Of a stretch of DNA of 34,811 nucleotides, positions 1 to 34,811 are shown piece after piece (position 1 is the stretch's first letter; the number at the start of each line of letters is the position of its first letter). A program made the position numbers and the translations under genes. Under the pieces are notes generated by a model, which worked only from the letters and a program-made list of their open reading frames with translations, did no database searches and was not told the origin of the DNA. Source of the stretch: an uncultured Bacteroidota bacterium. GTDB lineage: Bacteria > Bacteroidota > Bacteroidia > AKYH767-A > JABDAW01. The DNA is taken from contig CAIMUP010000032.1 of assembly GCA_903844645.1 (NCBI GenBank), forward strand, positions 1 to 34,811, in the 5' to 3' direction.

Positions 1-315
1 ACCAAGGTGTTTTACTTTTGTACCGAGGTGTTTTACTTTTTTACCGAGGTGTTTTACTTTTTTACCTTGGTAAAAAAGTAAATCACCTTGGTAAAAAAGT
101 AAAAAGACGAGGTAAAAAAGCAAAAAGACGAAGTGTTTCACTTTTATGACGATAAGATGCATCGAAATGACGAATAAAAAACTTGGAATGACGAATCATT
201 AAAGAGGAATGACGACTCTTTTTCTTGGAATGATGAATCATTCAAGGTGAATGACGAATGATTCACTTGGAACGACGAATCATTCAAGGTGAATGACGAA
301 TGATTTTACTTTAAT
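1..315. repeat. 21-bp-period intergenic array A (open at left edge)
   Basis: Fifteen consecutive 21-base units run in unbroken register from base 1. Units 1-3 begin ACCAAGG/ACCGAGG and continue with a T-rich segment; units 4-5 carry nearly the reverse complement of that sequence; from unit 5-6 onward almost every unit starts GACGA, followed by a largely variable 16 bases. Units 10-14 alternate between GAATCATTC and GAATGATTC cores. The array starts 32 bases beyond the stop codon of the response regulator and continues off the window. No credible gene or terminator is seen in 1-347. Confidence 0.85.
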
Positions 316-347
316 GACTCATCAAATAATGGAATGAAGACTATTTT

Positions 348-977
348 CTATCTCGGAAACACCTTATTCAAAGCATCTGTCCGGCTTTGGACTTGCAGCT
401 TCTCGTAAATATTGTGGATATGACACCGAACCGTTCCTTTATCAATGTTTAATTGATCACCAATCTCCTTATACCGAAATCCTTTGGCTAATAATTGTAG
501 AATCTCCGCCTCACGCGGCGTTAATAACTCCAAATTCTTATTCGTCTTCGGTTTCTGCATGGCAGAAATTACTTTTCTTGCTATTAATCTGCTCATCGGT
601 GCCCCGCCTTGATGCAAATCAATGATAGATTCTAATATTTCGACCGGACTTGTGTTCTTTAAAATATAGCCCGTAGCCCCCGCCTTCAAAGCTTCGAATA
701 CATTCTCATCATCCTCGTATATTGTACATATTAAATACTGTGATTTGGGGCATTGATCTACCAATTGCCTCACACATTCGATGCCATTAATACCGGGCAG
801 CCCAATATCCATCAAAACCACATCTGGGCAGATAGCAGGAATGTGTATTAACGCATCTTCAGCGTTTCCATACACCCCAACGAGGCTGAATCCCGATGAA
901 CCCTTGACTAACATCATCAAAGAATCGCGGATAATCTCCGTATCTTCCACTATTACCACCTTTATTTCGGTATCCAT
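348..977 (-). CDS. LuxR/NarL-family response regulator
   Basis: DNA-binding response regulator of 209 residues, the usual size for the NarL/FixJ class. The receiver domain spans about residues 5-122: acidic pair E11-D12, phosphoacceptor D57 in VVLMD, T85 and K107. A LuxR-type helix-turn-helix starts at LTPREAEIL (152-160) and covers about 150-205. It lies 108 bases downstream of, and on the same strand as, a sensor kinase of the HisKA_3 class that normally pairs with this class, so the two almost certainly form a two-component system. A -7-like box TAATTTTG on the minus strand at 1021-1028 may give it its own promoter. Target genes cannot be read from the sequence. The gene end has no intrinsic terminator; it runs into repeat array A. 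Confidence 0.93.
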   Translation of the reverse strand: MDTEIKVVIVEDTEIIRDSLMMLVKGSSGFSLVGVYGNAEDALIHIPAICPDVVLMDIGLPGINGIECVRQLVDQCPKSQYLICTIYEDDENVFEALKAGATGYILKNTSPVEILESIIDLHQGGAPMSRLIARKVISAMQKPKTNKNLELLTPREAEILQLLAKGFRYKEIGDQLNIDKGTVRCHIHNIYEKLQVQSRTDALNKVFPR

Positions 978-1085
978 TGTTATTAATTTGTAAGGAATGA
1001 ACTTCTTTTATTAAAGGATGCAAAATTAGGCTTTCGATTAGGATAAATCTATATAACTTTTGTTATAGAACCAAAACAAATGGTT

Positions 1086-3158
1086 TCAAACCAAGGGGAA
1101 ATTAATGGAAGTTTTGGTTCCTTTATCAGGGATGGATTCCACTTCAAATGTACCCTTGAGATTGTTCATCCGGTTGTTCATATTTTTTAATCCATTCCCG
1201 AATCTTCTGGTTTCTTTGGTATTAAAACCAATGCCATTATCGGTAATTACAATCATCATGTTTTGATCATTGCCCGTAACGCTGATGCTTACTTCGGTAG
1301 CATGTGTATGTTTGTTAATATTCGCTAAGGTTTCCTTCACAACAAGGAAAATATTTCGCCGCATCATGCCCGTCATCACCTTCTCCGCGATGCGTTCCGG
1401 CAGATTAATATTTAATTTTATCGGCAGATGTTCAAAGTATTCCTTGGCGAAGGTTTCGACATAGATAATCAGGTTCTCCAACGTATCATTCGATGAATTC
1501 ATCGTCCAGATAATGATGCGCATTTGTTCAATCATCTGCTTCGAACTTTGTTTAATCTTCTCCACATTTGCTCCTGTCAATTCGTTGTTATTGGCATTCT
1601 GAATCTGTTCGCTCATCACATAAATACTTATCAAGCCGGCACCCAAATCGTCATGCAAATCCCTGCTGATACGGCTTCGCTCTTGCTCCAATGATTTTTG
1701 TCTTCTTTCTTTTGCGATTCTATTTCTAAGAATAATTACGATGATTAAAAAAATAACCACGATCGCCATCACCAGGAAAATAACATTGCGCCTGAACTTC
1801 TGCTTTTCAACTTCTTTGGCTAATAAAAGATCCTTTTTATCTTGATCCGATTTCTGAATTGCATCCTCCCTGTCAAAGTCATATTGCATTTGCAAACCCT
1901 TCATCTTACTGGCGTTTTCATCATTAAAAAGACTATCTTTTAATTGCTGATATCGCAACTGATAATCGTACGCTGTTTTATAATTATACATGGCGGCATA
2001 AATATCCGATAGGTGATTGTAGCTCTTTTTGATTTCATCTTTAGCCCCAATCTCGGCAGCCAATTGAAGCCCTAATAATTCATGCTTCAAAGCCTCCTGA
2101 TAAGCTCCTTGCTTTTCATAAACTCCCCCCAATTCGATTTGGATTAAAGTGATTCCATGTTTGCTAAAAAGCCGTTCATGTTCCTCCAAAGCGATGTATA
2201 AAGTCTTCAATGCTTCGTCATAATTCTTCATGGTAATGTAAATCATTGCCAAATTAAAATGGGTAAAAGCACTACCCCCATCGTCGCCAAGCTCTTTATT
2301 TATCTTCAATGAAGCCTGTTGATTTTTTATCGCTTCCTCGAAGTTTCCTTGCTTCAAATAAATATTGCCCATGTAGGCATAAGATGCAGACAAGATAAAT
2401 TTATTCCCCGTCTCTTCTCCTATTTTTAAAACATATTGATAATATTTCAAAGCCTCGTTGAAGTTGCCTTGGTTATAATAAATCTGGCCTATGTCGCCAT
2501 TCGAAATTGCTATCTGATCTTTATCTTTCAGCTCCTCACCAAGCTTCAATGCAATGAAATAATCTTTCAACCCTTCGGGGAAATTCCCTAAGCCGGAATA
2601 GAGGTGCCCCATCTTGCCATAGCTGGCAGCCATACCCGATTTGTCGCCAATTTCTTCGCGAACTTTTATCGCCTTCAAATGATATTTGATAGACTCTTTA
2701 TAATCACTTTTATTGCCGTACATGATGCCTATATTATTATACGTCCAGCCCACCCCTTCCTTATCATTAATATCAATCCTGATCTGTAAAGCCTTCTGAA
2801 AATAATCCAAAGCCTGTGTAAAATCCTGCTTAGTCATGTAAGCAAGTCCCATTCCATTATAGCCACTGGCAACACCTTTTTTATATCCTATATTGTCCGA
2901 AAAAGCCACAATCTGATTAGCTAAAACGATTCCGGTATCCGGATTATAATACCAAATTTCTTTAAAAATCTTGTACATAATATTCGCTTTTGCAGTATCC
3001 ATTAAAGGCATAGCTTTGGTACCCAATTCCTTTTTATAAGCTTCATATTTCTTCATTTCTATCTGCAAGGAATCAATCACCTTTTGGTTTTGCGCTTCGC
3101 AATGAAGAGTGAAAAGCGAACTGTGAAGGGCAAGCAGGAGGATACGGATTCGTTTCAT
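1086..3158 (-). CDS. TPR-sensor histidine kinase (HisKA_3/HATPase)
   Basis: A 690-residue sensor kinase. Residues 1-22 look like a signal peptide. Residues about 95-400 are seven to eight tetratricopeptide repeats (repeated A-x-x-Y-x-x-x-G and AL-x-x-Y-x-x-AL patterns), a coiled coil follows (about 415-455), then one membrane helix (459-477). The cytoplasmic kinase half has the HisKA_3 box RDLHDDLGAGL with phospho-acceptor H502, N-box KETLANINKHTHA (608-620), G1 DNGIGF (640-645) and G2 GNGLKNM (654-660). This is the common Bacteroidota layout in which an extracytoplasmic TPR sensor controls a NarL-type regulator, which follows directly. A minus-strand TACTTTTG box at 3187-3194 lies 28 bases before the start. 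The ligand is unknown. Confidence 0.93.
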   Translation of the reverse strand: MKRIRILLLALHSSLFTLHCEAQNQKVIDSLQIEMKKYEAYKKELGTKAMPLMDTAKANIMYKIFKEIWYYNPDTGIVLANQIVAFSDNIGYKKGVASGYNGMGLAYMTKQDFTQALDYFQKALQIRIDINDKEGVGWTYNNIGIMYGNKSDYKESIKYHLKAIKVREEIGDKSGMAASYGKMGHLYSGLGNFPEGLKDYFIALKLGEELKDKDQIAISNGDIGQIYYNQGNFNEALKYYQYVLKIGEETGNKFILSASYAYMGNIYLKQGNFEEAIKNQQASLKINKELGDDGGSAFTHFNLAMIYITMKNYDEALKTLYIALEEHERLFSKHGITLIQIELGGVYEKQGAYQEALKHELLGLQLAAEIGAKDEIKKSYNHLSDIYAAMYNYKTAYDYQLRYQQLKDSLFNDENASKMKGLQMQYDFDREDAIQKSDQDKKDLLLAKEVEKQKFRRNVIFLVMAIVVIFLIIVIILRNRIAKERRQKSLEQERSRISRDLHDDLGAGLISIYVMSEQIQNANNNELTGANVEKIKQSSKQMIEQMRIIIWTMNSSNDTLENLIIYVETFAKEYFEHLPIKLNINLPERIAEKVMTGMMRRNIFLVVKETLANINKHTHATEVSISVTGNDQNMMIVITDNGIGFNTKETRRFGNGLKNMNNRMNNLKGTFEVESIPDKGTKTSINFPLV

Positions 3159-3186
3159 AGGGGAATTGCTGGTGATATTAGGAGGG

Positions 3187-3194
3187 CAAAAGTA
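3187..3194 (-). promoter_or_regulatory. -7 box (TACTTTTG) for the TPR kinase operon
   Basis: It matches the Bacteroidota -7 consensus TAnnTTTG exactly, 28 bases before the kinase start. No TTG is seen at the usual distance upstream, so the call rests on one element. Confidence 0.5.
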
Positions 3195-3369
3195 GGAAAG
3201 AGGGCGAATACTCGAAAAATATCAGTTATTTGGGAAAAAAGGTATTTATTCATACCCCCGTATTTTGACATGCTACAATTTTTTATTTTCTTATCTGATG
3301 ATATATAAAGTGCTTATTAATACCTTATTAAATGGTATCATGCCATCTTTCTATCTTGCTTTTAGGAAA

Positions 3370-3593
3370 CTGGGGATTGAAAATCCCCAGTGAAGGATTT
3401 GCAATCCCCAGTCGTGGCGTAGTAAGCCCCAGTTGTGGCGTAGTAAGCCCCAGTTGTGGCGTAGTAAGCCCCAGTTGTGGCGTAGCAAGCCCCAGTTGTG
3501 GCGTAGTAATCCCCAGTTGTGGCGTAGTAATCCCCAGTTGTGGCGTAGCAAGCCTCCATCGTGAATTCCAGAGCCTTATTTAGAGGAATGGAA
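3370..3593. repeat. 21-bp-period intergenic array B with conserved tail
   Basis: Nine units of exactly 21 bases occupy 3370-3558. The first is a palindrome: arms CTGGGGATT and AATCCCCAG around a 3-base loop. The second is a decayed version, and units 3-9 share GTGGCGTAG followed by YAAKCCCCAG. The array is followed by a 32-base tail (3562-3593) that recurs, inverted and with 29 of 32 bases identical, at 11100-11131 beside a shorter array of the same palindromic unit. Open frames through the array on both strands simply follow from a period divisible by three. The region 3159-3673 has no gene; the array lies 81-304 bases beyond the stop of hflX. Confidence 0.9.
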
Positions 3594-3673
3594 GATTAAT
3601 TATCGGAATTTGCATCCCTAATTAGGGCTGTGAAGGGAATAATAATGGCTTGGAATGGGAGGAGAAAAGGTTG

Positions 3674-4879
3674 TTATCCGAGCAGGTAATTCGGGTAGCG
3701 GATAAAGAATTTTTGCTTCACGAGTTCCATCAGTACCTTGCGGAATTCGTCGACGTTCTCGCGGGTAACGGCGGAAACAAAAATGATGTGCAAATCGTCT
3801 GATGGCGCGTCTTTGCTCAACCACGACCCTTTCAAATCTTCGAGGCTAAGGTGTTCCTTTTCCATCGGCGATAAATCGTCGTCCTCTCGCTGAATATGGC
3901 GGTATGCATCTATCTTATTGAATACCAAAATCGTCATCTTGTTGCTCGCCCTAATGTCCACCAAAGTTTGGTTCACGACCTTGATTTGATCCTCGAAAGA
4001 GGGGTGCGAAATATCCACAACATGGATGAGAATATCGGCTTCCCGGACCTCATCCAACGTGGATTTGAAACTCTCCACCAAGTCATGCGGCAGCTTCCGA
4101 ATAAAGCCCACCGTGTCCGACAAAAGGAAGGGGATATTGTCGTAAACGACCTTGCGAACGGTGGTGTCCAGCGTCGCGAAAAGTTTGTTCTCGGCAAAGA
4201 CATCGGACTTGGAGATGAGATTCATAATGGTTGATTTGCCGACGTTCGTGTATCCCGTCAACGCCACCCGAATCATGTCGCCACGTTGTTTTCTCTGGGT
4301 GGCATTTTGTTTTTCTATTTCTTTTAATTTCTCTTTCAGGCGAGATAATTTTTCTTTGATCACCCGTTTATCCGTCTCAATTTCAGACTCCCCCGGACCG
4401 CGCATCCCGATACCGCCTTGCTGCTTTTCGAGGTGCGTCCACATCCTCGTAAGCCGCGGAAGAAGGTATTTATATTGGGCTAATTCCACTTGGGTTTTGG
4501 CTTGTGCCGTCCTTGCTCGCTTCGCGAAGATGTCGAGAATCAAGGTGTTTCGATCCAATATCCTGCATCCCAAAACCTCTTCGATATTCTTGATTTGGGA
4601 GCCGGATAATTCGTCATCGAAGATCACGACATTGATTGCATTCTCCTTCACAAAGTCGCGCACTTCGTTTAATTTCCCCGTGCCGATGTACGTTCTCGAA
4701 TCCGGCGAAGAGAGTTTTTGAGTATAAGATTTCACAGGAATAGCACCAGCTGTCTCGGTCAGGAATGCCAACTCCTCGAGGTATTCCTTTGCCTCTCTTT
4801 CGTTTTGGTTTTTGGTAATCAACCCCACCAATACGGCGCGTTCCTGGGGCTTGTGGGTGTCATGAGATTTTGGATTCAT
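3674..4879 (-). CDS. hflX: GTPase HflX
   Basis: HflX-family GTPase, about 401 residues. In characterised members it binds the 50S subunit and splits or rescues stalled 70S ribosomes. The N-terminal HflX domain is recognisable by the glycine-rich TYIGTGK (about 64-70) and the RRGPGE-like segment RGPGESEIETDK (161-172), followed by a charged helical linker. The G domain carries G1 GYTNVGKS (210-217), G3 DTVGF (256-260) and G4 NKID (322-325), counting from one residue upstream of the chosen start. The ATG at 4879 is preferred over a TTG at 4882. It begins 6 bases after the stop of the membrane cytochrome, so the two are probably co-transcribed. Confidence 0.96.
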   Translation of the reverse strand: MNPKSHDTHKPQERAVLVGLITKNQNEREAKEYLEELAFLTETAGAIPVKSYTQKLSSPDSRTYIGTGKLNEVRDFVKENAINVVIFDDELSGSQIKNIEEVLGCRILDRNTLILDIFAKRARTAQAKTQVELAQYKYLLPRLTRMWTHLEKQQGGIGMRGPGESEIETDKRVIKEKLSRLKEKLKEIEKQNATQRKQRGDMIRVALTGYTNVGKSTIMNLISKSDVFAENKLFATLDTTVRKVVYDNIPFLLSDTVGFIRKLPHDLVESFKSTLDEVREADILIHVVDISHPSFEDQIKVVNQTLVDIRASNKMTILVFNKIDAYRHIQREDDDLSPMEKEHLSLEDLKGSWLSKDAPSDDLHIIFVSAVTRENVDEFRKVLMELVKQKFFIRYPNYLLG

Positions 4880-4885
4880 CAATAC

Positions 4886-5503
4886 TTATTTTAATCTCAA
4901 AGTTTCGACATAAGTAGCCACAGCTTCGCGTTCCGCATCCGAGAGTTTGTCGTAAGCCGGCATCATGTTTTTACCATTGTTAATAATAGATAATTCCGAA
5001 TTGTGATCCATGGATGACAGGGATAAATCTTTCGCACCGTTATTACCCAGGTTGCCTTTTGCTCCGTGACAATTCTGACAGTTATTCTTGTAAATATCCT
5101 GCCCATCCACCACGCCATTTGCTGAAGCCTTTACTTTCGGAATCTTAGACATTTCAGCCATACCATACGCCCCAATAATCATCACAAAGGCAAGCACTGC
5201 CAGCATCTTGTTTTGCTTTTTGAAAGCGATAATAGCCACCGGGATAGACGTTAATACGATTACAATTTTCACAATCAAGAGGGTCTGCAATGTGCCCAAC
5301 AAAGCGATCATCCAGATACCTGTAGCTAGGAAGAGTACACTAATAATCATCTCCGGAATTTTAAATACGCGGGTGAATCGTTGCAAAGACGTGGGCTTGT
5401 TTGCAACTAACAAAACCGTCTTGATTAAGTAGATAAGGATAAAGACATTCACCACGACTACATGGGTCAATTTTATGGTATCGAAATTCATAATGTTAAG
5501 CAT
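4886..5503 (-). CDS. Four-helix membrane protein with C-terminal cytochrome c domain
   Basis: A 205-residue protein. Residues about 10-115 form four hydrophobic segments, resembling small SirB/CopD-like four-helix membrane modules. After a linker, residues 130-205 form a class I cytochrome c domain with one haem-binding CQNCH (142-146) and a GKNMMPAY segment (178-185) supplying the likely axial Met. The cytochrome would face the periplasm and probably shuttles electrons in respiration; the partner is not evident. The start could also be the ATG at 5491. A minus-strand TATCTTTG at 5524-5531 lies about 20 bases upstream. Being co-directional and 6 bases from hflX is an unusual pairing of functions. 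Confidence 0.85.
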   Translation of the reverse strand: MLNIMNFDTIKLTHVVVVNVFILIYLIKTVLLVANKPTSLQRFTRVFKIPEMIISVLFLATGIWMIALLGTLQTLLIVKIVIVLTSIPVAIIAFKKQNKMLAVLAFVMIIGAYGMAEMSKIPKVKASANGVVDGQDIYKNNCQNCHGAKGNLGNNGAKDLSLSSMDHNSELSIINNGKNMMPAYDKLSDAEREAVATYVETLRLK

Positions 5504-5523
5504 TTAATTAATTTTAGTTTCGG

Positions 5524-5531
5524 CAAAGATA
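5524..5531 (-). promoter_or_regulatory. -7 box (TATCTTTG) for cytochrome-hflX operon
   Basis: Exact match to TAnnTTTG, 20 bases before the cytochrome start. It sits just downstream (in minus orientation) of the tRNA-Lys gene, so read-through from the tRNA is also possible. No clear TTG element. Confidence 0.5.
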
Positions 5532-5577
5532 CAAAACAGAAGACAGATAAGCGTTTTCCTTATCTGCCCTCTAATTG

Positions 5578-5650
<73 letters not shown>

Positions 5651-5711
5651 ATTTTATTTTTGTGGGTGCAAATCTATAAAAATAATATCATAAAATTAAC
5701 CCTTCATTTTC

Positions 5712-5719
5712 TATTTTTG
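5712..5719 (+). promoter_or_regulatory. -7 box (TATTTTTG) four bases before a start codon
   Basis: Exact match to TAnnTTTG ending 4 bases before the ATG at 5724. Initiation at the usual distance would place the transcript start on or next to the A of the ATG, i.e. a leaderless mRNA. No TTG at 17-23 bases upstream. Confidence 0.5.
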
Positions 5720-5723
5720 CAAA

Positions 5724-6734
5724 ATGGATACATTGACACATACAGTCCTTGGCGCAACGGTCGGGGAGGCGATACTAGGCAAAAAAATCGGGAAGGCAGC
5801 GATGCTTTGGGGAGCATTATTCAGCAATTTGCCAGACATAGATACGGTAACCCATTTCTACATGGACCCAGTGGATGGACTCCTTGCACACCGCGGGTTT
5901 ACACACTCCATCTTATTTTCTTGGATGCTGATTCCGGTGCTCACTTTGTTCTTTTTTAAGATGTATCAAAAGCGAGAAACGACGCATAAAGATTGGCTGA
6001 AATTCTTCTTCATCACCTCGTTTTCGCATTTGTTTTTAGATTGTTTAACATCGTACGGAACGGGTTTGCTGGAACCATTCTCGCACGACCGTATTTCAAT
6101 AAATACCATCTTCGTGATAGACCCTTTTTATACGTTGCCGATCTTGATTTCTACCCTTGCATTATTGATATTAAAGAGGGATGCAAGGGCAAGGAAAGCC
6201 TTTGTTATCGGGGGTTTGACGATTAGTACGATGTACCTTGTCTTCACTTTTATTATTAAAAAGCAGGTGGATAAAACGATGGTGAATTCGATGAAAGCGC
6301 AGCATCATAATTACACTTCGATGATGACTACGCCGACTCCGCTGAATGCGATTTTGTGGAACGCGATTGCATCCAATGATAGCGGATATTGGGTCGGGAA
6401 TTATTCTTTGCTGGATTCCAAAAAGGAGATCGAATTTTATTTTATTCCCCGAAATGATAGCCTTATCAGAGATGAAATTCGGGAGGAGCGGATGCAAAAA
6501 TTGATTCGTTTTTCGCAGGGATTTTATGCTATTACTCAAGAAAAGGATGCACTTTTTTTCCACGACCTTCGCTTTGGGCAGACGATGAATTGGGATTCGG
6601 CGTCGGCTCCTTTTTCATTTAATTATAGGATTAATGGGGAGGGCGATGGGGCTATATTTTTGCAGAAAGGGAGGCTTCAGGGGAATTTTTTGGAGACGAT
6701 TTCTCATTTAATTCGGAGGATAAAGGGGAATTAA
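5724..6734 (+). CDS. YdjM/DUF457-type membrane-bound metal-dependent hydrolase
   Basis: A 336-residue integral membrane protein of the YdjM family (annotated elsewhere as inner membrane metal-dependent hydrolase; biochemical role poorly defined). The family signatures are present: THTVLG near the N-terminus with H6, NLPDID (35-40), HRGFTHS (56-62) and SHLFLDCLTSYG (101-112), supplying the His/Asp residues expected to bind metal. Hydrophobic helices alternate through about residue 185, followed by a roughly 150-residue soluble C-terminal part. It is transcribed alone, divergently from the tRNA. A stable hairpin and repeat array C follow it instead of an intrinsic terminator. Confidence 0.85.
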   Translation: MDTLTHTVLGATVGEAILGKKIGKAAMLWGALFSNLPDIDTVTHFYMDPVDGLLAHRGFTHSILFSWMLIPVLTLFFFKMYQKRETTHKDWLKFFFITSFSHLFLDCLTSYGTGLLEPFSHDRISINTIFVIDPFYTLPILISTLALLILKRDARARKAFVIGGLTISTMYLVFTFIIKKQVDKTMVNSMKAQHHNYTSMMTTPTPLNAILWNAIASNDSGYWVGNYSLLDSKKEIEFYFIPRNDSLIRDEIREERMQKLIRFSQGFYAITQEKDALFFHDLRFGQTMNWDSASAPFSFNYRINGEGDGAIFLQKGRLQGNFLETISHLIRRIKGN

Positions 6735-6752
6735 AACCCGATTTCCTGCGGC

Positions 6753-6784
6753 TTCCATTTTATCCCGCGAAAGCGGAAATGGAA
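6753..6784 (+). other. Stable hairpin with GAAA tetraloop after the YdjM-type gene
   Basis: Arms TTCCATTT (6753-6760) and AAATGGAA (6777-6784) enclose an inner stem CCGC/GCGG closed by a GAAA loop, with a 4-base bulge (TATC) on the 5' side. There is no T tract, so it is not a typical intrinsic terminator; it may stabilise the mRNA 3' end. Confidence 0.55.
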
Positions 6785-6889
6785 AAATGGCGATTCAAGG
6801 AAAAGTAACCGTGTTGACAGCTAAAAGCATGATAATGGTGTAATAAAGACCGTAAAACCTCTTTGCCGATGCCTTATACGGAGTTACTG

Positions 6890-7078
6890 TTTTGACAAAA
6901 CAGCAACTTGTTTCGACAAAACACGAAGCTGGTTTTCCTAAAAAGCTTATTGGTTTTCCTAAACAGTTTCGTGGTTTTCCTAAACAGTTTCGTGGTTCTT
7001 TAAAACAGTTTCGTGATTCTTCAAAACAGTTTCATGATTCAACAAAAAAGCTTCGTGGTTTATTAAAACAGGTTTCGA
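6890..7078. repeat. 21-bp-period intergenic array C
   Basis: Nine consecutive 21-base units, all in register. The first two contain TTTTGACAAAAC/TTTCGACAAAAC, the next ones GTTTTCCTAAACAGTTTC, and the last decay toward GTTTATTAAAACAGG. A and T runs within each unit are partly complementary. The array lies in the 453-base gap 6735-7187 between the YdjM-type gene and sufA; the remaining sequence shows only the upstream hairpin and the sufA promoter. Confidence 0.88.
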
Positions 7079-7155
7079 TTTGGATCAAGTTTATCGGTAT
7101 TTCTGTGAAAGAAAATCTTGAGATTACAGCCCTCGAAAATGTCGCGGCATTTTTG

Positions 7156-7163
7156 TAGTTTTG
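7156..7163 (+). promoter_or_regulatory. -7 box (TAGTTTTG) of the sufA-sufB unit
   Basis: Exact match to TAnnTTTG, 24 bases before the ATG of the sufA-like gene. No convincing TTG element upstream; it starts 77 bases after repeat array C ends. Confidence 0.5.
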
Positions 7164-7187
7164 CATTCTAAATAAAATAGTATTAAC

Positions 7188-7514
7188 ATGATAACAGTAA
7201 CTGAAAAAGCGAAAGAGAAATTAACGACCCTTCGGGGCGAGGGTAAGTACGATGAAAACTATTTTGTCCGCGTAGGAGTAGAGGGCGGAGGGTGTTCGGG
7301 GCTTTCTTATAAGCTCGATTTTGATAACACGATGAAGGCTGACGACAAGGTTTTTGAGGATAAAGGGGTGAAGATAGTGGTGGATAAAAAGAGTTTTTTG
7401 TATCTCTTAGGCACGGAGTTGGAATTCACCGATGGGTTGAACGGCAAGGGTTTTCAATTCAATAATCCGAATGCGAGCCGGACCTGTGGCTGTGGCGAAA
7501 GTTTCTCTGTTTAA
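7188..7514 (+). CDS. sufA: HesB/IscA/SufA-type iron-sulfur carrier
   Basis: A 108-residue A-type carrier that accepts Fe-S clusters from the SUF scaffold and passes them to apoproteins. The three ligand cysteines are present: C36 in GGGCSGLSY and C100/C102 in TCGCGESF. Length is normal for the family. The stop codon is 9 bases before the sufB ATG, so the two are translated from one mRNA. The symbol is chosen from the sufB context; iscA or erpA would fit the protein sequence equally well. Confidence 0.93.
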   Translation: MITVTEKAKEKLTTLRGEGKYDENYFVRVGVEGGGCSGLSYKLDFDNTMKADDKVFEDKGVKIVVDKKSFLYLLGTELEFTDGLNGKGFQFNNPNASRTCGCGESFSV

Positions 7515-7523
7515 TTGGATTTT

Positions 7524-8969
7524 ATGACATCAGAACAAGAATTATTAGAGCAGGTAGCGAACTCAGAATATAAGTATGGTTTCGTTTCCGATTTTGAATC
7601 AGATGCCGCACCAGCGGGCTTATCAGAGGATATAGTTCGTTTTATTTCTGCTAAAAAAGAAGAGCCGGAATGGTTATTAGAATGGCGTTTGCGAGCCTAT
7701 CGTCATTGGTTGACTTTGGAGGAACCTAATTGGGCAAATATCCATCATCCGCCGATAAATTATCAAGATATTATTTATTATTCTGCCCCGAAAGCCAAGA
7801 AAGTGTTGAACTCTTTGGATGAAGTGGATCCTGAAATGTTGGCAACCTTTGCGAAGCTGGGCATCTCATTAGAAGAGCAGAAGCGACTGACAGGCGTGGC
7901 GGTGGATGCCGTGATTGATAGCGTTTCGGTGAAGACGACCTTTACGGCAAAACTGGGCGAATTAGGGATTATCTTTTGCTCCTTTTCAGATGCCGTGAAG
8001 CATCATCCCAAATTGGTGAGGGAATATCTGGGATCTGTCGTTCCGCATACCGATAATTACTTTGCGGCTTTGAACTCTGCGGTCTTTAGTGATGGATCGT
8101 TTTGCTATATTCCAAAGGGGGTGAGATGCCCTATGGAATTGTCCACTTATTTCAGAATAAACGCCGCCAATACCGGGCAATTTGAACGCACTTTAATCAT
8201 CGCCGATGAAGGAAGTTATGTAAGTTATTTGGAAGGCTGCACTGCGCCCATGCGGGATGAAAACCAGCTACACGCAGCGGTTGTAGAGCTGATTGCTTTG
8301 GAGAACGGGCAGATAAAATACTCCACCGTGCAGAACTGGTATCCGGGAAATAAAGAAGGAATTGGCGGCATCTATAACTTCGTTACCAAGCGAGGAATAT
8401 GTGCCGGCAAAAACTCCAAGATTTCGTGGACACAGGTAGAGACCGGCTCGGCTATCACTTGGAAGTATCCGGGAGTTATCCTGAAGGGTGATAATTCTAT
8501 TGGCGAGTTTTATTCGGTGGCAGTTACCAATAATTACCAGCAAGCTGATACCGGCACCAAGATGATTCATATTGGCAAGAATACTAAGAGTACGATCATC
8601 TCTAAAGGCATCTCCGGCGGAAAGAGCCAGAATAGTTATCGGGGCTTGGTGAAGATTAATAAAAAGGCTACGAATGCCCGTAATTTCTCTCAATGCGACA
8701 GTCTTTTGCTTGGCGATAAATGTGGCGCGCATACCTTTCCTTACCTCGAGGTGAATAATAGTTCTGCCGTGGTAGAGCATGAAGCGACAACATCAAAAGT
8801 GGGAGAAGATCAGATATTTTATTGTAATCAACGCGGTATTTCCACCGAGGATGCCGTCGGTTTAATTGTCAATGGATATTGCAAGGAAGTCTTTAATCAA
8901 TTGCCTATGGAGTTTGCTGTCGAAGCCCAGAAGTTGCTTGCCATTAGCCTCGAAGGCAGCGTCGGGTAA
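7524..8969 (+). CDS. sufB: Fe-S cluster assembly protein SufB
   Basis: SufB, 481 residues, full length. It forms the SufBC(2)D scaffold on which [Fe-S] clusters are assembled in the cytoplasm. The beta-helix core is recognisable by [23 protein letters not shown] (split about 188-210), [19 protein letters not shown] (C239), and the C-terminal block with C391, C400 in CGAHTFPY and H420 in [14 protein letters not shown]. These lie in the segments implicated in cluster assembly. ATG at 7524 is taken rather than a TTG at 7515. In most Bacteroidota sufC and sufD follow at once; here a terminator, repeat array D and an unrelated gene come next. Confidence 0.96.
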
Positions 8970-8996
8970 GCGAATCAGAACTTAGATAATAATTCT

Positions 8997-9050
8997 CATC
9001 ATCGTCGTGTTGCAGCCCCGTAAATACGGGACTATCACACGACGATGACG
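8997..9050 (+). other. Nested inverted repeat downstream of sufB
   Basis: Outer arms 8997-9010 and 9037-9050 pair over 12 continuous bases (CATCGTCGTGT region) plus one mismatch and one further pair. Inside lies a second hairpin, CCCGTA AA TACGGG (9017-9030). There is no T tract after the stem. It stands between the sufB stop and the true terminator, so it would form a structured 3' UTR. Confidence 0.65.
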
Positions 9051-9086
9051 ATAAAATAATTGATACGACCGTACAAAATCCACGCT

Positions 9087-9116
9087 CCTGTCGGCTTTTT
9101 CTGCCGACAGGTTTTT
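9087..9116 (+). terminator. Intrinsic terminator of the sufA-sufB unit
   Basis: Perfect 9-bp stem CCTGTCGGC/GCCGACAGG with a 7-base T-rich loop, followed by TTTTTATTT. It would end sufB transcription before sufC. Confidence 0.9.
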
Positions 9117-9200
9117 ATTTATTGGAATTCTAATTATCAAAACCTGAAGGGAGAATCCCGTACGTATGGGATCAGGAACGTGGAAATGATCACCTTTTGG

Positions 9201-9457
9201 GTGTAAAGGTCATAAAACGGGATCTCTTTTTTGAAAAGGAGATCTCTTTTTTGAAAAGGAAGTCTCTTTTTTGAAAAGGAGATCTCTTTTTTGAAAAGGA
9301 AGTCTCTTTTTTGAAAAGGAAGTCTCTTTTTTGAAAAGGAAGTCTCTTTTTTGAAAAGGAAGTCTCTTTTTTGAAAAGGAAATCTCTTTTTTGAAAAGGA
9401 GATCTCTTTTTTGAAAAGGAAGTCTCGTTTCATAAAACGGAGTCTCGTTTCTGTTTT
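9201..9457. repeat. 20-bp-period intergenic array D
   Basis: Ten near-identical 20-base units (9221-9420) of the form RRTCTCTTTTTTGAAAAGGA, in which CTCTTTT and AAAAGGAG can pair. On both sides stand edge units containing CATAAAACGG (9211-9220 and 9431-9440), followed by GATCTC or AGTCTC. It is the only array with a 20- rather than 21-base unit. It lies in the 610-base gap 8970-9579, together with the sufB hairpin, its terminator and the promoter of the next gene. Confidence 0.93.
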
Positions 9458-9542
9458 TATTAACTAAGACCCGATAGGTAATCTTGTCCGGCAGAAATCA
9501 ACTCCTTTATATAAGGCGACATTTAATAACGGAATTCAGGGC

Positions 9543-9575
9543 TTGTTTTTCTTATTCCAAATATTAATAGTTTTG
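9543..9575 (+). promoter_or_regulatory. Promoter TTG-N22-TAGTTTTG, leaderless configuration
   Basis: TTG at 9543-9545 and TAGTTTTG at 9568-9575 match both Bacteroidota promoter elements at permitted spacing. Only CGGG separates the -7 box from the ATG at 9580, so the transcript should start at or within a few bases of the start codon. Confidence 0.65.
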
Positions 9576-9579
9576 CGGG

Positions 9580-10089
9580 ATGAAATTTATGTTCCTTATT
9601 ATAGGATTAATTATAATTTGGTTTACCTCAAGTTCACAAGAGAGTAATCAGCGATTGCTTCTTTATGCAACTTTTGATTCAACTCTAATTCAGAAAAAGG
9701 ATTCGAGTTGGTTTAATAAAACACTTTGTTTGGAAACGAAAATCGAGACAATAGATCGGAATCAAATAAAGAAGGATAAGGATGGGTTTTGGTATAATAA
9801 GATTTTCATTAATCCAAAGAATCAACTATCAACAATTGGTGATCCAGATAACCTTGCCGACTATGAAATAGTTAGTTTTGAAATGGAACATGTTTATTGT
9901 CCAGATGCCGTGGTACCTCGAGGGTCTTTAATTTCAAAATCAAATTGCCTAAATGATTATCAAATTCAATTCTTGAAACGTATATACCACATGGGGTCTA
10001 AGATTTGGTTCTCTAATATTGTTGCAAGAAATAAAAAAACAGGCAAGGAAATAAAACTACCAGGGATTAATTTCAGGCTTATGAATTAA
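9580..10089 (+). CDS. Small secreted protein, weakly GldM-C-like
   Basis: A 169-residue protein with an N-terminal signal sequence (MKFMFLIIGLIIIWFTSSSQ) and no other membrane segment. The C-terminal part, from EIVSFEMEH to KEIKLPGINFRL, resembles by eye the C-terminal repeat of GldM, the gliding/type IX secretion protein (pattern of GSKIWFSNI followed by a K-rich turn and LPGI). This is a weak resemblance and gives no function. It has its own promoter and seems leaderless. It stands between sufB and sufC, to which it has no evident link, and appears AT-richer and less codon-biased than the suf genes, which suggests a later arrival. Confidence 0.7.
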   Translation: MKFMFLIIGLIIIWFTSSSQESNQRLLLYATFDSTLIQKKDSSWFNKTLCLETKIETIDRNQIKKDKDGFWYNKIFINPKNQLSTIGDPDNLADYEIVSFEMEHVYCPDAVVPRGSLISKSNCLNDYQIQFLKRIYHMGSKIWFSNIVARNKKTGKEIKLPGINFRLMN

Positions 10090-10161
10090 TAAATGAGAAA
10101 ACAACCGGACAGCAGAAGAGGGAAGTTGTCAGGATTAATTTTTTCATCATCCTTTTATGAT

Positions 10162-10181
10162 AGCTCCCTTCTTGGGGAGCT
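10162..10181 (+). other. Hairpin downstream of the GldM-C-like gene
   Basis: Arms AGCTCCC and GGGAGCT around a short loop. No T tract follows, so it is at best a weak terminator or an mRNA 3'-end structure before the sufC promoter. Confidence 0.4.
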
Positions 10182-10230
10182 GCAATAAAACGATGCTACT
10201 TACCCTCCTCATTAAGCCCCAAAAGATTCG

Positions 10231-10238
10231 TATATTTG
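10231..10238 (+). promoter_or_regulatory. -7 box (TATATTTG) for sufC
   Basis: Exact TAnnTTTG match 28 bases before the sufC start. It implies that sufC is transcribed separately from sufB. No clear upstream TTG. Confidence 0.5.
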
Positions 10239-10266
10239 CAGCCATAAAACAATAACAAAACAAGGT

Positions 10267-11016
10267 ATGTTACAGATAAAAGATTTAAAAGTTTCCATTG
10301 AAGGAAAAGAGATTCTGAAAGGGATAAATTTAGAAATAAATAAAGGCGAAGTCCATGCCATTATGGGACCTAATGGCTCTGGCAAAAGTACCTTGGCAGC
10401 CGTACTTGCTGGTAGGGATGAATATGAGGTGACGGATGGCGAGGTGATTTATAATGGCAAAGATTTGTTGGAATTATCCCCCGAAGACCGTGCTCGGGAA
10501 GGCATCTTTCTTGCCTTTCAATACCCTGTCGAGATTCCGGGAGTATCCACCGCGAATTTTATGAAGACTGCCGTGAATGAAAAACGCAAGTATCATGGCT
10601 TGGAACCGTTGGATTCCAAAGATTTCTTAGTCGTGATGAAAGAGAAAATGAGGCTCGTCGAATTGGATAAATCGCTCACCAGCCGTGCCGTAAATGAGGG
10701 CTTCTCTGGCGGAGAAAAGAAGCGGAATGAAATCTTCCAAATGGCAATGCTGGAGCCGCAATTAGCTTTGTTAGATGAGACCGATAGCGGCTTGGATATT
10801 GATGCTTTGCGCATCGTCGCGAATGGGGTTAATAAATTAAAAACTACCGAAAATGCCGTCATCGTCGTAACCCATTACCAGCGATTGTTGGATTATATTA
10901 TTCCCGATTTCGTGCATGTTTTATTCGATGGCAGAATAGTAAAATCAGGGGGTAAGGAACTGGCTCTCGAATTGGAAGAGAGGGGCTACGATTGGATAAA
11001 ATCGATCCCCGTTTAA
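10267..11016 (+). CDS. sufC: Fe-S cluster assembly ATPase SufC
   Basis: SufC, 249 residues, the ABC-type ATPase of the SufBCD scaffold. Walker A GPNGSGKST (34-42), Q-loop region FLAFQYP (81-87), signature FSGGEKKR (146-153), Walker B plus D-loop LALLDETDSGLD (166-177, the SufC-typical DETDSGLD) and H203 are all intact. Its partners SufD and the cysteine desulfurase SufS, which usually follow, are absent; instead there is a strong terminator and the convergent efflux operon. They must be encoded elsewhere if the pathway is complete. Confidence 0.97.
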   Translation: MLQIKDLKVSIEGKEILKGINLEINKGEVHAIMGPNGSGKSTLAAVLAGRDEYEVTDGEVIYNGKDLLELSPEDRAREGIFLAFQYPVEIPGVSTANFMKTAVNEKRKYHGLEPLDSKDFLVVMKEKMRLVELDKSLTSRAVNEGFSGGEKKRNEIFQMAMLEPQLALLDETDSGLDIDALRIVANGVNKLKTTENAVIVVTHYQRLLDYIIPDFVHVLFDGRIVKSGGKELALELEERGYDWIKSIPV

Positions 11017-11055
11017 GAGCAACAATACCGATCAGCCCTAAAATTCAGCCCGCCG

Positions 11056-11095
11056 AAAATCCCTAATTCCTCACCAAGAATTAGGGATTTTCTTT
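11056..11095. terminator. Bidirectional intrinsic terminator between sufC and the RND operon
   Basis: Perfect 14-bp stem, AAAATCCCTAATTC and GAATTAGGGATTTT, around an 8-base loop, with A and T tracts on the two sides. It can serve sufC (plus) and the convergent RND operon (minus). Confidence 0.9.
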
Positions 11096-11099
11096 ACCC

Positions 11100-11177
11100 C
11101 TTCCATTCTTCTGAATAAGGCTCTGGAATTTCCAATTGGGGATTTCTAATCCCCAGTTGTGGATTTGAAATCCCAAT
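11100..11177. repeat. Short degenerate relative of array B, inverted
   Basis: About two 21-base palindromic units (11136-11156 with TTGGGGATT/AATCCCCAG, then 11157-11177) preceded by a 32-base stretch at 11100-11131 that matches the tail of array B (3562-3593) in reverse complement at 29 of 32 positions. It lies between the convergent gene ends of sufC and the RND pump. Confidence 0.85.
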
Positions 11178-11182
11178 CCACA

Positions 11183-14100
11183 TTATTTTTTCTTGGAATA
11201 TCCAATCTTTATTTTTAATTTTTCAGATAATAAATACATCGCCGGAACGAGTATCAATGTCAGGAAGGTCGCGAAGCTCAAACCAAAGATAATCGTCCAC
11301 GAAAGCGGTCCCCAGAATGCAACACTATCACCTCCAAACCAGATGTGTGGATTCAATTCTGTGAACATCGTAACGAAGTCAATATTCATCCCCACCGCCA
11401 GCGGTATCAACCCAAGTATCGTAGCCGATGCGGTAAGTAAAACAGGCGTCATACGGGTTCTTCCGGCTTCTATCACTGCCGCTTTTAATTCCAAACCTTC
11501 TGCCCGAAGCAGCTCCGTAAATTCTATTAAAAGAATACCATTACGAACCACAATTCCGGCTAACGCCACAATCCCGATACCCGTCATAACGATAGACATA
11601 TCCATGCGGAATATTACGAATCCAAGCAACACTCCGATGACGCTGAAGAAGATTTCAGTGATGATGATAACAGGTTTCGAAAAGGAATTAAATTGTAAGA
11701 CGAGGATAAGGATAATCAGCAATAATGCCGTAAGCAGAGCCATCCCGAGGAATGCCCCAGTCTCCTTTTGTTGCTCTTGTTCCCCTGTAAGATTAATAGA
11801 AACAGAGTCGGGAGTATGAAATTCTGCGGCTGCGGCTCGCACTTTTTCTACCACTTCATTGGCATTAAAACCGGTAAGCACATTGGAATATAGAGTAACT
11901 AATCGTTTCTGATTTTTTCGTCTGATTCCGCCATAAGTATTCGCGTAATGAATCGTAGCCACAGATGACAGCGGAACCTGTCGAATAGCCCCATTCATAG
12001 CCATATCGCGATAGGTAATCTTTAGATTAAGAAGGGCATCAATGTTGTTTCTTTGGTCAGCTTTATATCGCAATTGAATAGGATATTCATCATTCGGATC
12101 TTTGAATTTAGAAACTTCCTTTCCGAAAATGGCATTCCGAATTTCCATCCCGATTTGTCCGGTAGAAATACCTTCGCGGTTCGCACGTTCACGATCAATA
12201 TCTATCACCACTTCGGGTTTATTAATCTGCAAATCCGACTTTAATTCCTCCACACCGCCGATTTGTAAGGAGTCCAAATACTTCTTCAATCCTCTTGATA
12301 CGACACTCATTTCCTTAAAGTCATCACCGCTAATTTCTATGTTAATAGGCTTGTCGGTCGGGGGTCCGTTGGCTTCCTTATCAACCGATATTTCAACGCC
12401 AGGTAAGTTGGTAACTGCAGCCCTTATTTTTTCTAATAATACGGAAGATTTTTGCCCATGTCGCTTCGCGAATTCCACGAAGGCAATGGTAACCTTTCCT
12501 TTATTGGGAAGCGTTCCTTTGTCCCCATTCTGCGGGTCGGTAGCACCTATCGCGACATTAGAAATAACAGATTCGACAACATCATTTTTCTCTCCCACCA
12601 CCTGATAAACTTTATTCTCCACAATACGAGTAATAGAATCGGTATAAGCCGTGCTTGTACCTATCGGCAGCGTGATATAAACATAGCAAAAGTTAGGCTC
12701 TCCGCTTGGAAAAAAAACAACTTTAGGCGGGAATTTTCCCATCAACATGATGGTAAAGATGAATAATCCAACCGTGCCTACTAAAAGCCATACAGGTCTC
12801 CATCTATGCAATGCCCAAGTAATTAATTGAACATATTTTTTTTGGATTTTAGGCCACCCAATTTCTTGAAATTTCTTTGTTACGCTATGTAAAATGTATC
12901 TGTTAAAAAGCATAAGGATTAATAACAACATCGTGAAGTTGCCCATTCCAAAGGACTTTGAAGCATAGAAGATCAATGCAAGCGCAATGAAAATAATAGT
13001 GGATATTTTTAATCCCTTATTTCTTTTCTTGATATATTCAGGACTATTTTCATTTCCATGCGGCTTCATAAACTGCACTGCAAACACAGGATTAATAACA
13101 TAAGCCACCACAAGAGAAGCAAGCAAAGTAATGATTAATGTTATCGGTAAAAAGAACATAAATTTACCAATAATTCCTTTCCAAAATGCGAGAGGAATAA
13201 ATGGTGCAAGGGTCGTCAATGTACCTGATAATACAGGAAGGAAGACTTCCCCCGTTGCCATCTTTGCAGCTTTAACTATATTCACTTTTCCGTTGTTGAA
13301 TATTCGGTGCGTATTCTCAATTACTACAATAGCATCATCAACTACAATTCCCAATGCAAGTAGGAAAGCAAAGAGTACAATCATATTCAAAGAGAAGCCG
13401 ATGCCAGGCATAATCAAGAAAGCAAGGAACATAGATAATGGCACGGAAAGGGCAACGAAAATGGCATTCGTAACACCCATAAAAAACATTAGTAATAATG
13501 TAACGAGGATGAAACCAATAATAATAGTATTGATAAGGTCATGCAGTGTTGCTCTTGTCTGCGATGACTGATCTCCTGTCAATGTTATCCTAAGATTTTC
13601 GGGGAATTTGTTCTTCTGCAAATCACTAACAATTGCCCGAACTTTATCGGAGGCATCAATCAAATTTTCTCCGCTCCGTTTGATAATATTTAACGTAATT
13701 ACGTTCTCATGCTGAAGCCTTGCATAAGATTCTTTCTCCTTGAATGTATCGTCCAAAGTAGCGATATCTTTCAGATAAACTTCAGCACCAGACATTGTTC
13801 TGATGACCAAATTTTCCAGCAATCTCGGATCTTTGAATTCCCCTCTAATACTGACTGCACGCTTCATTCCATCCATGTTTACCTCTCCTCCAGAGATAGT
13901 CAGATTCTCGAAATTTACAGCTCTGAATATATCATCCATTGTTAGATTTACGGCTTGCATTTTGTACATATCCACGTTAATCTGTATTTCTCGATCTCTT
14001 GCTCCCACAATATCTACACGAGTAATCTCTTTCATGGATTCAATTCTATCTTTTGCTATATCTGCAAATGCTTTAAGTTTCTTTAAATCGAAATTCCCAG

Positions 14101-14554
14101 AAATATTAACAAAGAGAATCGGCATTTCCGAGAAATCGAAATCCATAACAGAAGGATCTTTCGGTAAATCAGTAGGCAGATCCACACGAGCTCTATCTAC
14201 CGCATCTTTCACCTTTTGTTTAGCCAAAGGTACTGAAACATCCGTATTGAATTCAACAATAACATTTGAGAAATCCTGAACAGAATTACTTGTAAGTTTC
14301 TTAACACCAGAGATTGCTTTAATTTGTTTCTCTAATGGTTTTGTAATCAGATTTTCAACATCCGCAGGCGAGGTTCCAGGATAAACTGTGCTTACAAATA
14401 TTGTTGGAATGACTATATCAGGGAACTTCTCTTTGGGTAAGTTTATATAGGATAACATACCGGCAAAGGTGATGATAATTGTCAGGATAAAAATACTGGT
14501 TTTATTATTTATAGCCCAACTGCTAAGGAAAAATTCTTTTATCTTATCTACCAT
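11183..14554 (-). CDS. RND efflux pump inner-membrane transporter (HAE1/AcrB type)
   Basis: A 1123-residue resistance-nodulation-division transporter that would export hydrophobic compounds with proton influx, in complex with the membrane fusion protein and TolC-like protein encoded just upstream. Visible hallmarks: N-terminal helix with YPGTSPADVENLITKPLE (58-75), FMGVTNAIFVALSVPLS helices, and the intramembrane acidic pair D406-D407 in GIVVDDAIVVIEN, plus the duplicated C-terminal half ending in GLSFATFLTLILVPAMY. It is about 80 residues longer than typical AcrB; the extra length is a hydrophobic pair between helices 6 and 7 (about 510-570). Starts 12 bases after the fusion protein gene. 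Confidence 0.95.
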   Translation of the reverse strand: MVDKIKEFFLSSWAINNKTSIFILTIIITFAGMLSYINLPKEKFPDIVIPTIFVSTVYPGTSPADVENLITKPLEKQIKAISGVKKLTSNSVQDFSNVIVEFNTDVSVPLAKQKVKDAVDRARVDLPTDLPKDPSVMDFDFSEMPILFVNISGNFDLKKLKAFADIAKDRIESMKEITRVDIVGARDREIQINVDMYKMQAVNLTMDDIFRAVNFENLTISGGEVNMDGMKRAVSIRGEFKDPRLLENLVIRTMSGAEVYLKDIATLDDTFKEKESYARLQHENVITLNIIKRSGENLIDASDKVRAIVSDLQKNKFPENLRITLTGDQSSQTRATLHDLINTIIIGFILVTLLLMFFMGVTNAIFVALSVPLSMFLAFLIMPGIGFSLNMIVLFAFLLALGIVVDDAIVVIENTHRIFNNGKVNIVKAAKMATGEVFLPVLSGTLTTLAPFIPLAFWKGIIGKFMFFLPITLIITLLASLVVAYVINPVFAVQFMKPHGNENSPEYIKKRNKGLKISTIIFIALALIFYASKSFGMGNFTMLLLILMLFNRYILHSVTKKFQEIGWPKIQKKYVQLITWALHRWRPVWLLVGTVGLFIFTIMLMGKFPPKVVFFPSGEPNFCYVYITLPIGTSTAYTDSITRIVENKVYQVVGEKNDVVESVISNVAIGATDPQNGDKGTLPNKGKVTIAFVEFAKRHGQKSSVLLEKIRAAVTNLPGVEISVDKEANGPPTDKPINIEISGDDFKEMSVVSRGLKKYLDSLQIGGVEELKSDLQINKPEVVIDIDRERANREGISTGQIGMEIRNAIFGKEVSKFKDPNDEYPIQLRYKADQRNNIDALLNLKITYRDMAMNGAIRQVPLSSVATIHYANTYGGIRRKNQKRLVTLYSNVLTGFNANEVVEKVRAAAAEFHTPDSVSINLTGEQEQQKETGAFLGMALLTALLLIILILVLQFNSFSKPVIIITEIFFSVIGVLLGFVIFRMDMSIVMTGIGIVALAGIVVRNGILLIEFTELLRAEGLELKAAVIEAGRTRMTPVLLTASATILGLIPLAVGMNIDFVTMFTELNPHIWFGGDSVAFWGPLSWTIIFGLSFATFLTLILVPAMYLLSEKLKIKIGYSKKK

Positions 14555-14566
14555 AAAAATTGTTGT

Positions 14567-15688
14567 TTAGAATTTTAATAATTCTCCGTTGTTGAGGTCT
14601 TGAAAACCAGTTGTAATAATCTGATCTGATGAACTTAAACCATTCGTAATTTCAGTTTCTCCGTTATAAGAAAGTCCAACAGATACCATTTGTTTTTTAG
14701 CAACTGTTTTACCATTTTCTTTCACGGCTAAAAATAAGTATTTACCTTCTTCAGAATTTTGAACCACATTAATAGGTACCACAAAAGAAGAATCCCTTTT
14801 GTAATCAATAATTTTCAAAACGGCAATCATATTAGGATGATAATCGGGAACATTCCCATCCAATTTAACCTCTACTGTAAATGTTCTGTTCAAAGGATCA
14901 ATAACAGTACCCACAAAAGAAATCGTAGCTTTGATTTCTTTATTTAAATCAGGGAACACAACGACCACATCGTTACCGACTTTTACTTTGGAAGCGTATG
15001 CTTCAGCAACATCAGCCTTTGCTTTTAATTTAGAAAGATTCACCACACGAATAGATGGCAAACCTGGCATAGCACCTTGCCCTACTCTCAAGGAAACCAA
15101 ATCTACAGTGCCACCAAAAGGAGCTTTAATTCTGGACATATCTAATTGTTCATCCAAAGTCGCTAATTTCTTTTCTAAACTCTCTTTTTGATTTTTTGCA
15201 GTGAGAAACTGAACTTCACTTCCTATCTTCTGATCCCAAAGGTTTTTTTGTTTCTCAAACAAAGTTGTTGCAAGAGATAAAGCATTTTTAACCTCTTCAA
15301 TACTTTGTTTGACAACCTGATCATCCATCTCTGCTAATACGGTTCCTGTATGGACTTCATCGCCTTCTTTGACATTTATTTTCGTAACTAATCCCGCCAT
15401 CTTAGGGCTTACATTTATGTTTTCTGTAGCATCAACCCTGCCTTGAATTTCTACATAATGCTTAAAGGGTTTCATTTCAAGAGTGGTAACAGCGACCATC
15501 CTCTCTTTAATGTTCTCACTTGTTTTACTTTCGGCGGCAATTTCTTTTTCGAGAGTTTTAATCTTCTCTGAAATTTCTACTTCCTGCTTTTTTAACTTAT
15601 CTAACTGCGTCCTTTTATCTCCTCCTTTGTCGGAAGAACAAGACATGACCAAGGTGTACACACCAAGAATTATTATTAAATTTTTCAT
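14567..15688 (-). CDS. RND efflux membrane fusion protein (periplasmic adaptor)
   Basis: A 373-residue lipoprotein adaptor: signal MKNLIIILGVYTLVMSC with lipid-acceptor C17, a short coiled coil (about 25-65), lipoyl/barrel half (VTKINVKEGDEVHTGTVLAEMD), alpha-hairpin (about 130-185), the second lipoyl half beginning SRIKAPFGGTVD, and the beta-barrel/membrane-proximal domains. It links the RND transporter to the outer-membrane channel. The gene lies between tolC-like (27 bases upstream) and RND (12 bases downstream) genes in one operon. Confidence 0.94.
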   Translation of the reverse strand: MKNLIIILGVYTLVMSCSSDKGGDKRTQLDKLKKQEVEISEKIKTLEKEIAAESKTSENIKERMVAVTTLEMKPFKHYVEIQGRVDATENINVSPKMAGLVTKINVKEGDEVHTGTVLAEMDDQVVKQSIEEVKNALSLATTLFEKQKNLWDQKIGSEVQFLTAKNQKESLEKKLATLDEQLDMSRIKAPFGGTVDLVSLRVGQGAMPGLPSIRVVNLSKLKAKADVAEAYASKVKVGNDVVVVFPDLNKEIKATISFVGTVIDPLNRTFTVEVKLDGNVPDYHPNMIAVLKIIDYKRDSSFVVPINVVQNSEEGKYLFLAVKENGKTVAKKQMVSVGLSYNGETEITNGLSSSDQIITTGFQDLNNGELLKF

Positions 15689-15715
15689 ATATTTTTGTAT
15701 GTTTTGTTTACGATT

Positions 15716-17110
15716 TTATTTTATGTTTCCGAGAGCTTTATCTAAATCAACCTTTGCATTTAACGCATCAAATAATGCTCCGTAGTAGTTATCCTGCGCT
15801 TCTTTCAAAACTGTTTGTGCTGTTATAACTTCAAGATTAGAACCCACTCCTTGGTCATATTTCTTTTTTGAAACATTGTAGATATTCTCTGCAAGTTTGA
15901 TATTATCCTTTTGTACTTTAAGGCTCGAAACACTATTATCATAGGTAGTCTTAGCAGAATTCATTTGAAAGGTAAGGGAATTCTCTAAACTCTCCTGTTG
16001 GTTCTCTACTTTTTTAAGATTTAATTTAGCTTGAACGATTCTTGCGTTCTTTTGTAACCCATCTAAAATAGGGAGTGTTAATTTAGCACCAATAAGCCCT
16101 GTGGGATACCATTTCACATGGGCATTAGTCAGTTCAATGGAGTTTGATAATTGTGCATAATTAAAATCTCCATAGGCAAACAGGCTTGGATAGTAACCCG
16201 ATTTGTATCTTTTCAAATCCAGTAAAGCTAATCTTTTTTGAACATCCATTAAAGAGAATTCAATACGATTTTTACAATCAAATCCATCAGTTTTAATATC
16301 CCAGTTGGCTACATCCCAGTTATTCAAATTGTCTGTAAGGATAAGGACTGCGCTTTGACTCATGCCTATTTGGAATTTTAATAAATTATAACTTAATACG
16401 ATATATCGAGTTACCTTTTCCTTCTCGACGGTGATGTTATTATAGGCGACTGTTATTCTATCGAGGTCTATTTTCTCTACAAAACCATTATCATACATTG
16501 CCTTTGTATCATCCAACAACTTCTTTACTCGCGAGATATTTGCGTCAATCAAGTTTATCTTTTCTGCTGCTATTAAAGTAGCATAATAAGCTTTAGTTAC
16601 GGTAGCTGCAGTTTCTATTTTCGTACGGGTGGTATTCTTTTGAGATAATTCAAAATAGGTTTTAGATGCTTTTAACCCTACTAAATAAGTTCCATCAAAC
16701 AAAAGCTGGGAGGCGGATATATCAGCCGTGGCATTATATTGTGTGCCGAATTTTACGGCTATGAATTCTCCTTTCTTTCCTCCGAAGAATTCAGCTGGGA
16801 TTAGTGAAGTGGGAATTGCGAGGAAATCTTTCAAGTCGAAACTTGCATTTATTTGTGGTAATCCGGTTCCTGCGATTTCATTAATCTTTCCTTTTGCAAT
16901 CTTCTCATCGAGCTGGACGTTGACTACGTCCACTTGGTTTTGATAGGCAAAGTCAATGCATTGCTGGAGGCTGAAGTTGAAAGTTTCATTTGCTTTCAGT
17001 TGTCTAACATTTTCATTGTTTTGAGCAAAGACAATAGAAGATATAAAGGTCAGTGAAAGTAATGAAAGTAGCATATAAGCCGACCATTTCCATCCTTTTT
17101 GTGTCTTCAT
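15716..17110 (-). CDS. TolC-family outer-membrane efflux protein
   Basis: An outer-membrane channel of about 464 residues. The start at 17110 gives a clean signal peptide (MKTQKGWKWSAYMLLSLLSL, cut after VFAQ); upstream in-frame ATGs at 17143 and 17179 would add a non-signal-like extension of up to 23 residues. The typical internal duplication is visible: two OEP halves, each with long helices (LQQCIDFAYQNQ near the N-terminus; NLKKVENQQESLENSLTFQ and KKKYDQGVGSNLEVITAQ toward the C-terminus). Second gene of the tetR-tolC-mfp-rnd operon. Confidence 0.92.
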   Translation of the reverse strand: MKTQKGWKWSAYMLLSLLSLTFISSIVFAQNNENVRQLKANETFNFSLQQCIDFAYQNQVDVVNVQLDEKIAKGKINEIAGTGLPQINASFDLKDFLAIPTSLIPAEFFGGKKGEFIAVKFGTQYNATADISASQLLFDGTYLVGLKASKTYFELSQKNTTRTKIETAATVTKAYYATLIAAEKINLIDANISRVKKLLDDTKAMYDNGFVEKIDLDRITVAYNNITVEKEKVTRYIVLSYNLLKFQIGMSQSAVLILTDNLNNWDVANWDIKTDGFDCKNRIEFSLMDVQKRLALLDLKRYKSGYYPSLFAYGDFNYAQLSNSIELTNAHVKWYPTGLIGAKLTLPILDGLQKNARIVQAKLNLKKVENQQESLENSLTFQMNSAKTTYDNSVSSLKVQKDNIKLAENIYNVSKKKYDQGVGSNLEVITAQTVLKEAQDNYYGALFDALNAKVDLDKALGNIK

Positions 17111-17234
17111 TTGATTGGTGTTTGTTTGTGGTTTATTAATCATATTAATCCGTTCAATTATTGGTTTGAAATTATCCATTTGGAGTTTAGACGAATGAGG
17201 AGATAAAATATTTTAAATCTGTTTGCTGTCATGG

Positions 17235-17849
17235 TTATTTTTTGTCTTTCTTTTCTTGATATTTCGCAATCATCTTAAGCCCTTTAACGGTGGCAACACC
17301 ATGAAGGAAATGTTCTATCATTTGCATTTGAACATCTATCAATGAGAATTTTTCGGGAGGGAAAATGGTTGGATTGAATGCCATCTCTACTTGGTATGCA
17401 CGCAATCGCGCCATGATTTTGATGTTCAAACTCTCTCGATACAAGCCTTCTTGAATTCCTCTTTTCAAATTCTTTTCGATGGTGGAGAGGATATAATTTT
17501 CTTTGTATTCAATAAAGTATTGCCAGGCTTCGGGGTGGTATTTTTGTAAATCGTAAAACAATTTGGCGTGCATACGGCTAAACATTTCGCTCATTTGTTT
17601 CATCATGAGGAGGATTTCGTGGATGGCATTCTTGGATTGTCCGCAGATGATGTCGCATTGTTTTTGTCGGAGGGCTACTTCGTCTTTGGCTATTTTGTTT
17701 ACCACGCTGTCTTTGTCGGTGAAGTATTGATAGATGGTCTTTTTAGACATGCCGAGTTCTTTGCAGATGTCATCCATGGTAATACTTTTTATTCCGTATT
17801 TCCAGAATAAATCTTTCGCGGTATTCAGTATTCTTTCGTCTGTTTCCAA
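17235..17849 (-). CDS. TetR-family transcriptional regulator
   Basis: A 204-residue TetR-type repressor. The N-terminal helix-turn-helix is at about 5-52 (ILNTAKDLFWKYGIKSITMDD, then ICKELGMSKKTIYQYFTDKD); the rest is the alpha-helical ligand and dimer domain. No ATG fits, so TTG at 17849 is the likely start. It heads the efflux operon (tolC-like gene starts 56-124 bases later) and is expected to repress it in response to a pump substrate. A full promoter lies upstream at 17875-17905; an operator was not identified. Confidence 0.92.
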   Translation of the reverse strand: METDERILNTAKDLFWKYGIKSITMDDICKELGMSKKTIYQYFTDKDSVVNKIAKDEVALRQKQCDIICGQSKNAIHEILLMMKQMSEMFSRMHAKLFYDLQKYHPEAWQYFIEYKENYILSTIEKNLKRGIQEGLYRESLNIKIMARLRAYQVEMAFNPTIFPPEKFSLIDVQMQMIEHFLHGVATVKGLKMIAKYQEKKDKK

Positions 17850-17874
17850 GGCGTTGTTTTTTATTTTGAGGGCG

Positions 17875-17905
17875 CAAAACTACGGAAACTTTTTTTGTTG
17901 TGCAA
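17875..17905 (-). promoter_or_regulatory. Promoter TTG-N20-TAGTTTTG of the tetR-efflux operon
   Basis: On the minus strand, TTG (17903-17905) and TAGTTTTG (17875-17882) fit both consensus elements and spacing. The -7 box ends 25 bases before the TTG start codon of tetR. Confidence 0.65.
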
Positions 17906-17985
17906 GTTTCCATGTAAAAATGATGTTAAATATTTTGTTCTCGGCAGACTTTTCTCTGGCTCTTTCTCTGCCGTCAGGGTTTACG

Positions 17986-18516
17986 CTATTTCTCGAGAAT
18001 GTTTTTTAAAGTTGCCAAACTATTTTCCATATCCTTCGCAAACATCTTCTCGAACATAGGGATCATTATGTTCCAAGGATATGGCAATATGCCGGCATTG
18101 CTCATAGATACTTTGGTTTGGGTATCGGATAATGATTCCGTCTCCATGATTATTGTGGCACTGGTAACCATTGGTTTTACAAATCGAATTTGTGTTTCAA
18201 TCCTTTTTCCTTCGACGAGGCTCATAATTTCTTTTTCGCCTTCTCCGGCACTTTTATTTCCCTTCCAAGAGATAATGAATCCCACTGTTCCGTCTGTTCC
18301 TTTGTATTCCCAATTCCTGTTAGGGTCCACGGCTGCCCTTTGGTTGAACTTTTCTTGGTTCTTTAGGAGTTTTAAGAAGTTGAATACATTTTGTCGGGGT
18401 ACATTAATGATAATTTCGCGTTTCGCGTAATGGTTCTTCTTCATAAAAAGCCCAATGATTAAGAGCAAGGCGATGATGCCTGCGAATACGAGTAAGATGG
18501 TGATTACTGTTGTCAT
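17986..18516 (-). CDS. SRPBCC (START/Bet v1-like) family protein
   Basis: A 176-residue protein: an N-terminal membrane helix (MTTVITILLVFAGIIALLLIIG), then KKNHYAKREIIINVPRQNVFNFLKLLKNQEKFN, the typical opening of polyketide-cyclase/SRPBCC domains with a hydrophobic ligand cavity, and a closing helix near the C-terminus. The ligand is unknown. The ATG at 18516 is chosen because the upstream in-frame start at 18591 would lie beyond the TAACTTTG promoter box at 18540-18547. It precedes the tetR operon by 136 bases and has its own promoter. Confidence 0.87.
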   Translation of the reverse strand: MTTVITILLVFAGIIALLLIIGLFMKKNHYAKREIIINVPRQNVFNFLKLLKNQEKFNQRAAVDPNRNWEYKGTDGTVGFIISWKGNKSAGEGEKEIMSLVEGKRIETQIRFVKPMVTSATIIMETESLSDTQTKVSMSNAGILPYPWNIMIPMFEKMFAKDMENSLATLKNILEK

Positions 18517-18539
18517 AATTTTATTCTTTATTGTGGCGG

Positions 18540-18547
18540 CAAAGTTA
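18540..18547 (-). promoter_or_regulatory. -7 box (TAACTTTG) of the SRPBCC gene
   Basis: Exact TAnnTTTG match 23 bases before the ATG at 18516. The nearest TTG (18563-18565) is spaced 15 bases, slightly short. Confidence 0.5.
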
Positions 18548-18621
18548 GAAAAATAATCCTGACAAAGCCCCCTGCTGCTGTCAGGATTCATTTCATTGGA
18601 TTAACTTGTAACGCTGTAACC

Positions 18622-18649
18622 TGACAGGAGCTGAAACGCCCCTGTCAGG
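18622..18649. other. Hairpin with CTGACAGG/CCTGTCAG arms
   Basis: Perfect 8-bp arms around a 12-base loop, just before array E. A related pair of CCTGACA/TGTCAGG arms lies at about 18558-18586. Neither has a T tract. They may be decayed units of the neighbouring array. Confidence 0.5.
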
Positions 18650-18660
18650 ATGCTCGGACA

Positions 18661-18807
18661 GTCTTGTAAGGATAGAAGACCGTCTTCTAAGGATAGAAGA
18701 CGGTCTTCTAAGGATAGAGGACGGTCTTCTAAGGATAGAGGACGGTCTTGTAAGGATAGAAGACCGTCCTGTAAGGATAGAAGACTGTCTTGTAAGGATA
18801 AACTGTC
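18661..18807. repeat. 21-bp-period intergenic array E
   Basis: Seven 21-base units in register. Each has GTCTTC or GTCTTG, then TAAGGATA, then GAAGAC or GAGGAC, so most units are small hairpins with a 6-bp stem and 8-base loop. The last unit (18787-18807) is degenerate. It lies in the 523-base gap 18517-19039; the stretch 18808-19039 after it holds only a weak AGCCGA/TCGGCT inverted repeat. The nearest gene end is that of the gene at 19040. Confidence 0.9.
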
Positions 18808-19039
18808 AAAATGTTGCCTCGAACGACCTTTTTTGTCGGTTTAACAGTATAAAGGTTCAAAACCTTGGTGCTATTATTAATACATTTCAGTTCAAAACAA
18901 CCGCGAAATGTTGAAAACGCCTCTTTTTTGGACATCAAAGTATATCATTTGAAGTTCAGCCGAAACGCCTTTTGCCTGATCGGCTGTAATGATAGGGAAT
19001 TGGAGGGAGTGTTTATTATTGGATTATGGAAAGTATGAT

Positions 19040-19648
19040 TTAAATTTCAAAACCGTAATAACAAATCTTGTAAAGGATAAGTTCGTTTTCTTCACCTTTA
19101 TCGTTGGTAATATCATCAACCAATTTATCAAGTTCATCTGTTGATAGATTTCTTTTGCTTTGAATATGCATTATAGAACCCTTCCCTGTACAGCCCAAGG
19201 TTATATTTATTATATATTTTATATGAGGCTCGATTTTAAAATCACTTATAGTTATAGGAGTGCATCCAGCATAAGACAAATTGATTTGATAGTTACCAGG
19301 AATAATTTTTAATCCGCATCTCCCGTCAATATCAGTCCTACCATTCATATCTACACTCTCATTTTTAACATAAATATTAAGGAAAGGAACGCCTTCTTTT
19401 TTCTCCATAACAACAATGTGTAACAAACTGTCTTTTGAGTTTTCATTGTCATCTATTTTCTCAATGGTATAGGTTGAAGGAATCTTTTTATAACAAGTAC
19501 TAATTTTATAAAATGCTGGGTATTCTTTCTTATTAGTTCTACGCTCCTCCTCCCAATCCTTATTAAGAAATTGGTAAGTATATGCCTTTTGTGCAATGCA
19601 ATGAGTTGCTATCAAAAGGCTAAAACAAATGAATAAAATCGTCTTCAT
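19040..19648 (-). CDS. Secreted CarboxypepD_reg-like protein
   Basis: A 202-residue protein with a signal peptide (MKTILFICFSLLIATHCIAQ). A central segment, from EGVPFLNIYVKN through GRTDIDGRCGLKIIPGNYQ to KYIINITLG, has the form of the CarboxypepD_reg-like/transthyretin-type beta-sandwich common in Bacteroidota surface proteins. No catalytic or sorting domain is visible. Function unknown; probably periplasmic or outer-membrane associated. Transcribed alone from a good promoter. Confidence 0.75.
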   Translation of the reverse strand: MKTILFICFSLLIATHCIAQKAYTYQFLNKDWEEERRTNKKEYPAFYKISTCYKKIPSTYTIEKIDDNENSKDSLLHIVVMEKKEGVPFLNIYVKNESVDMNGRTDIDGRCGLKIIPGNYQINLSYAGCTPITISDFKIEPHIKYIINITLGCTGKGSIMHIQSKRNLSTDELDKLVDDITNDKGEENELILYKICYYGFEI

Positions 19649-19669
19649 GAATTTGAAATTTTAAAGTGC

Positions 19670-19697
19670 CAAAGATACTCTTCTCAAAATAAATCAA
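19670..19697 (-). promoter_or_regulatory. Promoter TTG-N17-TATCTTTG
   Basis: On the minus strand, TTG (19695-19697) and TATCTTTG (19670-19677) with 17-base spacing; 21 bases before the start of the CarboxypepD_reg-like gene. Confidence 0.65.
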
Positions 19698-19787
19698 TAT
19701 CCGTTTCTGCAAAATGAAACATTCCCACAGAATTCTAAACTCGAAAAGATAAATGAAGGACTAACAATATACCTCAATTCCTTTTTA

Positions 19788-19795
19788 TATCTTTG
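19788..19795 (+). promoter_or_regulatory. -7 box (TATCTTTG) of recA
   Basis: Exact TAnnTTTG match 23 bases before the recA ATG. No TTG at the usual spacing and no recognisable LexA box. Confidence 0.55.
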
Positions 19796-19818
19796 CGCCC
19801 ACAAATAAATAAATAATC

Positions 19819-20838
19819 ATGGCAGAAGATAAAAAAGCAAATGCATTACATGCAGAGAAGATGAAAGCACTCCAGATGACGATTGATAAAATCGAAAAGA
19901 ACTTCGGAAAAGGAGCCATCATGAAGCTCGGGGATGCCCCCATAGATGCTATCGAGTCTATCTCGACCGGCTCTATCGGCTTAGATCATGCCCTCGGTAT
20001 TGGTGGCTTCCCAAAAGGAAGAGTGATAGAAATTTATGGACCGGAATCGTCCGGTAAAACAACCCTCTCCATTCATGCAATCGCTGAAGCACAAAGGATG
20101 GGAGGTATCGCCGCATTCATTGATGCAGAGCATGCCTTCGATATGGGCTATGCCAAGAAATTAGGCGTGGATGTAGAGAATCTTTTGATCTCCCAACCCG
20201 ATAATGGCGAACAAGCATTAGAGATTACCGAGAACCTGATTCGGTCTGGCGCAATAGATATTATCGTCATAGATTCGGTAGCCGCCTTGACTCCCAAGAG
20301 CGAGATCGAAGGCGAAATGGGCGATAGCAAAATGGGTTTGCATGCCCGATTGATGTCGCAAGCATTGCGTAAACTTACTTCCACCATCAGCCGTACCGGT
20401 TGCTGCTGTATTTTTATTAATCAGTTGAGAGAAAAGATAGGTATCGTATTCGGTAATCCCGAAACAACTACCGGCGGTAATGCCCTGAAGTTTTATGCAT
20501 CCGTTCGCATAGATATTCGTAGAATCGGTCAGATAAAAGATGGCGATAACATCGTTGGTAACAGAACCAAAGTGAAGATAGTGAAGAACAAAGTGTCGCC
20601 TCCGTTTAAGATTGCGGAATTCGATATTATGTATGGCGAAGGAATCTCCAAGAATGGCGAAATAGTGGACCTCGGTGTGGATAATAATATCATCAAGAAG
20701 AGCGGATCTTGGTTTAGTTATGGCGATACCAAACTCGGACAAGGACGTGATGCCGTAAAGGTTTTATTAGGCGATAATCCAGAACTGGCGAATGAAATAG
20801 AAGCCAAGATTAGGGAGGCATTAGACGCTAAGAAATAA
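19819..20838 (+). CDS. recA: Recombinase A
   Basis: RecA, 339 residues: ATP-dependent DNA strand exchange for recombinational repair. Walker [10 protein letters not shown] (74-82), Walker B region [12 protein letters not shown], the [10 protein letters not shown] loop 1 neighbourhood and [18 protein letters not shown] loop 2 are all intact. The C-terminal tail is short. A TPR lipoprotein gene follows by 17-44 bases on the same strand and may be read through from recA; no terminator lies between. Confidence 0.98.
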
Positions 20839-20855
20839 TCTGAAACAGCTTCTTC

Positions 20856-21905
20856 GTGAACCTTCATACACTTCATACCATAGTGGTAAGGAGTATCAAA
20901 ACTCTTCTTCTCTTTCTCCTTTTCTTCTTTATCTTCTCATGTAATAATAACCCTAAGAAGGACGATAAATCTATTGCATCTACCGATACTTCAAGCATCG
21001 AAAGGAAGATAGAAGAACTTACTATAAGGATAAAGAATCGCCCTAAGGATGCAGACCTTTTGCATGAAAGAGCGGTGTTGTTCCTATCTGAAAAGGATAT
21101 TAATTCAGCCTTCACAGATATGACTCATGCCCTGATGATGGATAGCCTGAAAGCCCCGTATTACCTGACAGTTGCCGATATATACTTCGCGATGAACAAG
21201 ACCAGGTTTTCCAAAGAAGCATTGGAACGATGTCTTAAATTAGATACTAAGAATGTCGAAGCGATGCTCAAACTTGCAGAGTTGTATTTGTTTGTTCAGG
21301 ACTACACTAAGACCCTTGGATATATTGACGATGCCTTGAAGATAGATATCCATAATCCCAAAGCTTATTTCATGAAGGGAATGACTTTTAAGGAGCTTCA
21401 CGATACCGCAAAAACCATCTCCAGCTTCCAGACTGCTATCGAACAAAATCCGAAGTATTATGAGGCAATATTACAATTAGGGATACTCTTTTCGACCAAG
21501 AAAGACAACATCGCTTTACAGTATTTCAATACCGCTATCAACCTGCATCCAAACAGTGTGGAGGCATACTACGACAGAGGTTATTTTATGCAGGACATGG
21601 GCGAGATTGATAAGGCTATTGCGGATTATAACATCATCCTGCAAATAGATCCGAAGTATAAATATGCGCATTACAATCTTGGGTATATCAGTCATGAATT
21701 TGCAAAGAATAATGAGCAAGCCGTGAAGCATTTCTCTGATGCCATTGCAAGCGATGCCAAGTATGCGGAGGCATATTACATGCGGGGTTTAAGCTATGAA
21801 GGTTTGGGAAATAAGAAGGCTGCTTCTGCTGATTATAAGAAAGCATTGGAGTTAGATCCTGATTATGATTTAGCGACTCAAGGCTTGCAACGGGTGGGGA
21901 AATAA
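20856..21905 (+). CDS. TPR-repeat lipoprotein
   Basis: About 340-349 residues. A hydrophobic run ending in FIFSCNN is a lipoprotein signal with a lipid-acceptor Cys. Starting at GTG 20883 would give an ideal 20-residue signal; GTG 20856 is the outermost start. Residues about 50-345 are seven or eight tetratricopeptide repeats (for example YYLTVADIYFAMNK, AYYDRGYFMQDMGEIDKAIADYN, AYYMRGLSYEGLGNKKAASADYKKALELDP). It probably scaffolds an envelope complex; partner unknown. Its stop codon directly abuts the stop codon of the convergent PspC gene. Confidence 0.88.
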   Translation: MNLHTLHTIVVRSIKTLLLFLLFFFIFSCNNNPKKDDKSIASTDTSSIERKIEELTIRIKNRPKDADLLHERAVLFLSEKDINSAFTDMTHALMMDSLKAPYYLTVADIYFAMNKTRFSKEALERCLKLDTKNVEAMLKLAELYLFVQDYTKTLGYIDDALKIDIHNPKAYFMKGMTFKELHDTAKTISSFQTAIEQNPKYYEAILQLGILFSTKKDNIALQYFNTAINLHPNSVEAYYDRGYFMQDMGEIDKAIADYNIILQIDPKYKYAHYNLGYISHEFAKNNEQAVKHFSDAIASDAKYAEAYYMRGLSYEGLGNKKAASADYKKALELDPDYDLATQGLQRVGK

Positions 21906-23576
21906 TTACAACCCTTTACAATCCACACACTTCAAACCGCGGTCGGTCATGACCCATTTGTGGTTCACCATGTGGCGGTCTTCGGTGTCATTCAGATTGT
22001 CAATATCATCGAGAATATATTTCGTTCTTTGAGCTAAATAAACACTCTTGCCGACAGGTACTTTCAGGATAAAGTTGAGGTGTTGGAATTTGAATTTCGT
22101 CTTCTCATCCAACGAATAATAATTAGGAATTATCAACAAAGAATCTTTTTGCTTCACCTCCGAATTGATGCCGTGGGCAAAGGTTTCAGCTTCTTTGTAG
22201 GTCCTTCCGCGAGCCGATTGAACCTTGGTAAGATGGAAATTATCGTCATTGCTTTTCTGAATCTTGAGGTCCACATTATGGAAATTAATGAGTCCGTTAT
22301 CATCGCTGAATGTACCGATGTCGCCAAACTGGAAATGGGTGTTGTCGCTCCATTCATCTTGCTCGTTTCTATCCACATCTACATAGAGAATATCTCCTGC
22401 CGGCTGGGTGATGTTGGCATCAATTCGGGTGGTGCTTTTTTCATTGTAATTATCTAATTTATTAAAGAATATTATGGAACAAATAACGACACCCACCAAC
22501 CATACACTTGCTGCAATAATATTCAATGGGCGGTTACGGGTTTTGATATTGAAGATCAACCGGAAGCCTTTATACATCAGCATCAGGAGCGGTATCCCGA
22601 CTAATAAAGAGATGCCGATACTCGACCATAATACCTGGGTTCGGGAATCAAAAAACAGCATCGCCAAATGCGGATGCCCCATAGGATACCATCCGATTCC
22701 GCCAAGCAATATCCTGATAAGAACGATGAATACCGCGATACCGATGACGACAAATATTACCCCAAAGAATTTGATGAAAACATTTATCAAAACCAAGATA
22801 CCGGAAATGAATCCATGTGCAATATTTCCTACTACCCCGCGAGCTCTATCCCGTCTATCCTTAGACCCCATGTCCTTGGCTTCCTTCTTGAAATCTTCGA
22901 ACTTATTCTTCAGATTATCCATCTCCTCCTTGATGTTTTTCTCAATGTTTTCGACATTGACTTTCTCGCCTCGCATCTCCAGCTTCTCCGCAGTAGTCTT
23001 GGCTTCCGGGATGATGATCCAAAGAATAATATAGATCAACAATCCGCTTCCGAAACCGAAGAACATCACCGCAAATATCAATCGCATCCACAGAGGATCA
23101 ATGTCCAAATAAGAACTGATACCAGAGCAAACTCCTCCCAAAACCTTATCATCAGGATTGCGATAAACACGGCGTTTGGTGTAGGTTCCGGTGTACTGAT
23201 AATTCTCGCGCTTGCCTCCATAATTATAACCATAACTATAGCCATACTGTCCATCGGAGTGCTGATTATTCTCACCTTTAGTTTTATCAGAAGCATTGGA
23301 ACTATTAGATTCGTCACCGCCAAACTCCTCCGGTTTGCCCATGATGGCGATTGCTTCGTTCACATCTTCGATAGAAACAACCTGTTTGCCGTTCTTCAAT
23401 TTCTCGGAGAAAAGCTCGGCGATGCGGGCTTCAATATCCGATGTGATTTCTTCTTTCCCTTCCGAAGTATGGAAGTGCGCCTTAATGGTTTCGAGATACT
23501 TGTGGAGCAATTCAAAAGCATCCTCATCAATGTGGAATACGATTCCACCGATGTTAACTGTTACTGTTTTCTTCAT
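21906..23576 (-). CDS. PspC-domain membrane protein
   Basis: A 556-residue envelope stress-type protein. The N-terminal region (1-90) is a soluble helical domain typical of Bacteroidota PspC proteins (MKKTVTVNIGGIVFHIDEDAFE, then IEDVNEAIAIMGKPEEFGG). A low-complexity linker rich in Gly/Tyr follows. The PspC domain comes next: RRVYRNPDDKVLGGVCSGIS, then YLDIDPLWMRLIFAVMFF and a second membrane helix. Further helices and a C-terminal beta-rich extracytoplasmic domain follow. It begins 23 bases inside the end of the padR gene, so the two are translationally coupled. Confidence 0.88.
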   Translation of the reverse strand: MKKTVTVNIGGIVFHIDEDAFELLHKYLETIKAHFHTSEGKEEITSDIEARIAELFSEKLKNGKQVVSIEDVNEAIAIMGKPEEFGGDESNSSNASDKTKGENNQHSDGQYGYSYGYNYGGKRENYQYTGTYTKRRVYRNPDDKVLGGVCSGISSYLDIDPLWMRLIFAVMFFGFGSGLLIYIILWIIIPEAKTTAEKLEMRGEKVNVENIEKNIKEEMDNLKNKFEDFKKEAKDMGSKDRRDRARGVVGNIAHGFISGILVLINVFIKFFGVIFVVIGIAVFIVLIRILLGGIGWYPMGHPHLAMLFFDSRTQVLWSSIGISLLVGIPLLMLMYKGFRLIFNIKTRNRPLNIIAASVWLVGVVICSIIFFNKLDNYNEKSTTRIDANITQPAGDILYVDVDRNEQDEWSDNTHFQFGDIGTFSDDNGLINFHNVDLKIQKSNDDNFHLTKVQSARGRTYKEAETFAHGINSEVKQKDSLLIIPNYYSLDEKTKFKFQHLNFILKVPVGKSVYLAQRTKYILDDIDNLNDTEDRHMVNHKWVMTDRGLKCVDCKGL

Positions 23577-23919
23577 TTCTTTTAGATTTTTTTATTGTTT
23601 GTTTTACTGCAAATATTAGTTCGTTCCATGTTTTATTCAGCTCATCGAGACATGCCCTTCCGTCTTCGGTGAGGGCATAATATTTTCTGGGTGGACCGGA
23701 TGGACTTTCGACCCATTGGTAGGATAGTAGTCCTTGGTTTTTCAATCGTGTGAGCAGGGGATAGAGAGTTCCTTCGACGACGATTAGTTTTGATTCTTTC
23801 AACCTGGCGATGATTTCGGAGGGATAGATTTCTTCTTCCGAGGCGATGATATTAAGGATACAGAGTTCCAGTATTCCTTTCCGCATTTGTGCTTCTACGT
23901 TAGCTATATAATTTTCCAT
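23554..23919 (-). CDS. PadR-family transcriptional regulator
   Basis: A 121-residue PadR-like winged-helix regulator (MENYIANVEAQMRKGILELCILNII, then IIARLKESKLIVVEGTLYPLLTRLKNQGLLSYQW, then PRKYYALTEDGR). In Bacteroidota such regulators usually precede and control PspC-domain genes. The ATG at 23919 is chosen because TAATTTTG, the promoter box, ends only 5 bases upstream; the longer in-frame start at 23961 would lie upstream of the promoter. This makes a leaderless mRNA likely. The gene end overlaps the PspC gene start by 23 bases. Confidence 0.93.
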   Translation of the reverse strand: MENYIANVEAQMRKGILELCILNIIASEEEIYPSEIIARLKESKLIVVEGTLYPLLTRLKNQGLLSYQWVESPSGPPRKYYALTEDGRACLDELNKTWNELIFAVKQTIKKSKRNEENSNS

Positions 23920-23924
23920 GGGCG

Positions 23925-23956
23925 CAAAATTACGAAAAAAATATAATACCATGCAA
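23925..23956 (-). promoter_or_regulatory. Promoter TTG-N21-TAATTTTG, leaderless configuration
   Basis: On the minus strand, TTG (23954-23956) and TAATTTTG (23925-23932), spacing 21. CGCCC is all that separates the -7 box from the padR ATG. Confidence 0.7.
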
Positions 23957-24094
23957 TACATAGTACCTGTTTTTATATTATTTGTTCGTAAGTGGTTGAT
24001 ATAGAATACGAAAAAATTTAGTTAAAGTTTTGTGATGGGGATAAAAACAGGGATATTTTCAGAATTCAAGACAGAGAATCTTCTTTTCAGACAT

Positions 24095-24125
24095 AAAAAA
24101 AGCGGTACATGATGCACCGCTTTTT
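24095..24125 (-). terminator. Intrinsic terminator of the PKD gene (shared hairpin family)
   Basis: Read on the minus strand: AAAAAGCGGTGCATCATGTACCGC in two arms (GCGGTgCA / TGTACCGC) followed by a long T tract. It resembles the two hairpins flanking the ORF6N gene at 33972 and 34522. It lies 37 bases beyond the PKD gene stop. Confidence 0.85.
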
Positions 24126-24161
24126 ATTTGATGATTGATAAAAATCCTTTGTATCTAAATT

Positions 24162-24737
24162 CTAATCTAATTGAACCGCTGTACATTGACCATGTTTGAC
24201 AACAATGTCTCCTGACCAATTTTTAACTGTTGACATCGCGTCATAATGATAGCTTCCTTCTTTAAAAAAAACAGGATTAAAACATTTATTTGTTCCACAT
24301 GTTGGTGCAGTTGAAAAATCCTGTTCAATCCATCCATTCAATCCAATTGCACTAATATATACATTAATACCTACGGGTGAATTTTTGGACCAAAATATTG
24401 CATAGCATACAGAGTCAATCACCTTTATTGATTGGCTTGTTGTTCCTGTTTTATCCCCATCTTCATCTTTTACCGTAAGCGTTACAATGTACATTCCAGT
24501 GTCTATGAAAGCATGGTTAATTGCGGCACCAGTTCCTGTGGAACCATCACCAAAATCCCAAGTCCAATTATTAGGATCAGAGCTATCAAGGAAACCACCA
24601 CCTTTTGAGCAATCATTAAACGAAATGTTATCCCCTTGCAGAGCAGTAGTTTTACTTGCGGTAAAGCAGGCAGAAATATCTTTTTCACAGGCAGAAAATA
24701 CTATTACTACGACTACGATCAAAAAATAATGTTTCAT
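24162..24737 (-). CDS. PKD-domain lipoprotein
   Basis: About 191 residues. Lipoprotein signal MKHYFLIVVVVIVFSAC with lipid-acceptor Cys (an alternative start at 24758 adds seven residues). Residues about 25-110 form a PKD domain: WTWDFGDGSTGTG, HAFIDTGMYIVTLTVKDEDGD. The C-terminal part (CYAIFWSK onward to VKHGQCTAVQLD) resembles another small beta domain with four Cys residues. It is probably a surface-exposed adhesive or scaffold lipoprotein. Monocistronic, with promoter at 24807-24838 and its own terminator. Confidence 0.85.
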   Translation of the reverse strand: MKHYFLIVVVVIVFSACEKDISACFTASKTTALQGDNISFNDCSKGGGFLDSSDPNNWTWDFGDGSTGTGAAINHAFIDTGMYIVTLTVKDEDGDKTGTTSQSIKVIDSVCYAIFWSKNSPVGINVYISAIGLNGWIEQDFSTAPTCGTNKCFNPVFFKEGSYHYDAMSTVKNWSGDIVVKHGQCTAVQLD

Positions 24738-24806
24738 GTTTATAAATAAATTTTTCATTGCGCTTACTCTGTTCGGTTTTCGGCTACCCCGCTTTTTTAA
24801 TCAATG

Positions 24807-24838
24807 CAAAGATATAGAATTCCATTAATATCTTCCAA
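24807..24838 (-). promoter_or_regulatory. Promoter TTG-N21-TATCTTTG of the PKD gene
   Basis: On the minus strand, TTG (24836-24838) and TATCTTTG (24807-24814). It leaves a leader of about 50 to 70 bases depending on the start codon used. Confidence 0.65.
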
Positions 24839-24932
24839 CTCCTTTCCCCCTACTCTCAAATCATCAAAATAAAGCCCCTCCTATATATAAGGAGTGTTTC
24901 AACGTAAATTCCCATCAAAAAACCCTCGCCGA

Positions 24933-25166
24933 ACCATAAGATAGTTTCCCTACGGTATGGCGAGTGCTCGCGGATGCGTCAGGAAACTTCCTGAAGGTAT
25001 GGCGAGCGTTCGCGGGTGCGTCAGGAAACTTCCTGAAGGTCTGGCGAGTGTTCGCGGGTGCGTCAGGAAACTTCCTGAAGGTCTGGCGAGCGTTCGCGGA
25101 TGCGTCAGGAAACTTCCTGAAGGTCTGGCGAGCGTTCGCGGGTGCATCAGGAAACTATCTTATGGT
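24933..25166. repeat. 42-bp (2 x 21) array F bracketed by 17-bp inverted repeats
   Basis: Five copies of a 42-base unit (24954-25163), each made of two 21-base halves with different palindromes: GCGAG..CTCGC-type in one half, CAGGAAACTTCCTG in the other. The whole array is enclosed by a perfect 17-base inverted repeat, ACCATAAGATAGTTTCC (24933-24949) and its reverse complement (25150-25166); the right copy is a diverged version of the second half-unit. It is the only array lying between two divergent gene starts. Gap 24738-25325 holds nothing else but promoters. Confidence 0.93.
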
Positions 25167-25246
25167 TTTATAAAACAGCATTTAGGAGAGTTTATACTAC
25201 CTGTTGTAGGTAAGATTCTTTGAAATGAAAGAAATTTATTCGTAAC

Positions 25247-25254
25247 TATTTTTG
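25247..25254 (+). promoter_or_regulatory. -7 box (TATTTTTG) upstream of the gene at 25326
   Basis: Exact TAnnTTTG match with TTTG at 25219-25222 (spacing 24, slightly long). It would give a leader of about 65 bases. Confidence 0.45.
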
Positions 25255-25325
25255 CAACTATTCTTGGTTCTTAATAATTAATGTAATTTAGCCGCCTTAG
25301 AAATAATTAATAAAACAAGATAAAT

Positions 25326-26315
25326 ATGAAATATCCAACGCAGAGACAGTACCGCATTTTCGTTTTAACGTTCATGCACTTCAATAATTTTTTCATCAGT
25401 TCGACCGTCGGCAACTGGATCATGATGGCGCGAATCAGCACCTACATGGATAACAATCTCAAGGAAGCTGGGCTTTCCGATCCCGCCATGCAGGCACTTT
25501 ATATTATCTTCCATCCGCAGCATCTTGCCTACATGTTGTTATTCAACAAATGGAAGGTTACGATCGGCGTTCAGCATGGTAAAGTTTTTACGAAAGATGA
25601 ATTGGTAGATCAGTTAGAACACACCAATATCGCGAAGTGGGATTTGGAAACACAAAAAGTTTTTGAGAAGGGAACGGAGGAGTACGAAACCATCTGGCAG
25701 GGAGGTCATGCGGTGATGACTGAAGGGCATATTGATGATCGGATTGCTGCAATATTAACAAAGGCTGATTTGATGGAGCCTTATCCGGGATTGGCTGCTC
25801 TTCGTACAATAATTACTGCATTTCATACCCTGATTTTAGGAGCTGAAGGACTCGTGTCCGGTAAAAAAGGTGCTCATGGAAGTGCTGCCGGAAATGTAGA
25901 AACAGGAAGAAAAGTAAATGGAAAAGCGATGCATCAGATATTTGGCGATTTACTAAAAGCATATAGCGGCAACGACACCGAATTGGAACGCTATGTCGAT
26001 GTCGAAGAAATTCAGAAAAAGGCAGAGAAAAATCCCCTTGTAAGTGCTATTTTGAAGGCTTCGATAGATAAGGTCGCGAGCCGTACCCTGCTGGCAACTG
26101 ACCACTTCACCATTACGAATGATGGTACTGTTGCATTGAAGTTTTATTTGATAAAAAACCTCGGCGATATTCCAGGGATTTTCGTTACCGTACCAGCCGG
26201 ACAAACGCTGACTTTTCTCGCATCGGCATTAGGGAATATCACCTTCCGGTACATCATGTGCGAGAACGATTCTTTGACCACCAACGGTCATTATTCTTTC
26301 TTGTTTGATGAATAA
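25326..26315 (+). CDS. Unrecognised 329-residue protein
   Basis: No family recognised. No signal peptide or clear membrane helix. Residues 1-150 look helical and rich in aromatic residues and Met (FVLTFMHFNNFF, MQALYIIFHPQHLAYMLLF, then HGKVFTKDELVDQLEHT). The middle has a Gly/Ala/Ser-rich turn (SGKKGAHGSAAGNVETG). The last 80 residues look like a beta-sandwich: TITNDGTVALKFYL, then GIFVTVPAGQTLTFLASALG, ending in NGHYSFLFDE. Transcribed alone, with array F upstream and a bidirectional terminator downstream. Confidence 0.8.
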   Translation: MKYPTQRQYRIFVLTFMHFNNFFISSTVGNWIMMARISTYMDNNLKEAGLSDPAMQALYIIFHPQHLAYMLLFNKWKVTIGVQHGKVFTKDELVDQLEHTNIAKWDLETQKVFEKGTEEYETIWQGGHAVMTEGHIDDRIAAILTKADLMEPYPGLAALRTIITAFHTLILGAEGLVSGKKGAHGSAAGNVETGRKVNGKAMHQIFGDLLKAYSGNDTELERYVDVEEIQKKAEKNPLVSAILKASIDKVASRTLLATDHFTITNDGTVALKFYLIKNLGDIPGIFVTVPAGQTLTFLASALGNITFRYIMCENDSLTTNGHYSFLFDE

Positions 26316-26335
26316 TTTTCTTGGAATAATAATAT

Positions 26336-26378
26336 AAAAAAAGCCCTTCGATGAATCCTATCAAAGGGCTTTTTTTTG
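26336..26378. terminator. Bidirectional terminator between convergent genes
   Basis: AAAAAAAGCCCTT and AAGGGCTTTTTTTT arms with a partly paired inner loop. It serves the gene at 25326 (plus) and the Sua5/YciO-transaldolase operon (minus). Confidence 0.9.
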
Positions 26379-26396
26379 ATTGCTAAAAGGTGATGA

Positions 26397-27014
26397 TTAT
26401 AGAAAATCCACCTCGCCCTTTCCCTGCCGAATCAAGGTAGGCGGACTAATCGTACAATCAATAATAGTAGATACCTCGGTGCCCCCAATGCCGCCATCTA
26501 TCACCATATCCACGAGGTTATGATACTCCTCCTGAATCAATTCCGGATCGGTATGATACTCAAACATCGGGTCCTCATTCCGCAGCGAAGTACTCATTAT
26601 CGGATGCCCCAATTCCTTGACAATATCACGCGCAATATTATTCTTCGGTACGCGGATACCGATGGTCTTCTTCCTGAATTTAAAAAGACTCGGCACATTA
26701 TTACTGGCATTCAGAATAAAAGTAAACGGACCGGGCAACGTACTCCGCATCAGCTTATACACCTCGCGGTCGAATTGCTGGGTATAATCCGAAATAGCAC
26801 TCAAATCATAACAGATAAAAGAGAAGTTCGACTTCTCTAACTTAACGCCCTTTATGCGGCATAATTTCTCCACCGCTTTATGTTGATGAATGTCGCATCC
26901 CAAGGCATACACCGTATCCGTCGGGAAGATAATCACACCGCCATCCTTCAAGCATTCCACCACCTGCTTAATAGTCCTTTCATTAGGATTATCAGGATGG
27001 ATATGGAGCAACAT
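26397..27014 (-). CDS. Sua5/YciO/YrdC-family protein
   Basis: A 205-residue protein of the YrdC-fold family. In Sua5/TsaC members the domain makes threonylcarbamoyl-AMP for the t6A modification of tRNA; YciO members are less well characterised, and this one looks YciO-like. Visible: KDGGVIIFPTDTVYALGCDIHQ near the N-terminus, LMRSTLPGPFTFIL, GIRVPKNN, and the closing STIIDCT segment. The ATG at 27014 is taken; an extended frame would overlap the transaldolase gene. It starts 13 bases after the transaldolase stop. Confidence 0.92.
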   Translation of the reverse strand: MLLHIHPDNPNERTIKQVVECLKDGGVIIFPTDTVYALGCDIHQHKAVEKLCRIKGVKLEKSNFSFICYDLSAISDYTQQFDREVYKLMRSTLPGPFTFILNASNNVPSLFKFRKKTIGIRVPKNNIARDIVKELGHPIMSTSLRNEDPMFEYHTDPELIQEEYHNLVDMVIDGGIGGTEVSTIIDCTISPPTLIRQGKGEVDFL

Positions 27015-27027
27015 TTTAGTAAGAGAT

Positions 27028-27675
27028 TTACTTCTTCGCGTCAGCCAAAAACTTCGCCAAACCAATATCAGTAAGCGGATGCTTGAGCAAATCAAGGATC
27101 ACATTCAAGGGGCAGGTAACCACATCCGCACCGGCTTCGGCACATTTGATGATGTGAACAGTATGCCGAATGGATGCCGCCAATACCTCCGTCTCGAAAC
27201 CATAATTGCAATAAATATCCACAATCTGCTCTATCAAAGCAACGCCATCGTAAGACACATCATCCAGCCTCCCAATAAACGGGGAGACATAAGAAGCCCT
27301 TGCTTTAGCGGCAAGCAACGCCTGCCCGGCAGAGAAAACCAAGGTGCAATTCGTACGAATACCCTTATCAGAGAAGTACCGTATTGCTTTGACTCCATCT
27401 TTAATCATCGGCACTTTCACCACAATATTCGGATGCAGCGTAGCAAGGAATTCGCCTTCCTTCACCATACCTGCAAAGTCCGTAGCAATCACTTCAGCAC
27501 TGACATCGCCATCCACTATATTGCAAATATCTACATAATGTTTCATGATATTATCATGCCCCTTAATGCCTTCCTTAGCCATTAGCGAAGGGTTCGTTGT
27601 TACACCATCAAGCACCCCTAAGTCGTGTGCTTCTTTAATCTGATCAAGATTAGCTGTATCTATAAAGAATTTCAT
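27028..27675 (-). CDS. tal: Transaldolase (TalC/fructose-6-phosphate aldolase type)
   Basis: A 215-residue short transaldolase of the pentose phosphate pathway, or fructose-6-phosphate aldolase; the two activities cannot be separated by eye. [16 protein letters not shown] at the N-terminus, [12 protein letters not shown], the Schiff-base lysine K87 in [37 protein letters not shown] are all canonical. Complete promoter at 27699-27727. First gene of a two-gene operon with the Sua5/YciO gene. Confidence 0.95.
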
Positions 27676-27698
27676 TTTGATTATTTTTTAATTGGATG

Positions 27699-27727
27699 CA
27701 AAAGTAAAAATGTCAAGGGAAATACAA
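27699..27727 (-). promoter_or_regulatory. Promoter TTG-N18-TACTTTTG of the transaldolase operon
   Basis: On the minus strand, TTG (27725-27727) and TACTTTTG (27699-27706), 23 bases before the start codon. Confidence 0.65.
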
Positions 27728-27740
27728 ATGAGAGTAAAAA

Positions 27741-27776
27741 CAAAAAGCCCCCCGTTTTTGCGAGAGGCTTTTCACA
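27741..27776 (-). terminator. Intrinsic terminator of the histone-H1-like gene
   Basis: Read on the minus strand, AAAAGCC and GGGCTTTTTG arms with additional imperfect pairing toward the loop and a closing T tract, about 16 bases beyond the stop codon. Confidence 0.75.
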
Positions 27777-27791
27777 TAGTAAACCGAATTA

Positions 27792-27971
27792 CTATTTTTT
27801 CTTTGCTGCTGCCTTCTTTGCAGGAGCTTTCTTTGCCGCTGCTTTCTTTGCAGGGGCTGCTTTCTTTGCAGGAGCTTTCTTAGCTGCCGCTTTTTTCGCA
27901 GGAGCTTTCTTAGCTGCTGGTTTTTTCGCTGCTGCTTTTTTTGCAGGAGCTTTCTTTTTAGCTGTTGCCAT
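27792..27971 (-). CDS. Histone-H1-like Lys/Ala/Pro-rich protein
   Basis: A 59-residue very basic protein, almost entirely repeats of AKKAPAKKAAAKK beginning MATAKKKAPAKK and ending AAAKKK. Such tails match the C-terminal part of eukaryotic H1 and bacterial AlgP/HctB-like proteins; they bind DNA by charge and compact it. Here the tail is the whole protein. The stop codon is TAG at 27792-27794. A terminator follows and a promoter (TTG-N23-TAAATTTG) precedes it, so it is a real gene. The repeated coding sequence is prone to length change. Confidence 0.88.
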   Translation of the reverse strand: MATAKKKAPAKKAAAKKPAAKKAPAKKAAAKKAPAKKAAPAKKAAAKKAPAKKAAAKKK

Positions 27972-28003
27972 TTTTTTATAAATTAATAATTAATTAATGG
28001 GTA

Positions 28004-28037
28004 CAAATTTATATCATAAAAATCTAACGTGAACACA
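28004..28037 (-). promoter_or_regulatory. Promoter TTG-N23-TAAATTTG of the H1-like gene
   Basis: On the minus strand, TTG (28035-28037) and TAAATTTG (28004-28011), at the upper limit of usual spacing; leader of about 30 bases. Confidence 0.55.
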
Positions 28038-28104
28038 ATTTTATAAAATTTATTCACTAATGATTGTTAATAACTTCGGCAGATTTTTATTGTCTCCGTT
28101 TTCG

Positions 28105-28112
28105 TAATTTTG
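28105..28112 (+). promoter_or_regulatory. -7 box (TAATTTTG) four bases before a start codon
   Basis: Exact TAnnTTTG match; only TCTC separates it from the ATG at 28117. The nearest TTG is spaced 12 bases, too short, so this rests on the -7 box. Confidence 0.5.
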
Positions 28113-28116
28113 TCTC

Positions 28117-28554
28117 ATGAAAAAATCTAAAAAGCCGGAGAGTTTTATACATTCGCCATTTTATCCTGGAGGAAATAAAGCCATGGATCAGTTTATCCAT
28201 AGTGAGCTGAAATACCCGCCTGAAGCGGAAAGTAAGAATATCGAAGGAATGGTTGTGGTAACTATTTCTATCGACATGGATGGAAAGGTCTATGAATCAA
28301 AAATTAAAAAGAGCGTTGGATTTGGATGTGATGAAGAAGCGTTACGATTGGTAAAATTGTTGAAGTTTCAATCTGTGAAGTTGAGAAACATGAAGGCAAC
28401 TTTTCAAAAAACTATCAACATCAACTTTAATTTAAGAGATAAAAAAGTGAAAGTCGGTGGAGTCAAGTACAATTACACGGAGAAAAATCAATCTCCAAAA
28501 ACAGATACTAAACCTCAATCATCAGAAGTTTTTACCATAAAAATAAAGTTGTAG
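28117..28554 (+). CDS. Solitary TonB-C-like domain protein without membrane anchor
   Basis: A 145-residue protein. Residues about 10-108 match the TonB C-terminal domain as found in Bacteroidota energy transducers (FYPGGNKAMDQFIHSELKYPPEA, EGMVVVTISIDMDGKVYESKIKKSVGFGCDEEALRLVKLLK, NINFNL). Unlike TonB it has no N-terminal helix, signal peptide or Pro-rich spacer, so as written it should stay in the cytoplasm. The last 35 residues are polar. Transcribed on its own, apparently leaderless; the two-component genes downstream have their own promoter. Confidence 0.82.
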   Translation: MKKSKKPESFIHSPFYPGGNKAMDQFIHSELKYPPEAESKNIEGMVVVTISIDMDGKVYESKIKKSVGFGCDEEALRLVKLLKFQSVKLRNMKATFQKTININFNLRDKKVKVGGVKYNYTEKNQSPKTDTKPQSSEVFTIKIKL

Positions 28555-28659
28555 TACATACTAAATGAAACTATAGTTGTTGAAGAAAGTTGTGTATATA
28601 CTTAATACCGCTTTGGTTAAATTCTGGTTAATTTCTGTTAAAGTGAATCTTTATTGTTT

Positions 28660-28667
28660 TAACTTTG
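28660..28667 (+). promoter_or_regulatory. -7 box (TAACTTTG) of the two-component operon
   Basis: Exact TAnnTTTG match ending 7 bases before the kinase ATG at 28675, implying a leader of zero to three bases. No TTG at the usual distance. Confidence 0.5.
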
Positions 28668-28674
28668 CAGTTCG

Positions 28675-30282
28675 ATGAACACGAAGAAAATTTGGGTGAT
28701 AATAATTACGATGACCATTGCCTTGGTAGGAGTAATAATGGTGCAATTATTTTGGATTGATAATGCAATAAAAGTCAGGCATGAACAATTTGTCAATAAA
28801 GTAAATGATGCCATGAATTGTGTAGTGAATAAATTGGAAACACAAGAAGCGTTTACCGCTATTACCAAGCAAATTCCGCCTATTGCGTATGATACCACAA
28901 CAGTTGATAACAAATATCTTGACCCTGTGCCTGATTTGATTTCTCCTTTTTTTGATGGGATGATGATTCCTGATATAGGGATTAATGATTCTGAAATAAA
29001 CATCAGTCTGCGCAAACATCCGATGATGAAAAATGGGGATGCACACTTTCATTTTACCGATTCAACAATAGTTGAGGGTATCAACAATAATAAAAAGAAG
29101 GTGATTCATTCTATCAATGATTCGGTTCAATATTATTTGAAACAAAGTATGAGTATCGTGAACTCAAAGATGAATAAGTTGAGCGAAGTGATGCAAAAGA
29201 TGGCTTCTGAATTTTTGCAAGGTGATGACAATATCGCCCACCGAATCAATAAAGAGCATCTCGAGAAGTTGATACAAAGCGAAATGGTGGATCATAACCT
29301 TCATTCTAAATGTATCTACGGTATCGTGAATGAAAAGGAGAATAAAGTGATCCTCTCTCAAGAAGAAAATGAGAATGAGAATAAGAACCTGTTGGAGTCT
29401 AATTATAAGGTGCAGTTATTTCCCAATGATATCTTCCTTCATCCCGATTATTTGGTGCTTTATTTTCCTGGTAGTAAGACTTGGGTTATTAGGAGGTTAT
29501 GGGGCATGATGTTACTGTCGCTGTTGTTCACCTTGATTATCATTATTGCTTTTACCTATACCATTTTTATCATCTTCAAGCAAAAGAAAATATCGGATAT
29601 TAAGACTGATTTCATTAATAACATGACCCATGAATTTAAAACCCCGATAGCTACTATTTCTCTTGCGGTGGACTCTATTAAAAATCCGAAAGTGTATGAG
29701 AACAAAGAAAAAATTCAATACTTTGCAGGGATTATAAAAGAGGAAAACAACAGGATGAACCTGCAAGTGGAGCAAGTATTGAAGATTGCATTGCTGGATA
29801 GAGGGACTATAAAACTTAACCTCGAAAAGACGGATGTCCATGAATTAATTAGTAAGGCGGTAGAGAAAATTAACCTGCAAGTAGAGCAACGAAATGGAAC
29901 CATTATTCAGAAGATGGAGGCGACGGAGCACCTGATAATGGCTGATGCCGTTCATCTTACAAATATGATTTTTAACTTGCTTGATAATGCCAATAAATAC
30001 TCCCCTCATCATCCCGAAATAGTTATTGCGACACGCAACATTAACAAAGGTATTTGCATCGTAGTAATAGATAAAGGTATTGGGATGAGCAAAGACATAC
30101 AAAAGAAAATCTTCGAGAAGTTTTATCGGGTTCCGACCGGAAATCTGCATGATGTAAAGGGTTTTGGATTAGGATTAAGCTATGTAAAGCTGTTAGTAGA
30201 AGCCCACAAGGGCAGCATTTCCGTGCATAGCGAACTCAATGAAGGCAGTACGTTTGAAATTTTTCTTCCTATAGAACAATGA
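28675..30282 (+). CDS. Membrane sensor histidine kinase (HisKA/HATPase)
   Basis: A 535-residue sensor kinase similar in layout to the Bacteroidota RprX type. Membrane helix 1 is at about 6-27, an extracytoplasmic sensor region at 28-272 with no recognised domain, and membrane helix 2 at about 275-300. The HisKA box MTHEFKTPIATI carries the phospho-acceptor H319. The ATPase has an N-box (NMIFNLLDNANKYS), G1 DKGIGM, F-box FEKFYRV and G2 GFGLGLSYVK. The cognate OmpR-type regulator follows after 51 bases on the same strand. Signal unknown. Confidence 0.95.
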   Translation: MNTKKIWVIIITMTIALVGVIMVQLFWIDNAIKVRHEQFVNKVNDAMNCVVNKLETQEAFTAITKQIPPIAYDTTTVDNKYLDPVPDLISPFFDGMMIPDIGINDSEINISLRKHPMMKNGDAHFHFTDSTIVEGINNNKKKVIHSINDSVQYYLKQSMSIVNSKMNKLSEVMQKMASEFLQGDDNIAHRINKEHLEKLIQSEMVDHNLHSKCIYGIVNEKENKVILSQEENENENKNLLESNYKVQLFPNDIFLHPDYLVLYFPGSKTWVIRRLWGMMLLSLLFTLIIIIAFTYTIFIIFKQKKISDIKTDFINNMTHEFKTPIATISLAVDSIKNPKVYENKEKIQYFAGIIKEENNRMNLQVEQVLKIALLDRGTIKLNLEKTDVHELISKAVEKINLQVEQRNGTIIQKMEATEHLIMADAVHLTNMIFNLLDNANKYSPHHPEIVIATRNINKGICIVVIDKGIGMSKDIQKKIFEKFYRVPTGNLHDVKGFGLGLSYVKLLVEAHKGSISVHSELNEGSTFEIFLPIEQ

Positions 30283-30333
30283 ATAATTAATAAGTAAACA
30301 ACTAACAATTTTATAAACCAAATCTCTAAAACA

Positions 30334-31029
30334 ATGAACATACTTTTAGTAGAAGACGACCCTAATTTCGGAACCGTTCTGAAGGATTATCTGGAATTAA
30401 ATGATTACACCGTCCGCCTCTGCGTTGATGGTAAAGAAGGAGTCAATGCATTCCAAAACAAGCTCTATGACCTCTGTATCTTGGATGTGATGATGCCCCG
30501 AAAAGACGGATTCACCGTCGCTACGGAGATTCGCGTGATGGATGAAGACGTGCCGATTATTTTTCTCACCGCCAAGACGATGAAGGAAGATATGTTGAAA
30601 GGATTCGAGGTGGGAGCCGATGATTATATCATCAAACCCTTCGATTCAGAGTTGTTATTGGCAAAGATTAAAGCCATCTTGAAACGGTCTGACGACGAGC
30701 GTAGCCAACTAAAGAAACAAAATGAATTCACTTTCGGCAAGTTCCATCTGAATTACAAGCTCCGCACTCTCACCATCGGGGAAAAGAAGACCCGATTGTC
30801 GCCCAAAGAAAACGATTTGTTGAGGTTGTTTATCCTTGATATGAATGATGTTTTATCCAGAGAAAAAGCGTTGCTTACGATATGGGGGCATGATGATTAC
30901 TTCACTACGCGCAGCATGGATGTGTATATCACGAAGCTGCGAAAAATCCTTAAAGACGACCCTTCGATAGATATTATCAATATCCATGGAAACGGCTATC
31001 GGATGGTGGATGGAAACAGCGATCAATAA
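30334..31029 (+). CDS. OmpR/PhoB-family response regulator
   Basis: A 231-residue regulator. Receiver domain with D8-D9, phosphoacceptor D51 in LCILDVMMPRKDGF, T79 and K101-P102. The C-terminal winged helix (about 130-228) ends in the typical pattern SREKALLTIWGHDDYFTTRSMDVYITKLRKIL then INIHGNGYRMV. With the kinase just upstream it forms a two-component system resembling RprX/RprY. No intrinsic terminator follows; array G begins about 100 bases beyond the stop. Confidence 0.95.
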   Translation: MNILLVEDDPNFGTVLKDYLELNDYTVRLCVDGKEGVNAFQNKLYDLCILDVMMPRKDGFTVATEIRVMDEDVPIIFLTAKTMKEDMLKGFEVGADDYIIKPFDSELLLAKIKAILKRSDDERSQLKKQNEFTFGKFHLNYKLRTLTIGEKKTRLSPKENDLLRLFILDMNDVLSREKALLTIWGHDDYFTTRSMDVYITKLRKILKDDPSIDIINIHGNGYRMVDGNSDQ

Positions 31030-31130
31030 GCTTACCTTATTTATAAAACAGGGCATCGCATCTGCCCATTAATTCATCCCTTTTGCATTCTATATTTTCA
31101 TTCTGAAAAGGTGGTAATGAGGCGCTTTTT

Positions 31131-31413
31131 TTTGGAGATAAATCATAAAATTCCGGACATAGAAACCGATTTTTTGGAGATAAGGCTCGGGATTTTGGAG
31201 ATTGTATGCCGACATTTGGAGATTCGGACGAATAGTTTGGAGTTTCATACGAGTTATTCTTTCCGGAAATTCATCCCCGTCTCCAAATCTTTGATTAATG
31301 TCTCCAAACGACCGATCTGAATCTCCAAACTTCGGAGCTAAAACTCCAAATAATCCCCAAACGACTCCAAATAGTTGATATAAAGCTCCAAAAGGTTGAT
31401 ATAAAACTCCAAA
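31131..31413. repeat. 21-bp-phased array G with internal reversal of the core
   Basis: TTTGGAG begins at 31131, 31173, 31194, 31215 and 31236 (a decayed TCCGGAC fills 31152). After a centre holding TTCCGGAA (31261-31268) the reverse complement CTCCAAA begins at 31281, 31302, 31323, 31344, 31365, 31386 and 31407. All steps are 21 bases (or 42). The 14 bases between cores differ from unit to unit. In RNA each left core could pair with a right core. The gap 31030-31660 also contains a possible promoter (TTG at 31537, TACTTTTA at 31556-31563); no gene was accepted there. Confidence 0.92.
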
Positions 31414-31660
31414 CTCTTAGACGGAAAATCCGCATTATGCGCTGTAAATGAGGCTATTTGAAAACGGAGGTAAAATTGGGGGGTCAAGGATTCGTTTTTT
31501 CCTGCTTTTGGCTAATGAAATTCCCCTTAAAAAACATTGTTTTGCCAAGTTTTTATACTTTTACCGCGTTGAACAAAAAGGGAGTTCCTGAAAATCCCTC
31601 AAAGAGTAAGGCGCGGAAACCGAAAAGCGAAGAGAGTAGGCACGGAATAAATATTTAATA

Positions 31661-32212
31661 ATGAAACTTACAAAACTAAAAACACTACTTTTTACCTTCT
31701 TGATAGCGACCGCATTATTTGGGAGTAATCAAGCACCATCATCGGGCAACGCGAACCCTGCGGAAGGGAATTCGGCACCGTCCTCTGCGTCTCCTCCTAC
31801 GATTAATACACCGCCTCCATCGCCGATTAACTCGGTCGTGAATGCCGATCAACCGCCCGAAGCACCGTCTGAATTAAAACAGTTTATCTTGCCGGGTATG
31901 GTATTGTTTTTTGGACTTGCCATCTTTATTTTACTGTCTTTTAAGAACCGGCATAACCATACGAGCGACTTAAAGATAGAGAGTTTTACATTAATTATAA
32001 TAGGGGTATTATTTATTATATCTACCACCAGTTCGTCTAACTTTGCACAGAATGTTGTTCCGCTTTATGCCCCTGCATTTGGGCTTCTCGGAACTATTGC
32101 GGGATATATTTTGGGCAAAAGTTCGGAACCTGTATCAACCAAGAAGGAATTGGCAATCCCTTCTAAAAAAGACGCCTCTATATTTCCATCTAAAGAAACT
32201 ATTGAACCATAA
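31661..32212 (+). CDS. Small membrane protein with Pro/Ser-rich N-terminal segment
   Basis: A 183-residue protein, family not recognised. Signal peptide (MKLTKLKTLLFTFLIATALFG), an exported Pro/Ser/Asn-rich segment (about 25-70), three membrane helices (about 75-91, 107-123, 132-150) and a short polar tail. First of three closely spaced co-directional genes: the next gene starts 10 bases after its stop and purB 18 bases later. Function unknown. Confidence 0.8.
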   Translation: MKLTKLKTLLFTFLIATALFGSNQAPSSGNANPAEGNSAPSSASPPTINTPPPSPINSVVNADQPPEAPSELKQFILPGMVLFFGLAIFILLSFKNRHNHTSDLKIESFTLIIIGVLFIISTTSSSNFAQNVVPLYAPAFGLLGTIAGYILGKSSEPVSTKKELAIPSKKDASIFPSKETIEP

Positions 32213-32222
32213 AATCATAATC

Positions 32223-32567
32223 ATGAAAAGAATATTAATTGTAATTTTCTGCCTTCTCGCATTGTTATGCACAGAGGTCAATGCACAAAAATCTAATTCG
32301 GTTGCTATCTACAATAGCAGCGCAAATCCTGTTACTTTTTCATTAAGTTCGGATGCTAAGAACTGGCAGGATTACAGCCTCGCGGGGGCTAAACTCCAAC
32401 AGTACGATTTGAATTCCAATCAAACGTGTTGGTTTAAGGTAGAGACAAAATCGAACGGACCAATGTCGGTTGCCGGTAAAGCCCAATACCAGTTGGATAC
32501 CCGAAAGAAGTATCAGATATATTGGAATATCAACAAGCTCCAATGGGATTTGATAGAATATAAATAA
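32223..32567 (+). CDS. Small secreted protein
   Basis: A 114-residue protein with a clear signal peptide (MKRILIVIFCLLALLCTEVNAQ) and a short, beta-rich mature part with regular aromatic residues (SVAIYNSSANPVTFSLSSD, NWQDYSLAG, CWFKVETKS, YQIYWNINKLQWDLIEYK). It may be a single small beta-sandwich. No family recognised. The longer frame starting at 32043 is rejected because it overlaps the previous gene and lacks a signal. Confidence 0.8.
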   Translation: MKRILIVIFCLLALLCTEVNAQKSNSVAIYNSSANPVTFSLSSDAKNWQDYSLAGAKLQQYDLNSNQTCWFKVETKSNGPMSVAGKAQYQLDTRKKYQIYWNINKLQWDLIEYK

Positions 32568-32585
32568 CCCTTAAATATCATCGCC

Positions 32586-33929
32586 ATGAATCTTAACCAA
32601 CTCAACGCGATCTCCCCGATTGACGGGCGTTATCGTCCACAAGTAGAAGAACTTGCGCAGTACTTTTCCGAAGGTGCTTTAATCAAATACCGTGTGTTGG
32701 TAGAGGTAGAATATTTCATCGCTCTCTGCCTCTTACCTTTGGATGAATTGAAGGAGTTTGACCATAACAAATTCCCTGCTTTAAGAAAGATTTACCAAGA
32801 ATTCAACGACGAAGACGCCATCAGGATTAAGACCTTGGAGAAGACCACCAACCACGATGTAAAGGCGGTTGAGTACTTCCTGAAAGAAGAATTCCAGAGA
32901 CTGGGCTTGGATAGTTTTAAAGAATTTATCCACTTCGGGCTTACTTCTCAAGATATTAATAACACAGCAACGCCACTACTTATTAAGGATGCCATTAACG
33001 AGGTCTATCGGAAAGAAGTTCATCACCTGATAGCATTGCTTTACAAGCTTTGTGAAGATTGGAACGATGTACCTATGCTTGCCCGAACCCACGGTCAACC
33101 TGCTTCTCCCACACGCCTCGGTAAGGAACTGAAAGTCTTTACCGATAGATTGTCATCCCAGAAATCCATGATGAATACCATCCCCCATTCTGCCAAGTTC
33201 GGTGGAGCTACCGGCAACTTCAATGCTCATCATGTTGCTTATCCCGACATTAATTGGAAGAAGTTCGCTGATGAATTCGTAGAAGGAACTCTCGGATTAT
33301 CACGCACCAGAATCACTACCCAAATAGAACCTTACGACAACCTCGCAGCCCTATGCGATAACATGAAACGCATCAACACCATCCTTATAGATTTAAACCG
33401 CGATATGTGGACTTATATTTCGATGGATTACTTCAAGCAGACTATTAAGAAAGACGAAGTCGGATCTTCGGCAATGCCACATAAAGTGAACCCGATAGAC
33501 TTTGAAAATTCGGAAGGAAATCTCGGAATAGCGAATGCCCTCTTTGAACACTTCGCTGCGAAACTCCCCATCTCCCGCTTGCAAAGAGACCTTACAGATT
33601 CTACTGTTCTGCGCAATATCGGTGTGCCCTTTGCCCATACTTTATTAGCTATAAAATCATTAACGAAAGGCTTAAATAAACTCCAATTAAACCCCGATGC
33701 CATCCATCAGGATCTTGAAAATAACTGGGCAGTCATCACTGAAGCAATCCAAACCATTCTCCGGAAACACGGTTACCCCGCTCCTTACGAACAACTTAAA
33801 AACCTAAGCCGAATCAACGGAAAAATAGGTAAAGATGACCTCCACAGATTTATCGAAAGTCTCGACATAGATGCAAAAGTCAAAGAACAATTAAAAGAAA
33901 TTACTCCTTTTAATTATACTGGGATTTAG
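32586..33929 (+). CDS. purB: Adenylosuccinate lyase
   Basis: PurB, 447 residues, of the fumarase/aspartase superfamily; catalyses two fumarate-releasing steps of purine biosynthesis (SAICAR to AICAR, adenylosuccinate to AMP). It begins LNAISPIDGRYRPQVEELAQYFSE, typical of the long PurB subtype. Catalytic regions TSQDINNTATPL, ARTHGQPASPTRLGKE and the signature GSSAMPHKVNPIDFENSEGN are intact. Third gene of a tight cluster with two small envelope proteins. The hairpin at 33972 follows. Confidence 0.97.
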   Translation: MNLNQLNAISPIDGRYRPQVEELAQYFSEGALIKYRVLVEVEYFIALCLLPLDELKEFDHNKFPALRKIYQEFNDEDAIRIKTLEKTTNHDVKAVEYFLKEEFQRLGLDSFKEFIHFGLTSQDINNTATPLLIKDAINEVYRKEVHHLIALLYKLCEDWNDVPMLARTHGQPASPTRLGKELKVFTDRLSSQKSMMNTIPHSAKFGGATGNFNAHHVAYPDINWKKFADEFVEGTLGLSRTRITTQIEPYDNLAALCDNMKRINTILIDLNRDMWTYISMDYFKQTIKKDEVGSSAMPHKVNPIDFENSEGNLGIANALFEHFAAKLPISRLQRDLTDSTVLRNIGVPFAHTLLAIKSLTKGLNKLQLNPDAIHQDLENNWAVITEAIQTILRKHGYPAPYEQLKNLSRINGKIGKDDLHRFIESLDIDAKVKEQLKEITPFNYTGI

Positions 33930-33971
33930 GTTTATGTTGTATCAGGGATTCCCTGTTAGATTTAAAGGAAC

Positions 33972-33999
33972 AAAAAAAGCGGCACACTATGTACCGCTT
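33972..33999. terminator. Terminator-like hairpin, left copy flanking ORF6N gene
   Basis: AAAAAAAGCGG and CCGCTT arms enclosing a GTAC-containing loop. 27 of 28 bases match the copy at 34522-34549, and both are in the same orientation. The T tract after the stem is interrupted (CTTCTACTT), so termination of purB may be weak. Confidence 0.7.
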
Positions 34000-34024
34000 C
34001 TACTTAATTTCGTTTCTTTGCCGA

Positions 34025-34522
34025 ATGGAATTACAAATTATACAGAGTAAAATATTTGAAATAAGAGGTCATAAAGTTATGCTTGATTTCGATCTTGCAA
34101 AACTCTATGAAGTCGAAACAAGGGTATTGAAACAGGCAGTGAAAAGAAACCTGAATCGTTTCCCGTCGGACTTTATGTTCGAGTTGACAAAAGAGGAATC
34201 AGAAATCTTGATGTCACAAATTGTGACATCAAGTTGGGGTGGCACTCGGAAACCTATTTCAGCGTTCACTGAACAGGGGGTTGCCATGTTATCAGCTGTT
34301 TTAAAAAGTGATAAAGCCGTTGAGGTAAGTATTGCTATTATGCGCGCCTTTACATTGTTGCGTCAGCATTTATCTGATTCCAAGGAATTAAAAGAGAAGA
34401 TAGAAGAACTCGAAATCGAGATGAACACCAAGTTTAAAGATATTTATGAAGCCTTAAATTTCCTGCTATCTCCTAAATCTGAACGGAAACCGATAGGCTA
34501 TAAACCTAATAAGAAGGAATAA
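34025..34522 (+). CDS. ORF6N-domain DNA-binding protein
   Basis: A 165-residue protein. Residues about 1-85 form the ORF6N domain (IFEIRGHKVMLDFDLAKLYEVETRVLKQAVKRN, then RFPSDFMFELTKEE, then FTEQGVAMLSAVLKS), a phage-derived DNA-binding domain; the rest is a coiled coil. Proteins like this are frequent in Bacteroidota outside prophages; their targets are unknown. ATG 34025 is taken over the extended start at 33989. A box TTTCTTTG (one mismatch to TAnnTTTG) ends 4 bases upstream. The coding sequence contains a perfect 27-base palindrome at 34207-34233. Confidence 0.9.
   Translation: MELQIIQSKIFEIRGHKVMLDFDLAKLYEVETRVLKQAVKRNLNRFPSDFMFELTKEESEILMSQIVTSSWGGTRKPISAFTEQGVAMLSAVLKSDKAVEVSIAIMRAFTLLRQHLSDSKELKEKIEELEIEMNTKFKDIYEALNFLLSPKSERKPIGYKPNKKE
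34207..34233. promoter_or_regulatory. Perfect 13-bp-arm palindrome inside the ORF6N gene
   Basis: CTTGATGTCACAA and TTGTGACATCAAG around a single A. It spans the codons for LMSQIVTSS of the ORF6N domain. The size and symmetry suit an operator for a dimer; calling it regulatory is inference. Confidence 0.45.
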
Positions 34523-34556
34523 AAAAAAGCGGCACACTACGTACCGCTTTTTTGTT
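34522..34556. terminator. Terminator of the ORF6N gene, right copy
   Basis: Same hairpin as at 33972 (GCGGCACACTACGTACCGC) with an A tract on one side and TTTTTTGTTTT on the other. Bidirectional; it can also end the convergent gene at the right edge. Confidence 0.9.
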
Positions 34557-34576
34557 TTATGCTTTGGGTGAGTGCT

Positions 34577-34811
34577 TTACTTCTGCACTACGAACTTCCC
34601 TCTTGTGCTTTCTTTTTCGCTTCTTACTTCATAGAAATAAATGCCTGCGCTCCAGGTGGAAATAGAGATGGTATTATCAATGCCGCAGAGGTTTTCTTTA
34701 TAAACTACAGTACCCAGAAGGTCGGTGATAAGCAAGGTTTCTGGGGAGGTGCTGGTGCTGTGGTGAATGTTGAGAAGGGTGGTGGCGGGGTTGGGATAAA
34801 CAGAAATACCA
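34577..34811 (-). CDS. C-terminus of a T9SS-secreted protein (partial)
   Basis: The last 78 codons of a gene entering from the right edge. The tail begins ISVYPNPATTLLNI, continues LLITDLLGTVVYKE, SISTWSAGIYFYEVR and ends GKFVVQK: a type A C-terminal sorting domain (VYPNP motif) of the type IX secretion system. The protein would be exported across the outer membrane and released or anchored by the Por machinery. The nature of the cargo lies outside the window. Confidence 0.9.
   Translation of the reverse strand, partial: GISVYPNPATTLLNIHHSTSTSPETLLITDLLGTVVYKENLCGIDNTISISTWSAGIYFYEVRSEKESTRGKFVVQK

What the first reader, a model, noticed from the sequence alone, without database searches (positions are those of the whole stretch)
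1..315. Unbroken 21-bp register through a change of core sequence
Array A keeps a 21-base step over fifteen units although the core changes from ACCnnGG to GACGA about a third of the way and orientation reverses around unit 4. After that only the first five bases are conserved while the rest varies. Copying by slippage should preserve whole units; here selection, or a mechanism, keeps the spacing and a short anchor.
Basis: seen in the sequence. Interest (0 to 1): 0.75.

Follow-up and report, generated by a model that had tools for sequence, protein, structure and literature searches.

The report
Genome-wide 21-base ruler between genes
In an uncultured Bacteroidota lineage, most wide gaps between genes hold one array of roughly ten units whose sequence differs from gap to gap but whose step is almost always 21 bases (two turns of the DNA helix), which suggests an unknown process that builds or keeps DNA by spacing rather than by sequence.

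Summary
Positions 1-315 hold fifteen 21-bp units in unbroken register. Units 1-3 and 4-5 are reverse complements about the ACCnnGGT core; from unit 6 an AATGACGA anchor is kept while the rest varies. In 663 kb of this genome I found 153 arrays at step 21/42, against 1-5 at steps 19, 20, 22 or 23. Most are unrelated in sequence. They lie between genes, usually one per wide gap, typically 170-300 bp long, in all gap orientations. Three other MAGs share the pattern; a same-family genome and most sampled genomes of the order do not. In 704 of 710 unit intervals the step is an exact multiple of 21 (the rest off by 1) despite 1,959 substitutions. About 45% of arrays contain in-register inverted copies, against 4% of permuted controls. 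No reverse transcriptase was found, and only a fragment of a REP-type transposase. Best reading: a process working in two-helical-turn steps copies units in both orientations, and arrays are kept as phased boundary elements between transcription units. Machinery and function are inferred, not shown. I found no described repeat class defined by step alone, within a limited open-access search.

The parts
1..63 (+). Array A, units 1-3, forward ACCnnGGTGTTTTACTTTTTT type; array continues beyond the contig's left end
64..105 (-). Array A, units 4-5: reverse complement of units 1-3 in the same 21-bp register, pivoting on the ACCTTGGT core (centre 67.5)
   Evidence: 19/21 inverted identity; 10-125 self-inverted 83% no gaps
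106..147 (+). Array A, units 6-7: GACGA anchor joined to an inverted-type body (unit 6) and a forward-type body (unit 7), the transition units
148..315 (+). Array A, units 8-15: AATGACGA anchor every 21 bp with variable 13-bp bodies; ordered units shared with arrays on C6 and C14
348..977 (-). LuxR-type response regulator gene whose 3' end abuts array A; its orthologue in MAG JABDAW (G002) is also followed by a 21-bp array, of different sequence
3370..3578 (.). 21-bp array, unit CCCCAGTTGTGGCGTAGTAAG
6898..7085 (.). 21-bp array, unit AAACAGTTTCGTGGTTCTTCA
9221..9440 (.). exceptional array with a 20-bp step, unit TCTCTTTTTTGAAAAGGAAG
11109..11178 (.). short 21-bp array in a convergent gap
18641..18818 (.). 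21-bp array, unit GACGGTCTTGTAAGGATAGAA
24921..25177 (.). 21/42-bp array in a divergent gap; two alternating units, each with its own palindrome centred 21 bp apart (GCGAGCGTTCGC, imperfect; CAGGAAACTTCCTG)
31279..31438 (.). anchored 21-bp array: CTCCAAA conserved every 21 bp, remaining 14 bp largely unrelated

Best explanation
Array A is one of roughly 900 (extrapolated) intergenic arrays in this genome that are defined by a 21-bp step, two turns of B-DNA, and not by a sequence. The explanation I think most likely has two parts. First, a process that works in two-helical-turn steps, probably guided by a DNA-binding assembly with that pitch, copies short units along the DNA in either orientation and exchanges them between arrays, so sequence turns over fast while the register stays. 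Second, one array of about ten units is kept in most wide intergenic gaps because phased, often dyad-symmetric sites form a boundary between neighbouring transcription units (protein filament or supercoil/cruciform sink). Shown: the step, the register, in-register inversion, cassette exchange, distribution, turnover between species. Inferred: the ruler, any protein, the boundary function, and selection on the spacing.
For: Lag spectrum over 663 kb: 12,509 intergenic positions at lag 21, at most 193 at any other lag from 8 to 41. 153 arrays at step 21/42 against 1, 5, 4, 1 at 19, 20, 22, 23. Of 219 arrays in two genomes 139 have no relative in the set. Register: 704/710 steps exact, six off by 1, with 1,959 substitutions; chance of 6 or fewer if indels were 1 per 15 substitutions (assumed) is about 1e-47. 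In-register inverted self-matches in 45% and 41% of arrays against 3.7% and 2.3% of unit-permuted controls, with plain cases on C14 and C8. Dyad enrichment z 9.1 and 4.7, none in other intergenic DNA; paired columns vary less (0.13 against 0.18) and variability is mirror-symmetric (0.21 against 0.02). G000 gaps of 450 bp or more: 28/74/7 with 0/1/2+ arrays against Poisson 52/35/22. Spans peak at 168-294 bp, short arrays are not in excess, and perfect free-standing two-copy 21-bp duplications outside arrays were not found. Same pattern in G001, G002 and lake MAG G041.
Against: The 20-bp array at 9221-9440 (10 units) and 22-bp steps in a few G002 arrays do not fit a strict helical-phase requirement. 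Orthologous gaps lacked an array in several of the window's cases examined, so no given gap needs one. Underdispersion is weak in G002 (p 0.01 length-scaled, 0.19 flat). No motif common to arrays was found, unusual for protein sites. A/T tracts are not in 10.5-bp phase inside units. No compensatory change within dyads. No protein was identified. An indel-tolerant alignment counted 177 indel events for 2,861 substitutions in G000, all in 45 of 140 arrays, so the ratio depends on method.
Confidence: 0.42

Rival explanations
1. Mutational ruler only: a lineage-specific replication or repair process (hairpin or fork template switching with two-turn geometry) produces 21-bp direct and inverted copies, and arrays have no function; they survive only between genes.
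For: Unit sequences are unrelated between loci and species; pervasive inverted copies; ts/tv only 0.71 and complement transversions in excess (852 against 602) in G000, as inversions would give; several orthologous gaps have no array; no SbcD above cut-off in any of 12 genomes of the order, so the main hairpin nuclease seems missing.
Against: Near absence of register shifts against many substitutions; mostly one array per gap and a peaked length; few very short arrays; SbcD is missing order-wide while dense arrays are limited to a few lineages.
Confidence: 0.36
2. RNA-level elements: bidirectional terminators or structured untranslated regions built from 21-nt hairpin units.
For: Arrays fold much more stably than unit-permuted controls on both strands (mean z about -2.5 to -2.9); arrays lie outside coding sequence.
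Against: As frequent in divergent as in convergent gaps; no compensatory pairing; no reason for an exact 21-nt step in RNA; no Rfam match to any array in the window.
Confidence: 0.1
3. Ordinary VNTRs made by slippage, or a mobile repeat family (REP/BIME, MITE, CRISPR-like, retroelement-made).
For: TRF calls them tandem repeats; some arrays, array A included, belong to small dispersed families.
Against: Slippage does not fix one unit length for unrelated sequences; most arrays share no sequence; no RVT_1 in G000 or G002; only one fragmentary Y1 transposase match in G000.
Confidence: 0.07
4. Assembly artefact.
For: The window and several other contigs begin or end inside such arrays.
Against: Most arrays lie inside contigs with divergent units and unique flanks, in four separate MAGs.
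Confidence: 0.02

Closest known systems
Borg tandem repeats (giant archaeal extrachromosomal elements; PMC9879509)
   Same: Many tandem-repeat regions scattered through one genome, unrelated in sequence, arising independently, nearly absent from the host genomes
   Different: Borg unit lengths vary, units are perfect, about half lie in genes, A-enriched; here one fixed step, diverged units, between genes, with in-register inverted copies
TAACTGA direct repeats of marine Beggiatoaceae (PMC4679880)
   Same: Abundant intergenic direct repeats through a genome (abstract)
   Different: One shared heptamer; here sequence differs from array to array
REP/BIME elements with RAYT transposases
   Same: Intergenic, palindromic, repeated (own knowledge)
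   Different: One sequence family per genome, RAYT-dependent; here no common sequence family and only a fragmentary Y1 transposase match in G000
Iterons and plasmid centromeres (ParR/parC)
   Same: Direct repeats of about 20 bp phased to the helix that organise a protein assembly (own knowledge)
   Different: One or few loci per replicon, one sequence recognised; here hundreds of arrays with unrelated sequences
Short template-switch mutations at quasi-palindromes
   Same: Create inverted copies between short inverted arms (own knowledge)
   Different: No fixed 21-bp step, no arrays

Membership tests
Ordinary VNTR / minisatellite | Head-to-tail repeats of one unit | tested here: met
   TRF
Ordinary VNTR / minisatellite | Unit length free to differ between loci | tested here: not met
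   Lag spectrum and array counts by lag
REP/BIME | Shared palindromic sequence family across loci | tested here: not met
   139 of 219 arrays without a relative
REP/BIME | Intact RAYT (Y1) transposase in the genome | tested here: not met
   One partial match in G000
CRISPR array | Conserved repeat separated by unrelated spacers of constant length | tested here: inconclusive
   31279-31438 and units 8-15 of array A look so, but repeats are only 7-8 bp and many bodies are variants of neighbours; cas genes not searched
DGR / retroelement-made repeats | Reverse transcriptase | tested here: not met
   No RVT_1 in G000 or G002, (G002 is only 58% complete)
DGR / retroelement-made repeats | Adenine-specific substitutions | tested here: not met
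   Rates by base 0.12-0.16 in G000
Borg-type tandem repeats | Pervasive, sequence-unrelated, independently arising arrays | tested here: met
Borg-type tandem repeats | Perfect units of variable length | tested here: not met
   Median consensus identity 0.90, fixed step
Iteron-like phased protein sites | Step near a whole number of helical turns | tested here: met
   21 bp, deviations only by 1 in G000
Iteron-like phased protein sites | Common recognition motif | tested here: not met
   No motif shared by most arrays
Iteron-like phased protein sites | Cognate binding protein | not testable with these tools
   Needs pull-down or footprinting

The most novel reading that the evidence does not exclude
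These bacteria have a dedicated system with a two-helical-turn ruler that writes and rewrites arrays between genes by copying 21-bp units in either orientation, independent of sequence: a repeat class defined by geometry, not by a motif.
Probability: 0.35. Interest if true: 0.92.

Novelty: categorically new. Interest (0 to 1): 0.8.

Why it matters
Repeat classes in bacteria are normally recognised by a shared sequence and explained by slippage or a mobile element. Here a large class shares only a step of two helical turns, and its units are copied in both orientations. If a ruler exists, it is a new way for DNA to be copied or organised; if the spacing is selected, it points to a chromosome-wide boundary structure between transcription units. 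Either way the question is testable, because spacing can be changed without changing sequence, and relatives without the arrays allow a search for the responsible gene.

Tried and rejected
A-tract curvature: AA/TT dinucleotides are anti-correlated at 10-11 bp inside units, so simple bending is not supported. Hairpin RNA with compensatory changes: compensated double changes were no more frequent than with partners taken from other units. Common motif inside or beside arrays: only weak enrichments such as AGTTG/CAACT. Reverse transcriptase or hypermutation: no. REP/RAYT: no intact gene found. Loss of mismatch repair: MutS is present in G000 and G001. SbcD is missing in the whole order, so its absence is at most permissive. 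Orthologous gaps between sampled parts of G000 and G002: only three usable pairs; two had an array in G000 only, one in neither. Literature searches found no description of a fixed-step, sequence-free intergenic array class, but the library is open-access only and matches exact words.

Full report
What is there. The window is the start of contig C32 of an uncultured Bacteroidota genome; the nearest named record found is soil MAG JABDAW01, 93% identical in the response regulator beside the array, held here as G002. Array A fills 1-315 and runs off the contig's left end. Its fifteen units step by exactly 21 bp; lag-21 identity is 0.684 against at most 0.377 in shuffles. Units 1-3 and 4-5 are reverse complements in the same register about the ACCnnGGT core (19/21). 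Unit 6 carries GACGA with the inverted-type body, unit 7 GACGA with the forward-type body; from unit 6 on, AATGACGA is kept and bodies vary. So the change of core is a mosaic of anchors and bodies.

It is not alone. TRF found arrays with a 21- or 42-bp period across the window, unrelated in sequence. I took 663 kb of this genome and 459 kb of G002. The lag spectrum has one peak at 21 and its multiples: 12,509 intergenic positions at lag 21 in G000, at most 193 at any other lag from 8 to 41. Counting arrays gives 153 at step 21/42 against 1-5 at neighbouring steps, about 23 per 100 kb, or some 890 by extrapolation to 3.8 Mb. They lie between genes; most apparent genic cases are short open frames probably made by the array itself (inferred from ORF size). 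They are found in co-directional, convergent and divergent gaps alike. In gaps of 450 bp or more, 28 have none, 74 one, 7 more than one, against a Poisson expectation of 52, 35 and 22; the effect is weaker in G002. Spans peak at 168-294 bp.

Sequence is free, step is not. Of 219 arrays, 139 have no relative in the set. The sister MAG has a 21-bp array downstream of the same response regulator gene with a different sequence. A gap after sufB holds a 20-bp array here and a 21-bp array of other sequence in G001, while other orthologous gaps hold none. Within arrays, 704 of 710 unit intervals are exact multiples of 21, six are off by 1, none by more, against 1,959 substitutions in G000. If indels were one per 15 substitutions, an assumed ordinary ratio, about 131 would be expected. 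This is partly favoured by detection at lag 21, and an indel-tolerant alignment gives a less extreme ratio, but neighbouring lags show almost no arrays.

Units are copied in both orientations. In 45% of G000 arrays and 41% of G002 arrays a 42-bp stretch matches the reverse complement of another stretch of the same array at 70% or more, against 3.7% and 2.3% of arrays with permuted unit columns. Clear examples are C14 46850/46871 and C8 38873/38894. Units are enriched for dyad symmetry, unlike other intergenic DNA, and the dyad-paired columns are the more conserved ones. Differences between units have ts/tv 0.71 with an excess of complement changes, as inversions and cassette swaps would produce. 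Array A shares units, in part in the same order, with arrays on C6, C14, C91, C29 and C98, on either strand, nearly always without gaps.

Who has it. G001 and G002 (same genus) and lake MAG G041 have it. G003 (same family) has one array in 67 kb, and other genomes sampled in the order have none or one per sample of about 20-40 kb.

How it may work. The generator must have a near-fixed 21-bp step, because repeats of other lengths above 14 bp are almost missing. Two helical turns is the obvious physical ruler (inference from B-DNA geometry). No reverse transcriptase was found in G000 or G002, only a fragment of a Y1 transposase in G000, and SbcD was not found in the order, which would leave hairpins uncut. 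Whether arrays are also functional is open: mostly one per gap, peaked length and strict register favour function; absence from several orthologous gaps, lack of a motif and the 20-bp array speak against. I therefore give the combined reading 0.42 and the mutation-only reading 0.36.

Relation to known systems. Borg tandem repeats are the nearest: pervasive, independent, unrelated arrays, but with variable unit length, perfect units and many in genes. Beggiatoaceae repeats share one heptamer. REP/BIME, CRISPR, iterons and DGRs each fail or leave open a defining feature (membership table). I found no paper describing a class defined by step alone, within a limited library.

Noticed in passing
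window 8986-9050 and 10130-10200: Two copies, in inverted orientation, of a dispersed hairpin (TTGCAGC..hairpin..CTATCA) found at dozens of places in G001 and G002; they bracket an apparent 1.2-kb insertion between sufB and sufC that holds the 20-bp array and a 169-aa putative secreted protein gene; in G003 sufB and sufC lie about 30 bp apart.
   Followed up: partly
window 34591-34811: Stretch at the contig's right end repeated at up to 95% identity in G001 and G002; it reads on the minus strand as a type IX secretion C-terminal sorting domain (my reading of the sequence).
   Followed up: partly
G002 C1:3558, C1:24703, C2:25387, C13:16472: Heptamer arrays of ATAGTGA/TCACTAT (15 runs of 2 or more in 459 kb of G002, 1 in 663 kb of G000), stepping by 28 and 35 as well as 21; they recall the TAACTGA heptamers of Beggiatoaceae.
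   Followed up: no
G000-G021 (12 genomes): No SbcD match above cut-off in any of 12 genomes of the order; MutS2-like matches are missing in G000, G001 and G003 but present in several other genomes.
   Followed up: no
window 31610-31642: DUF805b cis-regulatory RNA (Rfam RF02914, 36.9 bits) just upstream of the gene at 31661.
   Followed up: no
G000 C13:63363-63680: A whole 21-bp array plus its flanks forms one long inverted repeat (GTCGAGATATTGAAACAATGAATCGTACC ... its complement), a cruciform-like structure.
   Followed up: partly

Follow-up and report, generated by a model that had tools for sequence, protein, structure and literature searches.

A phased, bounded 42-bp repeat array accompanies an uncharacterized multi-copy protein family in Bacteroidota and may represent its DNA counterpart

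As judged by comparison of sequences within and between genomes, the tandem array located upstream of an uncharacterized gene in an uncultured Bacteroidota bacterium (GenBank assembly GCA_903844645.1; contig CAIMUP010000032.1, or C32, whose whole 34,811-nt stretch is referred to as the window) travels with this gene and with the protein family to which the gene belongs. The same comparison brings out the bounded, fixed length of the array, its helical phasing and the existence of cognate copies dispersed over the genome. We consider it an evenly balanced proposition that gene and array form one module, the array being the cis-acting DNA component on which the adjacent protein would assemble as a phased oligomer; binding of the protein to the DNA, autoregulation, action at orphan arrays and array copying are what we infer beyond the comparison itself.

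The initial annotation described a 42-bp array made of two alternating palindromic half-units and bracketed by 17-bp inverted repeats. The array, 234 bases long, is real, as TRF detected a period of 42 with 4.8 copies and 94% matches in its core (Table 1). Its ends are likewise an exact inverted repeat: the 17-mer ACCATAAGATAGTTTCC matches once at each end in opposite orientations, was not found elsewhere in the window with up to 3 mismatches allowed, and produced two matches in 0/100 shuffles. The two alternating palindromes are present, but they are not separate properties, since tandem repetition of a single dyad-symmetric 42-bp unit places dyad centers 21 bp apart; in the window unit 28 of the 42 positions are self-complementary vs 19.8 in shuffles. 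This spacing equals two turns of B-DNA. The right end, previously regarded as a diverged half-unit, is indeed an altered one, the same alteration being found at both ends: each end half-unit is a modified GGAA-RY-TTCC palindrome in which the outer half reads AAGATA, and such altered end palindromes recur in two other arrays of the genome. When folded as single-stranded DNA, the array strand forms one long hairpin (z = -10.9), and the RNA fold is also strong (z = -12.7). The array is not CRISPR-like, its units being contiguous and near-identical with no unique spacers between the repeats, and no intrinsic-terminator-like site was found within it.

Table 1. Coordinates of the array, its parts and the partner gene in the window
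Feature	Position	Strand	Description
Whole array	24933..25166	.	Bounded quasi-palindrome of 42-bp units with a dyad every 21 bp
Periodic core	24954..25156	.	4.8 copies of 42 bp
Left end	24933..24949	+	ACCATAAGATAGTTTCC, altered half-unit; AAGATA shared with the arrays of C37 and C54
Right end	25150..25166	-	Left-end sequence repeated exactly in inverted orientation
Promoter-like site of the partner gene (presumed)	25264..25291	+	TTG at 25264, TAATTTAG at 25284-25291
Partner gene	25326..26315	+	329-aa protein of an uncharacterized multi-copy family

Search of the whole 3.84 Mb draft revealed two related arrays (C37:35095-35326 and C54:31519-31742), and one further related array was found in the sister species G002. 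Both half-units are common to all four arrays and the AAGATA outer half to the three arrays of this genome; the ends of the G002 array are related to it in a changed form. The four arrays align without gaps at 66-80% identity, and the distance from outer motif to outer motif is exactly 224 bp in all of them, in two species. Such constancy of length despite the divergence argues for a bounded element and not for random expansion, in agreement with the earlier proposal based on the mirror-image ends, and the genome-wide search for the end sequence suggested at that time located the end motif flanking the C37 and C54 arrays. Presence/absence variation was also encountered: the C37 array lies upstream of a lemA-like gene (the name LemA being read from sequence), and in the sister species G001, with a LemA of 93% identity, this place is without an array. 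Thus, both further copies of the ends and a difference in occupancy among relatives exist. No target-site duplication was visible on inspection of the flanks and no clean empty site was recognized, the intergenic DNA there being diverged, including the lemA site in comparison with G001. Free variation in copy number was not seen in the four homologous arrays (224 bp in 4/4, copies and not strains being compared); lengths vary more in other array families, mostly about 200-300 bp. End-specific inverted repeats are not general for the arrays of the genome, as they were only weakly above the control among the 100 arrays tested. A coding repeat was ruled out, because the differences among the four arrays show no mod-3 or codon-position bias and no reading frame is open in all four; together with the fixed length, this indicates that the array does not code and is not a minisatellite of freely varying length. 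As a separate observation, sampled 42-bp units contain a slight excess of stop-free frames (3.9 vs 3.1 of 6 in dinucleotide-preserving shuffles).

The protein encoded by the partner gene has no match in Pfam, NCBIfam or PHROGs and no credible sequence match in PDB; no recognized DNA-binding domain was detected in these four resources, and no match to a ParB or Rep family in the first three. In a Pfam-type scan of 17 family members the matches were weak and scattered, none of them being to Y1_Tnp, and the family exhibits few invariant residues and no transposase domain. The full-length structure model was unusable (pLDDT 41), and the C-terminal 83 residues were predicted to form a beta-sandwich (pLDDT 74) matching many beta-sandwiches, the best match being the Anabaena sensory rhodopsin transducer (Z 7.6, rmsd 2.7 over 74 residues); this likeness lies within the search background, tied with unrelated matches, and was discarded. 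The family was not found on plasmids, and a RAYT, plasmid or phage origin received no support. TAnnTTTG promoter-like sites, according to the Bacteroidota consensus, occur between the array and the ATG in many family members, which makes it probable that transcription begins downstream of the array. In the window the corresponding site, which we take to be promoter-like from this consensus, is found within a block that the G002 module shares from about 25280 onward.

With its 12 relatives the 329-aa protein makes up a set of 13 members in this genome, and a 42-bp array was found upstream in 12/12 assessable ones; in samples of three genomes of the genus, an upstream array of 42-bp period accompanied 18/18 assessable members, two others at contig ends having been left out of the count. 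The distance from array to gene, measured from the stop-to-stop ORF, was 44-351 bp, and in one truncated member the array overlapped the 5' extension of the ORF. Three distant members, on C44, C141 and C76, each have an upstream array too. In the sample, a 5' array was present at 9/9 family ORFs vs 13/399 other ORFs (Fisher p 6e-13). A class-wide search detected the family in 23/395 Bacteroidia genomes, with a patchy distribution and usually in several copies, and it was absent from the listed genomes of other families in its own order. Of 28 homologous loci in other Bacteroidia, 19 have a distinct array just upstream, its period being 42 bp except at one locus with 41 bp; some of the remaining loci displayed degenerate or weak 42-bp periodicity, and others were contig-cut, partial or arrayless.

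The unit sequence is each gene's own, yet the array sequence is common to several close orthologs. Array similarity correlated with protein identity (Spearman 0.42, p 4e-7, for pairs that are not independent), and two paralogs 77% identical had arrays with no detectable overall similarity, so any cognate code would need to evolve rapidly. Dyad symmetry of the gene-linked units was elevated (mean z 2.3; 19/38 at p<0.05); strict palindromy of every unit was rejected, as about half of these units are not significant. The homology between the window module and that of G002 begins at the outer end of the array, includes the promoter block and the gene, and ends there. The neighboring genes differ, which rules out an orthologous site and shows the G002 copy to be this module at another, non-syntenic location.

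According to the reading we favor, the partner of the array would be this neighboring family of ~325-aa proteins, each member with its own 42-bp array upstream. The array would act as double-stranded DNA, its units of two or four helical turns presenting symmetric sites on one face of the helix, as is suggested by the dyad symmetry, the fixed length, the strict phasing at two turns in DNA that does not code, and the linkage to the protein family. By itself or together with a partner, the adjacent protein would assemble on the cognate array as a phased oligomer; it may control its own promoter just downstream, an autoregulation suggested by the position of the array upstream of that promoter, and it may also occupy one to a few orphan copies elsewhere.

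Orphan arrays of this kind are common: most gene-linked arrays of this genome have homologous ones elsewhere in it, for instance next to the genes for NuoD, NuoH, NuoL, Rho, an HPPD-like dioxygenase and a LemA-like protein. For orphans of the window family and of sister families the context varies, from 3' of nuoL to upstream of lemA and rho. Directly 3' of nuoL, both this genome and G001 possess a 42-bp array, the two being of different array families, and the G001 orphan is 92% identical to an array linked to one of the family genes in G001; relatives in the order have there, in the place of the array, a NuoM-like gene (named by sequence). The array upstream of rho is common to this genome and G002 (L155 / L189), and it lies between divergent genes and is built of two halves in opposite orientations. 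The nuo genes are scattered over contigs here, with arrays beside nuoD, nuoH and nuoL (L059:10473-10706; L170 downstream of nuoL), and in relatives of the order nuoL still adjoins its downstream gene; arrays may accompany the break-up of the nuo operon.

The orphans bring forward the main rival explanation, which we rate as unlikely but worth serious consideration, namely a selfish REP/RAYT-like module that copies itself and moves, the orphans being its non-autonomous offspring mobilized by the family protein or by another enzyme. It would account for the homologous orphans that most gene-linked arrays have in the same genome, for the non-syntenic G002 module with homology ending at the outer end of the array and at the end of the gene, for the patchy multi-copy distribution over the class and for the presence/absence of the array at lemA. 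However, the family protein has few invariant residues and no transposase domain, the single Y1_Tnp match of the genome (on C138) has no array nearby, and no target duplication was seen. Moreover, the copies are old (66-83% identity), the rho array is common to two species, and transposition does not need strict two-turn phasing.

The 21-bp phasing is a property of the genome as a whole. Genome statistics were obtained from 536 kb (about 0.54 Mb) of sampled stretches with a crude ORF caller and with TRF, which misses degenerate arrays, and the relatives compared are draft genomes. The sample contained 119 arrays of period 21n, that is 2.2 per 10 kb or ~1 per 4.5 kb, occupying 4.2% of the sequence; among 109 sampled arrays of at least 100 bp the smallest period was 21 or 42 in 103 (strictly in 102, with 82 of period 21 and 20 of period 42, longer multiples standing outside this count). 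The exceptions include two 20-bp arrays, and a rare one of this sort is located in the window at 9223-9430 (TCTCTTTTTTGAAAAGGAAG, 10.4 copies). Other intergenic 21-bp-phased arrays of the window, with unrelated units, were detected at 1-318, 3406-3554, 6930-7077, 18657-18800 and 31302-31413, several having dispersed relatives (e.g., 3406-3554 with L067:18038-18288). Many contigs of the draft start or stop inside arrays (e.g., L056:1-155, L057:1-287, L071:1-350 and L074:1-407); since arrays thus break the assembly, their number is probably underestimated. In relatives of the order 21-bp arrays are rare, as estimated from small samples. Two further features of the window lie outside these arrays: a match to the Rfam DUF805b cis-regulatory RNA at 31610-31642 (36.9 bits, gathering 35.6), and 15-bp/48-bp repeats at 27798-27957, the minus strand of which reads as a lysine/alanine/proline-rich sequence resembling a histone H1-like tail.

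Such abundance, along with the foldability of the whole array into one hairpin, could be expected if the arrays were a replication by-product, made and homogenized by slippage and fold-back template switching and functionless, with ends that corrected each other; template-switch correction would indeed yield exact mirror ends. We regard this explanation as improbable in view of the constant 224 bp in four diverged copies, the exclusive 21/42 period and the specific association of 42-bp arrays with a single protein family in different bacterial families. An even less probable role at the RNA level or as an insulator, the array being transcribed into hairpins or separating divergent units as a terminator, mRNA stabilizer or supercoiling barrier, agrees with the strong RNA fold, with the location between divergent genes and with the arrays that immediately follow nuoL in two species, but is countered by the lack of an intrinsic-terminator-like site in the array, by the position of the family arrays upstream of a likely promoter and by the exact 21.0-bp period, which RNA hairpins do not demand.

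The favored reading, assembly of the adjacent protein on its array, may extend to a second uncharacterized family of ~300-aa proteins, of which 12 members occur in this genome (L157-L168, e.g., C17:5011-5949 and C4:6846-7748), 11 of the 12 with a 21-bp array 24-250 bp downstream. Homology between the two families is weak and unproven (hhalign probability 9%, E 0.0035, in the C-terminal part). With slightly less than even confidence, we propose an undescribed Bacteroidota class of gene-array systems that comprises at least two families with no clear relation (one with 42-bp arrays upstream, the other with 21-bp arrays downstream), whose members would assemble on their own phased arrays, with hundreds more arrays genome-wide, and which would form a sequence-diversified network, either chromosome-organizing or selfish. 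It looks like a gene-plus-DNA-array system with no earlier description: nothing matching was found in the mostly open-access literature searched on 21-bp or intergenic tandem repeats in Bacteroidetes, so an earlier description is possible. The genome-wide repeat pattern is tied to specific uncharacterized protein families conserved across several families of Bacteroidia. If the proteins bind the arrays, they would make up a new modular system of DNA-protein recognition, each genome supplying many natural cognate pairs, and one could test directly why phased repeats are maintained between the genes of bacteria. If the system is selfish instead, it would be a repeat-spreading one with no recognized transposase.

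Among known systems, the REP/REPIN elements with their RAYT (TnpA-REP) proteins are hairpin-forming extragenic palindromes with a gene-linked set, dispersed matches and several gene-repeat families per genome (PMC3116915). Here too the repeats are palindromic and extragenic, with dispersed copies matching a gene-linked one. In contrast to RAYT, the partner protein is not a recognizable Y1/HUH (PF01797-type) transposase, and instead of REP singlets or doublets we observe arrays with about ten dyads, phased with the helix at 21/42 bp. Like MITEs, the array described here is of defined length, has exact inverted repeats as its termini and exists in dispersed copies with presence/absence variation; unlike them, it has a phased tandem interior and a tie to a protein family, and no transposase or target duplication was found. 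The centromere sopC of the F plasmid consists of 43-bp tandem repeats with inverted repeats. By analogy, iterons and plasmid centromeres resemble the modules described here in having tandem dyad units, phased with the helix at roughly two or four turns, next to a gene whose protein is the putative binder; they differ in that our proteins have no Rep/ParB match, the family was not found on plasmids, and a single draft genome harbors many paralogous modules, every one with a unit sequence of its own, as well as dispersed orphans. Finally, the arrays are tandem repeats in intergenic DNA, as are VNTRs and minisatellites, but are distinguished from these by one strict genome-wide period, a constant length in the homologous arrays compared and linkage to a protein family.

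Follow-up and report, generated by a model that had tools for sequence, protein, structure and literature searches.

Mirrored TTTGGAG array and neighboring features

The window is the whole stretch of contig DNA that was analyzed, 34,811 nucleotides from an uncultured Bacteroidota bacterium. A mirrored array of TTTGGAG cores (31131–31413) lies between an OmpR-type response regulator gene and an ORF, and other tandem arrays precede it. The features are:

1–345, array in which three motif types follow one another without a break in the 21-bp register; in-place inversion of ACCAAGGT to ACCTTGGT
3338–3616, 21-bp array; dispersed relative on contig C16 (L150), 82% identical over 319 bp
6930–7119, 21-bp array upstream of ORF 7188
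9223–9430, exceptional array of period 20, 10.4 copies
18657–18800, 21-bp array; unit with 7-nt inverted arms, GTCTTCT-AAGGAT-AGAAGAC
24954–25156, 42-bp array of two alternating palindromes, GCGAGCGTTCGC and TCAGGAAACTTCCTGA
30334–31029, forward strand, flanking gene for an OmpR-type response regulator; partner kinase at 28675–30282
31131–31242, forward strand, left block of six 21-bp cells with TTTGGAG cores, the second cell degenerate (TCCGGAC)
31257–31266, centre cell without a core; paralogues keep TTCTTTYC, not TTCCGGAA
31278–31413, reverse strand, right block of seven cells, NNNCTCCAAA, on a grid common with the left block
31414–31473, tail of about 60 bp kept in five of five TTTGGAG copies (CTCTTAGACGGAAAATCCGCATTATGCGCTGTAAAT...)
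31661–32212, forward strand, flanking ORF with no Pfam match

The period of the array at 9223–9430 is exactly 20, and the array occupies the gap between a SufB-like ORF (7515–8969) and a SufC-like ORF (10267–11016), both likenesses being judged by sequence. The response regulator and the kinase have their nearest matches in Bacteroidetes genomes. An Rfam DUF805b RNA motif (31610–31642; 36.9 bits, above gathering) lies just upstream of the ORF at 31661–32212. The ORF at the contig end (33989–34522) resembles, by eye, phage-type DNA-binding regulators. The earlier note missed the other 21-bp arrays, which occupy most of the longer gaps of the window.

The TTTGGAG cores start at 31131, 31173, 31194, 31215, and 31236, and the slot at 31152 of the left block holds the degenerate core. 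The CTCCAAA cores start at 31281, 31302, 31323, 31344, 31365, 31386, and 31407. The exact 21-bp step across five TTTGGAG and seven CTCCAAA cores, reported in the earlier note, was confirmed by position and by a shuffle control; the pair pattern TTTGGAG-N14-TTTGGAG occurs nine times in the window compared to 0 in 100 dinucleotide shuffles. With 10-bp sites (TTTGGAG plus 3), one unbroken 21-bp grid spans the strand switch with slots at 31131 + 21k (k = 0–13), and slot 31278 of the right block is 31131 + 7 × 21. Judged by these positions, the sites flip in place at the strand switch and the grid is kept. The cores are symmetric about 31261.5, a point 3 bp off the middle of TTCCGGAA. The array falls within the prokaryotic satellite/minisatellite class, which is defined as at least four tandem copies of a 10–200-nt unit. 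It does not match a CRISPR array, in which repeats of about 21–48 bp alternate with unique spacers of similar length and cas genes are present; here the core is 7 bp, the spacer 14 bp, and the strand switches inside the array.

Dispersed TTTGGAG paralogues

The TTTGGAG family consists of the window copy and four dispersed paralogous copies. The mirrored form recurs on contigs C52, C94, and C121, all with the right-block slots 7 × 21 from the left start, and a partial copy is found on C45. The alignment of four copies spans 296 columns (296 bp) and needs no gap. Core identity between copies is 0.90 in the left block and 0.99 in the right, compared to spacer identities of 0.51 and 0.66, and 43 of 52 cores are exact. 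The sole length difference within the array of the fifth copy is one whole 21-bp unit. The tail beside the right block is common to all five copies, and the comparison of the five found no common left end. In the C121 right block, AAA follows the core in all but the two end units and the remaining spacer varies by position, a pattern that supports a site of about 10 bp. The window array is a diverged member of this family, in which the spacers have changed further than the 7-bp core, and the 21-bp register and the strand switch persist.

The paralogues bear on several claims of the earlier note. It proposed an ordered array of asymmetric DNA sites with a strand switch, and this description holds up, with cores, 21-bp phase, and switch all retained in the diverged copies. 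It also had the sites converge on a special centre. That part is not supported: TTCTTTYC just before TTCCGGAA is conserved in the paralogues, TTCCGGAA itself is not, and the same architecture is found in dispersed copies. The 14-bp spacers, called unrelated, are not wholly so; they look like one unit whose copies have drifted apart, and, compared at matching positions, they are conserved between the paralogues. The note would have taken orthologous gaps with the cores but without phase or switch as a refutation. Applied to the paralogues, this check was passed, as they keep both; the G001 gap orthologous to the window array contains no array.

A genus-specific class of 21-bp arrays

In this genome (G000), 230 of 247 tandem arrays of at least 63 bp have a period of 21, 42, 63, or 84 (about 93%) in a census of 1.08 Mb, taken from stretches covering about 28% of the genome, some picked for TTTGGAG and many beginning at contig ends, which are rich in arrays, so that the sample is not random. 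The density is about 212 arrays per Mb, which extrapolates from the 1.08 Mb to roughly 800 arrays per genome. Periods that are multiples of 21 account for 33/33 arrays in the congener G001 and 55/82 in G002. Other periods are commoner in G002 (27/82) than in G000 (17/247). No such arrays were detected in 98 kb of the sister genus (G003) or in 1.45 Mb from 80 named Bacteroidota loci, and other members of the order yielded one 42-bp array in about 248 kb. Within an 18% sample of the genome, 93 of 142 arrays have no relative and 49 have one. By these comparisons, most arrays carry their own sequence and 21 bp is nearly universal. On the same comparisons, the window array is one of a genome-wide class of DNA minisatellites that lie between genes, are specific to this genus, and hold fast to a 21-bp step; the sequence is particular to each array or small family. 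The length of 21 bp corresponds to two turns of the DNA helix.

A chromosomal partition or centromere site has one motif at one or a few loci per replicon. The centromere- or partition-like site suggested in the earlier note does not fit a genome with around 200 arrays per Mb of mostly unrelated sequence, and a partition role for the window array is unlikely.

The genus assemblies are fragmented. Several contigs start or end inside 21-bp arrays (the window at 1–345, L110 at 1–169 and 7572–7735, L118 at 1–124, L122 at 1–244, and L123 at 1–244), indicating that the assembly breaks there. Several arrays also have a different dispersed element beside them, an inverted repeat about 50 bp in length (CAAGCATCCTGACAGGCAATCGCCCCTTCGCGATTTCCTGTCAGGATGCTTG; L122:10426–10477, and similarly in L148, L116, L113, L109, and L108).

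Placement between genes and turnover

About 91% of array bases are intergenic compared to 16% of the sample. Arrays occupy about 72% of the intergenic gaps of at least 300 bp whatever the gene orientation (convergent 22/27, divergent 27/34, tandem 42/65) and none of the 327 gaps below 200 bp, the gene calls for this gap census coming from a simple hexamer model. Their presence in gaps of all orientations argues against terminators or promoters as a common role. The three G000 arrays with a comparable gap in G002 are all absent there, and the gaps at these sites measure 481, 356, and 360 bp in G000 compared to 145, 60, and 107 bp in G002. Arrays are gained and lost from one congener to another, in one case along with about 100 bp of surrounding DNA.

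Symmetry, phase, and substitutions

Dyad symmetry exceeds that of column-permuted controls in about 40% of arrays. The excess lies 2.5–7.5 bp from the dyad, and the dyad recurs every 21 bp. The pattern is repeated in G001; the G002 sample is only 15 arrays. Palindromy of every unit as a universal rule was rejected on the same 40% figure. Within-unit compensated changes across the even dyad number 60 compared to 30 expected in a count that enters related units repeatedly, with no excess across the second dyad. Counting each compensated pair type once leaves 58 extra in 19 of 40 arrays.

A single-base phase break is absent from 94 of 105 arrays, a result inflated by the preference of TRF for gap-free arrays; the gap-free paralogue alignment is unaffected by this preference. 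Substitutions number 1418 compared to 34 indel calls, and the latter are mostly paired. No 10.5-bp sub-period was detected inside the units, either in the sequence or in the A+T/G+C pattern. Most diverged arrays do not have contiguous conserved columns, and a clear core may therefore be a peculiarity of the TTTGGAG family.

Proposed DNA-level docking slots

We favor, at a probability of about 45%, the interpretation that the arrays serve at the DNA level as docking slots facing one side of the helix. The array would work as DNA, and a putative protein would dock on each slot of about 10 bp (TTTGGAGNNN). Slots two helical turns apart would present the same face of the duplex and place the bound molecules in a row, and such a row could bridge or stiffen intergenic DNA. 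If a slot can be filled in either orientation, the lattice would survive in-place inversion. In the TTTGGAG family, the conservation of the core and the exactness of the register point toward DNA sites that share a helical face. The predominance of 21-bp multiples in all three genomes, the rarity of phase breaks, the dyad excess every 21 bp in two genomes, the indifference to gap orientation, and the lack of an RNA signal or codon periodicity described below are also consistent with docking. The sequences differ between arrays and their positions turn over, so the role is probably global and redundant. It would then probably be one in nucleoid architecture or insulation rather than the control of a particular neighboring gene. 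Several results count against docking. Mostly unrelated arrays could not be read by any single sequence-specific protein, a well-preserved period-20 array sits within the window, the units have no 10.5-bp sub-period, the conserved columns of most diverged arrays are non-contiguous, and three of three testable arrays are missing at the orthologous G002 gap.

Alternative origins

Satellites free of function are the strongest alternative and only somewhat less probable than docking. Replication slippage would make the tandem arrays. Palindromic units would come from template switching between short inverted repeats, which would also repair both arms together and invert segments in place, and the 21-bp step would be inherent in this machinery. 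Arrays would be gained and lost without any function for the host. Compensated palindromes, in-place inversions, and fast turnover fit slippage plus template switching, and the mostly unrelated sequences agree with such an origin. Template switching homogenizes inverted-repeat arms and inverts the spacers (PMC8604942), and compensatory changes can arise in this way (PMC8794818). SbcC and SbcD, whose absence would suit this origin, gave no match above the curated cut-off in 15 genomes of the order (G000–G014), with Bacteroides ihuae among the matching controls. However, they fall below the cut-off in array-free members as well; the result is not discriminating, and SbcCD loss was rejected as a genus-specific cause. 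This origin does not account for a single 21-bp step across some 800 arrays, and it leaves unexplained how cores at 90–99% identity outlasted the spacers in gap-free alignments. Docking and a mutational origin are compatible, since a lattice may retain part of the arrays that a mutational process may make. Neither explains well a common 21-bp step with free sequence.

A transcribed RNA, with hairpins inside the units or one long hairpin from both blocks, is improbable. The earlier note suggested that the blocks pair as RNA. The hairpin part of this suggestion is borne out by prediction, with fold z-scores of −4.4, −5.1, and −4.4 in three copies (−4.4 for the window array), and many arrays are dyad-symmetric. 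The selection that such an RNA would leave is not seen. Watson-Crick pairing of facing spacers is 0.418 within a copy compared to 0.390 between copies, which means no coevolution of the arms, and G-U pairs on the sense strand equal A-C (29 versus 27) with no preference. The alifold covariation term is unfavorable (+1.06), and divergent gaps hold arrays equally often. The strong predicted hairpins arise because the cores are mirrored, and they are no evidence of RNA selection. A structured RNA family was rejected, as the array has no Rfam match and no compensatory changes with G-U intermediates.

The spread of the arrays by mobile, MITE-like elements that carry minisatellites has a similarly small chance of being correct. 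The tail outside the array in five TTTGGAG copies, the 49 of 142 arrays with a relative in the 18% sample, and the three empty sites in G002 would be expected of such elements. However, the family has no common left end, 93 of 142 arrays are singletons in the sample, and the single Y1 transposase match in G000 is short. The Y1/RAYT matches in G001 contain stops and those in array-free G003 are full-length. A RAYT/Y1 transposase was rejected as the maker of the arrays, no intact copy being present in array-bearing G000 or G001.

An artefact of short-k assembly is very improbable. Several contigs end in arrays and k = 21 is common in assemblers, but the units are diverged rather than identical, the arrays are 91% intergenic, and they are seen in three separate assemblies of the genus and not in the sister genus or the 80 named loci. 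Least probable of all, arrays encoding heptad-repeat (coiled-coil) peptides (21 bp being 7 codons) can draw on the Leu-Glu heptad frame of TTG GAG and an open frame in 97% of arrays compared to 89% of controls, but the substitutions have no codon periodicity (maximum share 0.487 versus 0.506 in controls) and several aligned copies, on reading, have stop codons in the heptad frame.

Relation to known repeats

REP elements and BIMEs are intergenic palindromic units of about 20–40 nt in alternating orientation. REPs have one sequence per genome and are associated with RAYT transposases. The present arrays are unlike them, as they differ in sequence and the Y1 match in G000 is short.

BrickBuilt is the nearest published case that we found. 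This minisatellite-MITE of Porphyromonas gingivalis, also of the Bacteroidota, has 23-nt units of one sequence in 19 copies (PMC4596501). It resembles the present arrays in being intergenic, with units of about two turns and dispersed copies that share a conserved tail outside the repeats (PMC4596501). It differs in having one sequence, a leader, a tail, and terminal inverted repeats, whereas here there are hundreds of mostly unrelated arrays at a fixed 21 bp. The arrays were not classed as a BrickBuilt-type MITE, since 93 of 142 are without a relative in the sample and there is no one genome-wide repeat sequence.

Prokaryotic satellites are likewise scattered tandem repeats of a 10–200-nt unit in at least four copies, with mixed periods and top densities of 89 per Mb in Methanosarcina vacuolata and 23 per Mb in bacteria (Subirana and Messeguer 2019; PMC6749651). 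The present arrays have one period and a density of about 212 per Mb, figures that are only roughly comparable to the survey because software and thresholds differ. TAACTGA heptamer repeats of Beggiatoaceae, cyanobacteria, and a few Bacteroidetes also form many short intergenic sets of direct repeats, but they use one fixed 7-mer (PMC4679880), whereas the present arrays hold the period constant and vary the sequence. We found no description of a class of arrays that share a period but not a sequence in the mainly open-access literature.

Significance

Hundreds of arrays that share a two-turn length and have unmatched sequences require a ruler, which could be the mutation machinery or a DNA-binding lattice. 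We know of no described bacterial ruler of the 21-bp kind. An array-free sister genus is close by, and the cause is therefore mappable. A bolder interpretation, which we consider doubtful, is that the cell reads geometry and not sequence, with a protein lattice on a two-turn, 21-bp grid of two-fold symmetric slots organizing intergenic DNA across the chromosome. If so, repetition or dyad symmetry on the grid would be all that a sequence needs, and individual arrays would appear, change, and be lost against a constant grid.
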